A DNA stretch of 64,000 nucleotides from Paludibacter sp. (lineage in GTDB: Bacteria; Bacteroidota; Bacteroidia; Bacteroidales; Paludibacteraceae). Position numbers and translations under genes: made by a program. Where the stretch lies: contig NZ_WASO01000014.1 of NCBI RefSeq assembly GCF_009712605.1, forward strand, positions 248,001 to 312,000. Direction: 5' to 3'. The notes under the pieces were generated by a model, which saw only the letters and a program-made list of their open reading frames with translations, ran no database searches and had not been told where the DNA came from. Positions 1-64,000 of this stretch are shown here, piece by piece; positions within the stretch are counted from its first letter, which is position 1; each line of letters opens with the position of its first letter.

Positions 1-126
1 AAGATTATAATAATTCGTTTAATGAGCAAGCATCTATATTGAAATTTTAGTAGAAAGAAAAAGTGGAAGAAAGTGTCTAATTAACAATTTTAGCGGCTCT
101 TTTTGGGAAGCACTCTAAAAATAAAG

Positions 127-134
127 TACATTTG
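127..134 (+). promoter_or_regulatory. Bacteroidota-type -7 promoter box for panE
   Basis: TACATTTG fits the TAnnTTTG -7 consensus. A TTTG at 102-105 lies 21 bp upstream, which is acceptable for the -33 element. It sits 29 bp before the ketopantoate reductase start codon. Confidence 0.55.
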
Positions 135-163
135 CAAAAGATACCTTATAAAGTCATACGGAT

Positions 164-1084
164 ATGAAAATAGCAATCATTGGTACGGGCGGAGTAGGTG
201 GATACTTCGGCGGGCGACTGGCAAAAGCCGGTAATGATGTGACATTTCTTGCCAGAGGAAAACATCTGGAAGCCATGATGAGCCATGGCCTTATTGTGCA
301 GAGTATCAAAGAGAATTTTACCATTCAGCCCGTGCAGGCTACAGACTCTATTACTTCTATCGGTAAGGTGGATTTGATATTGCTTTGCGTTAAATCGTGG
401 TTGGTAAAGGACATGGCAAAAGAGCTGATGCCGTTACTGAAAGAGGAGACCGTGGTGCTGCCGCTTCAAAACGGAGTGATGGCAGCCGAAGAGTTGCAGT
501 CGGTTATTCCGGTCCATCATGTACTTGGAGGCCTGTGTCGCATCATCAGCAAGATAGAAGCTCCGGGGGTAATCCGCCATTTTGGCGTCGATCCTACCGT
601 CGTGTTTGCCGAACTGAATAACGGAAAGAGCGAACGGGTGGTGAAACTGCAGAAAGTATTTGAACAAGCAGAATTCAATGCTCGTATTTCGCACGATATA
701 CAGGCCGATATATGGAAAAAGTTTATCCAGATCTGCATCAGTGGGTTGTTGGGTGTAACACGCGTACCGTATGGCGGAATTCGCGAAGTGAAGGAAACCC
801 GCGAAATGATGATTGCTCTCTTTCAGGAAGTGTATGATTTGTCGCAAAAGCTGGGTGTCAATATTGCTCCCGATTTTGTAGAGAAGACGGTGGGCGTGAT
901 CGATAGCTTCGATTACAACGCTTCGGCATCGCTTGCCCGTGATATTTGGGAAGGTCGTCCTTCGGAACTGGAATACCAGAACGGAACAGTAGTTCGTCTG
1001 GCCGAAAAATACGGACTGGAAGTTCCGGTCAATAAATTTATTTATTCTGCTCTTTTACCTCAGGAACGAAAAGCCAGACAGTAA
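164..1084 (+). CDS. panE: 2-dehydropantoate 2-reductase (ketopantoate reductase)
   Basis: This protein probably reduces ketopantoate to pantoate with NADPH, a cytoplasmic step towards pantothenate and coenzyme A. The N-terminus MKIAIIGTGGVGGYFGGRLA is the Rossmann GxGxxG nucleotide-binding motif placed as in ApbA/PanE. The segment LLCVKSW near residue 74 and LPLQNGV near residue 100 are also family-typical, as is the conserved KF pair in DIWKKFIQ near residue 185. The length of 306 residues is normal. The start follows a good promoter box at 127-134. A cupin gene follows 39 bp downstream on the same strand and may be co-transcribed. Some ApbA-family proteins act on other 2-keto acids, so the exact substrate is inferred. 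Confidence 0.85.
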   Translation: MKIAIIGTGGVGGYFGGRLAKAGNDVTFLARGKHLEAMMSHGLIVQSIKENFTIQPVQATDSITSIGKVDLILLCVKSWLVKDMAKELMPLLKEETVVLPLQNGVMAAEELQSVIPVHHVLGGLCRIISKIEAPGVIRHFGVDPTVVFAELNNGKSERVVKLQKVFEQAEFNARISHDIQADIWKKFIQICISGLLGVTRVPYGGIREVKETREMMIALFQEVYDLSQKLGVNIAPDFVEKTVGVIDSFDYNASASLARDIWEGRPSELEYQNGTVVRLAEKYGLEVPVNKFIYSALLPQERKARQ

Positions 1085-1123
1085 GGAGCGTGTGTTTCAA
1101 ATTTCCCTATTAAACTATAGCTT

Positions 1124-1579
1124 ATGAAGTCAATCGAAAAAATAGCTGAAAATCAGAATTATGCAGCCATCGATCTGGGTAATCTGGAAGAGATACTGCA
1201 ATATTCCCTTATTCATCCGGTAAGCAAACGGGAGATCGAGGGCAAGGTTTTTGTGAAAGATGCTACCGGAGCCACCGGAACGGAAATCTCGTTCAATATG
1301 TTGCCTCCGCGCACCGAAGTGCCTTACTTTCATATTCACAACAAGAATGAGGAGACCTATATCTTTCTGAAAGGATCTGGCTTTTACCAAGTGGATGACG
1401 ACTGTTTTCCTATCAAAGAGGGAAGCGTGGTACGTGTAGCTCCCCAAGGTAACCGTGGTATGTGCAATACTTCCGACGAACCGATGATTTATATTGCCAT
1501 TCAATCGAAGGAAAATTCACTGGAGGAACATACCACTGCCGACGGTACGCGGATTCCTACCGAACCGAAATGGAGATAG
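1124..1579 (+). CDS. Cupin-fold protein
   Basis: This is a 151-residue single-domain cupin. The sequence shows PYFHIHNKNEETYIFLKGSG, which carries the first cupin motif (HxH plus the downstream E of G(X)5HXH(X)3-4E), followed by a barrel strand pattern and RVAPQGNRGMCN in place of the second motif. The histidines and glutamate could hold a metal ion. Cupins of this size include sugar isomerases, dioxygenases and simple binding proteins, so no reaction can be assigned. It lies 39 bp after panE and may be read with it. A palindromic stretch follows the stop. Confidence 0.8.
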   Translation: MKSIEKIAENQNYAAIDLGNLEEILQYSLIHPVSKREIEGKVFVKDATGATGTEISFNMLPPRTEVPYFHIHNKNEETYIFLKGSGFYQVDDDCFPIKEGSVVRVAPQGNRGMCNTSDEPMIYIAIQSKENSLEEHTTADGTRIPTEPKWR

Positions 1580-1670
1580 AGTTTAGTACGCAGTAATTAG
1601 TACACAGTACACAGTGTGCGGGTAAATTGTCTCATTAAGAAATGAATGAGTATTGGATTTTACCTGATGG

Positions 1671-1777
1671 CTTGAAAAGCCTTATTTGCATAACTGCAGG
1701 TCTGTGACCTGTGTGTGAAAGTAAACTTCCATTTATGACCTGCAAGGTCGGACAAGGCGTAGTTTAATGCTTTTCAG
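1671..1777. repeat. Imperfect intergenic palindrome
   Basis: A stretch of about 107 bp has an outer pair CTTGAAAAGC / GCTTTTCAG (1671-1680 and 1769-1777) and an inner perfect 8-bp pair TGCAGGTC / GACCTGCA (1695-1702 and 1737-1744). It fills the gap between the cupin and GNAT genes. It has no T-run typical of a terminator, so it may be a repetitive palindromic element. Confidence 0.5.
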
Positions 1778-1825
1778 GGTGGGATGATATAAAGTTGATA
1801 GATACGATAATCAGATTAAGTTATT

Positions 1826-2314
1826 ATGCAATTACAACGTATTTTGCCGGATGCCGATTTGTCGGATGCGGTGGCAGTGCTGAGAAGTGCGCATGGAACG
1901 GTAGCGCAACAATTCGGTTTTACCCAGGAAACCAATCCGACCAACAGTGCATTTATCGATGCGGAAACTCTTCGCGGACAGTTGGAAAAGGACATTGAGC
2001 TCTATCTGATGACCGAAGGTGAGAATGCTGTGGGTTGTATTGCCATAGAAGAATCGCAGACTGAAGCCGAAACGTTTTATATTGAGAAAGTATCGGTAAT
2101 CCCCTCATGCCGCAACCGTGGTTTGGGTGTGGAATTGATGAAATTCGCTACCTCTTTGATAAAAGGACGCGGCGCTAAACATATCGGTATCGCGTTGATT
2201 AACGAACATGACAAACTGAAGGCATGGTACCAGAATCAGGGTTTTCGCGAAATCCTTGTGAAAGAGTACCCGCACTTGCCTTTTAATGTTTGTTTTATGA
2301 GTAAGGAGGTATAA
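1826..2314 (+). CDS. GNAT-family N-acetyltransferase
   Basis: This 162-residue protein has the GNAT acetyl-CoA fold. The pyrophosphate-binding loop is visible as VSVIPSCRNRGLGVELM (the Q/RxxGxG/A motif) near residues 90-106. It is preceded by a strand ending YIEKV and followed by IGIALINEHDKLKAWYQNQGF, the usual end of the fold, where the acetylated donor is held and the Y-x-x-x-G-F motif sits. The substrate cannot be told. The gene stands alone between two palindromic intergenic stretches. A different frame opens slightly upstream at 1795, but this frame carries the domain. Confidence 0.85.
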   Translation: MQLQRILPDADLSDAVAVLRSAHGTVAQQFGFTQETNPTNSAFIDAETLRGQLEKDIELYLMTEGENAVGCIAIEESQTEAETFYIEKVSVIPSCRNRGLGVELMKFATSLIKGRGAKHIGIALINEHDKLKAWYQNQGFREILVKEYPHLPFNVCFMSKEV

Positions 2315-2410
2315 TTTCAATATTCAATATTTCAAGTTCCAGAATTCCATTTGTTGATGGAATTTTGAAACTTTGAAATCAGATAAGTATGTACGACAGA
2401 TTAGTTTGTG

Positions 2411-2479
2411 AGGGGTCAAGCGACTTCCCAGTCGCTTGCTTATTATTCCATCAAGCGGCTGGAAGCCACTTGTCCCTTT
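2411..2479. repeat. Intergenic stem-loop repeat
   Basis: The arms AGGGGTCAAGCGACTTCCCA (from 2411) and, inverted, a matching stretch ending ACTTGTCCCTTT (2452-2479) form an imperfect hairpin of about 28 bp with a 13-base loop. It has no U-tract after it on the plus strand. It could be a weak terminator for the GNAT gene or a dispersed palindromic repeat. Confidence 0.5.
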
Positions 2480-2542
2480 GAAAATCGGGGAAGAGATAAT
2501 ATGAATAATCCCGAGCGCGGACTTATGCTAAAATGTTAAACA

Positions 2543-3349
2543 TTGAAAACTAAACTTTTATATCAGGTCGATGCCTTTACGGCAGAACCGTTTAAGGGGA
2601 ACCCGGCGGGTGTAATGGTGGTAACGGACGATATTACTACCGAGCGGATGCAACAGCTTGCCATGGAGATGAATCTCTCCGAGACGGCTTTTATCTTTCC
2701 ACAGCACGATAATCTGTTTCAGATACGCTATTTTACGCCGACTAAGGAGGTCGATCTTTGCGGACATGCCACACTTGCCAGCGCGCATATTTTGTATGAA
2801 ACGGGTAGGGTAGCTCCTGACGAACAAATACAATTCAAAGCCAAAGGAGCCGATCTGGCGGTGTCGAAATCGGATGGTTGGTTGGCAATGAACTTTCCCC
2901 GTTATCCTTTGACTCCAAGAGCTTCGCATCCCGATTTTACAGCTTTGGTTGGGTTTGAACCGGTGGAATTGTACGACAGTAGTTATAACTGGGTAATTGC
3001 AGTGGCAAATAGTGAAGAGGACGTGCGGAATGCTTCACCTGTTTTCAGCGCGCTTACCGAAACCGGTTTAGGTCATTTGATGATCACGGCACCTGCTTCT
3101 ATTCCGGGCTATGATTTTGTACTGCGTTGTTTTGTGCCTTGGGCGGGGATTGACGAAGACCCGGTAACAGGGTCGGCACATTGCGCACTGAATCCGCTTT
3201 GGACGGAAAAACTTGGCAAGAAACAACTAACATCTTTACAGGTTTCCAAAAGAACGGGAACACTTAAAACCGAATTGTCGGAAGACCGCGTGATTATCAA
3301 AGGTCAGGCGGTGACGGTGTTGAATATTGAATTAAGAATTAATAGTTAA
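2543..3349 (+). CDS. PhzF-family isomerase-like protein
   Basis: The protein begins KTKLLYQVDAFTAEPFKGNP, the hallmark N-terminus of the PhzF/diaminopimelate-epimerase fold family. The general acid/base glutamate appears in MNLSETAF at about residue 46. DLCGHATLA near residue 74 and EDPVTGSAHCAL near residue 210 are the second conserved loops. Family members isomerise or epimerise small acids; the natural substrate is unknown here. The only start near the conserved N-terminus is the TTG at 2543, because a stop codon lies in frame at 2537-2539 and the nearby ATG at 2533 is in another frame. At 268 residues it is normal for the family. Confidence 0.85.
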   Translation: MKTKLLYQVDAFTAEPFKGNPAGVMVVTDDITTERMQQLAMEMNLSETAFIFPQHDNLFQIRYFTPTKEVDLCGHATLASAHILYETGRVAPDEQIQFKAKGADLAVSKSDGWLAMNFPRYPLTPRASHPDFTALVGFEPVELYDSSYNWVIAVANSEEDVRNASPVFSALTETGLGHLMITAPASIPGYDFVLRCFVPWAGIDEDPVTGSAHCALNPLWTEKLGKKQLTSLQVSKRTGTLKTELSEDRVIIKGQAVTVLNIELRINS

Positions 3350-3418
3350 CAATTAATAATGAAGGGGTGGGGATAAAGCTGTCTTTAATCTTTGTTCATT
3401 ACTCTTTACTCTATTTGA

Positions 3419-4288
3419 ATGATAAATTATAATTTACCTAACGATATCGGTCTGGTGCTTGAAGGCGGTGGCTTCAGAGGAATGTACACCGCAGGAGTGC
3501 TGGACGCTTTTCTTCAACAGGAACTCTATTTTAAGTATGTAATCGGAGTGTCGGCCGGTGCCGATTACGGTGCATCGTATGTGTCGCGACAGTTCGGACG
3601 CAACCTTGCCGTCAACGAGTATGTCTCCGATCCCAACTATTGCAGCTGGTTTCACCTGCTCTCGAAAGGAGAATATTTTAACGACCATTTTGTTTACCAC
3701 TATTTGCCGGAACATTTGGTCCCGTTTGATTTTGAGGCATTCACGAAAAGCGGTGTCACAATGAAAGTTGGCCTGACCGATTGTAATACCGGGAAAGCAG
3801 ATTTTAAAACGTTGGATGCTACGGATAAAGAACGTTTTGCAACATTGCTTTCGGTCACTTCTTCGCTTCCTGTTATTGCCAGACCCAAGAAGATCGACAA
3901 TGAATTCTACATGGACGGCGGAATCTCCGATTCGATTCCTGTGCAGCAGGCTTTTAATGACGGGCACAAACGTTTGGTGGTGATTCTTACCCGCGATGCT
4001 GCTTATCGTAAAGATCAGGTGAAGTTTCTTCCTTTCTGGAAACACCACTATCGTTATTATCCGCGTTTGGCCGAAGCCATTATCAACCGCGCAGCCCAAT
4101 ATAACCAAACCCTCGACATGATTGCCAAGCTGGAGAAAGAAGGTAGTATCTACGTAATCCGGCCCCATGAAACGCTTCCTGTTTCGCGGATGGAAAATAA
4201 GCCGAAACGTCTTGAAAAAGTCTACTACATGGGACTGGAGCAGATGAATAATGAAATAGACCGTCTGAAAGAGTGGATCGGTGTTTAA
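3419..4288 (+). CDS. Patatin-like phospholipase (YjjU-type)
   Basis: This 289-residue protein is a patatin-fold lipid acyl hydrolase. The oxyanion-hole motif GGGFRGMYTAGVLD is near residue 17. The nucleophile elbow GVSAG is near residue 43, and the catalytic aspartate lies in MDGGISDSIP near residue 165, giving the Ser-Asp dyad. There is no signal peptide, so it probably acts in the cytoplasm or at the inner membrane face. The substrate is inferred to be a lipid ester. It starts 69 bp after the PhzF gene, and the M13 peptidase gene follows, so it may belong to a loose co-directional group. Confidence 0.85.
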   Translation: MINYNLPNDIGLVLEGGGFRGMYTAGVLDAFLQQELYFKYVIGVSAGADYGASYVSRQFGRNLAVNEYVSDPNYCSWFHLLSKGEYFNDHFVYHYLPEHLVPFDFEAFTKSGVTMKVGLTDCNTGKADFKTLDATDKERFATLLSVTSSLPVIARPKKIDNEFYMDGGISDSIPVQQAFNDGHKRLVVILTRDAAYRKDQVKFLPFWKHHYRYYPRLAEAIINRAAQYNQTLDMIAKLEKEGSIYVIRPHETLPVSRMENKPKRLEKVYYMGLEQMNNEIDRLKEWIGV

Positions 4289-4365
4289 TTTGAAGATTTG
4301 AGAATTTGAAAATGATATAATTTGCCAACTAAAGGTGCATGGCAAAACGACATGATTATTTGAAT

Positions 4366-6399
4366 ATGAACAAAAATCTGAAACAAGCAGCGATATTGCC
4401 CCTCTTTTTGTTGGGCATATCATCATTGAGTAATGCGCAATCTATCGATCCGATGGTGTCGCATATTGATCTGACGGAAACACCGGGTCATGATTTTTTC
4501 CTTTATGCCAATGGAAAATGGTTCAAACAGAATCCTATTCCGGCCAGTGAAACATCGAATGGTATTTTCCAGATAATTCAGGATACCATCAACGCCCAGA
4601 TACACGACGTTTGCGTGTCATCGGCCAAGATGAAGAACAGTGTGAAAGGCAGCGCCCGCCAGAAAATCGGCGACCTGTTTTTAACCGGAATGGATTCCGT
4701 CTCATTGAATCGTATGGGAATTACTCCGCTCAAAGCCGATTTGGCACGGATTAATCAGGTAGCCAATATCAACCAATTGATGACTACTGCAGCTTACTTA
4801 CGAACGATCGGAGCCAGTTCCATGTACGGTCTTGCCGTGGGGCAGGACGATAAAATAAGTAGCAAACATGCGGTATTTATTGGTCAGGGCGGGTTGAGCC
4901 TTCCCGACCGCGAATACTATTTTGCCACCGATGCACGTGCGGCTAAAGTGCGTGAGGCGTTTCTGACTTATGCCCGTAAAATGTTCGGTTTGATGGGCTA
5001 CAGCGAAGTACAGGCAAAATCGGCAGCAGACGAGGTAATGAAACTGGAAACGGCTCTGGCTAAGGTTTCGCGTAAGCGCGAGGATACCCGTGATCCGTTG
5101 TTGAATTACAATAAAATGACCTTTGCCAAAGTAGCATCTGAAAATCCTTCGCTGGAGTTGCAGCAATCATTGGCGATTGTGGGCTTGCCCAAAGTTGATA
5201 CGGTTATTGTAGGCCAGCCCGAATTTGTAACGGCACTCAACGGTTATATAAAAACTATGCCTTTGTCGGCCTGGAAATCTTATCTGAAATTGCGTTTAAT
5301 GAGTGCTTATTCTGATTATTTGGACGATAAAACATTCAAAATCGCATTTGAATACAGTTCAGCATTGAGAGGAACTACCGAGCCCCGTCCCCGCTGGAAA
5401 CGTGTAACCGATGAGGTGGACGGATCGTTGGGTGATTTAGTGGGTCAGGTATATGTGAAAGATTACCTACCGAAAGGAACCAAAGAGAAACTGATGGAGA
5501 TCGGAACTGAAATCAAGAAAGTGTATGCCGAACGCATCAAAAACCTCGACTGGATGTCGCCTGAAACGAAGATCAAAGCGCTACACAAACTGGATGTGAT
5601 GATAATGAAAGTAGGCTATCCTGACAAATGGAAGGATATGAGCAAGCTGCAGATAGACAAAAGTTCGTATGCTGCCAATATGAAACGCGTGGCTCAGTGG
5701 CATTATAATTATATGATTTCCAAATACGGCAAGCCGGTCGATCGTACCGAATGGGATATGCAGCCGCAAACCTACAATGCTTACTACAATCCTTCTAATA
5801 ACGAAATCGTGGTGCCGGGTTGCAACATCATCGTTCCGGGTTATGAACGCAAAATGGCCGATGATGCCATTCTTTACTCAATTATCGGTGGGTCTACCTT
5901 CGGCCACGAAATGACACACGGATTCGACGATCAGGGTGCAAAATACGATTCTAACGGTAATCTTTCCAACTGGTGGACTCCCCAGGATAGCACCAAATTC
6001 TTTAGCAAAACAAAAATGATTGTGGCTCAGTTCAATAAATACATTGCAGTGGATAGTCTGCATGTAAACGGTGAAATGACACAGGGTGAAAACATTGCCG
6101 ACCTGGGTGGTGTTGCCATGGGTTACGAAGCCTTTAAGAAAACCGCACAATATAGAAATAATCAGGTAATTGGCGGCCTGAATCCGGATAAACGCTTTTT
6201 CCTCGGTTACGGAATGGCCTGGATGGTCAACATCCGTCCGGAAGCACTTGCCAACCAAATCCGCAGCGATGTCCATTCTCCGGCAAAATTCCGTATCAAT
6301 GGCCCGTTGTCCGATATCGATGCTTTCTATAAAATATTCGATATCAAACCGGGCGATGCCATGTGGATACCGGAAGATCAGCGGGTAAAAATCTGGTAA
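4366..6399 (+). CDS. pepO: M13-family zinc metallopeptidase (PepO/neprilysin-like)
   Basis: This is a secreted or periplasmic endopeptidase of the neprilysin family. The zinc motif is FGHEMTHGFDDQG (HExxH with both histidines). The third ligand lies in ENIADLGG, and the family's NAYYNP and C-terminal VHSPAKFRINGP/IPEDQRVKIW signatures are all present. The start chosen here is the ATG at 4366, which opens a signal peptide (MNKNLKQAAILPLFLLGISS, cleaved after SNAQ). A longer reading from 4339 would add nine residues that spoil it. The mature enzyme has the usual length of about 650 residues. It probably cleaves oligopeptides. Confidence 0.92.
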   Translation: MNKNLKQAAILPLFLLGISSLSNAQSIDPMVSHIDLTETPGHDFFLYANGKWFKQNPIPASETSNGIFQIIQDTINAQIHDVCVSSAKMKNSVKGSARQKIGDLFLTGMDSVSLNRMGITPLKADLARINQVANINQLMTTAAYLRTIGASSMYGLAVGQDDKISSKHAVFIGQGGLSLPDREYYFATDARAAKVREAFLTYARKMFGLMGYSEVQAKSAADEVMKLETALAKVSRKREDTRDPLLNYNKMTFAKVASENPSLELQQSLAIVGLPKVDTVIVGQPEFVTALNGYIKTMPLSAWKSYLKLRLMSAYSDYLDDKTFKIAFEYSSALRGTTEPRPRWKRVTDEVDGSLGDLVGQVYVKDYLPKGTKEKLMEIGTEIKKVYAERIKNLDWMSPETKIKALHKLDVMIMKVGYPDKWKDMSKLQIDKSSYAANMKRVAQWHYNYMISKYGKPVDRTEWDMQPQTYNAYYNPSNNEIVVPGCNIIVPGYERKMADDAILYSIIGGSTFGHEMTHGFDDQGAKYDSNGNLSNWWTPQDSTKFFSKTKMIVAQFNKYIAVDSLHVNGEMTQGENIADLGGVAMGYEAFKKTAQYRNNQVIGGLNPDKRFFLGYGMAWMVNIRPEALANQIRSDVHSPAKFRINGPLSDIDAFYKIFDIKPGDAMWIPEDQRVKIW

Positions 6400-6438
6400 T
6401 TAAATAATTTGATTGGCAGTGTAAACTAAAAAATCAGA

Positions 6439-7215
6439 ATGGACATGAAACATAATCTATTAATAGCAGTGATTTTTGTTCCTTGCTTTTTGATATTATT
6501 ATCCTGCCAAAATAAGAATTTTTCGGGAAATAGAATGAAATTGCTAGATTCAAGAATTGCAGTAGATGCAAATAACATTCCTAAAGATAGTAATCAATTC
6601 TATTTTCCCATTTCTTTGTTTCCAAAATTGGAATATGTCTATCATTATAAAGATAGTACAACAATTTTAGTATCGACATATTATTCTAATCATGGAGATA
6701 CATTACGATCTTATGCCAGAATTATTCCTCATCAATTTGATACAGTTTATGTAAAGGAATATTCCAAATATCTCTATGCTATGAGAGAACCTTTATTGTT
6801 TAATCGGTTATTATCCAAAGAGGTATATCGATTTGTGTGGTTGCGTTCATTTCATAATCCAATTATTATTAGAATAGAGAAAGATAAAAATAAAAAATAT
6901 GAACTGATTTGGAAAGTTACGAATGGTAAAGGTGGCTATTATCCAGGACAGCTTATTGTAAATCAACATAGATTTATTTCGGAGAAAGAATGGAACGTTT
7001 TTCATAAATATATTAGTGGTATGAATTATTGGAAGCAGAAAAATGTACATGATTTATGGGGTTGCGATGGAGCTGCCTGGATATTGGAAGGAGAAAATAC
7101 TGATTTTTATAATGTTATACATTCTTGGTCTGTTGGTAATCCAGATCTACATGAGGCTTGTCAATATTTAATTCAGCTCACAGGTATTAAACTTGCTCCT
7201 GAAGATATTTACTAA
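6439..7215 (+). CDS. AT-rich hypothetical lipoprotein
   Basis: I do not recognise this 258-residue protein. It starts with a lipoprotein signal peptide (MKHNLLIAVIFVPCFLILLS followed by Cys), so it is probably membrane-anchored outside the cytoplasm. The rest is rich in Asn, Lys, Tyr and Ile, with no repeats and a likely all-beta/mixed fold. Codon use is clearly more AT-rich than in the peptidase before it or the ATPase after it, which suggests later acquisition. It begins 39 bp after the peptidase stop. A large palindrome follows it. Confidence 0.6.
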   Translation: MDMKHNLLIAVIFVPCFLILLSCQNKNFSGNRMKLLDSRIAVDANNIPKDSNQFYFPISLFPKLEYVYHYKDSTTILVSTYYSNHGDTLRSYARIIPHQFDTVYVKEYSKYLYAMREPLLFNRLLSKEVYRFVWLRSFHNPIIIRIEKDKNKKYELIWKVTNGKGGYYPGQLIVNQHRFISEKEWNVFHKYISGMNYWKQKNVHDLWGCDGAAWILEGENTDFYNVIHSWSVGNPDLHEACQYLIQLTGIKLAPEDIY

Positions 7216-7260
7216 TTTGTAGTGTATAAAATGAGAATCATTTTTTTAGTAATAGAACCC

Positions 7261-7397
7261 GTCTTGACTTTTCATAATTTCGCTCCTAACGGAGCTTTTT
7301 TTAGCTTCGGAGAAGCGATATTATGGTAGAAATATTGATTAAATTGAGCTAAAGAGCTCCGTTAGGAGCGAAATTATAATCTACGAAAAGTCGAGAC
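7261..7397. repeat. Large intergenic inverted repeat
   Basis: A perfect 23-bp pair (7274-7296 with 7355-7377) is centred on CGCTCCTAACGGAGC. It extends outward, with a 7-bp bulge, through CTTGACTTTTC on the left and GAAAAGTCGAGAC on the right. The whole palindrome covers about 137 bp with a 58-base centre. It could fold into a long hairpin and has no coding sense. It resembles a palindromic dispersed element, and its outer end shares an AAGTCGTCTTGACT-like string with 38160-38176. Confidence 0.7.
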
Positions 7398-7571
7398 GAC
7401 TTCATGTTTTATCCCCTGCAAAAACTATCTACTCTTGCTTAATGTGTAATGGTTGCACTCAGTTTGCAGACTCAAAACCAAGGTTTAGACTTTACAGGCT
7501 TGACACTTACGGTTCCCAAAGGGAATTCAATCATTTTCAAATAATATTTCGGTTTTATCAGGGTTGTATAT

Positions 7572-7579
7572 TATATTTG
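7572..7579 (+). promoter_or_regulatory. -7 promoter box for copA
   Basis: TATATTTG matches TAnnTTTG. It lies 67 bp upstream of the chosen copA start codon at 7647 and makes the more upstream TTG start at 7608 less attractive. Confidence 0.5.
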
Positions 7580-7646
7580 TAGCACTATAAAAATGCGGGC
7601 ATGATTTTTGCACGTCTCACAGATATATCTAACCAATCGTTATCTC

Positions 7647-10076
7647 ATGCAACCAACAAAGTCGACTTACTATTTGCCTGTTTCGGGTATGGAAAGTGAG
7701 CATTGTGCTCTGATTGTGGATAAAACATTGCACAACATCCCGGGCGTCATCGATCATGCCGTTGAGTTTAATAATCGTCGGGCAGTCGTTACAACAGAAG
7801 GAGCTGAGGTGTTGCCTGTAATAATAAAAAGTGTGCGTGGACTGGGTTACGATGTTCCTGTAATGAAAAAGAGCTTTCCGGTACTCAACATGTCGTGCGC
7901 CTCCTGTGCCAGCAGTGCCCAAACGGTTTTGGGGCGACAGCCCGGTGTGATTGGGGCTTCTGTCAATTATGGTAACGGTATGGCACAGCTGGAATATCTC
8001 TCTACAATGACTTCCGAGGCAGCTCTGAAAGCTGCATTACAGGCCGTAGGTTACGATTTGATGATTGAAGATGAGACCGCTCAGGGAGATACCCTTGAAG
8101 ATCTTCAACGTAAAAAATACGAGTCGCTACGAAAACGAACCCTTTGGGCAATTGCTTTGTCGCTGCCGTTAGTTGTTTTGGGCATGTTCTTTATGGAGAT
8201 GCCTTATGTCAACTATATTTTGTGGGTGCTGGCAACTCCCGTTGTGTTTGTTTTAGGCCGACAATTCTTTGTGGGAGCCTGGAAACAGGCAAAACATGGT
8301 TCGTCCAATATGGATACCCTGGTGGCTCTCAGTACCGGAACCGCCTATCTTTTCAGCGTATTCAACACTCTCTTTTCTGATTACTGGACCAGTCGGGGGC
8401 TCGAAGCGCATGTCTATTTCGAAGCTTCGGCAGTGGTCATTGCTTTTATTTTGTTGGGAAAACTGCTCGAAGCCAGAGCGAAAAATAATACCTCTTCGGC
8501 AATTAAACAATTAATTGGTTTGCAGCCGAAAACGGTTACGGTTATTAATGACGGTAATTCGGTAGAAGTGCATGTTACCAGCGTTAAACCGGATATGGTT
8601 CTGTTGGTGAAACCGGGAGAGAAAATTGCGGTGGATGGAGTGGTGACCGAAGGTTCTTCGTTTGTGGACGAAAGTATGATTAGCGGAGAACCTCTTCCTG
8701 TGGAAAAACAGCCCGGCAATGCCGTGTTTGCGGGTACAATCAACCACAAGGGAAGTTTCCGCTTCAAAGCGCAGAAAGTTGGAGGAGAAACGGTGCTGGC
8801 TCAAATCATTAAAATGGTGCAGGAAGCACAGGGGAGTAAAGCACCGGTGCAAAAACTGGTGGATAAAATTGCGGCTGTATTCGTCCCTGTTGTGATGGCA
8901 ATTGCAGTGCTGAGTTTTGGGGCATGGATGCTCTGGGGTGGCGAAAACGGCTTCACGCATGGACTGTTGGCAATGGTTACGGTTTTGGTGATTGCTTGTC
9001 CCTGTGCGTTAGGTTTGGCAACTCCTACGGCAATTATGGTGGGAGTAGGGCGCGGAGCTCACAATGGTATTCTGATAAAAGATGCCGAAAGTCTTGAAAA
9101 AGCCCGTGAAATTACCGCTGTCGTATTGGACAAAACAGGCACTATTACCGTTGGAAAACCGAAGGTAGTTGCTGCAAAATGGTTTACCGACGAATCGAAA
9201 GAATTGCACGACGTTTTGTATACCATAGAAAAATCATCGGAACATCCGCTTGCCGATGCAATGGCCGGTTATCATGAAAAAACAGCAAACTTAATCGACG
9301 GTGTTAAGGTTGAAATTCAGGCGGGCCGTGGTATTGAGGGTATTCTTGCCGATGCTGTTTATTGCATTGGAAACGAAGCAATGGTTGCTGAAAAAGGTAT
9401 TGAAATTGACAAAGCGGATAAAATCTGGATTGATGAACAATACCTGAAAGCATATACGGTTGTCTATTTTGCCTCCCGGCATAAACTGCTTGCGGCGTTC
9501 GCTATTGCCGATGCAGTAAAAGAGTCTTCGCTGCCCGCAATTAAGAAGCTTCAGAAGCGAGGAATAGACGTTTACATGTTGACGGGCGATAACGAACAGG
9601 CCGCTAAAGCCATTGCCGTTCAAACGGGTATTTCGCGCTACAAAGCCAATTTTCTTCCGGCTGAAAAAGCCAACTTCGTTAAGGAATTACAAGGTAAAGG
9701 CAAGGTGGTAGCTATGGTTGGTGACGGCATCAATGATAGCGCTGCTCTTGCTCAGGCCGATATTAGTATTGCGATGGGCAAGGGGAGTGACATCGCTTTA
9801 GATGTTGCCAAAATCGCTCTTCTTTCGTCCGATTTATCAAAAATAGGTCAGGCCATGTCGTTATCGCGTCATACCGTGTTGACAATCCGGCAGAACCTGT
9901 TCTGGGCATTTGTGTACAATTTGATTGGCATACCTATTGCAGCAGGTATTTTGTATCCGGTTTCAGGATTTTTGCTCAACCCGATGATTGCCGGAGCTGC
10001 CATGGCTTTGAGCAGTGTAAGTGTGGTAACCAATAGTTTGAGACTCAAATATAAAACAATCAGTAAATTAAAATAG
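7647..10076 (+). CDS. copA: Copper-translocating P-type ATPase
   Basis: This is a P1B-1 copper(I) export ATPase in the inner membrane. From the ATG at 7647 it has 809 residues. Two HMA metal-binding domains come first: the first reads GMESEHC (residues 14-20), where the first Cys is replaced, and the second reads MSCASC (82-87) and is intact. The transmembrane metal site is CPC at 451-453, the phosphorylated Asp is D495 in DKTGT, and the SEHPLA and GDGIND motifs follow. The late membrane segments carry YN and MALSS, the pattern of Cu(I) transporters. A CopZ-like gene follows 5 bp downstream. Confidence 0.93.
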
Positions 10077-10081
10077 AAACT

Positions 10082-10282
10082 ATGCAATTTAAGACAAATA
10101 TCAATTGTGGCGGATGTATCGCCAAAGTAACTCCTTTTTTGGATGAGGCAGCAGGAGCCGGCAAGTGGTCGGTCGATACTGCGAATCCGGACAAAGTGCT
10201 GACCGTAGAAAATGAAACACTTTCGGCAGAAGACATACAAACCGGTTTGGATAAACTCGGCTATCATGCTGAGGCGCTCTGA
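10082..10282 (+). CDS. CopZ-like heavy-metal-associated domain protein
   Basis: This 66-residue protein is a single HMA domain with the metal site NCGGC near residue 9 in place of the classical MxCxxC. It is probably a cytoplasmic copper chaperone handing Cu(I) to the ATPase encoded 5 bp upstream. The remaining pattern (a beta strand, a helix, WSVDTANPDKVLTVE, then a helix ending KLGYHAEAL) fits the ferredoxin-like HMA fold. The close spacing implies co-transcription with copA. Confidence 0.85.
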   Translation: MQFKTNINCGGCIAKVTPFLDEAAGAGKWSVDTANPDKVLTVENETLSAEDIQTGLDKLGYHAEAL

Positions 10283-10314
10283 CGGTTGACTTCGGTCGAT
10301 GTGCTAACACGAAG

Positions 10315-10522
10315 AGGATGTCTCAAAAATCGATGTTGTTATTGATGAATTTATAAACTGAAAGACTATTTCAGTTTTCTACCCCTAAATCCCCTTAAGG
10401 GGACTTTTGCGCCAATAAAAATAGTAGATTTATAGCCCCTTCAGGGGTTTGGGGTATAAAATCAAAGATATATTTTCGATTCGTATGTTATTATAAAATC
10501 AATATCCCTTTTGAGACATCCT
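10315..10522. mobile_element. MITE-like element with 14-bp terminal inverted repeats
   Basis: The ends AGGATGTCTCAAAA (10315-10328) and TTTTGAGACATCCT (10509-10522) are perfect inverted repeats bounding 208 bp without coding capacity. Inside are two hairpin-forming GC-rich patches, at 10381-10408 and about 10435-10455. The first is repeated with one mismatch at 23834-23861. No target duplication was clear. Confidence 0.6.
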
Positions 10523-10566
10523 TTTTGTCTGTTTATGGCCGAGATAGCCATCTCCTTTTAATTGCG

Positions 10567-10574
10567 TATCTTTG
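10567..10574 (+). promoter_or_regulatory. -7 promoter box immediately before the helicase start
   Basis: TATCTTTG matches TAnnTTTG and ends only four bases before the ATG at 10579. The expected transcription start falls on or next to the start codon, so the mRNA may be leaderless. Confidence 0.5.
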
Positions 10575-10578
10575 CAAA

Positions 10579-11904
10579 ATGAAAAATAACTCCACTCAAA
10601 TCGATAACACGCTGAGAAGCATGGGTATCGAATCTCTTAATGCCATGCAATTGGCAACTCTTGACGCAAACGAAACAGGTAAAGATGTAATTTTACTGTC
10701 TCCTACAGGATCGGGAAAAACGCTGGCTTATCTGCTGCCGGTATTGATGAACATGAATCCCGACTGCCAGAAGGTTCAGGCTCTTATTGTAGCTCCTTCG
10801 CGCGAATTGGCACAACAAATAGAACAGGTATGGCGCAGTATGGGTACCGGCTATAAAGTCAACACGTGCTTTGGCGGTCGACCTTCTAATGGTGAAAAGC
10901 GCGATCTGGCAGTTCCACCGGCTTTGCTTATCGGAACGCCCGGGCGCATCAAAGATCACATAGCACGCGGAAATGTAGCTGTTGACGGTATTCAGTTATT
11001 GGTGCTCGACGAATTCGATAAATCGCTCGAAATGGGCTTTGCTGAAGATATGGAAGCCATTATCAGTAGCATTCCTTCATTGCAGAAGCGAATCCTCACA
11101 TCGGCCACAGATGCGGTTTCTATACCGGCTTTTACCGGCATCCGTAATTCGCTGAAACTTGATTATTCCGAAAAAGATACTCCACTTAAAGGTCTTGAAA
11201 TATTTACCGTAAAAGGCGAAAATAACGATAAATTCGACCTGCTTTTCCGCTTGCTCTGTTATCTTGGAAACGATTCCACGCTTGTTTTTTGCAATCAACG
11301 CGAAACGGTAGAAAAAGTGCATGCTTACTTAACGACCCGGCATTTGTCAAGCGAATATTTTCATGGTAAACTGGAACAAACTGAACGGGAACGGGTGCTG
11401 TCGAAGTTTCGGAACGGCAGTTACAGTGTTTTTGTGTCTACCGACCTGGCTTCGCGCGGACTGGATATTCCTGAAATTAAGCATGTCGTTCATTTCGACG
11501 CTCCGCCGCGATTGGAGGAGTTTGTGCATCGCAACGGTCGTACGGCGCGTATGGAAGCCGAAGGCAGCGCATATCTTATGTTGGCTGCCAACGAAGAACT
11601 GCCCGGCTTTATCTCCGTTGAACCGTCGTTATTAGCTTTGCCAAAACTGGTTCCGGCCCCTCCGAAACCCGATTGGGCAACCATCTACATTGGAAAAGGA
11701 AAGAAAGACAAGCTGAGTAAGATGGATGTGGTTGGCTTTATGTTCAAGAAAGGGCAGCTGGACAAACAGGAACTTGGACTGGTAGAGATCAAGGATTATT
11801 ATTCCTTTGTGGCCGTTAAAGCAAGCAAGGTAAAACAAGTGCTTCGCCTTGTGGCCAACGAAAAAATAAAGAATATGAAGACCAAAATAGAACTTGCAGA
11901 ATAA
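10579..11904 (+). CDS. DEAD-box RNA helicase, DbpA-like
   Basis: This ATP-dependent RNA helicase of 441 residues carries the Q motif (MQLATLDA), Walker A SPTGSGKT, motif Ia PSRELAQQ, GTPGR, a DEFD variant of the DEAD box, SAT, and the C-terminal RGLDIP and HRNGRTAR motifs. The last 75 residues (from about PDWATIYIGKGKKDK) resemble the DbpA RNA-binding domain, which in that protein recognises 23S rRNA, so a role in large-subunit ribosome assembly is inferred. The ATG at 10579 is preferred to one at 10525 because the promoter box overlaps the longer reading. It faces the TlpA gene across a shared terminator. Confidence 0.9.
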   Translation: MKNNSTQIDNTLRSMGIESLNAMQLATLDANETGKDVILLSPTGSGKTLAYLLPVLMNMNPDCQKVQALIVAPSRELAQQIEQVWRSMGTGYKVNTCFGGRPSNGEKRDLAVPPALLIGTPGRIKDHIARGNVAVDGIQLLVLDEFDKSLEMGFAEDMEAIISSIPSLQKRILTSATDAVSIPAFTGIRNSLKLDYSEKDTPLKGLEIFTVKGENNDKFDLLFRLLCYLGNDSTLVFCNQRETVEKVHAYLTTRHLSSEYFHGKLEQTERERVLSKFRNGSYSVFVSTDLASRGLDIPEIKHVVHFDAPPRLEEFVHRNGRTARMEAEGSAYLMLAANEELPGFISVEPSLLALPKLVPAPPKPDWATIYIGKGKKDKLSKMDVVGFMFKKGQLDKQELGLVEIKDYYSFVAVKASKVKQVLRLVANEKIKNMKTKIELAE

Positions 11905-11928
11905 AAGACAAAACGAGTTCATAAAACA

Positions 11929-11969
11929 AAAGCGGATAAATCTTTCTTTACGAAAGGCTTATCCGCTTT
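11929..11969. terminator. Bidirectional hairpin terminator
   Basis: AAAGCGGATAA (11929-11939) pairs with TTATCCGCTTT (11959-11969), with A-rich and T-rich flanks on the two sides. It sits between the convergent helicase and TlpA-like genes and can serve both. Confidence 0.75.
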
Positions 11970-11989
11970 TTATTGTTTTTGCGAAAGAA

Positions 11990-13120
11990 TTATTTCGCAA
12001 AAAGCTCAGTCAGTTTCTTTTCCAGATCTTCGCCTCTCAGGTTTTTAGCAATAATTTTTCCGCTGGGATCAAGCAGGAAATTTTGCGGAATGGAGCGTAC
12101 TTGATAGAGTTGAGCTGCCGCGTTGTTCCAGTATTTCAGGTCTGAAACATGATTCCATGTCAGCCCGTCTTTAGCTATGGCAGCCAGCCATGCATCTTTT
12201 CCGTTCTCATTGTCGAGCGAAACGCCTAAAATGGTAAAGTTTTTATCCTTGAAATGATTATATGCAGCTACCACATTCGGGTTTTCACGGCGACACGGGC
12301 CGCACCACGAAGCCCAAAAATCGAGCAAGAGGTATTTGCCTCTGAAACTTGAAAGTGTTACAGGTTTGCCATTCGGGTCGTTCATCGTGAAATCAGGAGC
12401 AATAGAGCCGATTGCCGTTGCTTTGAGTTGCATCAATCCCTTGGCATATTCTTGTCCGGTTTTGGAATTTTTGACGTTGTCGGACAATTGGTTGAAAATA
12501 GGTTCCATTTCATTGGGATTGGGAGTCGGACCGGCAAGATTACTTAACATTGCAAGGCTCACAAAACTACCCGGATTGGCTTTAATAAATGATGTGAGAA
12601 TTTTATTCTGTTCAGCTGTTATTGCCTCGTCTCGTTTTTCAAGATCGGACATAAATTCTTTCGAATCGCGTTTTGATTGAGGTGCTGCCTGATATTCGGC
12701 AGAAAGTGCCTTTTGAGCACGAATGACAGGATCAAGCATTTTAAGCAGACTTTGATATTCTCCGTTGGTTTTCGATCCATTAATCGAAGCAGTGGCAATA
12801 GAGTCTTTGCTTTGGAATGTGATTGTGCCGGCTTCGATGAAAATAGTCTTTAAATCGGGTTGGCGGATGGCTTGTAACCCTTTTCCTTCATGATCAATAA
12901 CCAGTCGGGCGTATTCCGGATCTCCCACAGTACCTTTGAATGTAAAGGAGCCTTTTACCAGCTTTGCAGTGTCGATCACCATCTTTTTGTCTACCTGATG
13001 TTGCAGGTATATTTTGGCAGGAGCATTTAATTCTCCGATTTTACCGGTGAGTGTATAGCTTTGTTGCGCAAACATTGCCACAGGCAACGTGCAGAAAAGT
13101 AATAATAAAGGGTTCTTCAT
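11990..13120 (-). CDS. TlpA-like thioredoxin-family lipid- or periplasm-facing protein with DUF4369-like N-domain
   Basis: This exported thiol-disulfide protein has 376 residues from the ATG at 13120, which opens the signal peptide MKNPLLLLFCTLPVAMFAQQ. Residues about 20-130 are a beta-rich domain of the DUF4369 type common in Bacteroidota. A helical linker follows, and then an AhpC/TSA-Redoxin domain starts near APDFTMNDPNGKPV with the active site WASWCGPCRRENP. It probably keeps cysteines of periplasmic or cytochrome proteins reduced. A good promoter (13151-13158) precedes it and a terminator is shared with the helicase. Its exact partner cannot be told. Confidence 0.85.
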   Translation of the reverse strand: MKNPLLLLFCTLPVAMFAQQSYTLTGKIGELNAPAKIYLQHQVDKKMVIDTAKLVKGSFTFKGTVGDPEYARLVIDHEGKGLQAIRQPDLKTIFIEAGTITFQSKDSIATASINGSKTNGEYQSLLKMLDPVIRAQKALSAEYQAAPQSKRDSKEFMSDLEKRDEAITAEQNKILTSFIKANPGSFVSLAMLSNLAGPTPNPNEMEPIFNQLSDNVKNSKTGQEYAKGLMQLKATAIGSIAPDFTMNDPNGKPVTLSSFRGKYLLLDFWASWCGPCRRENPNVVAAYNHFKDKNFTILGVSLDNENGKDAWLAAIAKDGLTWNHVSDLKYWNNAAAQLYQVRSIPQNFLLDPSGKIIAKNLRGEDLEKKLTELFAK

Positions 13121-13576
13121 TTGAATTGAAAGTTTAGTTGTAATGAGAATCAAAAGTAATAGTTTCTATCGGGATTACAATTTTATGGCGTTTCTTTTTT
13201 AACGTTGGGAATGTACATCTTCTGTTTGAAATATCTATAGTTCATGTTTTCAATTGGTTATGTTTGTTGTGCGAAAATTATCAGTTTTTTTATACGCTTT
13301 TAATGTTAAAATGACGTGCTTGCAATAGTATATTTGTATTCGGAATAGAGCGCGTGAGGCTAATTATTTTGTGTTGATTGCCAGAATGAAGAGCATAAAG
13401 TGCCGAAATACGAGCGGAGAACTTTGTCATAGAGTTATTTCGAATGCTGCAAATGTCTTCGTTTTGTCAAATATCCATAGACATGGCCCAAGAAAATTAT
13501 AATCATGTCAGAATCTTAGCTTAGCAGGCTCTGAAAATTCAATTCCACGTGACATTTTATAATAAACCATTTACAG
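13121..13576. other. Divergent intergenic region
   Basis: These 456 bases separate the TlpA-like gene (minus) from the old yellow enzyme gene (plus). They hold the minus-strand promoter at 13151-13158 and a plus-strand TATATTTG at 13329-13336 that could start a 240-base leader for the oxidoreductase. No open frame of note was seen. Confidence 0.5.
13151..13158 (-). promoter_or_regulatory. Promoter for the TlpA-like gene
   Basis: On the minus strand this reads TACTTTTG, with TTG at 13178-13180 as the -33 element and a 19-bp spacer. It lies 30 bp upstream of the ATG at 13120. Confidence 0.55.
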
Positions 13577-14650
13577 ATGAAAACATTATTATTATCCCCG
13601 CTGCAACTTAGGGGGCTGGAACTGAAAAACAGAATAGTTGTTTCTCCGATGTGTCAGTATTCGGCAGAAGATGGTTTTGCTAATGATTGGCATTTTGTGC
13701 ATTACGGAAGCCGAGCCGTTGGCGGTGCCGGATTGATTATTGCCGAAGCCACAGCCGTTTCACCCGAAGGAAGAATTTCTCCCTACGATCTGGGTATGTG
13801 GAAAAATGAACACGTCGAAAAATGGAAACAAATCAATAATTTCATTCACCAACAAGGAAGTTTGTCAGGTATTCAACTGGCTCATGCCGGCCGTAAAGCA
13901 AGCACAGGATGTTTGTGGCGTGAAGGAGATGTCTACCTGTTTCCGGATAAAGGAGGCTGGCAACCGCTGGCTCCGTCTTCAATACCGTTTGAACCCGGGG
14001 CGCCGATTCCATTAGAAATGGATGTCGAATTGATAGAGTGGGTAGTTGAAGAGTTTCGGAAATCAGCCCAGAGATCAAACGAAGCCGGTTTTGATGTGGT
14101 AGAAATTCATGCGGCTCATGGTTATTTGCTACACCAGTTTTTATCCCCGATCACTAATAAACGTACCGATAAATATGGAGGTAGTTTTGACAATCGTGTC
14201 CGGTTTTTGCTCGAAGTTGTTGATGCTGTAAGGCAAGTCTGGCCGGTCAGCAAGCCTCTTTTTGTTCGCATATCCGCAACGGATTGGGTAGATGGAGGTT
14301 GGGACGAAACTCAATCGGTAAAACTGGCCATGTTGTTGAAAAACAGAGGCGTGGATTTAATGGATATTTCTTCCGGCGGATTGTTGCCTGATGCGAAGGT
14401 GCAAATTGGCTATGGTTATCAGGTGCCGTTTGCGGCAAAAATAAAGAAGGAAACCGACATGAAAATAGGAACCGTTGGTTTGATTACGAAAGCAGAGCAG
14501 GCAGAAACAATTTTGACAAACGGATTAGCCGATCTTATAATTCTGGCTCGGGAGTTTTTACGCGATCCATATTTCCCGTTACATGCCGCTACCCAGCTCA
14601 AAGACGATATTGCATGGCCTGTTCAGTATGAACGAGCCAAAGCACATTGA
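13577..14650 (+). CDS. NADH:flavin oxidoreductase, old yellow enzyme family (YqjM-like)
   Basis: This FMN-dependent ene-reductase of 357 residues belongs to the thermophilic-like/YqjM branch. That is shown by the redox-tuning Cys in SPMCQYS near residue 26, the pair of ligand-binding histidines in VEIHAAHGYLLHQFLSP near residue 175, and the following TDKYGGSFDNRVRF signature. These enzymes reduce activated C=C bonds of enals, enones or xenobiotics with NAD(P)H in the cytoplasm. The physiological substrate is unknown. The gene is not clearly in an operon; a MITE lies right after its stop. Confidence 0.9.
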   Translation: MKTLLLSPLQLRGLELKNRIVVSPMCQYSAEDGFANDWHFVHYGSRAVGGAGLIIAEATAVSPEGRISPYDLGMWKNEHVEKWKQINNFIHQQGSLSGIQLAHAGRKASTGCLWREGDVYLFPDKGGWQPLAPSSIPFEPGAPIPLEMDVELIEWVVEEFRKSAQRSNEAGFDVVEIHAAHGYLLHQFLSPITNKRTDKYGGSFDNRVRFLLEVVDAVRQVWPVSKPLFVRISATDWVDGGWDETQSVKLAMLLKNRGVDLMDISSGGLLPDAKVQIGYGYQVPFAAKIKKETDMKIGTVGLITKAEQAETILTNGLADLIILAREFLRDPYFPLHAATQLKDDIAWPVQYERAKAH

Positions 14651-14662
14651 AACAATAACCAA

Positions 14663-14906
14663 TAGCATTATATCGATTAAGTGTATATAAATATCAATAG
14701 CTGACCTCTCCTCTCACGACGACTTCGTGTCGGAGTCAGATATTTATCGTCTGACCCAACCTCCTCCCCCAAGGGGAGGAGGAGCAAGACAGTGAAATAT
14801 TTAGAATTCAATTCATTTTGCAGATTTTCCCCCTCTCTTCGGGAGAGGGGCTAGGGGAGAGGTCAAATGCGAAAATTAAGAAATGAATTAACCGGTATAA
14901 TGTCTA
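14663..14906 (+). mobile_element. MITE-like element, copy A (244 bp)
   Basis: It starts near TAGCATTATATCGATTAA and ends TTAACCGGTATAATGTCTA (14888-14906). These are about 19-bp inverted repeats bounded by TA. The interior, with its CCTCTCTTCGGGAGAGG hairpin, is nearly identical to the reverse complement of 63463-63651. Copy A carries about 55 extra bases (near 14712-14766), which copy B lacks. There is no coding capacity. Confidence 0.75.
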
Positions 14907-14944
14907 ATAACTAATCTAAATACTAATCATTTCGTATCTGAATT

Positions 14945-15430
14945 ATGGACTATTATTTTGAAAAACAGAAAGAGCCCGTTGTGACGCCAAAACCGGCAGA
15001 AGTTGAACAAAAAGTGGAAGTTACAGATGCAGCCTTGCTTCATTTGGATGAAACCCGGAAATGGTCAAAATTTATAGCTGTATTTTGTATTGTAATGGCC
15101 GGTTTGATGGCATTTAGTGCAATCGTTTTATTGCTTGCCGGCACAAAAACAGAACTTCCCGGTGCAGGAATTCTGGGTATTGCTTATTTGATATTTGCAG
15201 TTTTGACTTTTGTCCCCATGTTGTTTCTCGTAAAGTTTTCAAACTATGCGAAAAAAGCAGTGGCGGATAAAAATAATAGTGATTTGGAAGAAGCCTTGAA
15301 ATACCAGAAGTTTTATTACGTTGCTACCGGTATAATGGTAATTATCTCCATTATTTTTGTGGTTGCTTTTGCCATTGCCGGATTTACTATGGGATTTGTA
15401 AGTGGAATAATGCAGTCGCAAAACGTGTAA
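14945..15430 (+). CDS. Small membrane protein, DUF5362-like
   Basis: This 161-residue protein has a charged, proline-containing N-terminus of about 35 residues, then LHLDETRKWSKFIAVFCIVM leading into the first of four predicted membrane segments. The layout recalls the Bacteroidota DUF5362 family; this is from memory and unverified. No catalytic motif is visible. It lies alone between the MITE and the Hsp20 gene. Function is unknown. Confidence 0.65.
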   Translation: MDYYFEKQKEPVVTPKPAEVEQKVEVTDAALLHLDETRKWSKFIAVFCIVMAGLMAFSAIVLLLAGTKTELPGAGILGIAYLIFAVLTFVPMLFLVKFSNYAKKAVADKNNSDLEEALKYQKFYYVATGIMVIISIIFVVAFAIAGFTMGFVSGIMQSQNV

Positions 15431-15602
15431 AATTGTCTCATTTTTGCAATTTTTTCCTGTCATTTTGACTCTGTTTTTTTGTTGGATGAAAAGATGCTAA
15501 TTGATTATTAATAAGATAAGTAATCTGATTCTATCTGGCACAGGTTTTGAATATTTTATTTCAGAAATAATGTTCTTTAATTGATGTTCAACTTTAAAAA
15601 AT

Positions 15603-15608
15603 GGAGGT
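15603..15608 (+). promoter_or_regulatory. Shine-Dalgarno site that decides the Hsp20 start
   Basis: GGAGGT lies 5 bases before the ATG at 15613. An in-frame ATG at 15601 overlaps this site, so 15613 is the better start. Confidence 0.65.
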
Positions 15609-15612
15609 AGTT

Positions 15613-16062
15613 ATGTCACTCATCAGAAGAAATGATTTGGTTCCCTCTTGGTCGAACCTTTTCGATAATTTTTTGAACAATAATTGGAATGATTGGACCA
15701 ATCGTCACTATTCGAATACGAATACGACCTTGCCGTCCGTTAACATTAAAGAGACTGAAGAAAATTTTGAGGTTGAAGTAGCAGCACCCGGAATGGAAAA
15801 GGAAGATTTCAAGGTAGAAGTAAACAACGGGTATCTGACAATTTCTTCCGAAAAAAAGAGTGAAACAAAGACAGAAGATCCAAAGGGGAAGTATACCAAA
15901 CAGGAATTCTGTTATGAATCATTCAGTCGTTCGTTTACACTGCCCGGCAGTGCAGATACGGAAAAGATAGGGGCGAAATATGAAAAGGGGATTCTGACTA
16001 TTTCAATCCCTAAAAAAGAAGAAGCGAAACCGAAACCTGTCAGACAGATTTCGATTGAATAG
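15613..16062 (+). CDS. Small heat shock protein (Hsp20/alpha-crystallin family)
   Basis: This ATP-independent holdase chaperone of about 149 residues has an N-terminal arm (LIRRNDLVPSWSNLFDNFLN), an alpha-crystallin domain from about residue 37 (LPSVNIKETEENFEVEVAAP) with the conserved GILTISIPKKEE near the end, and a short C-terminal tail with the assembly-type I-x-I-like PVRQISIE. It binds unfolding proteins in the cytoplasm as an oligomer. A hairpin terminator follows 21 bp after the stop, so it is probably a single-gene unit. Confidence 0.92.
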   Translation: MSLIRRNDLVPSWSNLFDNFLNNNWNDWTNRHYSNTNTTLPSVNIKETEENFEVEVAAPGMEKEDFKVEVNNGYLTISSEKKSETKTEDPKGKYTKQEFCYESFSRSFTLPGSADTEKIGAKYEKGILTISIPKKEEAKPKPVRQISIE

Positions 16063-16083
16063 TGGTTTGAGAATCAGTAAACA

Positions 16084-16112
16084 AGCCGGACAGAAATGTC
16101 CGGCTGTTTTTT
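16084..16112 (+). terminator. Rho-independent terminator after the Hsp20 gene
   Basis: AGCCGGACA (16084-16092) pairs perfectly with TGTCCGGCT (16097-16105) across a GAAA loop. It is followed by a run of T broken only by one G near its start. Confidence 0.85.
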
Positions 16113-16160
16113 TGCCCGAAAATGACTATAATTGTATTCCAATTTCAAAACAAATCAGTT

Positions 16161-17219
16161 ATGAATAAGAATGTAATAGCGATACTTATATGTTTACTGC
16201 TTGTCCCGTCTGTCGATGCACAACGTGGCAAGCTGGTGCAAAAATTGCTGGCGAAGCGTTTGGAAGCATCGTCGGCGGAGAATACCGGTCCGACTCCCGA
16301 TTACAATAATCTCTTCTTTTGGGCAGCTTCGCCGTTGAAGCACGACAATAGCGACTCTATTCCGTCTTTTCTTGCAAACGAACCGCGTGACCAACGCGCT
16401 GATGTTTTCTTTATTCATCCGACTTCGTTTTCGCAGGATGTGAAAGAGGGAGCCTGGAATGCCGATTTGACGGATGCAACCCTGAACAGTCAAACCGATT
16501 CACGATCCATTTTATATCAGGCTTCCGTTTTTAATGGTAGTTGTCGGGTATTTGCTCCGCGTTATCGTCAGGCTAACCTGAAGGCATTCTTCATTCGCAC
16601 CACACCTGCTGCACAAAAGGCTTTTGATTTGGCCTACAGTGATGTGAAGCAGGCTTTTGAATATTATCTGACACATTTCAATCACAATCGTCCTATTATT
16701 ATTGCTTCACACAGTCAGGGAAGCCTTCATGCGATTCGTCTGCTGCAGGAGCTTTTTGATGGCAAACCGTTGCAAAAACAGCTCGTGTGTGCTTATGTCA
16801 TAGGTTATCAGATTCCCAAGACTTCTTTCAAATCGATTCCTTTGGGTAAAACGGCCGATGCGACGGGATGCGTTGTGGGCTGGCGTAGCTATCAGAAAGG
16901 AGAGATTCCGGCAGGAGTAAAAGCGGAGAAGGATAATTCTCTTTGTGTGAATCCTTTGACATGGACAGACGAAACGTCTCCGGCTTCTTCAAAACTCAAT
17001 CATGGTTCTCTGATGACGTTTAATTTGTTACGAAACCCGGGGCCGGCAGCAGAGATTGAGCCCTCATCTCATATTCTGTGGGTGGAATTGCCTGATAATG
17101 TAGGTGAAAAGATCAAATCGACAAAAAATCTTCATGTTTACGATTACAATCTTTTCTGGATGAATATCCGCGAAAATGTAAGAACGAGGATTGATGCGTT
17201 TGAAAAAGTGAGGAAATAG
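16161..17219 (+). CDS. DUF3089-family exported hydrolase-like protein
   Basis: This protein has 352 residues from the ATG at 16161, which opens the signal peptide MNKNVIAILICLLLVPSVDA. The body resembles the DUF3089 family, an alpha/beta-hydrolase-like group: DVFFIHPTSF, VFAPRYRQANLKAFF and the nucleophile-like ASHSQGSLHA (Ser near residue 179) are visible. It may be a periplasmic esterase or lipase, but the substrate is unknown. An upstream start at 16122 would put 13 residues before the signal and is less likely. It converges on parE across a hairpin. Confidence 0.8.
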   Translation: MNKNVIAILICLLLVPSVDAQRGKLVQKLLAKRLEASSAENTGPTPDYNNLFFWAASPLKHDNSDSIPSFLANEPRDQRADVFFIHPTSFSQDVKEGAWNADLTDATLNSQTDSRSILYQASVFNGSCRVFAPRYRQANLKAFFIRTTPAAQKAFDLAYSDVKQAFEYYLTHFNHNRPIIIASHSQGSLHAIRLLQELFDGKPLQKQLVCAYVIGYQIPKTSFKSIPLGKTADATGCVVGWRSYQKGEIPAGVKAEKDNSLCVNPLTWTDETSPASSKLNHGSLMTFNLLRNPGPAAEIEPSSHILWVELPDNVGEKIKSTKNLHVYDYNLFWMNIRENVRTRIDAFEKVRK

Positions 17220-17225
17220 GGGGTG

Positions 17226-17263
17226 CTCAGTATACAGCAATCAAGTGTTTGCTGCATACTGAG
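17226..17263. terminator. Hairpin between convergent genes
   Basis: CTCAGTATACAGCAA pairs with TTGCTGCATACTGAG with one bulge, around a short loop. It lies between the ends of the DUF3089 gene and parE. The T-run is weak, so terminator function is likely but not certain. Confidence 0.6.
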
Positions 17264-17272
17264 TAAAAGTTG

Positions 17273-19135
17273 TTAATCTGTATAGTCTTCTTCGATTACC
17301 AGATTTTCTATAATGAACTCCTGACGCTCGGGAGTATTATTTCCCATGTAGAACTCAAGTAATGTGGAAACCGAATCTTCTCTTTTCAGCGTAACCGGAT
17401 CGAGGCGGATATCTTTGCCAATGAAATGGCGGAACTCATCGGGCGAGATTTCACCTAACCCTTTGAATCGGGTCATTTCAGGATTTGGTCCCAGCTTTTT
17501 AATAGCATTTTGTTTTTCTTCGTCGGAATAGCAGTAGATAGTTTCTTTCTTGTTTCTTACCCTGAAAAGTGGTGTTTGAAGAATATAAACATGTCCTTTT
17601 TTGACAAGATCCGGGAAGAATTGCAGGAAAAAAGTAATGAGTAGCAGGCGTATGTGCATTCCGTCGACGTCGGCATCGGTTGCTACAATTACTTTGTTAT
17701 AGCGTAGGTTTTCAATTCCTTCTTCAATATTCAGAGCAGCCTGCAGCAGGTTGAACTCTTCGTTTTCGTAAACAATTTTCTTGGTAAGTCCGAAGCTGTT
17801 CAATGGTTTACCACGCAAACTAAATACGGCCTGTGTGTTTACATCCCGGCTTTTAGTGATAGATCCACTCGCTGAATCACCCTCGGTAATGAAGATGCAG
17901 GAATTTTCGCGTTGATCGCCTTTGGCATCGTTGTAGTGCACGCGGCAGTCACGCAGTTTCTTGTTATGAAGACTTACCTTTTTCGCTCTTTCGCGCGCAA
18001 GCTTCGTAACACCGGCAATGGCTTTACGCTCCTTTTCCGAATCCTGAATTTTCTTTAGCAGAATATCAGAACTCTCCAGATTCTTATGCAGGTAGTTGTC
18101 AACTTCTTTCTTTACAAAGTCACCGATAAATTTACTTACGGAAGGACCCTCGGGGCCAACATCTTTCGACCCGAGTTTGATTTTTGTTTGCGATTCGAAA
18201 ACTGGTTCTTCCACGCTGATCGAAACCGCCGCCACTAATCCGTTACGGATATCGGTGACTTCCATGTTTTTGTTGTAGTATTCTTTGATGGTTCGGGCAA
18301 TTGCCTCACGGAATGCACTTTGGTGTGTACCTCCCTGTGTAGTATGCTGTCCGTTTACAAAAGAGTAATACTCTTCACCATACTGATCGGTATGGGTAAA
18401 AGCAATTTCGATATCTTCTCCCTTCAGGTGAATGATAGGATAGAGACATTCCGAAGTAATGTTTTCATTTAACAGGTCAAGAAGCCCGTTTTTGGAATAA
18501 AAACGTTTGCCGTTGAAGATGATTGCCAATCCGGTATTAAGATAGGCATAGTTCCGCAACATCGTTTCGATGTAATCTTCACGGTATTTGTAATTGGTGA
18601 AAATAGTATTGTCCGGAACAAATTCCACCAGAGTTCCGTTGGATTCCGATGTCTTCTGAAGCGGTGATTCGGAAGTGATTTTACCTTTGGAAAATTCAGC
18701 GTGTTTCATTTCTCCTTCACGGTAACTTTCCACCATGAATTGAGACGACAGTGCATTGACGGCTTTTGTACCCACACCATTCAAACCTACGGACTTTTTA
18801 AAGGCTTTTGAGTCGTATTTACCACCGGTGTTCATCACCGAGACAGCATCCACCATCTTGCCCAATGGTATTCCACGTCCAAAGTCACGTATGCGAACGG
18901 TACCATCTTTCACGTTTACCTGAATTGTGTTCCCGTTACCCATACGAAACTCGTCGATTGAGTTGTCGAGGACTTCTTTGAGCAACACATACACGCCATC
19001 GTCGGGATAAGTTCCATCGCCTAATTTTCCGATGTACATACCCGGGCGGCGGCGTACGTGCTCCAACCCTTCAAGCGTAATAATATTGTCGTCTGTATAG
19101 CTACTTGATTGTGAATTGAGTTTGATATCGTCCAT
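17273..19135 (-). CDS. parE: DNA topoisomerase IV subunit B
   Basis: This is a type IIA topoisomerase ATPase subunit, 620 residues, that works with ParC to unlink daughter chromosomes. The GHKL ATPase domain is clear from [15 protein letters not shown] and the DNSIDEF and [12 protein letters not shown] motifs. The Toprim domain carries TEGDSASGS and [12 protein letters not shown], and the end has RFKGLGEI. The length and compact C-terminus match Bacteroidota ParE rather than the longer GyrB. parC is not in the window. A promoter box lies 20 bp upstream, so the leader is only about 14 bases. Confidence 0.88.
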
Positions 19136-19155
19136 GTTTTTTCCTATTGTTCAAG

Positions 19156-19163
19156 CAAAGATA
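19156..19163 (-). promoter_or_regulatory. -7 promoter box for parE
   Basis: The minus strand reads TATCTTTG, a match to TAnnTTTG, 20 bp from the parE ATG. Confidence 0.5.
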
Positions 19164-19258
19164 ATAAAAATACAGGAAACGAAAATTGAAGAAAATATCT
19201 TGACAGAAGGAAATTGAAAAATATTATATATGAGATTGAATATCTGTGTTATATATGT

Positions 19259-20065
19259 TTATTTCCAAAAATTATAGAAATGGTGAACGGGTCCGTGTCC
19301 GCGTGAGATGGAGTAGGGAGCTCCCTGAAGAATAGCCTCCGAAATGTAGGTTTTGGCTTTGCATACTGCTTCTGTTACATTCATCCCATGTGCCAGAAAT
19401 GAAGCGATGGCCGAAGAGAGCGTGCAGCCGGTTCCGTGGGTATTACCGGTGTCAATTTTTGGAGAACGAAATTGGAGCGTTTCGTTGGTTTCGGCATTGA
19501 ATAAAATATCCACCAGCTCATTTCCCCTAAGATGCCCGCCTTTAAGCAATACCGATGTTTTTCCGTTAAAGGATAACTCCTGAGCAGCCTCTTGCATCTG
19601 TTTTGCCGAATCGATGGAAAATCCGGTAAATTTTTCAGCTTCCGGAATGTTTGGCGTGATAATTCTTGCTATCGGAAGAAGATCGTTTTTCATCACTTTC
19701 AGGGCATTCTTCTGAAGTAGAGGATTTCCAGTCGTGGCTACCATCACCGGATCGATAACGATATTACTCACCGGATAATCTGCAAGAGCTTCACATGCAG
19801 CAATAATCTGTTCGTTGTCGTGCAACATGCCGATCTTAATGGCATCGGCTCCGTAATCTTCCAATACAGAGTTGATTTGTCCTTTGATAAAATTTGTTGG
19901 TACCGGGTGAATGCCATATACACCCTGACTATTCTGGTCGACAATAGCTGTGATGGCCGACATGGCATAGCAACCGCAGGCCGAAATGGTTTTAATATCC
20001 GCCTGAATACCTGCCCCGCCGCATGGATCGCTTCCTGCTATGGTCAATACTCTTTTGTATTGCAT
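19259..20065 (-). CDS. thiD: Hydroxymethylpyrimidine/phosphomethylpyrimidine kinase
   Basis: ThiD phosphorylates HMP and then HMP-phosphate to give HMP-pyrophosphate, the pyrimidine half of thiamin. The protein of 268 residues begins VLTIAGSDPCGGAGIQADIK, the PfkB-type ThiD N-terminus. It has DPVMVATTGNPLL near residue 105 and the anion-hole DTGNTHGTGCTLSSAIAS near residue 207, with the catalytic Cys/Asp region. It is the last gene of the minus-strand thiamin operon, 9 bp after thiL. Confidence 0.93.
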   Translation of the reverse strand: MQYKRVLTIAGSDPCGGAGIQADIKTISACGCYAMSAITAIVDQNSQGVYGIHPVPTNFIKGQINSVLEDYGADAIKIGMLHDNEQIIAACEALADYPVSNIVIDPVMVATTGNPLLQKNALKVMKNDLLPIARIITPNIPEAEKFTGFSIDSAKQMQEAAQELSFNGKTSVLLKGGHLRGNELVDILFNAETNETLQFRSPKIDTGNTHGTGCTLSSAIASFLAHGMNVTEAVCKAKTYISEAILQGAPYSISRGHGPVHHFYNFWK

Positions 20066-20074
20066 TGTTTTTTG

Positions 20075-21076
20075 TTATAGAAAATGGTTGAAACCGGCTT
20101 TCCCCATCGAAATGGATTTTCCGTTCGATTGCCAGGTAATTATACCGGTACCTTCGGCAATAACGCCGATGGGGAAAAGCGGTTTGCCAAATTGTTTTTC
20201 GAAATCGCTTTTGAGCTGATCCGAACACTCTTTGTCGACTGTGAAAAGCAGCTCGTAATCTTCGCCGCCGGCGACAGCCAGTTCGGAAGCATTCCAGTTG
20301 TATTTGCCAACAATTTTTGTAAAAGCATCGGAATGGGGAAGCAAATCCAGATTGATTTCAGCACTTTTACCGGATGCTTTCAGTATGTGATATAAATCGG
20401 AGGCAATGCCATCGGAAATGTCCATCATGGCATGGACAGCGTGTTGTGTAGCCAGAAATTGACCTTCATTTATTCTTGGTTCTGGTTGGTGATGTTTGTC
20501 GATCAAATATTGTGCATCAGGCGACTTATTAGCTGCGTTCAGTATAAGTCCCAGACCGGCAGCCGAGTCTCCGAGATTTCCGGTGACATAAATAATGTCA
20601 CCTGCTTGCGCCATGCTGCGCCGCCGGGCTGTCCCTTTTCTGCATTTTCCGATCACACAAACATTGATAGCCAGATCTTTTGCCGATTTGGTAGTGTCTC
20701 CACCCAGTAGAGGAGTGGCATATTTTGCTGATATTTTGCGGTAACCCAGCATAAAAGCATCGAGAAATTCTATTTCGATTTCTTTTGGAATGGCTATGGA
20801 AAGAAACGATCTGATGGGAGTGGCACCCATGGCGGCAATGTCGCTCAGGTTGACTGCCAGTGATTTATATCCCAATTGATTAGGTGTGATGGCATCGCGA
20901 AGGAAATGAATATTCTCCATCAACAAATCGGTAGTAACCACCAGCTCTTCTTCGTCGTTCATTGGAAGAATAGCACAATCGTCGCCAATGCCGGTAATGT
21001 CGCTTCCAAGCAGATCGCCAAACCAGGGTTTGAATCGTTCGATAAATCCGAATTCGCCTATTTCTTTCAGTTGCAT
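20075..21076 (-). CDS. thiL: Thiamin-monophosphate kinase
   Basis: ThiL makes the active cofactor thiamin diphosphate from thiamin monophosphate with ATP. The sequence has GEFGFIERF at the start, GDDCAIL near residue 35, TTDLLMENIHF, NLSDIAAMGATP and the Mg-binding DISDGIASD, all in the PurM/ThiL order. MQLKEIGEFG at 21076 is preferred over the ATG three codons further upstream. The gene follows thiF after a 129-base gap that contains a thiE-like remnant and precedes thiD by 9 bp. Confidence 0.93.
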   Translation of the reverse strand: MQLKEIGEFGFIERFKPWFGDLLGSDITGIGDDCAILPMNDEEELVVTTDLLMENIHFLRDAITPNQLGYKSLAVNLSDIAAMGATPIRSFLSIAIPKEIEIEFLDAFMLGYRKISAKYATPLLGGDTTKSAKDLAINVCVIGKCRKGTARRRSMAQAGDIIYVTGNLGDSAAGLGLILNAANKSPDAQYLIDKHHQPEPRINEGQFLATQHAVHAMMDISDGIASDLYHILKASGKSAEINLDLLPHSDAFTKIVGKYNWNASELAVAGGEDYELLFTVDKECSDQLKSDFEKQFGKPLFPIGVIAEGTGIITWQSNGKSISMGKAGFNHFL

Positions 21077-21087
21077 GGTCAACAATA

Positions 21088-21213
21088 TTAAACCTGTTTT
21101 TGTGAGATTTCAGCTTGCAAAGATTGCACTTTCATGGCTTGTTTCAATGTCTTGGCAGCATTTTCAGGATTGTCGGCCGAAACTATTGCCGAAGCAACGG
21201 CAATTTTATCTCT
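21088..21213 (-). pseudogene. Remnant of a thiamin-phosphate synthase C-terminus
   Basis: Between thiF and thiL an in-frame string of 41 codons without a start reads RDKIAVASAIVSADNPENAA and continues KTLKQAM before a stop at 21088-21090. This looks like the last helix-strand unit of ThiE, where a G/A-I-A-V-x-SAI motif is followed by a DPxxAAxxL helix. It overlaps the thiF stop in another frame. Two full ThiE-like genes exist in the operon, so this is probably the tail of a third, deleted copy. It could alternatively be a frameshifted extension of thiF. Confidence 0.55.
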
Positions 21214-21910
21214 TTACCGTATGTATCCGGTTGTGCATTCCGTCGTATAGCAATAGTTTGTCGGTCATCACTTCGCCCAATCCGGTGAGGATTTTTAGCA
21301 CTTCCAATGCCATCATGCTACCGATAACGCCGGGTATGGCACCCATCACACCTATTGGACTGGTGGCTTCGGCGGCTGCATGCCCAAACATATCTTTATA
21401 CGACATGCTACCGCGATAATTGAACACACTGAGTTGACCTTCCAGCTCACGGATGGCTCCGTGAACGAACGGAATGCCGAATTTCCGGCTTTTGCAGTCA
21501 ATCAAAAAACGCGATTTGAAATTGTCGGTAGCACCCACCACCACATCGAAGCCGGGAAACAAGCGATTGGCCGATTCGTCGGTCAACCATTCGTTATACA
21601 CTTCAATCCGGACTTCGGGGTTCATCGTTTGCAAGCGTTCGGCAGCAAGCAACGCTTTCGATTTGCCTAAATCAGAAGGTGCATATAATATTTGCCGTTG
21701 CAGGTTGGAAACAGACACCACATCGGGTTCCACAATCCCGATTCGCCCAACGCCTGCAGCAGTCAGGTATTGCAACACCGGGCAACCCAGTCCGCCTGCT
21801 CCGATGACCAACACGGATGCCCGTTTCAGCTTTTCCTGCATGCCGGGCGTAAAACCATTTATCCGCAGGTGGCGGTCATATTTCTCTTGTTCGAATGCGT
21901 TTAGTCCCAT
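21206..21910 (-). CDS. thiF: ThiS adenylyltransferase (ThiF/MoeB/HesA family)
   Basis: ThiF activates the C-terminal glycine of ThiS with ATP before sulfur transfer for thiazole synthesis. The 234-residue protein has the E1-like nucleotide site VLVIGAGGLGCPVLQYL, the Arg-rich LQRQILY, and DVVVGATDNFKSRFLID. The family's usual C-terminal CxxC zinc pair is missing: the protein ends at IHTVKR, shortly before the place where that motif normally occurs. That may reflect the same rearrangement that left the thiE remnant. It starts 3 bp after the thiH stop. Confidence 0.9.
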   Translation of the reverse strand: MGLNAFEQEKYDRHLRINGFTPGMQEKLKRASVLVIGAGGLGCPVLQYLTAAGVGRIGIVEPDVVSVSNLQRQILYAPSDLGKSKALLAAERLQTMNPEVRIEVYNEWLTDESANRLFPGFDVVVGATDNFKSRFLIDCKSRKFGIPFVHGAIRELEGQLSVFNYRGSMSYKDMFGHAAAEATSPIGVMGAIPGVIGSMMALEVLKILTGLGEVMTDKLLLYDGMHNRIHTVKR

Positions 21911-21913
21911 TTT

Positions 21914-23032
21914 TTATCGTGTTTGCAGGCACATGTCCCAGTCTTTCCACACCACTTCGTATCCTTTTGAACGTACCATGGTGGTAAATGTTTCGGGGTC
22001 GCGGTCGTCCGAAATGGCAAATTGTTCCAGCTCTTTGTTGTTCTCGGTATATCCGCCTGGGTCGGTGCGCGAGCCGGCACTCATCGTCGTTACTCCCAGT
22101 TGCACCAGATTATCTCTGAAAGCAGGGCGTTCACGTGTCGACAGGGCTATTTCCACCTCTTCGTTGAATATCCGGTAGGCACAAATCAATTGTAATAAAT
22201 CGGCGTCTGTCACAATGCTGTTGGGTTCAAACGAACCTTCGAACGGACGAATGCGCGGGAACGACACGCTGAAGCGACTTTGCCACCAGCGTTTTTCCAG
22301 ATAGTTCAGGTGCAGAGCTGTGAAGAAAGAATCGGTTCGCCAGTCTTCCAGTCCCAGCAGGCATCCAAGTCCTATTTTTCGCATTCCTGCTTCGCCGCAT
22401 CGGTCGCCCGTTTCCAACCGGAATTGCATATTGGCTTTTTTCCCCCGCGGATGATAGCCCGCGTAGCGTCCGGCATTGTACGTTTCCTGATACACATACA
22501 CGGCATACGCTCCTTCATCCACCAGACTCTGGTACTCTTCTGTTTTCATCGGCGCCACTTCCAATGATATTTGTGCAAACATCGGGCGCAGGAGTTTCAG
22601 CATTTTCTTCAGGTAGTCAGGTCCGTTTTGGCGCGGATGTTCGCCCGTGACAAGCAGCAGGTGTTCGAACCCCATTTGCTGAATCACGGTTGCTTCGCGT
22701 AGCGTTTGTGCCTCGTTGAGCGTGATGCGGGTTGTTTCGTTCTCGTGTCGGAAGCCACAATATACACAGGAATTGGTACATTCATTACTCAGATAGAGCG
22801 GGATGTACAATTGCAATGTTTTGCCGAAACGCTTTTGTGTCAGTTGGCGGCTCAGTACAGCCATTTGTTCCAGATAGGGTTGCGCTGCCGGCGAAATCAG
22901 TGCTTTGAAATCTTCGAGGTCGCGTTTGCCCTGTTTCGCAAGTGTCCGTTCCACATCGGCAGCTGTTTTTGCGTAAATCGATGCCTGTGTCGTTTCCCAT
23001 TCATGTTGCTGAAATATATCAAAAAATGTCAT
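21914..23032 (-). CDS. thiH: 2-iminoacetate synthase (radical SAM tyrosine lyase)
   Basis: ThiH splits tyrosine with a [4Fe-4S]/SAM radical to supply dehydroglycine for the thiazole ring, in oxygen-free or low-oxygen cells. The CxxxCxxC cluster motif is NECTNSCVYCGFRHENE near residue 90. LVTGEHPRQNG and MSAGSRTDPGGY near residue 337 are ThiH-specific. At 372 residues it is full length. Use of thiH rather than the oxygen-dependent thiO suits an anaerobe. It is packed between thiG (11 bp) and thiF (3 bp). Confidence 0.95.
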   Translation of the reverse strand: MTFFDIFQQHEWETTQASIYAKTAADVERTLAKQGKRDLEDFKALISPAAQPYLEQMAVLSRQLTQKRFGKTLQLYIPLYLSNECTNSCVYCGFRHENETTRITLNEAQTLREATVIQQMGFEHLLLVTGEHPRQNGPDYLKKMLKLLRPMFAQISLEVAPMKTEEYQSLVDEGAYAVYVYQETYNAGRYAGYHPRGKKANMQFRLETGDRCGEAGMRKIGLGCLLGLEDWRTDSFFTALHLNYLEKRWWQSRFSVSFPRIRPFEGSFEPNSIVTDADLLQLICAYRIFNEEVEIALSTRERPAFRDNLVQLGVTTMSAGSRTDPGGYTENNKELEQFAISDDRDPETFTTMVRSKGYEVVWKDWDMCLQTR

Positions 23033-23043
23033 GGCGCAGCTGT

Positions 23044-23817
23044 TTATAGATTGTACAAGAATGATGTCAGCGGACTTGAAGCATCTGCTTTGTCTAATCT
23101 AGGAGCCAGTCGCGCTTCATAGGCTATCCGTCCGGCTTCCACAGCTAATCGGAATGCATGAGCCATGGCAACCGGATTTTCCGAAACGGCAATAGCAGTG
23201 TTTACCAACACGGCATCGGCGCCCAACTCCATTGCTTCGGCTGCATGGGATGGTGCACCAATTCCTGCATCCACCACCACAGGCACAGTACTTTGTTCGA
23301 TGATGATGCGCAGAAAGTCGCGGGTTTGCAATCCCATATTCGTTCCTATCGGCGCTCCGAGTGGCATTACGGCAGCAGCACCCGCATCTTCCAGCTTTTT
23401 ACACAGCACCGGATCGGCCTGAATGTAGGGCAACACGATAAAACCGTCTTTTGCCAACTCCCGACAGGCCGCCAGAGTTTCTTCTCCGTCGGCCAGCAGG
23501 TATTTCGGGTCGGGATGTATCTCCAGTTTCAGCCAGTTGGTGCCTAGCGCCTCCCGTGCGAGTTGTGCCGCGAAAATGGCTTCCTTCGCTGTACGCACTC
23601 CCGAGGTGTTGGGCAACAGATGGAGGTGCGGATGCTTCAAATGGGCGATCATGTCATCGTTTTCGTTGTGCATATCGATGCGCTTCAAAGCCACGGTGAC
23701 TAATTCCGATTGCGATGCGAGTACGGCCTCTTCCATCACCTGATTCGAACTGAATTTTCCCGAGCCGGTAAACAGTCGCGACGAGAATTCCCGTCCCTGT
23801 ATGATTAATGGTTCCAT
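23044..23817 (-). CDS. thiG: Thiazole synthase
   Basis: ThiG is the (beta/alpha)8 enzyme that condenses deoxyxylulose phosphate, dehydroglycine and ThiS-thiocarboxylate into the thiazole phosphate. Residues seen include [15 protein letters not shown] at the N-terminus, the Schiff-base lysine region [13 protein letters not shown] near residue 45, [12 protein letters not shown], and [20 protein letters not shown] near residue 180. It has 257 residues, as usual. It lies 44 bp after thiE, a gap filled by a dispersed hairpin repeat. Confidence 0.95.
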
Positions 23818-23833
23818 ATTCTTTTTTTGTTTT

Positions 23834-23861
23834 AAAAGTCCCCTTTAGGGGATTTAGGGGT
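23834..23861. repeat. 28-bp dispersed hairpin repeat inside the thi operon
   Basis: AAAAGTCCCC, TTTA, GGGGATTT, AGGGGT read in order; its reverse complement occurs with one mismatch at 10381-10408. It folds as CCCC-TTTA-GGGG and abuts the thiE stop codon, in the only gap over 30 bp among thiC through thiF. Confidence 0.65.
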
Positions 23862-24494
23862 TTATTTCAATTTTTCAAGATAGAGACCGGTATTTTCTTC
23901 GATGGCTTCATTTGCCACAATAGCTCCTGCCAGCGCAATGCCATGCACTCCGGTCGAAAGAATATCGGCTACATCGTCTGCCACAATTCCGCCGATAGCT
24001 ACTACGGGAATCCGGATATCGAGGCTTTTCATTGCCGACAAAATGGTTCTGTAGCCTTCCATTCCCAGTATCGGACTCAGATTTTTCTTTGTCGTGGTAA
24101 AACGGAAAGGTCCCAGTCCGATATAATAAGGTTGTTGAATAGCCAGTGACTTTATATCGTCCAGCGTGTTGGCCGTGGCACCGATAATTTTTCCTTTACC
24201 CAGTATTTTTCGGGCTTCTGTCACTGTCACGTCCGATTTGCCAAGGTGCACACCGTGTGCTCTGCATTTTAGTGCAATGTCGGCACGGTCGTTGATAATC
24301 AGTACCGCATTGTGAGCTTCGGCCACGGGTAAAATTCGTTTTGCTTCCGCAATGATCGTGTCGTCATTGGTTTCTTTCATGCGCAATTGCACCCATCGGC
24401 AACCGCTTCGTATGGCTCGAATGGCTTGCTCGCTGTGGCTCAAATTTTCATGCGCCACGGTGATAAATTGCAGTTTCCCTATTTCGTGTTTCAT
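23862..24494 (-). CDS. thiE: Thiamin-phosphate synthase
   Basis: ThiE joins HMP-pyrophosphate and thiazole phosphate. The 210-residue TIM-barrel shows VQLRMKE near residue 37, LIINDRADIALKCRAHGVHLG near residue 66 (the Mg/pyrophosphate site), and the GPFRFTTTKKN loop near residue 128. The end is GIALAGAIVANE. These active-site strings are better preserved than in the second ThiE-like gene next to it, so this one is taken as the true synthase. It is 30 bp after the TenI-like gene. Confidence 0.9.
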   Translation of the reverse strand: MKHEIGKLQFITVAHENLSHSEQAIRAIRSGCRWVQLRMKETNDDTIIAEAKRILPVAEAHNAVLIINDRADIALKCRAHGVHLGKSDVTVTEARKILGKGKIIGATANTLDDIKSLAIQQPYYIGLGPFRFTTTKKNLSPILGMEGYRTILSAMKSLDIRIPVVAIGGIVADDVADILSTGVHGIALAGAIVANEAIEENTGLYLEKLK

Positions 24495-24524
24495 TCCAAA
24501 TTCAGTGTTGTAATATTTGTGTAC

Positions 24525-25085
24525 CTACTCCCCTTTGGTGGTCGGGGGTAATGCCTGCCACACACTTCCCAGCATGGCATAATCGTCGAATCCGAGCGCT
24601 TCAACTTCGGAAATCCGTTCCTGAGTGATTCCTCCCAGTGCCACTATTTGGAAGTTGCGGGGCTTTTGTAGTGCTTTTCGCAACAGTTCCATATCCCATT
24701 CGCGGCTGTAACCCTGTTTCGACACCGACGGAAACAACGGACTGAACAACACATAATCTATCCCCGCAGGAATGTGGTCAAGTGCTGCTATCTCGTGTGC
24801 GGTAGTGCTTTTTGTTCCGCAATAGTCAACATAGTGTCCAATCATCTCTTTGTTTCGTTCGTTGAAATGCAGGCCGCGTACCGAAAATACGGTTGCCAGC
24901 TCGAAATGACTGTGCAGCATGATACGCGAATGAAACCTGTTTTCGATTTTGCTGAGCAGTTTTTCCATTTCTACTTTGGTTGCATCGGGTTTTCGCAGGT
25001 GCAAACAGGGCAAGCCTTCTGCAAACAGCGCATTGATTCTGGTGGCTTCTCCTTCAAAAAAGCCGGGTTGACTGATGGCTATCAT
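24525..25085 (-). CDS. TenI-like thiazole tautomerase
   Basis: This is a shorter ThiE-fold protein of 186 residues. It shares the fold (LHLRKPDA, RGLHFNERN, CGTKSTTAHEI, LFSPLFPSVSKQGY) but lacks the ThiE DRAD metal site and GVHLG string. TenI isomerises the thiazole product to its aromatic form and is often encoded beside thiE. The assignment is from the family pattern and the operon. It lies 6 bp after thiS and 30 bp before thiE. Confidence 0.75.
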   Translation of the reverse strand: MIAISQPGFFEGEATRINALFAEGLPCLHLRKPDATKVEMEKLLSKIENRFHSRIMLHSHFELATVFSVRGLHFNERNKEMIGHYVDYCGTKSTTAHEIAALDHIPAGIDYVLFSPLFPSVSKQGYSREWDMELLRKALQKPRNFQIVALGGITQERISEVEALGFDDYAMLGSVWQALPPTTKGE

Positions 25086-25091
25086 GGCCGG

Positions 25092-25295
25092 TTATCCTCC
25101 GCAACAGGCTTTAATCACCAGCAGTTTGTCATTCTCGGTAAGTGTCGTCGATTTCCATGCCGAGCGGGGCACTACACTTTCGTTGATGGCCACGGCAATG
25201 CCACCTATCTGCAATTGCAGTACTTCGGTCACCAAACGATGCACATTCACATCGCTAGCTATTTCCTGTATTTGTTCGTTGATATAGATGTTCAT
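25092..25295 (-). CDS. thiS: Sulfur carrier protein ThiS
   Basis: ThiS is the ubiquitin-like carrier whose C-terminal Gly-Gly is adenylated by ThiF and then thiocarboxylated. This 67-residue protein starts MNIYINEQIQ, carries GIAVAINESVVPRS near residue 32 and ends VIKACCGG. The diglycine end is intact; two adjacent Cys before it are unusual. It sits 11 bp after thiC and 6 bp before the tenI-like gene. Confidence 0.93.
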   Translation of the reverse strand: MNIYINEQIQEIASDVNVHRLVTEVLQLQIGGIAVAINESVVPRSAWKSTTLTENDKLLVIKACCGG

Positions 25296-25306
25296 GTTTC
25301 AGTATT

Positions 25307-27007
<1,701 letters not shown>

Positions 27008-27073
27008 TTAATTTGTAAGCGTATACAAAGGGGTACGAAACAATTAAAAAAATTGAAGAGAAACTATGAATAA

Positions 27074-27147
27074 ATTCCTACGTCGGCATTACCCGCATCA
27101 GGTTCATAGGGTATAATCTCAGCCTGTAAAGTAAGGCACCCCTTTTT
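27074..27147 (-). promoter_or_regulatory. TPP riboswitch controlling the thiamin operon
   Basis: Read on the minus strand, the leader contains GGGGTGCC, GGCTGAGATTATACCC, then GAACCTGATGCGGGTAATGC and CGTAGGAA, the fixed parts of the THI box. Thiamin diphosphate binding should reduce expression of thiC and the genes behind it. The leader runs from about 27147 down to the thiC start at 27004. Confidence 0.96.
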
Positions 27148-27156
27148 TGTGTGCTG

Positions 27157-27164
27157 CAAAGATA
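27157..27164 (-). promoter_or_regulatory. Promoter box of the thiamin operon
   Basis: The minus strand reads TATCTTTG, a match to TAnnTTTG. Transcription would begin around 27150, at the edge of the riboswitch. Confidence 0.6.
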
Positions 27165-27247
27165 GTGAAAAATGGATAGGATAGACAGTGACTAACTAAA
27201 TTTAGATGTTTTGTCTTAATAGTGTTAATGCAAAAGTATGGAGATAG

Positions 27248-27688
27248 TCAAAGAATAAGGTCGCAGTTGCGTTCTGTCTCATTAATTTGGGCACCTAAAC
27301 TTTTATAGAAACCTATAGCCGGAGTATTCCATTCGGAGACTTGCCAGCGTAACTTGCTGCAATGTTCTTTTGTTGCCAAATCAATGATGCTGTTGATGAG
27401 TTTTGTGCCAATTCCTTGTGCGCGATATTCGGGTTTGACGTACAGATCGTCCATATAGAACGATTTGCCAATCCACGTGTAATAAGCAAAAAAGCAGGTG
27501 GCATAGCCAATTATAGTATTCTCTTCATTTACTGCGGCATATCCGTTAATGTAATCTTTTTCGGCAATCATTTTCTCAACCGTATTGGTCATCAGCTCGG
27601 GAGCTTTCTCAAAGATGGCAAACTCTTTGAACAAAGCAACAAGTTGAGTGAAATCAGCTTCTTCAATTGGACGTATCTGTATTGACAT
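27248..27688 (-). CDS. GNAT-family N-acetyltransferase
   Basis: This 146-residue acetyltransferase resembles the diamine/spermidine acetyltransferase branch. It shows IRPIEEADF at the N-terminus, SFYMDDLYVKPEYRAQGIGT with the acetyl-CoA-binding QxxGxG near residue 93, and WNTPAIGFYKSLGA near residue 124. The FYMDDLYV motif is typical of SAT-like enzymes acting on amines, but the substrate is not fixed by sequence. A TAATTTTG box at 27705-27712 on the minus strand may be its promoter. It is not part of the thiamin operon. Confidence 0.85.
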   Translation of the reverse strand: MSIQIRPIEEADFTQLVALFKEFAIFEKAPELMTNTVEKMIAEKDYINGYAAVNEENTIIGYATCFFAYYTWIGKSFYMDDLYVKPEYRAQGIGTKLINSIIDLATKEHCSKLRWQVSEWNTPAIGFYKSLGAQINETERNCDLIL

Positions 27689-27891
27689 ATCGTATAATTT
27701 TCTGCAAAATTAGGAATTTTGTTTTATGAATCAGATATGACTTGCCGGATAAGAGTCGTTGTTTTGGGATCAATAGGGTCGGGTATCTAACAAAAAAAGC
27801 TTTATGACGGGTAATATCTTCGGATTAACCGTGCATAAAGCCTTGAATTTGAACAAAAATATCTGACTGATACTTGTTTGTCAGTTTTATG

Positions 27892-28245
27892 TTAAGCGCT
27901 GCCAGTGTTATAGGTAACAGAAGAAATAGACTTTTGAGGAACAATGTATTCTTCGCAGAAATTTTCAAAAACAAGAGTTACATCTTTGATGAAATTTTCT
28001 TTTGAGAAGTTGAAAAGTCTTCTCGGGGTTTCGTTTTCAATAATGTTGATGAAAATGTAGTTCTGATGCTTTTTCAGAATAATCATGTTTTTGTTCTGTT
28101 TACTCTGTTTCATCCGGTGCGATTCAGTTGTCAGAACTGCTGTTTCATCACTGTAATTTGCATCGCTGAACTCTATGTTATGGTTCAGGTAGTTTAAGAC
28201 AGAATGCAAATCAGTCGTAACTAATTTAAAGGATGACGTTCTCAT
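27892..28245 (-). CDS. Hypothetical protein, 117 residues
   Basis: I do not recognise this protein. It has no signal peptide or membrane segment. The sequence alternates charged and hydrophobic residues (for example LKKHQNYIFINIIENE near residue 78) as in a small mixed fold, followed by a helix rich in Phe and Glu. It stands alone. A -7 box at 28329-28336 and a leader hairpin at 28262-28297 suggest it is expressed and perhaps regulated at the RNA level. Confidence 0.55.
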   Translation of the reverse strand: MRTSSFKLVTTDLHSVLNYLNHNIEFSDANYSDETAVLTTESHRMKQSKQNKNMIILKKHQNYIFINIIENETPRRLFNFSKENFIKDVTLVFENFCEEYIVPQKSISSVTYNTGSA

Positions 28246-28261
28246 TCTCTTTAGATTTTGG

Positions 28262-28297
28262 AAGATTCAAGACCTTTAAGGTCACATTTTGAATCTT
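28262..28297 (-). promoter_or_regulatory. Leader hairpin before the 117-residue gene
   Basis: AAGATTCAA (28262-28270) pairs with TTGAATCTT (28289-28297), and between them is the palindrome GACCTTTAAGGTC. It lies in the presumed 5' leader, 16 bases from the start codon. Confidence 0.4.
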
Positions 28298-28328
28298 TGA
28301 TTTTGGTTGCACAATGATTTTGGTTCTT

Positions 28329-28336
28329 CAAATATA
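28329..28336 (-). promoter_or_regulatory. -7 promoter box for the 117-residue gene
   Basis: The minus strand reads TATATTTG. The expected leader is about 77 bases and contains the hairpin at 28262-28297. Confidence 0.45.
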
Positions 28337-28640
28337 ATACATTATTTCACATATTCATTAGTAATTAACATATAAAACGCATTAAATAATAAAATAAGTA
28401 AATGTGCATTTGTAATGTATTGATATGTAGTGTTATATGCGTGTTTGGTGGGTGCTGTTTCATGGTGGTGCGAATAAAAGATTGTTTTTCTCTATTTTCA
28501 CCAAAAAGATTGTCGTTTTTTTTATTGACACAAAGGGGGGCGGCACGCAAGTTGTTTAACCTGTGTGAGTTTTGCAATGCGGGCTTATTTTCTGAAGTGT
28601 ATTGCTAAAGAGAAACTATTCTGAGAAATGGAATGGTGTG

Positions 28641-29825
28641 TTATCGATCTTCAGTCGAAACTACTATTCCGTTGGCCAGATAATTGTTGTTTTTCAACAA
28701 ACGACTGAGATTGTAAGTCATTATTGATCCTGATCTTGGAGTAATGGATTCAACCCGTATTTCAGTTATCCGGTTTTGTGTGTATTTGAGGCAAATATCT
28801 CCCCGGGTAAGTTGCTGCGTGGGGATGTTATACTTTTTGCGGGTCAATGCAGGTTTACAGGAACACCAGCCTTTCCCCTTTACAAAATACGGATGATCTG
28901 CCGTATTGATGTTTACGGTATGGTCGCTAAATGCAATTTTTACCATATCATCATGTGCAACAGAGTCAATCTTTTGAACAATATCAGTTACGGGTTTCAG
29001 CGTTTTCATGTCCACTGTTACTATTTTATCTCCCGTTTTTACTGTTTTGATGGATTTTGTAGTTCCGTCTGGAAGTACAATTTGTGTGTTCCCTTCTAAA
29101 CAGAAGGAAATATAGCAGTATCCGGGCGTAATTGTAGTTTTTCCGGTAACCAGATCGATCAGGCCGGTAATGCATTGGTTTTTATCCCAATTAATATCTC
29201 CTGAAGCCTGAAGATACGGATGACCGTTCGTGGAATTGATTTTGTTGGCATTTTTATAAAGAATAGTGCTTGTACAAAGTGTATCGGTCTTGGCCGCTTT
29301 AATTAATGCTTTAAGCGCAGCTTGCCGGGAAGTGTATTTTAGTGTGTTGACAGATGCTACGTTGAACATGTGAGCACTGAATGCCGATGCGTCAATAAGG
29401 CTGTTAATCTGGTCTTTGGTGAGTAACGTAGTTCTTGGCACAGAGATAGATGGATATAAACCGGCTGTCGAAGAATTCAGAAAAACGGGGAAAGAGTCAT
29501 ACAGGATTGTTTCAGCCCAGTCTATTTTTACTTTATAGCTAATGCCGAAAGAAATGCCATCGTTCCATTTTCCGATGCCTGTGCTGCAAGGGGAAATGTG
29601 AGCGTTAAAGTAATCTTCCGTCATGTTGTTTCTGGAAAGGAAGAGTTGTTTCCAGACATTGAAGTAGTTCAGGCATGTATCGCTGGTGCCGAATAGGTCA
29701 CTACAAACTATTGGGTCAGTCTGCATGGCATAACGGGAACAATCGCATTTGCGGGTTGTATATTCAGTAATGGTGCATGATCCCAGAAAGAAGATGCCAA
29801 TGACGAAACCAATCAATTTCTTCAT
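28641..29825 (-). CDS. Lipoprotein with C-terminal Hint (Hedgehog/intein) domain
   Basis: This 394-residue protein has a lipobox (FLGSC, Cys17) and an unknown N-terminal region to about residue 240. A Hint domain from Cys242 to the end follows (genomic 28641-29102). It shows CLEGNTQIVLPDG (the nucleophile Cys and first block), the TADH motif at 308-311, and YNLSRLLKNN..NYLANGIVV as the last block. The usual final His-Asn of inteins is absent, so it cannot splice like an intein. Hint domains cleave or transfer the protein before their Cys by an N-S acyl shift. The role here is unknown. It is encoded 19 bp after a small lipoprotein gene and has a truncated relative at 30660-30932. Confidence 0.75.
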   Translation of the reverse strand: MKKLIGFVIGIFFLGSCTITEYTTRKCDCSRYAMQTDPIVCSDLFGTSDTCLNYFNVWKQLFLSRNNMTEDYFNAHISPCSTGIGKWNDGISFGISYKVKIDWAETILYDSFPVFLNSSTAGLYPSISVPRTTLLTKDQINSLIDASAFSAHMFNVASVNTLKYTSRQAALKALIKAAKTDTLCTSTILYKNANKINSTNGHPYLQASGDINWDKNQCITGLIDLVTGKTTITPGYCYISFCLEGNTQIVLPDGTTKSIKTVKTGDKIVTVDMKTLKPVTDIVQKIDSVAHDDMVKIAFSDHTVNINTADHPYFVKGKGWCSCKPALTRKKYNIPTQQLTRGDICLKYTQNRITEIRVESITPRSGSIMTYNLSRLLKNNNYLANGIVVSTEDR

Positions 29826-29844
29826 AAGCCGGTTGTTTATGCCT

Positions 29845-30255
29845 TTATTGGCGTTTTAATTTATAGCGGTCGATGTGCGTATCTGATGTTGCTGAACGAT
29901 AATCTTTTGATATTTCAATCGAGTCATTCTTAATTTTGATTTTGTATTTCCCGCCAAGTATTAGCGATCCGTCAAAATTGGCTGTCCATGCGCATTCATT
30001 CGTAAAAATAATAGTGTCGCCAATAATAGAGTAGGTGCCTTTGCAAAGTGCAGGGTAGTATGGTTTGCTGCTTGAGCCCGACCACGTGTTACCCGAAAAC
30101 CGAAGGGTTACGGTTGAAGTGTCTGTCGGTTGCCAGATTATCTCTCTTTTGAAAGAGCCTTTATAGGTGCCATCAGCAAACGTATAGTTTTCTTGTATGG
30201 TACTGCAACCCCAAACGCATACAATTAATGCTAATGCCAACATGAATCTTTTCAT
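29845..30255 (-). CDS. Small lipoprotein, function unknown
   Basis: This 136-residue protein has a lipoprotein signal peptide (MKRFMLALALIVCVWGC). The remainder is beta-rich, with a lipocalin-like look (FADGTYKGSF, TVTLRFSGNTWSGS, GTYSIIGDTIIFT, GGKYKIKIKND). Such small beta lipoproteins are common in Bacteroidota; no function can be given. It lies 19 bp before the Hint lipoprotein gene on the same strand, so the two are probably made together. Confidence 0.65.
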   Translation of the reverse strand: MKRFMLALALIVCVWGCSTIQENYTFADGTYKGSFKREIIWQPTDTSTVTLRFSGNTWSGSSSKPYYPALCKGTYSIIGDTIIFTNECAWTANFDGSLILGGKYKIKIKNDSIEISKDYRSATSDTHIDRYKLKRQ

Positions 30256-30390
30256 AATTCGGTAAGATTACTACTGTTATTCTTCAGAAAAACAGATATA
30301 AACTATAGATGCATATTGCCTCGTAAATGCTGCTTTTAGTTGATATTGAGGAGGAATCTTTAACTCCGGAGAGATTGCCTCTTCGCATTA

Positions 30391-30612
30391 TTATAGAAAT
30401 TTTTTGATGATGGCTATAATGGCAGATAGGACGACGCTTGCCAGTATCATGGTGGTTATCGGGAAATAGAATTTGACATTCTCCTTTTCAATACGAATAT
30501 CTCCGGGTAATCGTCCCAACCATGATAATTTATCCCCGGCAAAGTAAACCACAATTCCGGCAATTACTATGAGAATGCCTGCAATGATTAAGATTTTACC
30601 GATCGGGTGCAT
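30391..30612 (-). CDS. DUF2905-family membrane protein
   Basis: This 73-residue protein has two membrane segments joined by the loop WLGRLPGDIRIEKENVKFYF, the signature of the DUF2905 family found across many bacteria. Its job is not known. It is encoded between the truncated Hint-family relative and the small lipoprotein, on the same strand. Confidence 0.85.
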   Translation of the reverse strand: MHPIGKILIIAGILIVIAGIVVYFAGDKLSWLGRLPGDIRIEKENVKFYFPITTMILASVVLSAIIAIIKKFL

Positions 30613-30659
30613 TATTGGTAAGGTTTATCGGTTAGTGTTTCCGGGAAAGAATGAAGTGC

Positions 30660-30932
30660 TTAAATTATCACCGGTGTTGATGTAACAACGGTAATATGGT
30701 TGCTATAATACTCCTGACGAACCAGATCCTGTGTCAGAAAAAGTTTTTCCCACATGGTGCGATAAGCCGCATTGGTATCGATGTCGCAAGCCATTCTTGT
30801 GGCGGAAGAATCTGCTACAGCCGGTTTTAATGCTCTTTGGTAGCGATATTCTTTTAATACCAGCAACGCAAGCACCAACACACAGGCCAGAAAGCCTAAT
30901 AACCATTTAGTGACTTTTGTTTTCATATGCAA
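30660..30932 (-). pseudogene. Truncated relative of the Hint lipoprotein N-terminus
   Basis: This 90-residue frame has one membrane segment (WLLGFLACVLVLALLVL) and then MWEKLFLTQDLVRQEYYSNH, which matches the Hint lipoprotein around residues 58-76 (VWKQLFLSRNNMTEDYFNAH) in spacing and residues. It stops shortly after, where the larger protein continues for 310 residues, and lacks the lipobox. It is either a decayed copy or a small protein in its own right with a shared N-terminal module. It is 48 bp before the DUF2905 gene. Confidence 0.6.
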
Positions 30933-31059
30933 AAAAGAGTTGATAGTTTCGTTTGAGCCTAATTATAATTCAGCTTTTTACTATTGCACGTGTTGTCTGC
31001 ACTAGTGATGTCACCTGTATAATTAGTTAGGAGGTTCCCGGAATAATTCATTTCGAAGT

Positions 31060-31096
31060 AGCTTGCCAGGACAATCCTTGTGGTTGTCCTAAAGCT
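31060..31096. repeat. Intergenic hairpin
   Basis: AGGACAA (31068-31074) pairs with TTGTCCT (31084-31090), extended by AGCTT / AAGCT after a small bulge. No T-run follows on either strand. It lies between the K+ channel gene and the truncated Hint relative. Confidence 0.4.
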
Positions 31097-31197
31097 GATA
31101 TTAAAGGAACTAATTCTATGTAACATCTATTTTTAGTCAGTAAAATTAGTTTAGCTTGGTATGAATGCAAAAAACAGACTTTCATAAACTGGAAGAA

Positions 31198-31959
31198 TTA
31201 ATTCATGCTTTCTATAAGGATTTTACTTTTCTGTTCATTAAATTCGTCTTCACTCAATATGCCTCTTTCCTGTAATTCTTTTAGTTTTTCAAGTTGGGTA
31301 ATCCAATCATTGTTATCTTTTGCATCTGAATTATTGAGAAACCAAGATGCTACATATCCGGTAAAAGTACCAAAGAGCCCAACGCCGGTTGTCATTAAAA
31401 TAGTTGCAATCAATCTTCCTTCAGTGGTAATCGGATATTTATCTCCATATCCCACTGTTGTAATAGTCGTAAAAGCCCACCATAAAGCATCTTCCGCGCT
31501 TTTGATATTGGAGGCTGGGGCTGTTTCAACCTGCAATATTCCTATGGATCCAAATATTAATGTCAGAAAAGCAATTAAAGCCACTGCGGCAAATGTCCCG
31601 TTTATCCTTGATTTGAAAATATGTTGTATTAAAAAGCGCACAGAACGAAACGCTCGCATTACCCGGATAACTCTTATTAATCTGATAGTTCTTCCATATT
31701 GCAGAAAAGTGAAAGTCGGAATGCTTGATACAAAGTCAATCCATCCCCAACGCATAAACTGCAATTTTGATTTTGCTTTAAAGAAACGATAAAAGAAGTC
31801 ATATAAAAATATGATGCAGATCATATTATCTATTAATGAAATCAATTGTGACGTTTCTGGCGAAAGCTTAAAAAAGGAATCTATCAGTAAGGCCACAAGT
31901 ACATAAATGGACAGAACCATTATCGTGATATCCAAAAAAGTGAGCTTCTGCTGGTTCAT
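31198..31959 (-). CDS. Voltage-gated potassium channel with C-terminal SHOCT-like domain
   Basis: This 253-residue inner-membrane protein has a six-segment voltage-gated layout. The S4 voltage sensor is the arginine-rich stretch from GRTIRLIRVIRVMRAFRSVR (residues about 89-108), and the K+ selectivity filter is TTVGYGD at 167-173 before the last segment. Residues about 216-250 (LEKLKELQERGILSEDEFNE) form a short SHOCT-type helical pair, where known channels carry RCK or other domains. It probably sets membrane potential or K+ flux. A TAAATTTG box at 32039-32046 (minus) may be its promoter. Confidence 0.88.
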   Translation of the reverse strand: MNQQKLTFLDITIMVLSIYVLVALLIDSFFKLSPETSQLISLIDNMICIIFLYDFFYRFFKAKSKLQFMRWGWIDFVSSIPTFTFLQYGRTIRLIRVIRVMRAFRSVRFLIQHIFKSRINGTFAAVALIAFLTLIFGSIGILQVETAPASNIKSAEDALWWAFTTITTVGYGDKYPITTEGRLIATILMTTGVGLFGTFTGYVASWFLNNSDAKDNNDWITQLEKLKELQERGILSEDEFNEQKSKILIESMN

Positions 31960-32523
31960 TGAGAGACTGCTTTTGATTAAATTATTTAAGGATTATTGCT
32001 TTGTGCTAGTTTATACATTTTCAACTAAATTTCCTTCGCAAATTTACATTTAATTTCTAAATAAATTAATTGAATTGTTTTTTCTTTCTTTGTTTTGGTG
32101 ATTAAATACGGAGAGGGCAGAATAGCACCAACTTTGGCTGCAATACTGATGTATTACTCATATTGTCAGTGTGATAAGAGGGACAGAAGTGTGTTGTTGG
32201 AAAGGAGATATTATGCCAAGAAAAGACGGCATCATTAAGGCTGTCACAGGGAGTGATGTGCTTTGCAGAATATGTGTGGAGAAAATAACAACAATCCGGT
32301 TAACCGTATGTTGTTACGGATAATTGGATTGAAGTGGAGGTGAGGTATAGTGTTAAGGATAACTAAGGACATGGTATGCTCAAAAAAGGAGAGAGGCGGA
32401 GATGGGCGGGTGCTAACCAAACGCTGTTCTCAAAGAATTTACCTTATTCTCCTTTTTTATTATCCAGATTGCCGCAATAAAAGAATTTGCAAGCTAACCT
32501 AAATGAAAGAGTCGTTTTGTCTT
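31960..32523. other. Long intergenic region
   Basis: These 564 bases hold a minus-strand TAAATTTG box (32039-32046), a 36-codon plus-strand reading frame with a strong ribosome site (32213-32323), and a loose long-loop hairpin (about 32384-32395 with 32450-32461) with T- and A-runs that could end transcripts. The rest shows nothing. Confidence 0.45.
32213..32323 (+). CDS. Possible 36-residue small protein
   Basis: An ATG at 32213 follows AAAGGAGATATT, an unusually strong Shine-Dalgarno site for this genome. It opens a frame starting MPRKDGIIKAVTG, with CRIC and CC pairs further on, ending at 32323. No family is recognised and no promoter is clear. It could be chance. Confidence 0.25.
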   Translation: MPRKDGIIKAVTGSDVLCRICVEKITTIRLTVCCYG

Positions 32524-33300
32524 TTACTGAAAGGATACAGTTCCCATATCGGTTACTTGCCCTGATGTTACAAGTACATTATCAATAGTTTTGTTTATAT
32601 AAGGCGATATAGGCTGAAATACAACCTTGTATGTTCCGGCGGCAATGCCTCTCAACAGAAATTTCCCGTCACTACCGGCTATAGTCCCGATAGTGTCACC
32701 ACCGGCTATTGCCGTAACATAGGGTGCTGCTGCCACTGGAGATACCATGCCTTTAATTGCGCCACTTGTTGCTTTGGTGAATGTGCGGATTACGGGTTTC
32801 AGGTTAAATCCGCCATTTCCTTTTGCCACGATAGAACGGGCTGCATCAAAATCAATCCACAACTGATAATCCACACCTTCGGTCAGTATGGCGTTGATAT
32901 TGAATTTCAAACCCGACTGCATGGCTGACGGTGTGTCGAGCGTGTACAGTTGGTTATTGATTTTTACCTGATTGTTCGACCCCAACACGAGGCGCATCTG
33001 GGTGATTTGGCCGGCCGGCAGTTCTATTTTGGCCAGAAGAGTATCCATGCCATTCCTGAAATCAAGCAGGTTGTACACCCCTGATCTGATAGGTAGTGAT
33101 AGCCAGTTATCAGTTACGCCCGTTGCTGCAACATTGATTTGGGCGCTTTGAATATCAATAAGAACTTGTTGAAAATTAGCAGGAGCATCTGTCAGACGAA
33201 CGGAAAAGGTGGCATTTTTCACCGGAGTTGTCGTGCAGGACGACAAACCCAGAATAATTGTGCTGACCACGATAACGATAGTAATGATTTTCTGATACAT
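32524..33300 (-). CDS. DUF4382-containing lipoprotein
   Basis: This exported lipoprotein has about 258 residues (start MYQKII at 33300; a longer reading begins three codons upstream). The lipobox is LGLSSC. The DUF4382 domain begins ATFSVRLTDAPANFQQVLID and includes YNLLDFRNGMDTLLA and ITQMRLVLGSNN. A carboxypeptidase-regulatory-like beta-sandwich follows (GSDGKFLLRGIAAGTYKVVF near residue 218). Such proteins are surface or periplasmic and of unknown role. It appears to be a single gene. Confidence 0.8.
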   Translation of the reverse strand: MYQKIITIVIVVSTIILGLSSCTTTPVKNATFSVRLTDAPANFQQVLIDIQSAQINVAATGVTDNWLSLPIRSGVYNLLDFRNGMDTLLAKIELPAGQITQMRLVLGSNNQVKINNQLYTLDTPSAMQSGLKFNINAILTEGVDYQLWIDFDAARSIVAKGNGGFNLKPVIRTFTKATSGAIKGMVSPVAAAPYVTAIAGGDTIGTIAGSDGKFLLRGIAAGTYKVVFQPISPYINKTIDNVLVTSGQVTDMGTVSFQ

Positions 33301-33602
33301 AACATTCAAATTAAAGATGGTACATTCCAGACTTTGTAGTAATATTTTCTTAAGAGAGGTTCGTAATGTGCTTCGTAAAATACGATGTAAAATTACTGTG
33401 TTGTAACCCGGAAGTCAATAGTATGAATGATCTTTAACTTGTAAAATGACAGAAAATTAAACCGTTTATATAAAGAAAAGAAATAGGTAAAAAGAGTATT
33501 TTTTAGTTGTGTTTGCTCTATATTCAATTCAAACATACCCATGAGATGTTTGAGTTGAATGTAGAGCTTTGATATATATAATATTATGGGTTGGAAACGA
33601 AC

Positions 33603-35135
33603 TTATCGCTTCAGTTTTAGTTCATACAAATCGTTACGCCGGTCTTTCAGGTTGCGTACGCTACCATAGGTGTGAAGTTCGGTGAGCAATGAGATGTCCA
33701 CATCCGACACCATTATCATTTCGGTGTTGGGAGTAGCCTCGGCACATTTGCCATCGGTAGGGAAAGCGAAATCGCATGGCGAAAATACTCCCGACTGAGC
33801 ATACTGGATGTCCATGTTGTGAACGCGAGGAAGATTGCCAACACAACCCGCTATCACGACGTAGCACTCGTTTTCAATAGCACGTGCCTGTGCGCAGATG
33901 CGTACCCTCGAATAGCCGTTTTGGGTATCGGTAAGGAAGGGAACAAACAATATCTGCATGCCCTGATCGGCCATAATACGGGGCAGCTCAGGATATTCCA
34001 CGTCGTAACAAATCAGTACGCCGATACGGGCGCAATCGGTATCGAAAGTCTTTATCACCTTGCCGCCTGTAAGCCCCCAGCTTTTAATTTCGTCGGGTGT
34101 CACATGAATTTTCTCGTAAGTGTCGTAAGTGCCATCTCTGCGACAAAGAAAACCGACATTGTGCAGGTCGTTGCCCCGTAACTGAGGCATGCTTCCGGTA
34201 ATGATATTGGTGTTGTAACTGATAGCCAGACTTATAAATCGTTTGCGTATCTCGTCTGTATATTGCGCCAGTTCGCGAATAGCCTGCGACTCGCCCAGAT
34301 GGTTGAATTTCGCCATCAGCGGAGCATTGAAATATTCGGGGAAAAGCACGAAATCGCTTTTGTAATCCGACACCGCATCCACAAAAAATTCCACCTGTTC
34401 AAAGAGATCGTCCACCGACTGGTAATTGCGCATCTGCCACTGCACTAATCCGACGCGAATACTGGTCTTTGGAGGTATAAAGTCGGGGGTGGGTGCCTGA
34501 TAATAGATATTATCCCATTGCATGAGACAGGCAAAATGTTTCGATTCTTCATCGTTGGGAAGGTAGTTGGTTATCACCTTGCGTACGTGAAAATCGTTCG
34601 ATAACTGAAAGGTGAGCACCGGGTCGAAAATCTCTTTTTTGCGTACCTTTTCTATGTATTCTTTCGGGCGGATTTCGTCGGCATACTTGTGGTAATTGGG
34701 CAACCGACCGCCAAACATGATGGCTTTCAGATTAAGAGTTTCGCAGAGCTCTTTGCGATAATCGTACATGCGTCGGGCAAGGCGTAGTCCTCTGTATTGC
34801 GGATGAATGAATACCTCTATTCCGTACAGGATATTGCCGTTTGGATTATGAGTGTCGAAGGATTCGTTACCCGTCACCGAAGCATAGGTGTGATCGTTTT
34901 TGACTAGATCATAGTCCACGATAATTGAAAGCGCGCAACCCACGATTTTTTTATCCACAACGGTAACCACTTGACCTTCCGGAAAGATGGTGATAAGCTT
35001 GTCTATTTGTTTTCGCGACCAAAATACATCGCTTCCGTCGCTGTAAGTGCGTGTAAACGACTGTGCCAGTTGCTTGTAATCATTTCGGTGCAACGGACGA
35101 ATGGAAACTTTACTGATTTCAGGTATATTATCCAT
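33603..35135 (-). CDS. GNAT acetyltransferase fused to a carbon-nitrogen hydrolase (nitrilase superfamily)
   Basis: This two-domain protein has 510 residues. Residues 1 to about 215 are a GNAT domain with GIEVFIHPQYRGLRLARRMY (acetyl-CoA loop, residues 105-124). Residues about 225-510 are a nitrilase-type amidase with the triad E267 (FPEYF), K342 (YEKIHV) and C376 (ICYDVEYP). The same fusion recurs in Bacteroidota. The pair could acetylate an amine and hydrolyse an amide or nitrile on related compounds; the substrate is unknown. A TATATTTG box at 35166-35173 (minus) precedes it. Confidence 0.9.
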   Translation of the reverse strand: MDNIPEISKVSIRPLHRNDYKQLAQSFTRTYSDGSDVFWSRKQIDKLITIFPEGQVVTVVDKKIVGCALSIIVDYDLVKNDHTYASVTGNESFDTHNPNGNILYGIEVFIHPQYRGLRLARRMYDYRKELCETLNLKAIMFGGRLPNYHKYADEIRPKEYIEKVRKKEIFDPVLTFQLSNDFHVRKVITNYLPNDEESKHFACLMQWDNIYYQAPTPDFIPPKTSIRVGLVQWQMRNYQSVDDLFEQVEFFVDAVSDYKSDFVLFPEYFNAPLMAKFNHLGESQAIRELAQYTDEIRKRFISLAISYNTNIITGSMPQLRGNDLHNVGFLCRRDGTYDTYEKIHVTPDEIKSWGLTGGKVIKTFDTDCARIGVLICYDVEYPELPRIMADQGMQILFVPFLTDTQNGYSRVRICAQARAIENECYVVIAGCVGNLPRVHNMDIQYAQSGVFSPCDFAFPTDGKCAEATPNTEMIMVSDVDISLLTELHTYGSVRNLKDRRNDLYELKLKR

Positions 35136-35424
35136 ACGAATCGCATTTTATGAATTTAAGAAAAACAAATATAAAAGGAATATGTTGCATGTCAAATACA
35201 AAAAACGCTTTTTAGGAAAATGAATTGTCGCTTTTGTTCTGAAAAGCTGGTATGTATACTCATGTTGTGTAACAAGTGTATCTAGGCGGGATTGATGAAA
35301 GATATTGTGTTTATGGCACAGTTCCGATAGGGATTTGTATCGGATTGGACGGTTATTGCGAAAAGGTAAAAATAATAGCAGATCGATTCACATCGACCTG
35401 CTACCCATAATCTAAAGAGAAAAA

Positions 35425-35453
35425 TAACATGACAGACACATTCTGTCATGTTA
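35425..35453. repeat. Perfect 12-bp stem-loop
   Basis: TAACATGACAGA (35425-35436) pairs perfectly with TCTGTCATGTTA (35442-35453) across a 5-base loop. A weaker hairpin (TAGCAG..CTGCTA type) lies about 30 bases upstream. No T-run follows. Confidence 0.55.
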
Positions 35454-35811
35454 AGGGATAAATAGTTCCTATAATGATCTTATTGTATTTTAAAGTTGTT
35501 TATCCAGCTCAATAATCATATGCAAAGTTACAAAATTGTCTGCTGTAGGAGTAGTTTGTGCTGTGGGAAAAGAGAATGATCAAGAAAAATACTACATTTA
35601 AATATGTGATGAAATTAAATTATTCTTCATTTTGTTGTTAATGTGACATAAAATAGAGTTGATGAGAATAACTATATTAATGTTATAGTGTAATTAAATA
35701 TTAAATTCAAACGTTTGCACTAACAATTTATCTTTTCGAGATTTTGATTTTTGACTTGTTTTTTTACATATTTACCTGAATAAGCATATTGGCAAGCTAT
35801 CCGAATGAACC

Positions 35812-35819
35812 TATCTTTG
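35812..35819 (+). promoter_or_regulatory. Promoter for the first LuxR-type regulator
   Basis: TATCTTTG with TTG at 35789-35791, 20 bp upstream. The start codon is 37 bp downstream, after a GAGGAGAGG ribosome site. Confidence 0.55.
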
Positions 35820-35856
35820 CCACTAGAAGATATCTGAAGGTTAAAGAGGAGAGGAA

Positions 35857-36603
35857 ATGAACATTGTTGATAAAGCATCCGGATTGAAGCCTGCTAAAAA
35901 GAAGTCTGTCAGAGATGCTATTGTAGAAAATATACTCTCACAGTCATATATTTTAAAGCAAACCGTCATTCTTATTGATTACCAAGCACAGCGTCTTATC
36001 TGTCGTAATCATAATCCCTCGTTGAGATCTATATTCGAAGATGAGGAAATGGACATGCCAATGGGGCAAGGCTTTCTTTGGAAGAACCTTTCAAAAGAAG
36101 AATTCGCATTGTATAGGAGAATTCTTCTTATTATGTCGGAGTACAGAAAGAACAGCGCACTATCAGGCCACCTTTATCATTTTACTTTTAATGTGGCGTT
36201 ACAAACAAATACAGGAACTATTCAAATGATACAGTTTAAGGCGATGCCACTGTTTTATATTGATGTTTATCCTAATAAAGTCCCCAGTTTCACATATTCT
36301 TTACTGGAACCGTCGGATGGTTTGTGTTCAGGTAACCTCACTCTGCACGATTTTACTAATCAGAAAAAATATTATTACTTGTTGTTGATGAAAGGCAATA
36401 AGGAGAGTTTTGTTGTATTGGAAGAATCCGAACTTTCCATTTTTCAGCTGGTTGCTAAAGGGTGTGTAGAGGCAGAAATAGCAGAAATACTGAAGATTAG
36501 TTTCGGTACTCTGAAATATTTGAAAAGTAAAATATTGTTGCAGGCCAATGTTCAGTCTACAGCGCAACTCATAGCATTACTTACCAAGCAGGGGTTTATT
36601 TGA
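35857..36603 (+). CDS. LuxR-type transcriptional regulator with PAS-like N-domain
   Basis: This protein of 248 residues has a helix-turn-helix at its C-terminus. From about residue 190 it reads ELSIFQLVAKGCVEAEIAEI, then a recognition helix in ISFGTLKYLKSKILLQ, close to the LuxR/GerE pattern though with an altered motif. The N-terminal 180 residues look like a PAS-type sensory fold without recognisable ligand residues. It has a clear promoter and a ribosome site. The next gene encodes a similar protein 30 bp downstream, so they may work as a pair and perhaps control the TonB receptor gene that follows. Confidence 0.75.
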   Translation: MNIVDKASGLKPAKKKSVRDAIVENILSQSYILKQTVILIDYQAQRLICRNHNPSLRSIFEDEEMDMPMGQGFLWKNLSKEEFALYRRILLIMSEYRKNSALSGHLYHFTFNVALQTNTGTIQMIQFKAMPLFYIDVYPNKVPSFTYSLLEPSDGLCSGNLTLHDFTNQKKYYYLLLMKGNKESFVVLEESELSIFQLVAKGCVEAEIAEILKISFGTLKYLKSKILLQANVQSTAQLIALLTKQGFI

Positions 36604-36633
36604 AATAGTGCAGGCAGAATAGAGGAATATAAA

Positions 36634-37326
36634 ATGGAAGCAGTAAAAGATTTTTGTGAATTCTTGTCTCAGTTTTGGCAGAAAGGTTTAGGCGCCATTA
36701 ATATAGAAACCCTTGAGCCAATTTTTGTGTCGGAACTTTTTACAAAGGAGACCGGAATACAAAACCGTGATATCCATTTATGTGGAATAAACTTCTATGA
36801 AAAATTTCTTCATCCAAAGGATTTTATTATTTTGCCAAGGATACATGATGTCACGATGAAATATTTCGAGAAACAGAAAGTGATGAATGAGTGTATGCCC
36901 ATTGCTACTTACAATGTAAGATTGAAAAATATTGTGGGTGACTACCAAAGCTTTTCAATGTCACTCAAAATAATCTCGATAGAAACAATTTCTGTTAAGT
37001 CAAAAAGATTTGGATTATTGATATGCCAACCCGAAACAAAATTTGGTTTTGAGCGGTTTGTGCTATGTATTCCAGATAAAAAGAAGCGACTTTACTTTTC
37101 AAATGCTTCGGGGAAATATGTCAGTAAGGAACATCTGGAGTTTCGTGCAATTGAAAAAGATATCCTGAAACTAATTGCCAGTGGTTATAATGAAGCAAGA
37201 ATTACTAAAGAATTACATGTTAAGATTGATCTGATTCGTTATTACAAGAAATGTATCTACCAGAAGCTCTACGTATCCAATATGTCGGAAGCCATTTATA
37301 TTGCAACATTACATAATTTAATCTGA
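36634..37326 (+). CDS. Second LuxR-type regulator with PAS-like N-domain
   Basis: This 230-residue protein has the same layout as the gene 30 bp upstream but low identity to it. The C-terminal helix-turn-helix reads FRAIEKDILKLIASGYNEAR, then ITKELHVKIDLIRYYKKCIY, with the N-terminus PAS-like (FVSELFTKETGIQNRD near residue 32). The pair is probably an old duplication that diverged. No receiver domain or kinase is nearby, so the signal is unknown. A small CPxC protein gene and a TonB receptor gene follow on the same strand. Confidence 0.75.
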   Translation: MEAVKDFCEFLSQFWQKGLGAINIETLEPIFVSELFTKETGIQNRDIHLCGINFYEKFLHPKDFIILPRIHDVTMKYFEKQKVMNECMPIATYNVRLKNIVGDYQSFSMSLKIISIETISVKSKRFGLLICQPETKFGFERFVLCIPDKKKRLYFSNASGKYVSKEHLEFRAIEKDILKLIASGYNEARITKELHVKIDLIRYYKKCIYQKLYVSNMSEAIYIATLHNLI

Positions 37327-37441
37327 AAAAGTATTCTGAGTAATAAAAAACAAATGCTATAATACAGAAATTACTACCCAATGCAGAGATGCGTTCACTT
37401 CTTTTAATATCACAAATGTACGAATCGATGGTGTGATAAAG

Positions 37442-37449
37442 TATCTTTG
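37442..37449 (+). promoter_or_regulatory. -7 promoter box for the CPxC protein gene
   Basis: TATCTTTG matches TAnnTTTG. It supports the start at 37481, because the longer reading from 37433 would run through the box. Confidence 0.5.
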
Positions 37450-37480
37450 TCATCAAATTGAAGGATCATTAAAATTGTTT

Positions 37481-37810
37481 ATGCACAGAAGAAATGCGAT
37501 ACGCACTTTTATAGCATCACTCCTTTTGATGCTTACAACCGGCACACTGATGGTGAAGTCGGTTCACTGCGTGTTGATTTCTCACGATGCGGTTACTGAG
37601 GCTGTAAACGGTCAGGCAACCTTTTCTCCCGACCAACCGGATAGTTGTCCTATCTGTTCTTTCGATTTCTATCCTGTAATACTTCATTCGCTGAAAGTAT
37701 TGCCAGACGTAACCCGTTTTGTTTATTCAGAACGCAGTTACTGCCTTGTTGATGCACTTGTCAAACAGGCTACCCATCTCTTTTTGTTACGCGCGCCACC
37801 TACTGCGTAA
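37481..37810 (+). CDS. Small exported protein with CPxC motif before a TonB receptor
   Basis: This 109-residue protein starts at MHRRNAIRTFIASLLLML, a signal peptide or anchor. Its middle carries PDSCPICSFDF, a CxxC that may bind metal or form a disulfide, and VHCVLISHD with another Cys/His pair. Similar small Cys-pair proteins are found beside TonB receptors for metals or heme in Bacteroidota, but I cannot name the family with confidence. The receptor gene follows after 382 bases with a repeat element in between. Confidence 0.6.
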   Translation: MHRRNAIRTFIASLLLMLTTGTLMVKSVHCVLISHDAVTEAVNGQATFSPDQPDSCPICSFDFYPVILHSLKVLPDVTRFVYSERSYCLVDALVKQATHLFLLRAPPTA

Positions 37811-38192
37811 ACCTCTCATCTTATTTTTTAAAATCAGGACTCGTATTATTGATTTAGTACGGGCTTAGGTGTATGGTATTTGACTACTTTGATGAGTCAT
37901 AATATTACATTACATCTAGCATTTACATTAGCCTTAAGGAATCAGAAAGCATGAAAAATATGCTTGATTTCTTAATGGTGATTATTCATAGAAGGCGTCT
38001 TGATTTTTTATTTTTGACCCCCAACCCCCAAAATGGGGGTTGTAACATTTGCAAAATGCACAACATTCATTCGTTTTAAGGACGAGTTCCTCCCCATTTA
38101 GGGGAGGTTGGGAGGGGTTGATGAGTAAAAATAAACTATAAATTACAGAACCAAAAACAAGTCAAGACGACTTTATAATCTAAATAAACGTT
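37811..38192. other. Intergenic region with palindromic element
   Basis: These 382 bases hold the repeat at 38011-38131 and, near 38160, a string AAGTCAAGACGACTTTA related to the ends of the palindrome at 7261-7397. No gene was seen. Confidence 0.5.
38011..38131. repeat. Palindromic intergenic element
   Basis: A hairpin CAACCCCCA / TGGGGGTTG (38022-38042) and a second, CCTCCCC / GGGGAGG (38089-38107), lie in inverted order. The outer sequences (TTTTTGACCCCCAAC and GGTTGGGAGGGGTTGATGAG) are rough inverted repeats. It recalls the hairpins inside the MITE at 14663-14906. Confidence 0.55.
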
Positions 38193-40607
38193 ATGCAAAA
38201 AAGATTGATATTTATCATTTTATATATTATTCCGGCATTATTGTTTGCCGAACCATTACCTTTAGCTAAAACGTCGCTGAAGGGCATTGTGACCGATAAA
38301 TTAACGGGAGAACCCTTGATTGGTGTGGCGGTATACATTCCAGAGTTGAAAACAGGATCCGTGACTGACGATAAAGGCTCTTATCGTATTGATAATTTAC
38401 CGAAAACAACACTTACCGTACAAGTTACTTATGTAGGACATCAGTCCGTTATTGAGCCTGTTGATTTGAGAAACAGTGTGACGCAAAATTTTTCGCTTGT
38501 GGAATCGTCGGCCAAAATTGACGAAGTGGTGGTAACGGCCACTGCCGGATCAACACAATTGGTGAGAACTCCCACGCCGATTGTCATTGTACCTCATACC
38601 GATCTTTTGCGTGAGGCATCTACCAACCTGATGGATGCGTTGGCCAGTCAGCCAGGTATTTCACAAATTACAACGGGAGGGGGTATTTCAAAACCTGTTA
38701 TCCGCGGACTCGGTTACAACCGGGTGGTAGTGGTCAACGACGGGATACGTCAGGAAGGTCAGCAGTGGGGCGACGAGCACGGGATAGAAATAGACGAACA
38801 AGCCGTGAATAAAGCCGAAATTTTGAAAGGCCCAGCCAGTCTGATGTTTGGTTCCGATGCCATGGCAGGGGTGATTAACCTCTTTTCAGCTCCAACTCTT
38901 CCCGAAGGCAAAATAGCCGGTAATTTCTATGCGAACTATCAAACGAATAATGGGCTCATGGCTTATTCTCTTGATTTGGCAGGCAATAAAAAAGGATTTA
39001 TATGGGATTTGCGCTACAGTGATAAAATGGCTCACGATTACACGAATAAGTACGATGGCTATGTCTATAATTCGCGTTTCAGAGAGCAAGCACTGACCGG
39101 TTTGATAGGATTCAACAAAGAGTGGGGGTATTCTCACTTAACCTTTAGTACTTATCAACTCACACCCGGAATCGTGGAAGGGGCACGTGATTCAATATCG
39201 GGAAAATTTATAAAACCGGTTGTAGTCAACGGCGTTGAAGGTAGTGAGCTTGTTAACGATGCTGATGGGAAGAGTTACAGTCATGGAATGCCATATCAGC
39301 AGGTAAAACACTACAAAGCAGTGTGGAACAACAGTATTTTTATAGGGGACGGTAGTTTGAAAACAACACTTGGATTTCAGCAAAACCGCAGACAGGAATT
39401 TGGCGATGTTCTGAATCCTGATCAGTACGGACTTTACTTCTTGCTGAATACCGTAAACTATGACGTACACTATATGTTATCACAAAAAAACGGATGGTCA
39501 GCTTCGTTTGGAGTGAATGGCATGTATCAGCATTCCATGAATAAGGGGACTGAGTTTTTGGTACCGGAATACAATCTGTTTGATGCCGGTATCTTTGGAA
39601 TTGCCAGTAAAACTATAGGACGATTCGATATTAGCGGCGGCATACGGTTTGATAATCGTCACGAACACGGTGACGACCTTTATTTGAATTCAAATGATGA
39701 GAAAACCACTGTTTCAGATCCAACAGCCTACCACCGTTTTACCGCTTTTACCAACAATTTCGGAGGAATAACCGGTAGTTTGGGTGCCGCCTGGAGAATT
39801 ACAGACGATTTTCATGCAAAATTCAATCTGTCAAGAGGTTTTAGAGCTCCAAATATTGGCGAATTAGCTTCCAATGGAGTGCATGATGGAACTGTTCGTT
39901 ACGAAATAGGCAATAGTAGCCTGAAGCCCGAAACCAGTCTGCAAGCCGATTTTCAATTGGGCTATTCATCGCGTTATCTTTCTGCGGAAGTCGACCTGTT
40001 TGTCAACCGGATCAACAATTATATCTTTTCCAGAAAGCTGAACAGTATGGCAGGTGGTGATTCAATTACCAATAGTTACCAGACTTATAAATTTGTTTCG
40101 GGAGATGCCCGTATTATGGGTGGTGAATTTATGCTCGACGTTCATCCATTTGACTGCCTGCATATCGAAAATAGTTTTTCGTATGTCAATTCAATTCAGC
40201 TACAGCAACCGGATTCCACACGTTATTTGCCGATGACTCCGGCTCCAAAATGGAAAACCGATGTGCGACTTGATATTTTAAGACATGGTAATGTGTTACG
40301 TAACGGATATATTAATGTAGGTGTAGAGAGTTACTTTGCCCAAAACCATTTTTATGCGGCTTATGGTACGGAAACCCGTACACCTGGCTATTCCTTACTG
40401 TATGCCGGAATTGGTGGCGATATTATACACAAAGGCCATACGCTCTTTTCTCTCTATTTGACAGGAAATAATCTGACTGATGTGGCTTACCAAAGCCATT
40501 TGAGCCGTCTTAAATACGAGGATGTAAACAATGCAACCGGTCGAACGGGAGTGTATAATATGGGGCGGAACTTCAGTATTAAGTTATTGGTTCCGATAAA
40601 CCTGTAG
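38193..40607 (+). CDS. TonB-dependent outer-membrane receptor
   Basis: This 804-residue receptor has a signal peptide (IFIILYIIPALLFAEP). A carboxypeptidase-regulatory-like domain follows (GIVTDKLTGEPLIGVAVYIP to about residue 110), then the plug with IRGLGYNRVVVVNDGIRQEG near residue 170, then a beta-barrel ending in Leu after NFSIKLLVPINL. The plug and the histidine/aspartate-rich loops (QQWGDEHG) resemble receptors for metals such as ZnuD, but the ligand is inferred only. The preceding CPxC protein may act with it. Energy comes from TonB-ExbBD, not in this window. Confidence 0.88.
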   Translation: MQKRLIFIILYIIPALLFAEPLPLAKTSLKGIVTDKLTGEPLIGVAVYIPELKTGSVTDDKGSYRIDNLPKTTLTVQVTYVGHQSVIEPVDLRNSVTQNFSLVESSAKIDEVVVTATAGSTQLVRTPTPIVIVPHTDLLREASTNLMDALASQPGISQITTGGGISKPVIRGLGYNRVVVVNDGIRQEGQQWGDEHGIEIDEQAVNKAEILKGPASLMFGSDAMAGVINLFSAPTLPEGKIAGNFYANYQTNNGLMAYSLDLAGNKKGFIWDLRYSDKMAHDYTNKYDGYVYNSRFREQALTGLIGFNKEWGYSHLTFSTYQLTPGIVEGARDSISGKFIKPVVVNGVEGSELVNDADGKSYSHGMPYQQVKHYKAVWNNSIFIGDGSLKTTLGFQQNRRQEFGDVLNPDQYGLYFLLNTVNYDVHYMLSQKNGWSASFGVNGMYQHSMNKGTEFLVPEYNLFDAGIFGIASKTIGRFDISGGIRFDNRHEHGDDLYLNSNDEKTTVSDPTAYHRFTAFTNNFGGITGSLGAAWRITDDFHAKFNLSRGFRAPNIGELASNGVHDGTVRYEIGNSSLKPETSLQADFQLGYSSRYLSAEVDLFVNRINNYIFSRKLNSMAGGDSITNSYQTYKFVSGDARIMGGEFMLDVHPFDCLHIENSFSYVNSIQLQQPDSTRYLPMTPAPKWKTDVRLDILRHGNVLRNGYINVGVESYFAQNHFYAAYGTETRTPGYSLLYAGIGGDIIHKGHTLFSLYLTGNNLTDVAYQSHLSRLKYEDVNNATGRTGVYNMGRNFSIKLLVPINL

Positions 40608-40677
40608 CGATAAAGTACTTGTTTATTTATATTTAGTCCGTACGGGACAAGCGTTTCGATAAACGATAGGAAAAATT

Positions 40678-40723
40678 AAAGCCATTAAGAAAATGAAGAT
40701 ACCTTCATCGTCTTAATGGCTTT
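40678..40723. terminator. Hairpin terminator between convergent genes
   Basis: AAAGCCATTAAGA (40678-40690) pairs with TCTTAATGGCTTT (40711-40723), with an inner ATGAAG/CTTCAT stem. T-rich on the plus side and A-rich on the minus side, it can serve the TonB receptor and the POT transporter. Confidence 0.75.
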
Positions 40724-40750
40724 TCTGTAAATTATATGATTGAACAGTAC

Positions 40751-42415
40751 TTACTTGGTAATTGTTTCCAGCTTTTTGAGCATAGCAAACATAAAGATGG
40801 CTGAAACCAGGCAGCAAAGTACCAGTACGCCCCATACCATCCAGAGTTCCATACTTCCCCACAGGTCACCAATTACGCCTGTTAGCTTGTTGCCGAGTGC
40901 CGTAGCACCAAACCAGCCTCCCATCATTAATCCTTTGTATTTTGGAGGAGCAACTCGGGAAACAAATGAAATGCCCATTGGGCTAAGGAATAATTCGGCA
41001 AAAGTCAATACAAGGTATGTTCCAATCAGCCAGTCCGGTGAGACCAGAGTAGGACTTACACCTCCCGAGGCTTTCAGGTCTGAAGGAGAAAGTAACCCAA
41101 TCGAACCGAATGCCAATAAAGCAAAACCAGCAGCAGCAATCACCATCCCAAAACTGATTTTACGGGGCGCTGACGGCTCTTTCTTCTTTTTTGCCAGCCA
41201 TGAGAACAGACCCACGAAAAGAGGCGTTAAAACAATTACAAAGAAGGGATTGAATTGTTGGAAGATCTGAGGTGTAATTTTAATGGACGGTTCCATATGT
41301 GCATATACCAAAGCGATTGCACCCAGAGAAGCGGCAAGAAATAGCCCGGAAATGGCTTTCCCTTTTCCTGTTTTGGATTGAAAGATATTGGTGATGCTAT
41401 AAACGGCTGCAATAAGCAGAACCATGGTAACCAGTGAAAATCCGATTCTATCCAGACCGGAAACAGAGCCTGTCGTGTAATCACGGGCAAAGAAAGTCAT
41501 TGTCAATCCGTTTTGGTGGAACGACATCCAGAAGAATACAACTACAGCAAAAACCATCAGAAGAGCAAAAATGCGTTCGCGTGTTTGTTTTGGAGTAAGT
41601 TCTTCCACGTGCGAAGTAGCGGTCGGTTTGTTGGCGTTGTAATCAGCGTGTTTATATGTTTTCTTGAAGACAACGAAGATGGCAATAGAGATAACCAGCG
41701 AGATGCAGGCAATTCCGAAACCATAGTTGTATGCGGCACTCAATTTTTCAATATAAAGGCTTGAAAAGTCGGCGAGGGGTAGTTTTGTGCCTTGTTCTGC
41801 AGCCAACGTTGTCAATTGTGCCAAACCATCAGTAGAAATAGTGCCGTTGAGCAATTGGTGGGCGAGTGCGGGAATATGAGCGTCGTACACCATGTGATAT
41901 TGACTCAGGCTGTAGTTAGTAATCCATTCGGCAGCAGAAGGTGCGAAAAATGCGCCAATATTGATACACATGTAGAAAAGGCTGAAAGCCAAATCGCGTT
42001 TACTGCTGTATTTCGGATCGTCATACAAGTTACCAACCAATACCTGCAGGTTTCCTTTAAAGAGGCCGGTTCCCAATGAAATCAAGGCTAAAGCCGATAC
42101 CATCGCAATGAGAGAAAAAGTACGGTCATTGTTTGGAATAGCCAAAAGGAGATAGCCGGCAAACATGATTATGATGCCAATCATGATGGTGCGACCATAA
42201 CCCAGCCATTTGTCGGCAAGAAATCCACCCAAAAGAGGAGTGAGGTAAACAGCACCCAAAAACCAACTGAAATACGAACTGGTTTGTGAAGTGTCGAATC
42301 CGAATTTTGCCTGAAGAAATAACGTAAAAATGGCTAACATCGTGTAGTAGCCGAAGCGTTCACCAGTGTTAGCCAATGCTAGAGCAAAAAGCCCTTTGGG
42401 ATGTTCTTTAAACAT
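40751..42415 (-). CDS. Proton-coupled peptide transporter (POT/PTR family)
   Basis: This 554-residue inner-membrane transporter has 12-14 membrane segments. The family motif is ANTGERFGYYTM near residue 15 (the ExxERFxYY proton/peptide site), followed by GGFLADKWLGYGRTIMIG and the FFMSFHQNG-type segment around residue 297. It imports di- and tripeptides with protons. A promoter box at 42457-42464 (minus) precedes it. Together with the secreted M6 peptidase and OPT transporter that follow, it suggests peptide use as a nutrient. Confidence 0.92.
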   Translation of the reverse strand: MFKEHPKGLFALALANTGERFGYYTMLAIFTLFLQAKFGFDTSQTSSYFSWFLGAVYLTPLLGGFLADKWLGYGRTIMIGIIIMFAGYLLLAIPNNDRTFSLIAMVSALALISLGTGLFKGNLQVLVGNLYDDPKYSSKRDLAFSLFYMCINIGAFFAPSAAEWITNYSLSQYHMVYDAHIPALAHQLLNGTISTDGLAQLTTLAAEQGTKLPLADFSSLYIEKLSAAYNYGFGIACISLVISIAIFVVFKKTYKHADYNANKPTATSHVEELTPKQTRERIFALLMVFAVVVFFWMSFHQNGLTMTFFARDYTTGSVSGLDRIGFSLVTMVLLIAAVYSITNIFQSKTGKGKAISGLFLAASLGAIALVYAHMEPSIKITPQIFQQFNPFFVIVLTPLFVGLFSWLAKKKKEPSAPRKISFGMVIAAAGFALLAFGSIGLLSPSDLKASGGVSPTLVSPDWLIGTYLVLTFAELFLSPMGISFVSRVAPPKYKGLMMGGWFGATALGNKLTGVIGDLWGSMELWMVWGVLVLCCLVSAIFMFAMLKKLETITK

Positions 42416-42456
42416 AAATGAATACTTAATGGATTATTATTGGTAAAATTGAGAAA

Positions 42457-42464
42457 CAAAGATA
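42457..42464 (-). promoter_or_regulatory. -7 promoter box for the POT transporter gene
   Basis: The minus strand reads TATCTTTG, 42 bp before the transporter ATG. Confidence 0.45.
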
Positions 42465-42545
42465 GTTTTTAATCCTGATATCTCCCAATTAACCATTTAT
42501 CCGGTAATCATTTATAAGTACGTATTAGTCTATGGGTTTATCTAT

Positions 42546-45077
42546 TTATTTGATAATTACTTTTTTGGTCAAAGACCCGGCTTTCACTATCCATGCTCCG
42601 GTTGGCAATGTAAACGAATATGGGTTACCATCAGAAATGACATTCTTTATCATTTTTCCCACAGGCGAATATACGTAAATCGTAGTTCCTTCTGTCATAC
42701 CATATACAATCACCTTTTCATTATCACATAAAATATAAGGCTGTGTAAACTTCGGAGCAATATAATCTATGCAGGCACTTTCTGTCCCCACTATTCCGTT
42801 GTTCACCGTGCGGATGCAATAGGTACCGCTTTTTGCCGAAGGGATGGTGAAATCCAATGAAGTGGTGTTCCCAATAGAATCTCCGTTGAAGTAAATGTTG
42901 TAAGAACTAAGGGGCGACTTGTTGATTAAACCTCTGACGTTGAAGTTGTAGTCATTGTTAGACCCAATGGTATAAGGTGTTCCGCTTTCAATAATAACAG
43001 CGCCATAATTACCAACGCTTGTCGATTCAACTTTCGGACCTCTGTCTACCGATACGGTATATCCCGATGCAGAGGTATACTGAACACCTATTGCATAGAC
43101 TTTTCCCGCTTGAATTATCCATGGATTAGTGAAATACATCTCGTTCCATTGGCTAGACTTAACACCAGTTACCGATTCATCCAATTTAAGGGTCATTTTA
43201 TTGGTCGAGGATGAATATTCAAAAACCTGAATGTGATACGAACTTGCATTTGCATCGTAAGGATAGAACTTAACACCAGCGAATGTTTTGCCCACATACG
43301 AAGCTAATGTTGACGAACTGAAGACCTGAGCACATGACATTGTCTGCTGTTGTCCTGTAGAAAGGGCTCCATCCAAAGCTGCTCCGTCCCAATGCACTTC
43401 CTGTATCGAATCTCCAATTTGAGGGATAGTGGTGGGAGCTGTCCATGATAACACGTAGTCAGTGTTGGATACTTTTCCTGTTAAATTTAGTGGTGCCGGA
43501 CCTACATTTACATTTTTCATAAAGTCGAATGAAATAGTTCCGCCGTTTTCAGAAATATTTGTTACGGGTTTACCAGTTAAGGTGTTGTCCCATGATTTTG
43601 CCCAAGGTGTGGTGCTGTCTGTAAATGATGTTTTGCCGGACGTACCAGGGAATGTGCATCCTCCGGAATCAATGTTACCGTATGATGCTACCGTAGATGT
43701 CGGATTTGTCGAGGCAGATGCACAAACCGGGTACACTTTTTGAGGAGATGTGATGTTGAGATCATAATACAGGTCATCTGCATCTTTTGCAATGTGATAA
43801 ATCAGAAGGCCATGTCCCGGCAACGAACTGTCATAGCCGGATTGCTGTCTGTTTTCAAGCATATAATATTCACCTTGCGTCAACGTTTTGAAAATATACG
43901 CTTCTCCTTTTGTGCTGTTTGCTGCCATATTGGAGATGGTGGTCGGGGATTTCAGTTCAACCGGCGTAATCCATCCATATCTATATTTTTGGTATAGGGT
44001 AAGGTTTGGTGGGCAGGTGCCATAATAATTTGAGCCTACCCGGTTCCAGCTTCCTTCTGCCATCAGATCCCATACTCCGGTACCAATATAACTACCATCA
44101 CCGGTGGTGTCATAATTGGTGTCATAATAATCGGGAGCTCCGATTACGTGGTTCAATTCATGGCACAAGACTCCCATAGTACACGTTACATTTGTACTTG
44201 TGGCATAGAGCTCAGGAGTACACAGATAATGGGTTATTGAGCAATAGCTTGGAGGGGTGAAATCATTCTGATGCGACCATATCGCATCTGTGGAAACTCC
44301 TGTGAATTCCTGCCCATTTCCAGCGAAAATAACATTTATAGCGCTATAGCCCGAAAAATCGAATGAAGGGTCAGACGTGTGTACGGCTCTGATAGCTTCT
44401 ACTACCAGGGAATCAGGATGCTGGTCATTTCCGACCCCGCCTACATCTTTGCCATAGTATGATCTTACTTTACTTGCAGTAAAAGGGCCTTTCACATCAA
44501 AATTCATTGCGAATTTTCCATACGAAGTAGCGGTAAAAAACTCTTTAACAGAACTTTGATTGTTATTTACACTATAGCCTGTTTGATTGAATAAATTATT
44601 GAAGTCAGAAGTTGTTTTTGTAAAAGCAATATCCTGGAATCCCATCAAAACAACCAGAATTTTGACGGTTCCTGTTGGAAGAGCCGAACTTTTTTGGCGT
44701 TTAATGATCGATGCTTTGATTTGGGAGGTCATCGAGTCAAGTTGAAGCTGACTGAAAAAAACTTTTCTGGCCTGTCCTGAAAGGAAGCTTTTTGCTTTAT
44801 CGGAACGTTCTGTTGCATCCTGAGCAACTATATCCGATGCAATCATGTTGCCTTTTGTGTCAGTTGTGGCATAAGTGATGTAACCCTTGGCGTTTTTCAT
44901 CAGGGTCATGCCATCTGTTGTTTCCATCCAGTGAACATGCTCATCACCTTTCTGCACAACAGTCACATAACTTCCGTCGGGTTGCTTGATCTTTACCGGC
45001 CATGGAAATGCCGAAACAGCTGCTACTTTAGAGGCACAAATAAGCAGGATGGATAGGATATAAAAACTTTTCTTCAC
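42546..45077 (-). CDS. Secreted M6-family metalloprotease with type IX sorting domain
   Basis: This 843-residue secreted protease has a signal peptide (MKKSFYILSILLICASKVAA). An N-terminal domain begins FPWPVKIKQPDGSYVTV, and the zinc motif is HELNH at 306-310 with the GAPDYYD extension of the M6 (immune inhibitor A-like) family. Beta domains follow, and the last 70 residues end IVKAGSLTKKVIIK, a type A type IX sorting domain. It should cross the outer membrane through the Por system, whose porU and porV genes lie 7-11 kb away. It probably digests protein outside the cell. Confidence 0.9.
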   Translation of the reverse strand: MKKSFYILSILLICASKVAAVSAFPWPVKIKQPDGSYVTVVQKGDEHVHWMETTDGMTLMKNAKGYITYATTDTKGNMIASDIVAQDATERSDKAKSFLSGQARKVFFSQLQLDSMTSQIKASIIKRQKSSALPTGTVKILVVLMGFQDIAFTKTTSDFNNLFNQTGYSVNNNQSSVKEFFTATSYGKFAMNFDVKGPFTASKVRSYYGKDVGGVGNDQHPDSLVVEAIRAVHTSDPSFDFSGYSAINVIFAGNGQEFTGVSTDAIWSHQNDFTPPSYCSITHYLCTPELYATSTNVTCTMGVLCHELNHVIGAPDYYDTNYDTTGDGSYIGTGVWDLMAEGSWNRVGSNYYGTCPPNLTLYQKYRYGWITPVELKSPTTISNMAANSTKGEAYIFKTLTQGEYYMLENRQQSGYDSSLPGHGLLIYHIAKDADDLYYDLNITSPQKVYPVCASASTNPTSTVASYGNIDSGGCTFPGTSGKTSFTDSTTPWAKSWDNTLTGKPVTNISENGGTISFDFMKNVNVGPAPLNLTGKVSNTDYVLSWTAPTTIPQIGDSIQEVHWDGAALDGALSTGQQQTMSCAQVFSSSTLASYVGKTFAGVKFYPYDANASSYHIQVFEYSSSTNKMTLKLDESVTGVKSSQWNEMYFTNPWIIQAGKVYAIGVQYTSASGYTVSVDRGPKVESTSVGNYGAVIIESGTPYTIGSNNDYNFNVRGLINKSPLSSYNIYFNGDSIGNTTSLDFTIPSAKSGTYCIRTVNNGIVGTESACIDYIAPKFTQPYILCDNEKVIVYGMTEGTTIYVYSPVGKMIKNVISDGNPYSFTLPTGAWIVKAGSLTKKVIIK

Positions 45078-45253
45078 GATTTAACGATTAGCAATAATAA
45101 ATTCAAAATTATTACATCTAACGTTAAGTACCAATAAAATAGTATGAATTTAGCATGTTTTGTGATTTCACAGGATAAAATCTTACTCTAATTTATGCTG
45201 ATTCATTGTAGCGAAAAGTGCTTATCCATTGAATTTATGGCGTCTTAATACGA

Positions 45254-45295
45254 AAAAAGCGCTTTGATACAGCCTGTTGTATCAAAGCGCTTTTT
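45254..45295. terminator. Strong terminator of the OPT transporter gene
   Basis: A perfect 18-bp stem (45254-45271 with 45278-45295), starting AAAAAGCGCTTTGATACA, is closed by a 6-base loop with A- and T-runs at the ends. It lies 19 bp after the OPT stop on the minus strand. Confidence 0.85.
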
Positions 45296-45313
45296 GAAAA
45301 TGTGTCAGATAAT

Positions 45314-47341
45314 CTATTCTTTGGCTTTATCTGCGGTTTTAAGGGGAACTCTGATTAAGAAATATCCCACTAAACATAAAGCTACAAGACCTAAAAGATA
45401 GGGAGGATTGCTGAACAGGCTGAATACATTGCCTAAGAAAACATCGCCAATAGCAAAAATAGCAATAACCAATCCCATGAGGGCTTCTCCGGCAATCAGA
45501 CCTGACGCCATTAAAACTCCGGTATTTTCCACAACACCCTTTTGATGTTCGTTTAGTTGTTTTTTTGCTACATAATGGTCCAGGATGCCCTTAAATAAAC
45601 CGCCAAGGAAAATTGCAGCAACCGTTTCCAGAGGCAGGTACATTCCAACAAAGATCAACATCGGGCTTTTTACTTTCATCAGAATTAATGCTACACCCAT
45701 CAGCATACCGGTAATAATCAGTCCCCATACCATTTTTCCGGCAATAATACCGTTCGACAATACGGCGAAAAGCCCGGCCTGTGGTGCTGTCAGGTTTTTA
45801 CTTCCGAAACCACCAACGTAGTGTTCTGCATTTCCTTTCGCGATGTCGCCCTGATTGAGCAGAATCAAAACGCCAAACATTACCAGTCCTGAAATTACCA
45901 CGCCGATAATATCTCCAATCTGCATTTTCCAGGGAGTCCCTTTCAAAATATGTCCGGCTTTCAAATCCTGAAACATTTCACCGGCCACGGCAACAGCTAC
46001 AGCAACAATAGCGGCAACTCCCAATACAGCGGCTACACCCTGCGTGTCGTGTGTGATTCCCAAGGCAAGGAATATGAGTCCGGTAACAACTATTACGGTA
46101 ACAGTTAATCCACTGATAGGATTGGAGCTACTTCCGATAATTCCCACCAGATAGCCGGAAACGGCAGAAAGGAAAAAGGCTAGCAGAACCATCAGAGAAG
46201 CAGCAGCGATGGCAATTACTATAGAGGCATTGAATATGAAATATGTTACGAAAAAAGTCAGGGCGGCGGCAAACGCGATACCCATCATCACCCAGGTAAA
46301 TTTCAGGTCTTTTTCGGTACGGTCAACTGCTTCACTGCTTTCTTGTTTTGCTTTTTGAATATCGCCAACAGCACGTTTCAAACCAACAAAAAGGCTGCTT
46401 CGCATGTTGTAAAGCGTGAAAAATGCGGCAACCAACATACCACCGATAGCAATCATACGAACGATGTATTTCCAAATGTCGGTTGAAAGATGTTCCCATC
46501 CGGCAAAGTTGGGTGTGCCGTCAGCTGCCATGAGGCTGTAAACAGGATCATTGATGACGCTCGGGCCAACAATCAGCATAATGATAGGAATGAATAATCC
46601 CCATGCCAGAATAGAACCGCTGAAATTAAGAGACGCCAAACGCGGACCAATGATATATCCCACGCCGAAATAAGCGGCACTGATTTTAGGAGCTCCGGCA
46701 AGGAATCCTCCCTGAGTTTTAATGCTTGTTCCGGTAATGGTTTTAGCGCCGGTGTAAATAAACTGGCTCCAGGATACAGCAAACACTTTGAATTCGCCAA
46801 ATAGTTTGATGAGTCCGCCGACAATCATCGAGTAAAACAGGAATTTGGAACCGGAGGCTCCTTTTTGCCCGGCTTTGTGAATTTCGGCAGCCGCCTGACT
46901 TTCGGGGAATGGCAACTCTTTGTCTTCAACCATTACGCGGCGCATCAACGCCACAAACAAAATTCCGAGAATACCACCGGCAATTAGAATCAGAGAAGCC
47001 GTCAGATACGTTTCCCATGATGAGAAATTATCTTTCCAGATTCCCGTGATGTAAAATGCAGGAAGTGTAAAAATGGCTCCTGCAGCCACCGACTCTCCGA
47101 TACTTCCCACGGTACGGGTGAAGTTCTCTTCCAGAATCGTACTCTTTTTCATCATTCGCAACACTGCCATCCCCAGCACAGCAGCCGGATAAGTAGCAGC
47201 AATCGTCATACCGGCACCAAGGCCAAGGTAGGCATTGGCAGCTCCTAAAACAACTGCGAGTACCAAACCGATTAACAACGCGCGGAGGGTGAACTCTTTC
47301 AAAGACCCACCAGATCCGAGCGGTTTGTTTTCATTTGCCAT
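45314..47341 (-). CDS. Oligopeptide transporter, OPT family
   Basis: This 675-residue inner-membrane protein has about 14-16 hydrophobic segments. It shows the OPT signs GLGAGMTIAATYPAAVLGMA near residue 41, FPESQAAAEIHKAGQKG near residue 149 and repeated Gly-rich membrane helices. Members move oligopeptides or metal-chelate compounds with protons. The substrate cannot be fixed, but neighbouring peptidase and POT genes favour peptides. A promoter box lies at 47420-47427 (minus). Confidence 0.9.
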   Translation of the reverse strand: MANENKPLGSGGSLKEFTLRALLIGLVLAVVLGAANAYLGLGAGMTIAATYPAAVLGMAVLRMMKKSTILEENFTRTVGSIGESVAAGAIFTLPAFYITGIWKDNFSSWETYLTASLILIAGGILGILFVALMRRVMVEDKELPFPESQAAAEIHKAGQKGASGSKFLFYSMIVGGLIKLFGEFKVFAVSWSQFIYTGAKTITGTSIKTQGGFLAGAPKISAAYFGVGYIIGPRLASLNFSGSILAWGLFIPIIMLIVGPSVINDPVYSLMAADGTPNFAGWEHLSTDIWKYIVRMIAIGGMLVAAFFTLYNMRSSLFVGLKRAVGDIQKAKQESSEAVDRTEKDLKFTWVMMGIAFAAALTFFVTYFIFNASIVIAIAAASLMVLLAFFLSAVSGYLVGIIGSSSNPISGLTVTVIVVTGLIFLALGITHDTQGVAAVLGVAAIVAVAVAVAGEMFQDLKAGHILKGTPWKMQIGDIIGVVISGLVMFGVLILLNQGDIAKGNAEHYVGGFGSKNLTAPQAGLFAVLSNGIIAGKMVWGLIITGMLMGVALILMKVKSPMLIFVGMYLPLETVAAIFLGGLFKGILDHYVAKKQLNEHQKGVVENTGVLMASGLIAGEALMGLVIAIFAIGDVFLGNVFSLFSNPPYLLGLVALCLVGYFLIRVPLKTADKAKE

Positions 47342-47419
47342 ATCAACATTTTTAGAATTAGTAAACAGTAAACAGCTCTTGTTTTTTTATAAAAGATGTC
47401 CATTTTTTAACATTGCAGG

Positions 47420-47427
47420 CAAAGGTA
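47420..47427 (-). promoter_or_regulatory. -7 promoter box for the OPT transporter gene
   Basis: The minus strand reads TACCTTTG. The leader would be about 75 bases. Confidence 0.45.
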
Positions 47428-47656
47428 CTGGCTTTTTTTCTATTAACCAATACTGTTTGCTGACGGATAATTATTTATTGAATTCTTCAACGGAATATTT
47501 TGTCAGGAAACATTGAAAGAGGATCGTTTTGTTACAAAATCAATAAAATAATTGTATTTGGTTGATAATTTGAAACAATAGATACCTGATAGCTATCACA
47601 CTGGTAGATGTCAATAAGTTATATGTTTTTTTCTTTCACTTTTCCTAAAAGAGCCG

Positions 47657-47664
47657 TAACTTTG
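47657..47664 (+). promoter_or_regulatory. -7 promoter box for gcvP
   Basis: TAACTTTG matches TAnnTTTG. It is 89 bp before the gcvP ATG at 47754. Confidence 0.4.
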
Positions 47665-47753
47665 AGCTTTGATTAGGATTATCATGGATTGGCGTAATCC
47701 ATTGAATGTCCGTGCTTTTATTGAATGTCGTTCTTTTAATCTTATTACCTACA

Positions 47754-50600
47754 ATGCAATCCGAACAATTTGTTGATCGTCACAACGGGATATGCCCCAA
47801 TGACATGTCGAAAATGCTAAAAACCATTGGTGTTAACTCTTTGGATGAACTAATCGGTCAAACTATACCCGCAGACATCCGGCTGACAAAAAAACTGCAA
47901 CTGCCGACTCCCATGTCAGAACATGAATATGCCGATCATATCCATGAATTATCTTTGAAAAATCAATTGTTTACCAATTATATCGGAATGGGTTATTACG
48001 ACACTGTTACTCCGGCCGTGATCTGGAGAAACGTGTTCGAGAATCCTGTATGGTACACTTCATATACTCCTTATCAGGCTGAAATTTCGCAAGGGAGACT
48101 TGAAGCGTTACTCAACTTTCAAACAGTAATTACCGAACTAACGGCCCTTCCGTTGGCAAATGCTTCTCTTCTGGACGAAGCTACCGCCGCAGCCGAAGCA
48201 ATGACATTGTTTCATAATACCCGCACCCGTGCACAACAACAAGCCGGAGTGAACACTTTGCTGGTTGATAAGAATGTTTGGCCACAAACTCTTTCTGTAC
48301 TTAAAACGCGTTCAGTTCCACAGGGAATAGAATTGTTAGTTGCAGATTTTGCCACATTTGATTTTTCTGTTCCTGTTTTTGGTGCCATCCTTCAATATCC
48401 GGACTCAAACGGAGAGGTAAGAGATTATGCTCAATTTGTGGAAAAAGCTCACGAAAACGGATGTAAGGTTGCTGTGGCTGCTGATTTGCTGGCTTTGACA
48501 CTGCTGACCCCTCCGGGAGAATGGGGCGCTGATGTTGCTTTCGGCACTACTCAGCGTTTTGGTATTCCGATGGGATACGGCGGACCTTCGGCAGCTTATA
48601 TGGCGACCAAGGACGAGTTTAAGCGTGACATACCAGGCCGTATAATCGGTATCTCGAAAGATGTTCATGGAAAACCGGCGTATCGTCTTGCTTTGCAAAC
48701 GCGGGAACAACATATCAAGAGAGAACGTGCCACTTCAAATATTTGTACAGCACAGGCTTTGTTGGCCACAATGGCTTCTTTCTACGCTGTTTATCATGGT
48801 CCTGACGGGTTGAAGAACATTGCTGAGCGAATTCATACTTACGCCATGCAGCTTTCTGCTCAGCTCAACAAGATTGGTTTTAATAATGTGAACGGCACTT
48901 ATTTCGATACGTTGAAAATGGAATTGCCTAAGGGTGTTTCTATTGAATCATTGAAAGAAAAAGCGCAAGAACGTAAAATCAATTTCAGATATTTCGTGTC
49001 TGGCGAAATTGGTATCAGTCTTGATGAAACGACTACGGAAACGAAGCTAAAAAATATTATCGCTTTGTTTGCAGAAGTGGTTGGAAAGCAAACAGAGCAA
49101 ACATTGCCAACAGTAGAAAATGATATTATTCCGAAACAATTAAAACGCGTTTCAGCATATCTTCAGCAGACGGTATTCAGTAGCTATCGTTCTGAAACCG
49201 ACCTGATGCGATATATCAAAAAGCTTGAACGCAGGGATATTTCTCTGGCTCATTCCATGATTTCGCTAGGATCGTGTACGATGAAGTTGAATGCAGCTTC
49301 CGAAATGCTTCCTCTCAGCAGTCCGCACTGGGGAGCAATGCACCCATTTGCACCTGCGGAACAAGCTGAAGGTTATCACCTTTTGATTGAAGGATTGAAA
49401 TCGTACCTAGCCGAAATTACAGGTTTGCCGGCTGTTACTCTGCAACCAAATTCCGGAGCAGCAGGCGAATATACAGGTCTGATCACTATTCGCAACTATT
49501 TCATTGATAAAGGTGAAACACACCGCAATGTAGTGCTGATACCTGCTTCTGCCCATGGTACCAATCCTGCAAGTGCAGCTCAGGCTGGTTTTAAAGTAGT
49601 GGTTACAGCCTGTGATGAAAATGGAAATGTGGATGTGGCCGACCTTAAAGCAAAAGCAGAACAAAATAAAGATGTGCTGGCAGCATTAATGATTACATAT
49701 CCGTCAACTCACGGTGTGTTTGAGGTTGCTATTCACGAAATATGCGAAATTATCCATTCTAACGGAGGTCAGGTTTACATGGACGGTGCCAACATGAATG
49801 CTCAGGTAGGGCTGACTTCTCCGGCTTTTGTAGGTGCTGATGTGTGTCACCTTAACCTTCATAAAACCTTTGCTATTCCTCATGGTGGCGGTGGCCCTGG
49901 AGTAGGCCCTATTTGTGTTGCCGAACATTTGGCAAAATACCTTCCGCAACATCCTGCTATTGATGAGAATGCTCAATATACGGCTGTAGCAGCATCACCA
50001 TACGGCAGTGCAAGCGTTCTTCCAATTTCTTATGGCTATATTCGAATGCTGGGAGCTGAAGGTTTAACGAAAGCTACGGAAATTGCTATTCTCAATGCAA
50101 ACTATCTGGCAGAAAAACTAAAAGATACTTATGGCATTGTTTACACCGGAGCAACCGGAAGAGTAGGGCACGAGATGATTCTGGAATGCCGTCATTTCAA
50201 AGGATCGGCTGGTATTACAGAAACCGACATTGCCAAACGTCTGATGGACTTTGGATTTCATGCTCCGACACTCTCATTTCCGGTACATGGCACGTTGATG
50301 GTGGAACCAACCGAAAGCGAATCATTGGCAGAACTGGATCGCTTTGTGGAAGCTATGTTGACTATCTATAATGAAATCAAAGAAATAGAAAACGGAACGG
50401 CAGACAAGACCGACAATGTGTTGTTGAACGCACCACACTGCGAATTTGAAATTGCGGCTGATGAATGGTCGCATCCTTATTCCAGAACCAAAGCAGCATA
50501 TCCGCTTGAATGGGTAAAAGACAATAAATTCTGGTTGCAGGTTGGCCGTATTGATAATGCATTTGGCGATAGAAACCTGACTTGCTCCTGCCAGTGTTGA
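47754..50600 (+). CDS. gcvP: Glycine dehydrogenase (decarboxylating), P-protein
   Basis: The P-protein decarboxylates glycine with pyridoxal phosphate and passes the aminomethyl group to the H-protein of the glycine cleavage system. From the ATG at 47754 it has 948 residues, the full fused form. The PLP-lysine site is LNLHKTFAIPHGGGGPGVG near residue 705. DRHNGICPNDMSKML at the start and QAEISQGRLEALLNFQT are family-typical. A start 16 codons upstream would add a spurious hydrophobic stretch. gcvT and gcvH are not in the window. rex follows 66 bp downstream. Confidence 0.95.
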   Translation: MQSEQFVDRHNGICPNDMSKMLKTIGVNSLDELIGQTIPADIRLTKKLQLPTPMSEHEYADHIHELSLKNQLFTNYIGMGYYDTVTPAVIWRNVFENPVWYTSYTPYQAEISQGRLEALLNFQTVITELTALPLANASLLDEATAAAEAMTLFHNTRTRAQQQAGVNTLLVDKNVWPQTLSVLKTRSVPQGIELLVADFATFDFSVPVFGAILQYPDSNGEVRDYAQFVEKAHENGCKVAVAADLLALTLLTPPGEWGADVAFGTTQRFGIPMGYGGPSAAYMATKDEFKRDIPGRIIGISKDVHGKPAYRLALQTREQHIKRERATSNICTAQALLATMASFYAVYHGPDGLKNIAERIHTYAMQLSAQLNKIGFNNVNGTYFDTLKMELPKGVSIESLKEKAQERKINFRYFVSGEIGISLDETTTETKLKNIIALFAEVVGKQTEQTLPTVENDIIPKQLKRVSAYLQQTVFSSYRSETDLMRYIKKLERRDISLAHSMISLGSCTMKLNAASEMLPLSSPHWGAMHPFAPAEQAEGYHLLIEGLKSYLAEITGLPAVTLQPNSGAAGEYTGLITIRNYFIDKGETHRNVVLIPASAHGTNPASAAQAGFKVVVTACDENGNVDVADLKAKAEQNKDVLAALMITYPSTHGVFEVAIHEICEIIHSNGGQVYMDGANMNAQVGLTSPAFVGADVCHLNLHKTFAIPHGGGGPGVGPICVAEHLAKYLPQHPAIDENAQYTAVAASPYGSASVLPISYGYIRMLGAEGLTKATEIAILNANYLAEKLKDTYGIVYTGATGRVGHEMILECRHFKGSAGITETDIAKRLMDFGFHAPTLSFPVHGTLMVEPTESESLAELDRFVEAMLTIYNEIKEIENGTADKTDNVLLNAPHCEFEIAADEWSHPYSRTKAAYPLEWVKDNKFWLQVGRIDNAFGDRNLTCSCQC

Positions 50601-50666
50601 TTTGTCTGTAGATAAAACAACACAGCGGGATAACGAAATTCGTATATAAACATTGATCTTTTTGAA

Positions 50667-51302
50667 ATGGACTCAACGCAACTACATTTGCCGGAACCTG
50701 CATTACGGCGTTTACCGTGGTATTTATCCTATGCAAAGCTCGCTTTAGAACGGGGAGAAACCACTGTTTCGTCTACCCAGATTGCTAAAGATATTGGCGT
50801 TGAAGCTTCAATGGTGGCAAAGGATTTGTCATACATCAACGTTACCGGCAAAACCCGTGTCGGGTATAGCACCTTTACGTTAATCGAAGTGATTGAGACA
50901 TTTCTGGGATTTACCGAGACTCACAAAGCGTTCCTCTTCGGTGTGGGACGCTTGGGAGGTGCTCTTTTGCAGGATAACGGATTGAGGCAGTTCGGACTCG
51001 AAATTATTGCGGCTTTCGATGTGAAGTTTGAGCTGGCCGGTACAAATATCAATCATATTCCTATTCATTATATCGACAGGATGAATGAGCTTCGGCAACA
51101 AACCGGAGTGAACATAGGCATTTTGACTGTGCCGATCAATCAGGCGCAGGAGGTTGCGGATATGATGATTCAGGCCGATTTCAAGGCAATCTGGAATTTT
51201 ACTCCTATCCGAATCCGGGTGCCCAATAATATCGTAGTTCAGAATACATCTATATATGCTCACCTTGCTGTGATGTTTAATAGATTGAGAATGAATCCAT
51301 AA
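50667..51302 (+). CDS. rex: Redox-sensing transcriptional repressor Rex
   Basis: Rex senses the NADH/NAD+ ratio and represses fermentation and respiration genes when NADH is low. The 211-residue protein has the N-terminal winged helix (LPWYLSYAKLALERGETTVS, TQIAKDIGVEASMVAKDLSY) and a Rossmann domain with GVGRLGGALL near residue 92. AIWNFTPIRIRVP near residue 173 and the C-terminal swap helix YAHLAVMFNRL are also family-typical. The gene sits directly behind gcvP and ends at a terminator. Confidence 0.95.
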   Translation: MDSTQLHLPEPALRRLPWYLSYAKLALERGETTVSSTQIAKDIGVEASMVAKDLSYINVTGKTRVGYSTFTLIEVIETFLGFTETHKAFLFGVGRLGGALLQDNGLRQFGLEIIAAFDVKFELAGTNINHIPIHYIDRMNELRQQTGVNIGILTVPINQAQEVADMMIQADFKAIWNFTPIRIRVPNNIVVQNTSIYAHLAVMFNRLRMNP

Positions 51303-51319
51303 TGATACTGTAATCAAAG

Positions 51320-51346
51320 AAAGCCGTTGCTTTATGCGACGGCTTT
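51320..51346 (+). terminator. Terminator after rex
   Basis: AAAGCCGTTGC (51320-51330) pairs with GCGACGGCTTT (51336-51346), one wobble, 17 bp after the rex stop. Confidence 0.7.
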
Positions 51347-51526
51347 GCTGCATCCAATACGTGTCATATTGTAACATGAAGTTAGCTTCGCTGAATGTTA
51401 TTTCCATATGCCCTTAAAAAAACGATTATAAACACATGAAACGAGCATTAAAACAGATGTTCAAACCAAAGGACATGTTCATTGCGAGTTCCATGCGACA
51501 ACTATCTAAAAAATAATAATGAACGC

Positions 51527-52141
51527 ATGAAAATATTTGCAATAGGCTGGAATTATAAAGATCATAATAAGGAGCTGTCGTTCAATGAGCTGCCGGTGGA
51601 ACCTACGTTTTTTCTGAAAGCGGAAACAGCTTTGCTGAAAGATAACAAGCCTTTTTATTACCCGGATTTTTCTAATCAGATAGAATACGAAGTAGAACTG
51701 GTGATTCGGATTAATAAATTGGGGAAAGGCATTGACGAGCAGTTTGCTCACCGGTATTACAGTGAAATCGGACTTGGCATAGATTTTACGGCGCGTGATC
51801 TTCAAAAAAAACAACGGGAATCGGGCGGTCCGTGGGAAATTTGTAAATCATTCGATAACTCGGCGCCGGTTAGCCATTTTATTCCGGTAAGTCAGTTTGA
51901 AAGCGTACAGAATATAAATTTCAGATTGGATATTAACGGGAAAACAGTTCAGCAGGGTAATACGGCAAATATGATTTTTTCTGTCGATAAGATCATATCC
52001 TATCTGAGTCGCTTTTTCCTACTGAAAATGGGAGATCTCATTTTTACTGGGACGCCGGTTGGTGTTGGTCCGGTAAAGGTTGGAGACAGGTTGCAGGGTT
52101 ATATCGAAAACGAATTGATGTTCGACTTTTTGATTAAATAA
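51527..52141 (+). CDS. Fumarylacetoacetate hydrolase-family protein
   Basis: This 204-residue protein (start MKIFAIGWNYKDHNKE at 51527) has the FAH fold. Metal-binding acids are seen in IEYEVELVIRINK near residue 45 and GIDFTARDLQ near residue 81. The end carries GDLIFTGTPVGVGPVKVGDR, the family signature. Members include fumarylpyruvate hydrolases and oxaloacetate tautomerase/decarboxylase, so the substrate is open. The ORF could begin at 51482, but the added residues do not match the family. Confidence 0.85.
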   Translation: MKIFAIGWNYKDHNKELSFNELPVEPTFFLKAETALLKDNKPFYYPDFSNQIEYEVELVIRINKLGKGIDEQFAHRYYSEIGLGIDFTARDLQKKQRESGGPWEICKSFDNSAPVSHFIPVSQFESVQNINFRLDINGKTVQQGNTANMIFSVDKIISYLSRFFLLKMGDLIFTGTPVGVGPVKVGDRLQGYIENELMFDFLIK

Positions 52142-52151
52142 TCTTTTTGCG

Positions 52152-52159
52152 TACTTTTG
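52152..52159 (+). promoter_or_regulatory. Promoter for porU
   Basis: TACTTTTG with TTTG at 52129-52132 and a 19-bp spacer, a very good match. The -33 part overlaps the end of the FAH-family gene. Confidence 0.6.
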
Positions 52160-52195
52160 AAACTTATATGTAATTGACATTTATTTGTGTAAATA

Positions 52196-55100
52196 ATGAA
52201 AGTGCGAGGTGGTTGGCTCTGTATAGCATTTTTGATTTGCATCTCCTTGGTAGTGAGGGCTCAAAATGAGGATGGATACAAGAAGGTATCTGCTACCGGC
52301 GTGCAAATTTTTGCGCCCAATTCAGTACTTTCTGCCGGACAATGGTCTAAGATAAGAGTTTCGTCAACAGGTGTTTACAAAATTACTTTTGATCAGTTGA
52401 AGCAAATGGGGATTACTAATCCTCAGAATGTTCATGTTCATGGTTATGGGGGTGCCATGTTGCCCGAATCTTTCACAAGCACCTATTTGGATGACTTGCC
52501 GGAAACCTCTATATATATTGGCAGCGATTATATATTGTTTTATGCCCAGGGCCCGGTTAGCTGGCAATATGATGCAACAAAAATGCAGTTTGTGCATACT
52601 GTGAATCCTTATTCAAATTATGGATATTACTTCGTAACACAAACGTCCATTGCGGCAAAGCAAATAACCACCACAGCAGCAGAAAGCCAGACGCCAACCG
52701 CAACTATCGATTATTTTCTCGACCGTGATGTTCACGAAAAAGATTTGGTCAACCTGGCCACTTCCGGTCGCGAATTCTATGGAGAAAAATTTACCGGAAA
52801 TACCAGTAATTCGTTCGGATTCTCATTCCCAAATACCGATACAAGCCGTCAGGGTAAAATCAGGGTGAATGCTGCTGCTACTTCTACATCTTCCAGTTCA
52901 ATGTCCGTTGCATATAACGGAACTTCGTTGGGATCGATTCCATTTTCATCTACGGGAACATACGATTATGCTATTTCGGGAAGCGGTTCTTATGCTTACA
53001 CTCCGACGTCAGATTCCCCCTCTTTTGCTCTAACATTTAACCCGATGGTGTCATCAGCCACGGGTTATCTGAATTACATTGAAGCGAATCAATACCGTAA
53101 ACTTTCGATGACAAGTGCCGTGTTACCGTTTCGTAATCCGGACTTTCTCAATCAGAATGCAGTTTTGCAATACACATTGTCTGCTGCCGGAAGTAACGTC
53201 AAAATATGGAACGTGTCCGACCCACAGAATATTACTGAAATTCCAGTCAATAGAAACAGTTCGGTATTGACCTTTATTTCGTCTGCACAAACCTTGCAGG
53301 AATATCTGGCCATTGATCCTACTCAGGCTTCGGCGTTTGGTACTCCTGAAATAGTGCAAACGAATGTGCCGAATCAGAATCTCCACGCATTGGAGCAAAC
53401 CGATATGGTGATTATAGCTCCATCTGCCTTTGTCGATCAGGCTGAAAGACTGGCTCAAAAACACAGGGAAAAAGATAATTTGAGCGTAGTGGTGGTTACT
53501 CCCGATCAAATTTATAATGAATTTTCATCGGGAACTCCGGATGCAACAGCATACCGCAGGTTGATGAAAATGTTCTACAACAGAGCGAAAGCCGGTTTGG
53601 GCCAAGCTCCTAAATATCTGTTATTGTTTGGTCGTGGGTGTTACGATAACAAGGGCATATTATCCACATCGCCAGACTTGCGCCAGTTGTTAGTATTTGA
53701 ATCGTATAATTCAATTAATCAGATAGATTCATATCAGTCGGATGACTATTTCGGATTTTTGGACGATACCGATGGGGTCAATCTTGCTTCCGATCAATTG
53801 GATATTGGGGTCGGAAGGTTTCCGGTTACCACAGTGGATCAGGCCAAAGCGGTAGTTGACAAGACAATAGCATACATGGATAATACCAATACCGGTTATT
53901 GGAAAAATAAGGTTTGCTTTATTGCCGATGACGGCGATGCTAATTTGCATATGACTCAGGCGGATACAATTGCAAAGTGGACAGCCAATGCTAATCCGTA
54001 TCTTCAGGTGAATAAATTATACATGGATGCCTATCCACAGGTAGTTTCATCTACGGGAGAAAGTTATCCGGCGGCGAAGACGAAGCTACTGAATCTTATA
54101 AAATCAGGACTGTTGATGCTAAATTATACCGGTCACGGTAATCATTTATATCTTGCTAACGAGCAGATTATAACAAAGGAAGATGTTACGGCCATGTACA
54201 ATCAAAACCTTGCATTGTGGGTAACGGCAACATGCGATTTTACGCGTTGCGATTATACCGACGTGTCAGCTGGAGAAAGTGTACTATTGAATCCCTCGGG
54301 TGGAGGTATTGCGCTGTTTACAACTACCCGTTTGGTTTTTTCGAGCGATAATTTTGCATTGAACAAGCAATTTGCGAAGAACGTGTTTTATAAAGATGCT
54401 AACGGGTATGCCCTGAGGCTGGGAGATGTGATGCGTCTTACTAAAAACGCGCTACTGGGTAACAGTAATAAGCTTAATTTTATACTGGTAGGCGACCCTG
54501 CATTAAGATTGAATTTTCCGGCTCCAAATTATACGGTGGTTATCGATTCTGTCAATGGAATCGCAGCCAACCAATTGATCACCGTCAATGCTTTAAGTCC
54601 CTTGAAACTGAAAGGACACATCAATAATCCGGGCGGTGCAAACGTATGCTCTGATTTTAACGGGTCAGTGATGATCAGAATTTACGATAAACTGGAAAAT
54701 ATGACTACCTTGGCCAACGATGCCGGCTCGACACCGTTTGTGTATCAGGATCGTCCAACCATGTTGTTTGCCGGAAATACAGAGGCGAAAAACGGTTATT
54801 TCGCTATAGAAAGCGTTATACCCAAGGATATCGACTATAAATTTGGTGCAGGACGAATAAATATGTATGCTTCTGACGAAAAAGGGCGTGAAGGTCAGGG
54901 AGATTTTGTTAACTTTGCAATCGGAGGCTCTAATAATTCGTTGCAATGGGAAAATAATGGGCCGGATGTAAGTATTTACTTGAATACAACAGCTTTTGTT
55001 TCAGGAGGTAAAGTAAATGAAACGCCGTTGTTTATTGCAAAAGTCCGGGATGATACCGGAATAAATACCGTCGGAAACGGTATTGGGCACGATATGACGG

Positions 55101-55615
55101 TGTTGATTGATCGGGATCCGGCACAATATTATGTTGTAAATGACTATTTTGAACCGACAGTTGGTGATTATAAAAGTGGTACCGTTCTGTATTCATTGCC
55201 AACACAATCTGAAGGGAAACATTCGCTGACATTCAAAGTTTGGGATGTGTTAAATAATTCGACTTCAAAGACATTAGAGTATGAAGTGGTAAAGGGACTG
55301 GCCCCTGATTTTATTTCTTTGTACAATTACCCCAATCCTGTTGTAAATGGACACACAAACTTTGTCCTGGAGCATAACCGCCCGGATGTAGTGCTGAATG
55401 TCAGAATTTCGGTGTTTGATTTAAGTGGGCGGTTGTTGAATATGCTTTCAACAAGTACCTCAACAGAATCGACAAAAACCACTATTCCGTGGAATGTTAC
55501 AGACAGTCGTGGAGCAGAGCTTAAAGCTGGTGTCTATCTTTGCAGAATAGATATTTCGACGCAGAATGGAAAAATAACATCAAAAACGCAAAAAGTAATT
55601 ATAACTAAACAATAA
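52196..55615 (+). CDS. porU: Type IX secretion system sortase PorU
   Basis: PorU is the surface C25-family (gingipain-like) protease that removes the type IX sorting domain and attaches cargo to A-LPS. The 1139-residue protein has a signal peptide (LCIAFLICISLVVRA). The catalytic His is in NYTGHGNHLY (H647) and the Cys is in VTATCDF (C680). It ends with a type IX-like tail (LYNYPNPVVNGHTNFVLEHN to KVIITKQ). porV follows 133 bp downstream, as in many Bacteroidota, where the two act as one complex. Confidence 0.93.
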   Translation: MKVRGGWLCIAFLICISLVVRAQNEDGYKKVSATGVQIFAPNSVLSAGQWSKIRVSSTGVYKITFDQLKQMGITNPQNVHVHGYGGAMLPESFTSTYLDDLPETSIYIGSDYILFYAQGPVSWQYDATKMQFVHTVNPYSNYGYYFVTQTSIAAKQITTTAAESQTPTATIDYFLDRDVHEKDLVNLATSGREFYGEKFTGNTSNSFGFSFPNTDTSRQGKIRVNAAATSTSSSSMSVAYNGTSLGSIPFSSTGTYDYAISGSGSYAYTPTSDSPSFALTFNPMVSSATGYLNYIEANQYRKLSMTSAVLPFRNPDFLNQNAVLQYTLSAAGSNVKIWNVSDPQNITEIPVNRNSSVLTFISSAQTLQEYLAIDPTQASAFGTPEIVQTNVPNQNLHALEQTDMVIIAPSAFVDQAERLAQKHREKDNLSVVVVTPDQIYNEFSSGTPDATAYRRLMKMFYNRAKAGLGQAPKYLLLFGRGCYDNKGILSTSPDLRQLLVFESYNSINQIDSYQSDDYFGFLDDTDGVNLASDQLDIGVGRFPVTTVDQAKAVVDKTIAYMDNTNTGYWKNKVCFIADDGDANLHMTQADTIAKWTANANPYLQVNKLYMDAYPQVVSSTGESYPAAKTKLLNLIKSGLLMLNYTGHGNHLYLANEQIITKEDVTAMYNQNLALWVTATCDFTRCDYTDVSAGESVLLNPSGGGIALFTTTRLVFSSDNFALNKQFAKNVFYKDANGYALRLGDVMRLTKNALLGNSNKLNFILVGDPALRLNFPAPNYTVVIDSVNGIAANQLITVNALSPLKLKGHINNPGGANVCSDFNGSVMIRIYDKLENMTTLANDAGSTPFVYQDRPTMLFAGNTEAKNGYFAIESVIPKDIDYKFGAGRINMYASDEKGREGQGDFVNFAIGGSNNSLQWENNGPDVSIYLNTTAFVSGGKVNETPLFIAKVRDDTGINTVGNGIGHDMTVLIDRDPAQYYVVNDYFEPTVGDYKSGTVLYSLPTQSEGKHSLTFKVWDVLNNSTSKTLEYEVVKGLAPDFISLYNYPNPVVNGHTNFVLEHNRPDVVLNVRISVFDLSGRLLNMLSTSTSTESTKTTIPWNVTDSRGAELKAGVYLCRIDISTQNGKITSKTQKVIITKQ

Positions 55616-55617
55616 AA

Positions 55618-55649
55618 CAAATATCAATTCGTTATTAAGTTGATATTTG
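55618..55649 (+). terminator. Weak hairpin after porU
   Basis: CAAATATCAA pairs with TTGATATTTG across a 12-base loop. It lies right after the porU stop and has no T-run, so it may only partly end transcription before porV. Confidence 0.45.
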
Positions 55650-55680
55650 CCAAAAGATTAACTATAAAATAATCGTGGCA

Positions 55681-55688
55681 TATATTTG
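55681..55688 (+). promoter_or_regulatory. -7 promoter box for porV
   Basis: TATATTTG, 60 bp before the porV start codon, without a clear -33 TTTG. Confidence 0.4.
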
Positions 55689-55748
55689 ATTTCTAAATAA
55701 CTGACTGTAATACAGTCGTAAAATATATAGCCACATATTTCTCACATT

Positions 55749-56882
55749 ATGACAAAAAAAACAACAGTTGTTATTCTGTTATTTCTTTTAGGTGGAATAA
55801 GTACGTTTGCACAGAGTTCGACGGTAGATAAAACATTGAATCCGCTTATTACCGGAGTTCCATCTTTATCAATTGCTCCTGATGCGCGGGGCGGAGGTAT
55901 GGGTGATGTAGGAGCTGCTACTTCTCCCGATGTAAACTCGCAATACTGGAACCCGGCAAAATATGCGTTTGTAGAAGATGCAGCGGGTATTTCTCTTTCG
56001 TACACTCCATGGTTGCGTAAATTGGTGAGTGATATTAATCTGGCTTATTTGGCAGGTTATTACAAACTGGACGAGAATCAGTCTATTAGTGGGTCTTTGC
56101 GTTATTTCTCGTTAGGTCAGGTTGATTTGACCGATGTTAATGGTGTCTCACAGGGTAATACCAAGCCTTCAGAATTTGCGCTTGATGTTGCGTATACCCG
56201 TAAATTATCGGACAATTTTTCTGGTGGTGTGGCTTTGCGTTATATTCACTCCGATCTTGGTGGTGGCATGATTAGCGATATGTGGCCGGCAAATGCTTTC
56301 TCTGCTGATGTGTCTGCATATTATACTCAGACTGTTACCGGATCAGGAAACTCAGACGGTAAGTTTTCCGCTGGCGCTAATATTTCCAATATCGGATCGA
56401 AAGTTTCCTATGACAAGGGGAATACAAAGCAATTCCTTCCTACTAACTTCCGTTTAGGTGCTTCTTATCTGCATCCGATAGATGAATATAACACCATTTC
56501 GATTAACATGGATATTAACAAATTGCTGATTCCGGCAGACACTGCAACAACAGTGGAAGGTCATCAGAAATATTCGGATATTTCCATGCTTTCAGGTATC
56601 TTTAAATCTTTTGGAGATAAAGACTTTCTGAAACGTATTCAGTTGTCGTTAGGGTTGGAATACGAATATGACAAGCAATTTGCTGTCCGTTGTGGTTATT
56701 TCTATGAATCTCAATTAAGCGGTAACCGCAAATATTTTACGTTTGGTGCAGGATTTAAATTAAACGTATTCAGGCTCGATGCTGCTTATGTCATTGCAAC
56801 TTCTCAAACGAATCCTCTCGATCAGACGTTACGATTTAGTCTGGGATTTGATTTAGATGGGCTTACGAATCTTGTGAAATAA
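55749..56882 (+). CDS. porV: Type IX secretion outer-membrane protein PorV
   Basis: PorV (LptO/PG27) is the beta-barrel shuttle that carries cargo from the SprA translocon to PorU. The 377-residue protein has a signal peptide ending STFAQ. The conserved start of the barrel reads LSIAPDARGGGMGDVGAATS, then NSQYWNPAKYAFVEDAAGIS. The barrel strands alternate aromatic residues down to LRFSLGFDLDGLTNLVK. It closely follows porU, which supports the assignment. Confidence 0.93.
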   Translation: MTKKTTVVILLFLLGGISTFAQSSTVDKTLNPLITGVPSLSIAPDARGGGMGDVGAATSPDVNSQYWNPAKYAFVEDAAGISLSYTPWLRKLVSDINLAYLAGYYKLDENQSISGSLRYFSLGQVDLTDVNGVSQGNTKPSEFALDVAYTRKLSDNFSGGVALRYIHSDLGGGMISDMWPANAFSADVSAYYTQTVTGSGNSDGKFSAGANISNIGSKVSYDKGNTKQFLPTNFRLGASYLHPIDEYNTISINMDINKLLIPADTATTVEGHQKYSDISMLSGIFKSFGDKDFLKRIQLSLGLEYEYDKQFAVRCGYFYESQLSGNRKYFTFGAGFKLNVFRLDAAYVIATSQTNPLDQTLRFSLGFDLDGLTNLVK

Positions 56883-56904
56883 AAACAACAATAAGAATAA
56901 GATT

Positions 56905-56941
56905 ATTCCCCGCATTTCCTGAATGGAATGCGGGGAATTTT
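56905..56941 (+). terminator. Terminator after porV
   Basis: ATTCCCCGCATT (56905-56916) pairs with AATGCGGGGAAT (56927-56938), followed by T's. It lies 22 bp after the porV stop. Confidence 0.85.
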
Positions 56942-56985
56942 TGTTAAAATAACCAACAAGTATCAAAGTGGGATTCATTATGTAG

Positions 56986-56993
56986 TACTTTTG
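56986..56993 (+). promoter_or_regulatory. -7 promoter box for ispF and downstream genes
   Basis: TACTTTTG, 39 bp before the ispF start codon. Confidence 0.45.
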
Positions 56994-57032
56994 TTGCTTG
57001 TTTTAATCATTGCTCAATAAAATTATTATCGT

Positions 57033-57512
57033 ATGAAAATAAGAGTCGGAATGGGATATGATGTTCATCAATTGGTGGAAGGACGTGAACTGTGGTTGGG
57101 AGGAATCCGTTTAGAACATGAAAAAGGCTTGTTGGGACATTCGGATGCCGATGTACTGATTCATGCCATTTGCGATGCTTTACTGGGAGCTGCTGACTCA
57201 CGCGACATTGGTTATCATTTCCCCGACAATGCAGGAGAATTCAAAAATATAGACAGTAAAATCTTATTGGCAAAGACAGGCACAATTATTAAAGAAAAAG
57301 GATTTGAAATCAGCAATATAGATGCTACGGTTTGTGCTCAGCGTCCGAAACTCAAAGACCGGATACCGGAAATGAAAGAAGTGATGGCAAAATGTTTGGA
57401 CATTTCTTCGGACGACATTTCTATCAAGGCCACAACCACCGAGAAGCTTGGTTTTGTGGGTAAGGAAGAAGGTATGTCGGCTTACGCTGTAGCTCTGATT
57501 TGCAAAGCTTAA
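57033..57512 (+). CDS. ispF: 2-C-methyl-D-erythritol 2,4-cyclodiphosphate synthase
   Basis: IspF cyclises CDP-methylerythritol phosphate in the non-mevalonate isoprenoid route. The 159-residue trimer subunit has the zinc ligands in GYDVHQL (Asp, His) and HSDADVLIHAICDALLGAA near residue 35-53. The ligand-binding SKILLAKT and the late TTTEKLGFVGKEEGMSA are also present. A hemerythrin-type gene starts 9 bp downstream, so the iron locus may share its transcript. Confidence 0.95.
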   Translation: MKIRVGMGYDVHQLVEGRELWLGGIRLEHEKGLLGHSDADVLIHAICDALLGAADSRDIGYHFPDNAGEFKNIDSKILLAKTGTIIKEKGFEISNIDATVCAQRPKLKDRIPEMKEVMAKCLDISSDDISIKATTTEKLGFVGKEEGMSAYAVALICKA

Positions 57513-57521
57513 TTTACAAAA

Positions 57522-58247
57522 ATGGCAAACCTGACAACATATTCAATGAAGAATTATCCGGCATTTTCGCCTCAGATGAAAATGGCCGATCTGATTCATG
57601 TCAACTATCGCAATCTGGCGGTACTAAGCCGCCTCGGCATCTCGCTTGGATTTGGTGAGAAAACGGTAGACGAGGTCTGCAAACGCCATAATGTTGACGT
57701 GAACCTGCTGCTTTTGATTTGCAACGTATTGCTCGATACTGACATGATACCGGCCGAAGAGCAAATAGCTAAATGTCCTGTAGAACAGGTGATTCGCTAT
57801 TTGCAACAATCGCATCAATACTATCTGAACGTTGCACTGCCCAATATTCAGATTTTGTTGGATCGCTTGGTAGAGGCTTGCAACGAAACTCACGGGAAGG
57901 CGCTGAACCGCTTTTTTAATGAGTACCGGAAAGAGGTGGAAAGTCATCTGGCACATGAAGATCAAACGGTATTTCCGTATATTATGCAGTTGCTTAACGC
58001 TCCTAAAAAGAGTAAATTTTCCATTCGTCAGTATAAGGATCGACATGCCAATATTGAGGTGAAATTGACTGATCTCAAAAATATTATCATCAAATATATC
58101 CCTTACGACAATACAGATAACCTCAGAGATGAGCTTCTTATTCAGTTGTTTAATTTTGAAGACGACCTGAACAGGCATACGCTCATCGAAGAAAAACTGC
58201 TGGTGCCGTCCGTAATCCTGATTGAGCAAAATATTTCATTAAGCTAA
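57522..58247 (+). CDS. Hemerythrin-domain protein, Ric/YtfE-like
   Basis: This is a di-iron protein of 241 residues. The first 75 residues recall the DUF542/DUF1858-type N-terminal helical part of Ric proteins (FGEKTVDEVCKRHNVDVNLL). From about residue 95 the hemerythrin four-helix bundle shows SHQYYLNVALPNI, SHLAHEDQTVFPYI, KDRHANIE and the final LIEEKLLVP ligands. Ric proteins repair iron-sulfur clusters or handle nitric oxide; the role here is inferred. It is encoded between ispF and a LuxR-type gene and leads an iron locus. Confidence 0.85.
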   Translation: MANLTTYSMKNYPAFSPQMKMADLIHVNYRNLAVLSRLGISLGFGEKTVDEVCKRHNVDVNLLLLICNVLLDTDMIPAEEQIAKCPVEQVIRYLQQSHQYYLNVALPNIQILLDRLVEACNETHGKALNRFFNEYRKEVESHLAHEDQTVFPYIMQLLNAPKKSKFSIRQYKDRHANIEVKLTDLKNIIIKYIPYDNTDNLRDELLIQLFNFEDDLNRHTLIEEKLLVPSVILIEQNISLS

Positions 58248-58257
58248 ATTCAATGCT

Positions 58258-58863
58258 ATGCAGGTAGACAGAGCTAAGAAACGGATTTTGCTTATTGAAC
58301 CTTCGTTGATGGTGAGCAAAGGCTTTGCTTCGTTACTCGACGATGCGATTGGTTATCAGTTGGTCGCTACGTCATCCAACGTAAGCCGTATTCAGGAACT
58401 GATTGTGAGCAATCGGCCTGACATTGTTGTCTTTAATCCGTCAATAATGAGCTTTCAACACCGGACGTCGATTCGAAGTTTTATGAATATTCCATCCGAA
58501 GTGGCTTTGGTGGCGTTGGTTTACACGTTTGTGGACGAATGGATCATGGCACAGTTTGATGCAGTATTGACAGTAAACGACGATCAGACTCAGATTGTCA
58601 ACAAACTGAATGGCATCAAAGTGACGGCAAATTCGTCAGACAAAGCAGAAAACGAAGAACTGAGCGAACGTGAAAACGAGATTCTGGGATGTGTCGTAAA
58701 AGGTATGACTAATAAGGAAATCGCAGAGAAACACTTTATTTCAATACATACTGTTATCACGCACCGGAAAAATATTGTTCGTAAAACAGGCATTAAATCG
58801 GTTTCGGGACTCACGGTGTATGCACTGCTTAATAACCTCATTACCTACGAGGATATTGAATAA
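58258..58863 (+). CDS. LuxR-family regulator with degenerate receiver domain
   Basis: This 201-residue protein has a receiver-like N-domain (KRILLIEPSLMV) and a canonical LuxR helix-turn-helix (LSERENEILGCVVKGMTNKE, then IAEKHFISIHTVITHRKNIV). The phosphorylatable Asp is replaced by Asn60 (VVFNPS), and the acidic pair is Glu14-Pro15, so normal phosphorylation is unlikely. It starts 10 bp after the hemerythrin gene, suggesting one unit in which the di-iron protein state could affect the regulator. That link is inferred. Confidence 0.85.
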   Translation: MQVDRAKKRILLIEPSLMVSKGFASLLDDAIGYQLVATSSNVSRIQELIVSNRPDIVVFNPSIMSFQHRTSIRSFMNIPSEVALVALVYTFVDEWIMAQFDAVLTVNDDQTQIVNKLNGIKVTANSSDKAENEELSERENEILGCVVKGMTNKEIAEKHFISIHTVITHRKNIVRKTGIKSVSGLTVYALLNNLITYEDIE

Positions 58864-58947
58864 AAGATATACCTATCATTAGAAAAGGGTAGGGTAATGT
58901 CATCATAATCCTCATTTGTGGGGATGGTACTGCCTTTTTGAAGGTTG

Positions 58948-58955
58948 TACTTTTG
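58948..58955 (+). promoter_or_regulatory. -7 promoter box for the porin gene
   Basis: TACTTTTG, 20 bp before the start codon of the porin gene. No good -33 element at the usual distance. Confidence 0.4.
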
Positions 58956-58975
58956 CAGTGTAAAAACGACAAAAG

Positions 58976-60109
58976 ATGACAACTGCTAAAATGAACCGTT
59001 TCTCTACTGCTTTTCTGCTTTTCCTAATAGCCGGATTAAATAATTATCTGTCGGCTCAAACTACTTCTCCTTTATCTTTCAACGCATCGTACATTGGCGA
59101 CTGGGTGGTTAATATGCGTGGTGGTATTAAAACCGGCTCGACATATCTGGGACTTGCCAATCTGAAAATAGGGTTTGACACCGAAAAAGCACGTTTATGG
59201 AAAGGTGGTTCATGCTTTGTGAATGCAGGAAATACTCACGGAGGCGAACCATCGGCAAATTTGGTGGGCGATTTTCAGGGAGTGACCAATATTGAAGCCG
59301 GAAACCTTACGTTCATGTATGAGCTGTGGTACAAGCAGCAAATTGATAAAATAACGGTAACCGCAGGCTTACAGGATTTGAATGTAGATTTTGCGGCTAC
59401 TTCTTACGGTGCTTCGTTTAATAATAGCTCTTTCGGTATTCAGTCGAGCATTTCGTCCAATATCCCTTCTCCCATTTTTCCACTCACGGCATTAGGTGTA
59501 TCTTTGCAGTGGAATATTTCTCCGGCCTTATCGTGGGAAGTGGCGCTGTTTGACGGCACTCCCGACGAATATGAATCTAATCCTTATAATGTCCACTGGA
59601 AACTGAGTAAAAACGACGGTTATCTGGCAATTTCCGAATGGCAACTTTCGGCCAGTTTGTTGCGTAATCTCGAAGGAAAATACAAATTCGGGATTTATAC
59701 TCACCGTAAGTGCGACAGCACACAAACCACTCTTCATAACTACGGCTTGTATGCAATTGCCGATCAGCAGATTGTTAAAACAGACAAAGGTGGTGTCGGA
59801 CTCTTTTCTCAACTGGGATGGAGCCCCAGCAAAAATTGCAACAACTATTATTGCAGTCTGGGCGTTAACTGGCAAGCACCGTTTGCTTGCAGGGCAAATG
59901 ACATGTGTGGCATTGCTTTTGCATATGCAGGGATACACAATAACAATGGCGTGGGAGGAGAACTTTCGATTGAAGCACTGTATAAAGCTCAACTGACGAA
60001 AAATCTTTATCTGAAACCAGATATTCAATATGTTGTGAATCCAGCCGGTACGGATGCAAAATTGCCCAATGCTCTGGTGGGTATGGTGAGAGTCGGAATC
60101 GAATTCTGA
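58976..60109 (+). CDS. OprB-type carbohydrate porin-like outer-membrane protein
   Basis: This 377-residue beta-barrel has a signal peptide (FSTAFLLFLIAGLNNYLSA). It carries the OprB-family pattern: NMRGGIKTGSTYLGLANLKI near residue 47, a long barrel with aromatic girdles, and the end DIQYVVNPAGTDAKLPNALV then GMVRVGIEF. OprB porins pass sugars, but Bacteroidota members are often encoded beside feoAB, where they may pass ferrous iron or other small solutes. That is inference. It is 43 bp before feoAB. Confidence 0.75.
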   Translation: MTTAKMNRFSTAFLLFLIAGLNNYLSAQTTSPLSFNASYIGDWVVNMRGGIKTGSTYLGLANLKIGFDTEKARLWKGGSCFVNAGNTHGGEPSANLVGDFQGVTNIEAGNLTFMYELWYKQQIDKITVTAGLQDLNVDFAATSYGASFNNSSFGIQSSISSNIPSPIFPLTALGVSLQWNISPALSWEVALFDGTPDEYESNPYNVHWKLSKNDGYLAISEWQLSASLLRNLEGKYKFGIYTHRKCDSTQTTLHNYGLYAIADQQIVKTDKGGVGLFSQLGWSPSKNCNNYYCSLGVNWQAPFACRANDMCGIAFAYAGIHNNNGVGGELSIEALYKAQLTKNLYLKPDIQYVVNPAGTDAKLPNALVGMVRVGIEF

Positions 60110-60152
60110 CAAACCGGCTGACCTTATTTATCGATAAAAAGAACTCAATATA

Positions 60153-62630
60153 ATGACAACAACAATTAAAACCACTTTTTTAGCCGATCTGAAAACGGGT
60201 GAACAAGGCATTATAACTAAAGTGCTTGGTCACGGAGCGTTCAGAAAACGTATAACCGAAATGGGCTTTGTGAAAGGGAAGCAGGTAACTGTTATCAAAA
60301 ATGCCCCTTTGCAGGATCCGGTGGAATACGAGATTATGGGCTATAAAGTGTCACTGCGAAGAAGCGAAGCCCGCCTGGTGGAAATAGTGGCTGCCGAAGA
60401 TGAAAACGAACCTGTCGGTGCTGATTTTTCAGGAACGCTAGACAGTGCAGAGATCATTCGTTCTGCAAGAGAAAAGAGTACTACCATCAACGTGGCGCTG
60501 GTTGGGAATCCTAATTGTGGAAAAACAACCTTGTTTAATCATGCTTCCGGCTCCCACGAAAGAGTGGGGAATTACAGCGGTGTGACGGTCGATGCTAAAG
60601 AAGCAACGATGAAGCGCGATCCGTACACCTTTCGTATTGTGGATTTGCCCGGAACTTATTCTATTACAGAGTACTCACCTGAAGAACTTTACGTGCGTCG
60701 TCACATTACCGAGCAGATGCCCGATATTGTGGTGAATGTTGTAGATGCTTCCAATCTGGAGCGTAACCTCTTTCTTACTACCCAGCTTATCGATATGAAC
60801 GTGAAAGTGGTGATTGCCCTCAACATGTACGACGAACTTGAAAAGAAAGGCGTTTCGTTCGACTACAAAGCCTTAGGCAAGATGATAGGTATTCCTATCG
60901 TTCCCACTGTGGCTTCGAAAGGAGTGGGTGTGAATGAACTTTTCGACAAGGTGATTGAGGTCTACGAAGACAGGGAACCAGATGTACGCCATATTCACAT
61001 TAACTACGGCGTTGAAATTGAAAAAGCGATAAGACAAATACAGGACGAAGTGTGGAAATCACCAGAAGTAACGGATAAACTTTCATCACGTTATGTGGCT
61101 ATCAAGCTGCTGGAAACCGATAAAACAATGCTTTCGCAACTGGAGTCCTGTGCAAATTTCGATCAGATAAAAAACAAAGCACAAAGTGCCATACAGTTGC
61201 TTGAAAAAGAATACGGCGAATCGTCAGAAACGATTATTACCGATGCAAAATACGGCTTTATCGACGGGGCGTTGAAGGAAACCTACAAGGAGCCGAAAAA
61301 AGACAGACGTAAAAGCAAACGGGAACTCGACGATCTGCTGACGCATAAGTTCTGGGGTTTCCCGATCTTCTTTTTCTTTATGTGGTTGATGTTTCAGGCC
61401 ACGTTTACTCTTGGTGGTTATCCTATGGAGTGGATCGAAACGGGAGTGTCGTGGCTGAGCGATACCGTGCAAAATGCCATGACCGAAGGGCCGTTGCGCG
61501 ATTTGTTGGTGAATGGAATTATCGGCGGGGTAGGCAGTGTTATTGTTTTTCTGCCGAATATATTGATTCTGTTCTTCTTTATCTCGATGATGGAAGATAC
61601 CGGTTACATGGCGAGGGCGTCGTTCATTATGGACAAGCTGATGCACAAAATCGGACTTCACGGCAAGTCGTTTATTCCTTTGTTGATGGGTTTCGGTTGC
61701 AACGTGCCGGCCATTATGGCAACCCGTACGCTCGATAACAAAAAAGATCGCATCCTCACGATGCTTATTATTCCGTTTATGTCGTGCAGCGCCCGGCTTC
61801 CGGTTTATTTGCTGTTGATTTCTGCATTCTTTCCCGGTAACAAAGCACTGATGCTGTTTGCTATTTACATCATTGGTATTGTGTTGGCAATTTTGATGGC
61901 ATTGGTGCTGAAACGTTTTCTGTTCAATAAACAGGAAGTACCTTTCGTGATGGAATTGCCGCCTTACCGGGTTCCGACGATGAAGAACACTTCGATTCAC
62001 ATGTGGTTCAAGGCGCGTCAGTACTTGAAAAAAATGTCGAATGTGATTTTGCTGGCCTCCATCATTATCTGGGCTTTGGGCTATTTCCCACGTGATGTGA
62101 AGTACAGCACCAATTATGATGCCAAACGTCAGTCTATCGAGGCAAACGTGGGATTAACGAAGGTTCAAAAGGATATAAATCTTAAGGAAGTCGCTCTGCA
62201 ACAGCAATCCGAGAAACAGGAAAAATCGTATATCGGACAATTGGGCCATGCTATCGAACCGGTTATTTCTCCATTGGGTTATGACTGGAAAATGGGAGTG
62301 AGCCTTCTTACAGGACTGGCTGCCAAAGAGGTGGTTGTTAGTTCAATGGGAGTGCTTTATCAGGCTGATGAAAAATCGGGAACGCTGAAAGATAAATTGA
62401 TAGAACAACGTCATACATCGGGCCCGGAAATCGGACAAAAGGTGTTTACACCGTTGGTGGCTTTCGGCTTCATGCTCTTTATTCTTATCTATTTTCCTTG
62501 TGTGGCTGCTGTTGCGGCTATAAAGAAAGAAGCCGGTTGGAAATGGGCCGCATTTACCATTGTCTATACGACGGCATTAGCCTGGCTGATCGCTTGCTTA
62601 ACTTACCAAATAGGCAGTCTGTTTGGTTAA
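60153..62630 (+). CDS. feoB: Ferrous iron transporter FeoA-FeoB fusion
   Basis: This 825-residue Fe(II) importer is a fusion. Residues 1 to about 80 are FeoA (SH3-like, GEQGIITKVLGHGAFRKRIT, EMGFVKGKQVTVI), followed by the FeoB G-domain: GNPNCGKTT, GVTVD, DLPGTYS and NMYD. The membrane part carries the gate signature GYMARASFIMDKLMHKIGLH and MGFGCNVPAIMATRTL, with a second gate region near residue 710. It takes up Fe2+ at the inner membrane. Downstream genes overlap or follow closely, forming an iron operon. Confidence 0.95.
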   Translation: MTTTIKTTFLADLKTGEQGIITKVLGHGAFRKRITEMGFVKGKQVTVIKNAPLQDPVEYEIMGYKVSLRRSEARLVEIVAAEDENEPVGADFSGTLDSAEIIRSAREKSTTINVALVGNPNCGKTTLFNHASGSHERVGNYSGVTVDAKEATMKRDPYTFRIVDLPGTYSITEYSPEELYVRRHITEQMPDIVVNVVDASNLERNLFLTTQLIDMNVKVVIALNMYDELEKKGVSFDYKALGKMIGIPIVPTVASKGVGVNELFDKVIEVYEDREPDVRHIHINYGVEIEKAIRQIQDEVWKSPEVTDKLSSRYVAIKLLETDKTMLSQLESCANFDQIKNKAQSAIQLLEKEYGESSETIITDAKYGFIDGALKETYKEPKKDRRKSKRELDDLLTHKFWGFPIFFFFMWLMFQATFTLGGYPMEWIETGVSWLSDTVQNAMTEGPLRDLLVNGIIGGVGSVIVFLPNILILFFFISMMEDTGYMARASFIMDKLMHKIGLHGKSFIPLLMGFGCNVPAIMATRTLDNKKDRILTMLIIPFMSCSARLPVYLLLISAFFPGNKALMLFAIYIIGIVLAILMALVLKRFLFNKQEVPFVMELPPYRVPTMKNTSIHMWFKARQYLKKMSNVILLASIIIWALGYFPRDVKYSTNYDAKRQSIEANVGLTKVQKDINLKEVALQQQSEKQEKSYIGQLGHAIEPVISPLGYDWKMGVSLLTGLAAKEVVVSSMGVLYQADEKSGTLKDKLIEQRHTSGPEIGQKVFTPLVAFGFMLFILIYFPCVAAVAAIKKEAGWKWAAFTIVYTTALAWLIACLTYQIGSLFG

Positions 62631-62640
62631 TTCTAAAATT

Positions 62641-63282
62641 ATGAACGAAAAACAGCTCTATAAATATGCTTTCGGACTTGCATTGTTTACCATTGTCTAC
62701 AATGTGCTGGAAGCAGTATTTGCTCTTTATTTTGGCGCAGAAGACGAAAGTCTTTCCCTGTTTGGTTTTGGTATCGACAGTTTGATAGAAGTTATTTCAG
62801 GGCTTGGAATTGCTCACATGGTGATTCGCATTCGACAGAATCCCGTTAGCAATCGCGATAATTTCGAACGTACAGCCCTTCGTATTACAGGTATTTCATT
62901 TTATCTGTTTACTGCCGGCTTGATTTTGAGCGCGATTGTTACTTTCGTTGAAGGGCATAAACCGGAGACAACGTTTTGGGGCATTGTAATTTCACTTATT
63001 TCAATTGCCTTTATGTGGGCGTTGATTTGGGGTAAAACCTACGTAGGTAAACGACTAAATTCTGAAGCCATTCTGGCCGATGCCGCCTGTTCCAGAACCT
63101 GCGTTTATATGTCGTTGGTTCTTCTGGCCAGCAGTGGTATTTATGCCCTCACGCAATGGCCTTTTATTGACGGTATCGGTGCTCTGGGGTTGGCAGTGTT
63201 TTCTTTTACGGAAGGACGGGAATGTTTTGAAAAAGCAAAGAGCAACCAACTTTGCGGGTGTGGCTGCTCTTGTAAAGATTGA
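62641..63282 (+). CDS. CDF-like cation transporter domain protein
   Basis: This protein starts at MNEKQLYKYAFGLALFTIVY (62641); a frame a few codons upstream overlaps feoAB. It has 213 residues with six membrane segments resembling the N-terminal half of cation diffusion facilitators (FGIDSLIEVISGLGIAH, and EAILADAACSRTC in the fifth segment region), but lacks the cytoplasmic C-domain. It ends CGCGCSCKD, a Cys cluster. It may export or buffer iron; the substrate is inferred from the feo context. Confidence 0.75.
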   Translation: MNEKQLYKYAFGLALFTIVYNVLEAVFALYFGAEDESLSLFGFGIDSLIEVISGLGIAHMVIRIRQNPVSNRDNFERTALRITGISFYLFTAGLILSAIVTFVEGHKPETTFWGIVISLISIAFMWALIWGKTYVGKRLNSEAILADAACSRTCVYMSLVLLASSGIYALTQWPFIDGIGALGLAVFSFTEGRECFEKAKSNQLCGCGCSCKD

Positions 63283-63287
63283 CGATT

Positions 63288-63458
63288 ATGCTACAGGAAA
63301 TTATTGTTTATATCATATTGATTGTTGCTGCCGGATTCGCGGTACGAGCTTTGGTCAAACGCTTTGGTCGTAAAAGCTCTCCGTGTGACGGATGCAGCGG
63401 ATGCGATCTGAAAAATACGGTTCGCAAGGGACAGAAGCCATCGTGCGGATGTTCGTAA
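63288..63458 (+). CDS. FeoB-associated Cys-rich membrane protein
   Basis: This protein is only 56 residues, too short for a default gene call. It reads MLQEIIVYIILIVAAGFAVR as one membrane helix, then a basic stretch, then SPCDGCSGCDLKN and SCGCS at the end. The CxxCxxC and CxC clusters match the FeoB-associated Cys-rich family, thought to help iron transfer at FeoB. It starts 5 bp after the CDF-like gene and ends just before the second MITE copy. Confidence 0.9.
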   Translation: MLQEIIVYIILIVAAGFAVRALVKRFGRKSSPCDGCSGCDLKNTVRKGQKPSCGCS

Positions 63459-63462
63459 ATGC

Positions 63463-63651
63463 TAGACATTATACCGGTGAAGTCATTTCTTAATTTTCGC
63501 ATTTGACCTCTCCCCTGACCCCTCTCCCGAAGAGAGGGGAAAATCTGCAAAATGAATTGAATTCTAAAGATTTCACTGTCTTGCTCCTCCTCCCCTTGGG
63601 AGGAGAGGTCGGCAATTAAGATTTATATACACTTAATCGATATAATGTCTA
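63463..63651 (-). mobile_element. MITE-like element, copy B (189 bp)
   Basis: It is bounded by TAGACATTATACCGGT and TTAATCGATATAATGTCTA (63633-63651), inverted repeats ending in TA. Its reverse complement matches copy A (14663-14906) almost throughout but lacks the ~55-bp internal segment. It ends directly at the stop codon of the hydrolase gene. Confidence 0.75.
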
Positions 63652-64000
63652 TTATTTGATCGTTTGTGCTATCCACTTTTCGATGGTTTCTAGAACAACA
63701 GGAGCAATAGTTTGTTCAATTGAGCCATACTCTGCGGGAGCGCCGGTTTTACACTCCTGAAACATATGGTTAAGATTGGGAAAAATGTTGACGGTTACCT
63801 TTTTATTTCCTCCTTGTTGAAGAGCCTTTTCTATCAGAGGAACATTTTCTTTGGCAGGAACCTGTAAGTCTTTTTCTCCATTCAGTACAAGTACCGGGCA
63901 TTTTACTTTTGATAGTGCCGGTAGAGGATCGTATTTCAGAAAGTACCTCATCCAGGGGGTGGTCATCTGTTCAACCTGCATAGATATCTGAGCCTTTATG
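63652..64000 (-). CDS. Alpha/beta hydrolase, partial (C-terminal part)
   Basis: The frame is open to the window edge, so the start lies outside. The visible 116 residues are the end of an alpha/beta hydrolase: LSKVKCPVLVLNGEKDLQVP with the late Asp, then NLNHMFQECKTG with the catalytic-type His after PN. This pattern fits serine hydrolases of the DLH/S9-like type. The substrate is unknown. The stop codon is immediately next to the end of the MITE copy B, so the insertion may have changed or formed the C-terminus. Confidence 0.8.
   Translation of the reverse strand, partial: IKAQISMQVEQMTTPWMRYFLKYDPLPALSKVKCPVLVLNGEKDLQVPAKENVPLIEKALQQGGNKKVTVNIFPNLNHMFQECKTGAPAEYGSIEQTIAPVVLETIEKWIAQTIK

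Follow-up and report, generated by a model that had tools for sequence, protein, structure and literature searches.

A lipoprotein gene of Paludibacter sp. raises the question of what a Hint (Hedgehog/intein) domain without a splicing C-terminus does at the end of an exported protein. The gene lies in a window of 64,000 nucleotides (the whole stretch of DNA analysed) and encodes a protein of 394 residues, P0001, whose parts are listed in Table 1. A sequence-only reading had placed the gene at 28641–29825, which is exact as open reading frame coordinates, leaving its minus strand unstated. The landmarks that it had named, namely lipobox Cys17, Cys242, TADH at 308–311 and the terminal LANGIVVSTEDR, were all found in the translation. 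The gene is present as a single copy in the genome, and its orthologues in two congeners are 86–88% identical in the Hint part; one of these apparently corresponds to the public Bacteroidota metagenome-assembled contig JAUZOL010000044.1. The dN/dS ratio against one orthologue is 0.17 overall (0.18 for the N-terminal part and 0.16 for the Hint domain). Given this ratio and the conservation in congeners, we consider the gene real and under constraint. Scanning for promoters and terminators yielded no more sites than in shuffled sequences.

Table 1 Features of the Hint lipoprotein gene and its upstream neighbour, in window coordinates.
Feature	Position	Strand	Basis
Complete gene; 394-aa lipoprotein ending in a Hint (P0001)	28641..29825	minus	Open reading frame; orthologues L001/L004, L005
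Signal peptide and lipobox FLGSC, residues 1–17; Cys17 is the putative lipidation residue	29775..29825	minus	Sequence; lipidation predicted
Cargo domain, residues 18–241	29103..29774	minus	Hint-less stand-alone lipoprotein homologues L116, L117, L118; no Pfam family
Cys242, Hint Cys1; predicted cut Phe241/Cys242	29100..29102	minus	Invariant in 14 bacterial Hints; end of L116 matches
Hint domain, residues 242–394	28644..29102	minus	AlphaFold pLDDT 93.6; Z 24.2 to 6Y75; profile search
AXH-like stretch, residues 247–349	28779..29087	minus	PF08517 63 bits (cut-off 33); ataxin-1 2.9e-11
Block B TADH, residues 308–311 (Thr308, His311)	28893..28904	minus	Neither Thr nor His varies among 14 bacterial Hints
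Last block ANGIVVSTEDR, residues 384–394	28644..28676	minus	Ser-Thr at the His-Asn positions of phage relatives
136-aa small lipoprotein gene, possible partner, 19 bp upstream	29845..30255	minus	Next to the Hint gene in the 3 genus members that have it; missing in the other 5

That a Hint domain extends from Cys242 to the C-terminus was borne out by both profile matches and the predicted fold. Hint-type Pfam models matched residues 240–389 (Intein_splicing 23, Vint 22.7, PT-HINT 20.5 and Hint 18.3 bits), as the sequence-only reading had expected, but every one of these scores lies under the model's own cut-off, whereas the AXH model exceeds its cut-off. Structure prediction agreed with the expected fold (Foldseek 8e-11 to Hint). 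A search of genome contigs for a deep alignment of P0001 returned a single relative and viral scans with single Hint queries zero to two relatives each; the alignment used for the fold model consists of phage relatives from IMG/VR. The resulting AlphaFold model of the Hint domain (pLDDT 93.6, pTM 0.88) matches BIL domains, inteins and Hedgehog with Z scores of 15–24, among them Tetrahymena BIL2 (6Y75; Z 24.2 by VIA, 1.4 Å over 147 residues) and Hedgehog (1AT0; Z 18.4). The best 50 of 119 structural matches with Z of at least 2 are all Hint, mainly inteins and BIL domains, and AXH is absent from these 50; with the list taken up by such domains, its absence speaks neither for nor against a structural match to AXH. 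A profile built from 14 bacterial Hints retrieved Tetrahymena BIL2 (7.5e-20), a BIL domain of C. thermocellum (2e-11), the archaeal RadA intein (8e-8) and Hedgehog (1e-3).

Across these 14 divergent bacterial Hints, invariance is limited to five columns: Cys1, Thr and His of block B, and the Asn-Gly of the last block. Three of them are catalytic (C1, T67 and H70 in alignment numbering), and the chance that three named columns fall among five of ~120 is ~4e-5 if invariance is unrelated to catalysis. P0001 has both the nucleophile at position 1 and the block-B TxxH (Cys242, Thr308 and His311). The intein-type terminal His-Asn and the C-extein Cys, Ser or Thr at +1 are absent; the protein ends VVSTEDR, with Ser-Thr in place of His-Asn, confirming the sequence-only reading on this point. 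Except for L022, none of the 14 bacterial Hints ends in His-Asn, and the F-block His is lost too; the His-Asn terminus is present in most complete phage relatives. Judged by these residues, the pattern is that of a retained N-terminal acyl shift and a lost C-terminal cleavage, as in described B-type BIL domains, which carry the intein motifs minus the C-terminal one, occur in variable exported bacterial proteins and have been reported to cleave at their N-terminus (PMC7765530). By description alone, P0001 resembles them in having intein motifs without the C-terminal one and in being accessory and exported; it differs in having no C-flank and a cargo that ends naturally at the cut. Compared with A-type BIL domains, which include its closest solved fold, Tetrahymena BIL2 (6Y75, 6TMM), P0001 lacks the conserved His-Asn end and the C-flanking part. 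The losses of the His-Asn end and the F-block His would also fit a catalytically dead Hint persisting only as a folded binding domain, and AXH offers an example of a member of this subgroup surviving in such a role. We consider this unlikely for P0001: the 14 divergent Hints show no variation at Cys1, Thr or His, and AXH has lost or eroded precisely these residues. From the residues kept, it is sensible to predict cleavage before Cys242 but no splicing, and we infer that P0001 cleaves itself.

The prediction is strengthened by the N-terminal part, which had been described as having no known function. Its membership of a separate lipoprotein family was missed in that description. Searching with the conserved motif of the cargo identified stand-alone homologues of 222, 233 and 247 aa (L116, L117 and L118) in other Bacteroidota families, all without a Hint domain. 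The cargo matched no known family in Pfam or NCBIfam, and the full-length model has a pLDDT under 50 across most of this part. The end of L116, DLVTGDCEINEGVCVIID (…GVCVIID, then stop), aligns with DLVTGKTTITPGYCYISF of P0001 (…GYCYISF), which is followed directly by Cys242, and the C-termini of L117 and L118 lie one residue short of the L116 end. A redox switch involving Cys237, which lies five residues ahead of Cys242, was considered and rejected, Cys237 being conserved also in the Hint-less homologues.

Most other bacterial members of the Hint family carry a different cargo, being composed of a signal peptide, an NADase_transloc domain (PF25302) and a C-terminal Hint of the same type; some of these fusions have a lipobox and some do not. 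Stand-alone NADase_transloc proteins (L216, L217, L220 and L223) end 5, 5, 6 and 8 residues past a shared Phe, and in most fused ones Cys1 is reached 5–7 residues past it. Two unrelated cargos, as aligned here, naturally terminate at about the predicted Hint cut, which makes a self-removing C-terminal module the simplest mechanism. This suggests a scarless module whose cut would restore the natural C-terminus of the cargo, and the Hint domain seems built for clean self-removal. A fusion at the cargo end could also merely reflect where the fusion arose, which counts against the cleavage reading.

Two further observations concern the cargo. A 193-aa protein (L012, 1303–1884) consists only of a signal peptide and a Hint domain, and the open frames of two other loci (L014 and L015) are comparably short and likewise without cargo; all three look like cargo deletions that retained the Hint domain. 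In the window, a small open reading frame at 30660–30932 on the minus strand repeats the cargo motif (DTNAAYRTMWEKLFLTQD…EYYSNHI), and a similar 86-aa frame (L029) is found in a genus member without the Hint gene (G078). The small frame may encode a short protein that is conserved, or be what is left of a cargo paralogue.

The sequence-only reading had gone further, proposing that the lipid-anchored part is released from, or linked to, another molecule on the cell surface. The residues for the N-terminal half-reaction are indeed kept; the surface site and the linkage found no support. Surface lipoproteins of Bacteroidota carry an acidic export signal after the lipidated Cys, which the TITEY following Cys17 does not resemble. 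Because a cluster of acidic residues is absent at this position, the periplasm is the likelier location of P0001. As for linkage, the chain ends about three residues past the last Hint strand, without a region that could recognize an adduct. Hedgehog is the obvious comparison: both proteins have a C-terminal Hint after an exported domain and no His-Asn end, and N-terminal cleavage is expected in both, but P0001 lacks the sterol-recognition region and the Hedge domain, and the sequence similarity of Hedgehog to the P0001 Hint family is weak (E 3e-4 to 1e-3).

A Hedgehog-like transfer, in which a specific molecule (lipid, glycan or amine) attacks the thioester and is conjugated to the cargo C-terminus, would be in keeping with the retained residues, which are the same as those of Hedgehog, and with the structural match noted above. 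It could also give a role to the small upstream lipoprotein, whose gene always lies beside the Hint gene in the genus and which might present the nucleophile. The Hint lipoprotein gene is accessory (3 of 8 sampled genus members), and the 136-aa lipoprotein, which matches no Pfam family, shows the same pattern of three presences and five absences; for independent genes such agreement is expected once in 56, shared ancestry ignored. The small lipoprotein is thus a possible partner. Transfer nonetheless strikes us as improbable, given the missing adduct-recognition region, the occurrence of the same Hint behind an unrelated cargo, whether or not a lipobox is present, and the plain C-terminus of the stand-alone cargo homologues.

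The strongest relative of the Hint part had been overlooked: it is the AXH domain of ataxin-1 and HBP1. AXH (PF08517) is the top Pfam match of P0001 (63.1 bits, gathering cut-off 33, E 4e-17), and phmmer with P0001 alone against the PDB also returns AXH first (ataxin-1, 2.9e-11). Nine prokaryotic and phage Hints, mostly of the GW[CS]S type, were combined in a profile that reaches ataxin-1 at 1.4e-15 and HBP1 at 1.1e-12; each of the 27 sequences retrieved up to 1e-3 belongs to AXH or to Hint/intein. A single phage Hint used as query ranks HBP1 (2.1e-11) and ataxin-1 (2.6e-9) above all Hints in the PDB. At E 0.01, the AXH model matches 21 and the Hint model 20 of the 23 structurally aligned Hints, and one protein (L006) passes both cut-offs over the same residues. 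Bacterial and phage Hints exceed the curated cut-off of PF08517, so automatic annotation may label bacterial Hint proteins 'ataxin-1 AXH'.

The P0001-type Hints and AXH have the motif GW[CS]S..P..T...GD[VI]C in common, and the signal is distributed unevenly along the domain. With a phage-only profile, ataxin-1 scores 54.9 and HBP1 52.8 bits (best of 4000 shuffles, 5.5). The half from DHP to GDVC alone gives 41–53 bits (best shuffle, 8.5) and the first half of AXH alone 11–13 bits in the same register (best of 4000 shuffles, 5.8). In these alignments the signal is mostly in the second half, the first being weaker yet consistent. Convergence, or similarity limited to one short motif with AXH an unrelated OB fold, would account for the ~40 residues between DHP and GDVC holding most of the score, for the published description of AXH as OB-like and for its absence from the best 50 of 119 structural matches. 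We regard this as very improbable, since the first half beats 4000 shuffles in register, profile–profile alignment with hhalign spans 107 columns (3e-19), HBP1 keeps Cys-Phe-x-x-Gly-Thr exactly at the Hint start, and the published AXH strands b1, b3, b6, b7 and b9 (PMC3796545) coincide with strands of the Hint model.

Relationship is not identity. HBP1, with its CFLKGT start and KLDHP, keeps Cys1 and the block-B His and has lost the Thr; the ataxin-1 alignment starts one residue past Cys1, with VEYP at the DHP block. Neither match extends beyond GDVC: AXH is missing the final third of the Hint domain and most catalytic residues, and it is a nuclear, animal domain. P0001 has no such stop, its full Hint running to residue 390; it is related to AXH and is itself no AXH domain. 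From these alignments, AXH is probably a Hint domain shortened by its C-terminal third and decayed. The hydrophobic groove residues of ataxin-1 (I580, I581, A584, V591, L594, F599, S602, L609, F652, W658, L672 and L686; PMC3796545) map to residues 248–348 of P0001, in a register that pairs ataxin-1 F575 with Leu243, W658 with Trp320 and C683 with Cys345, and AXH helix 1, unfolded in one chain of 1OA8 (PMC3796545), maps to a Hint strand (267–272). We infer from this mapping that the groove may be the slot of the lost C-terminal strands. The published descriptions consulted here present AXH as an OB-like, 'chameleon' fold and give no ancestry for it. Our search of open-access papers found none joining AXH with inteins or Hint; the link could already stand recorded elsewhere.

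The direction of descent would be from Hint to AXH, because AXH lacks pieces present in widespread Hints. On the sequence comparisons made here, the subgroup of P0001, GW[CS]S...GD[VI]C, is the closest known relative of animal AXH. IMG/VR contigs resembling marine phages are rich in Hints of this kind (104 relatives in one scan). Such phage Hints (for example L032, L039 and L042) are 28–38% identical to that of P0001, from which they differ in mostly having a His-Asn end and in occurring sometimes several per long protein, or at the protein end. Two of the phage proteins (L039, 1603–4353; L042, 1576–4848), of ~900–1100 aa, contain several tandem Hint-like domains, some with and some without the His-Asn end. 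Outside the genus, the closest bacterial relative of the P0001 Hint (42–45%) is that of L022 (1–1980), a long protein (1385-aa open frame) whose C-terminal AXH-like Hint ends in Val-His-Asn. Trees place AXH with phage L039/L041 (support 95–96/83–84) on long branches. Approximately unbiased (AU) tests reject placement neither with the Bacteroidota Hints (p 0.20) nor with the NADase group (0.22), and reject placement with Tetrahymena BIL2 weakly (0.036). Given the long branches, the phage Hints L039/L041 mark a candidate donor, and the other placements that are not rejected are candidates too.

The explanation that we favour, and hold to be reasonably probable as a whole, is a Bacteroidota lipoprotein domain joined directly to a Hint whose chemistry is reduced to the N-terminal half-reaction of inteins and which frees its cargo, with AXH derived from such a Hint. 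P0001 would first be exported and lipidated, whereupon the Hint domain would fold and convert the Phe241–Cys242 bond to a thioester. Water or another nucleophile would break the thioester, freeing the lipid-anchored cargo with the C-terminus that its stand-alone relatives have, and the Hint domain would be discarded, most likely in the periplasm. AXH would descend from a GW[CS]S...GD[VI]C Hint by keeping the first two thirds, with loss of the C-terminal strands and of most catalytic residues. For the fuller proposal, in which the peptide-binding and dimerisation groove of AXH occupies the slot vacated by the C-terminal strands, HBP1 keeps the splicing nucleophile and block-B His, and the bacterial family represents the ancestral, cleavage-competent module for scarless processing of exported proteins, we see the chances as evenly balanced.

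Spinocerebellar ataxia type 1 results from expansion of ataxin-1, a protein that binds its normal partners and itself through the AXH domain. Descent of AXH from a Hint by decay would give its plasticity and exposed hydrophobic groove a simple origin, and animals would hold another descendant of the intein fold besides Hedgehog. In bacteria, a self-removing domain set without a linker on complete exported domains would amount to a scarless C-terminal tag made by nature, which might also serve as a tool.
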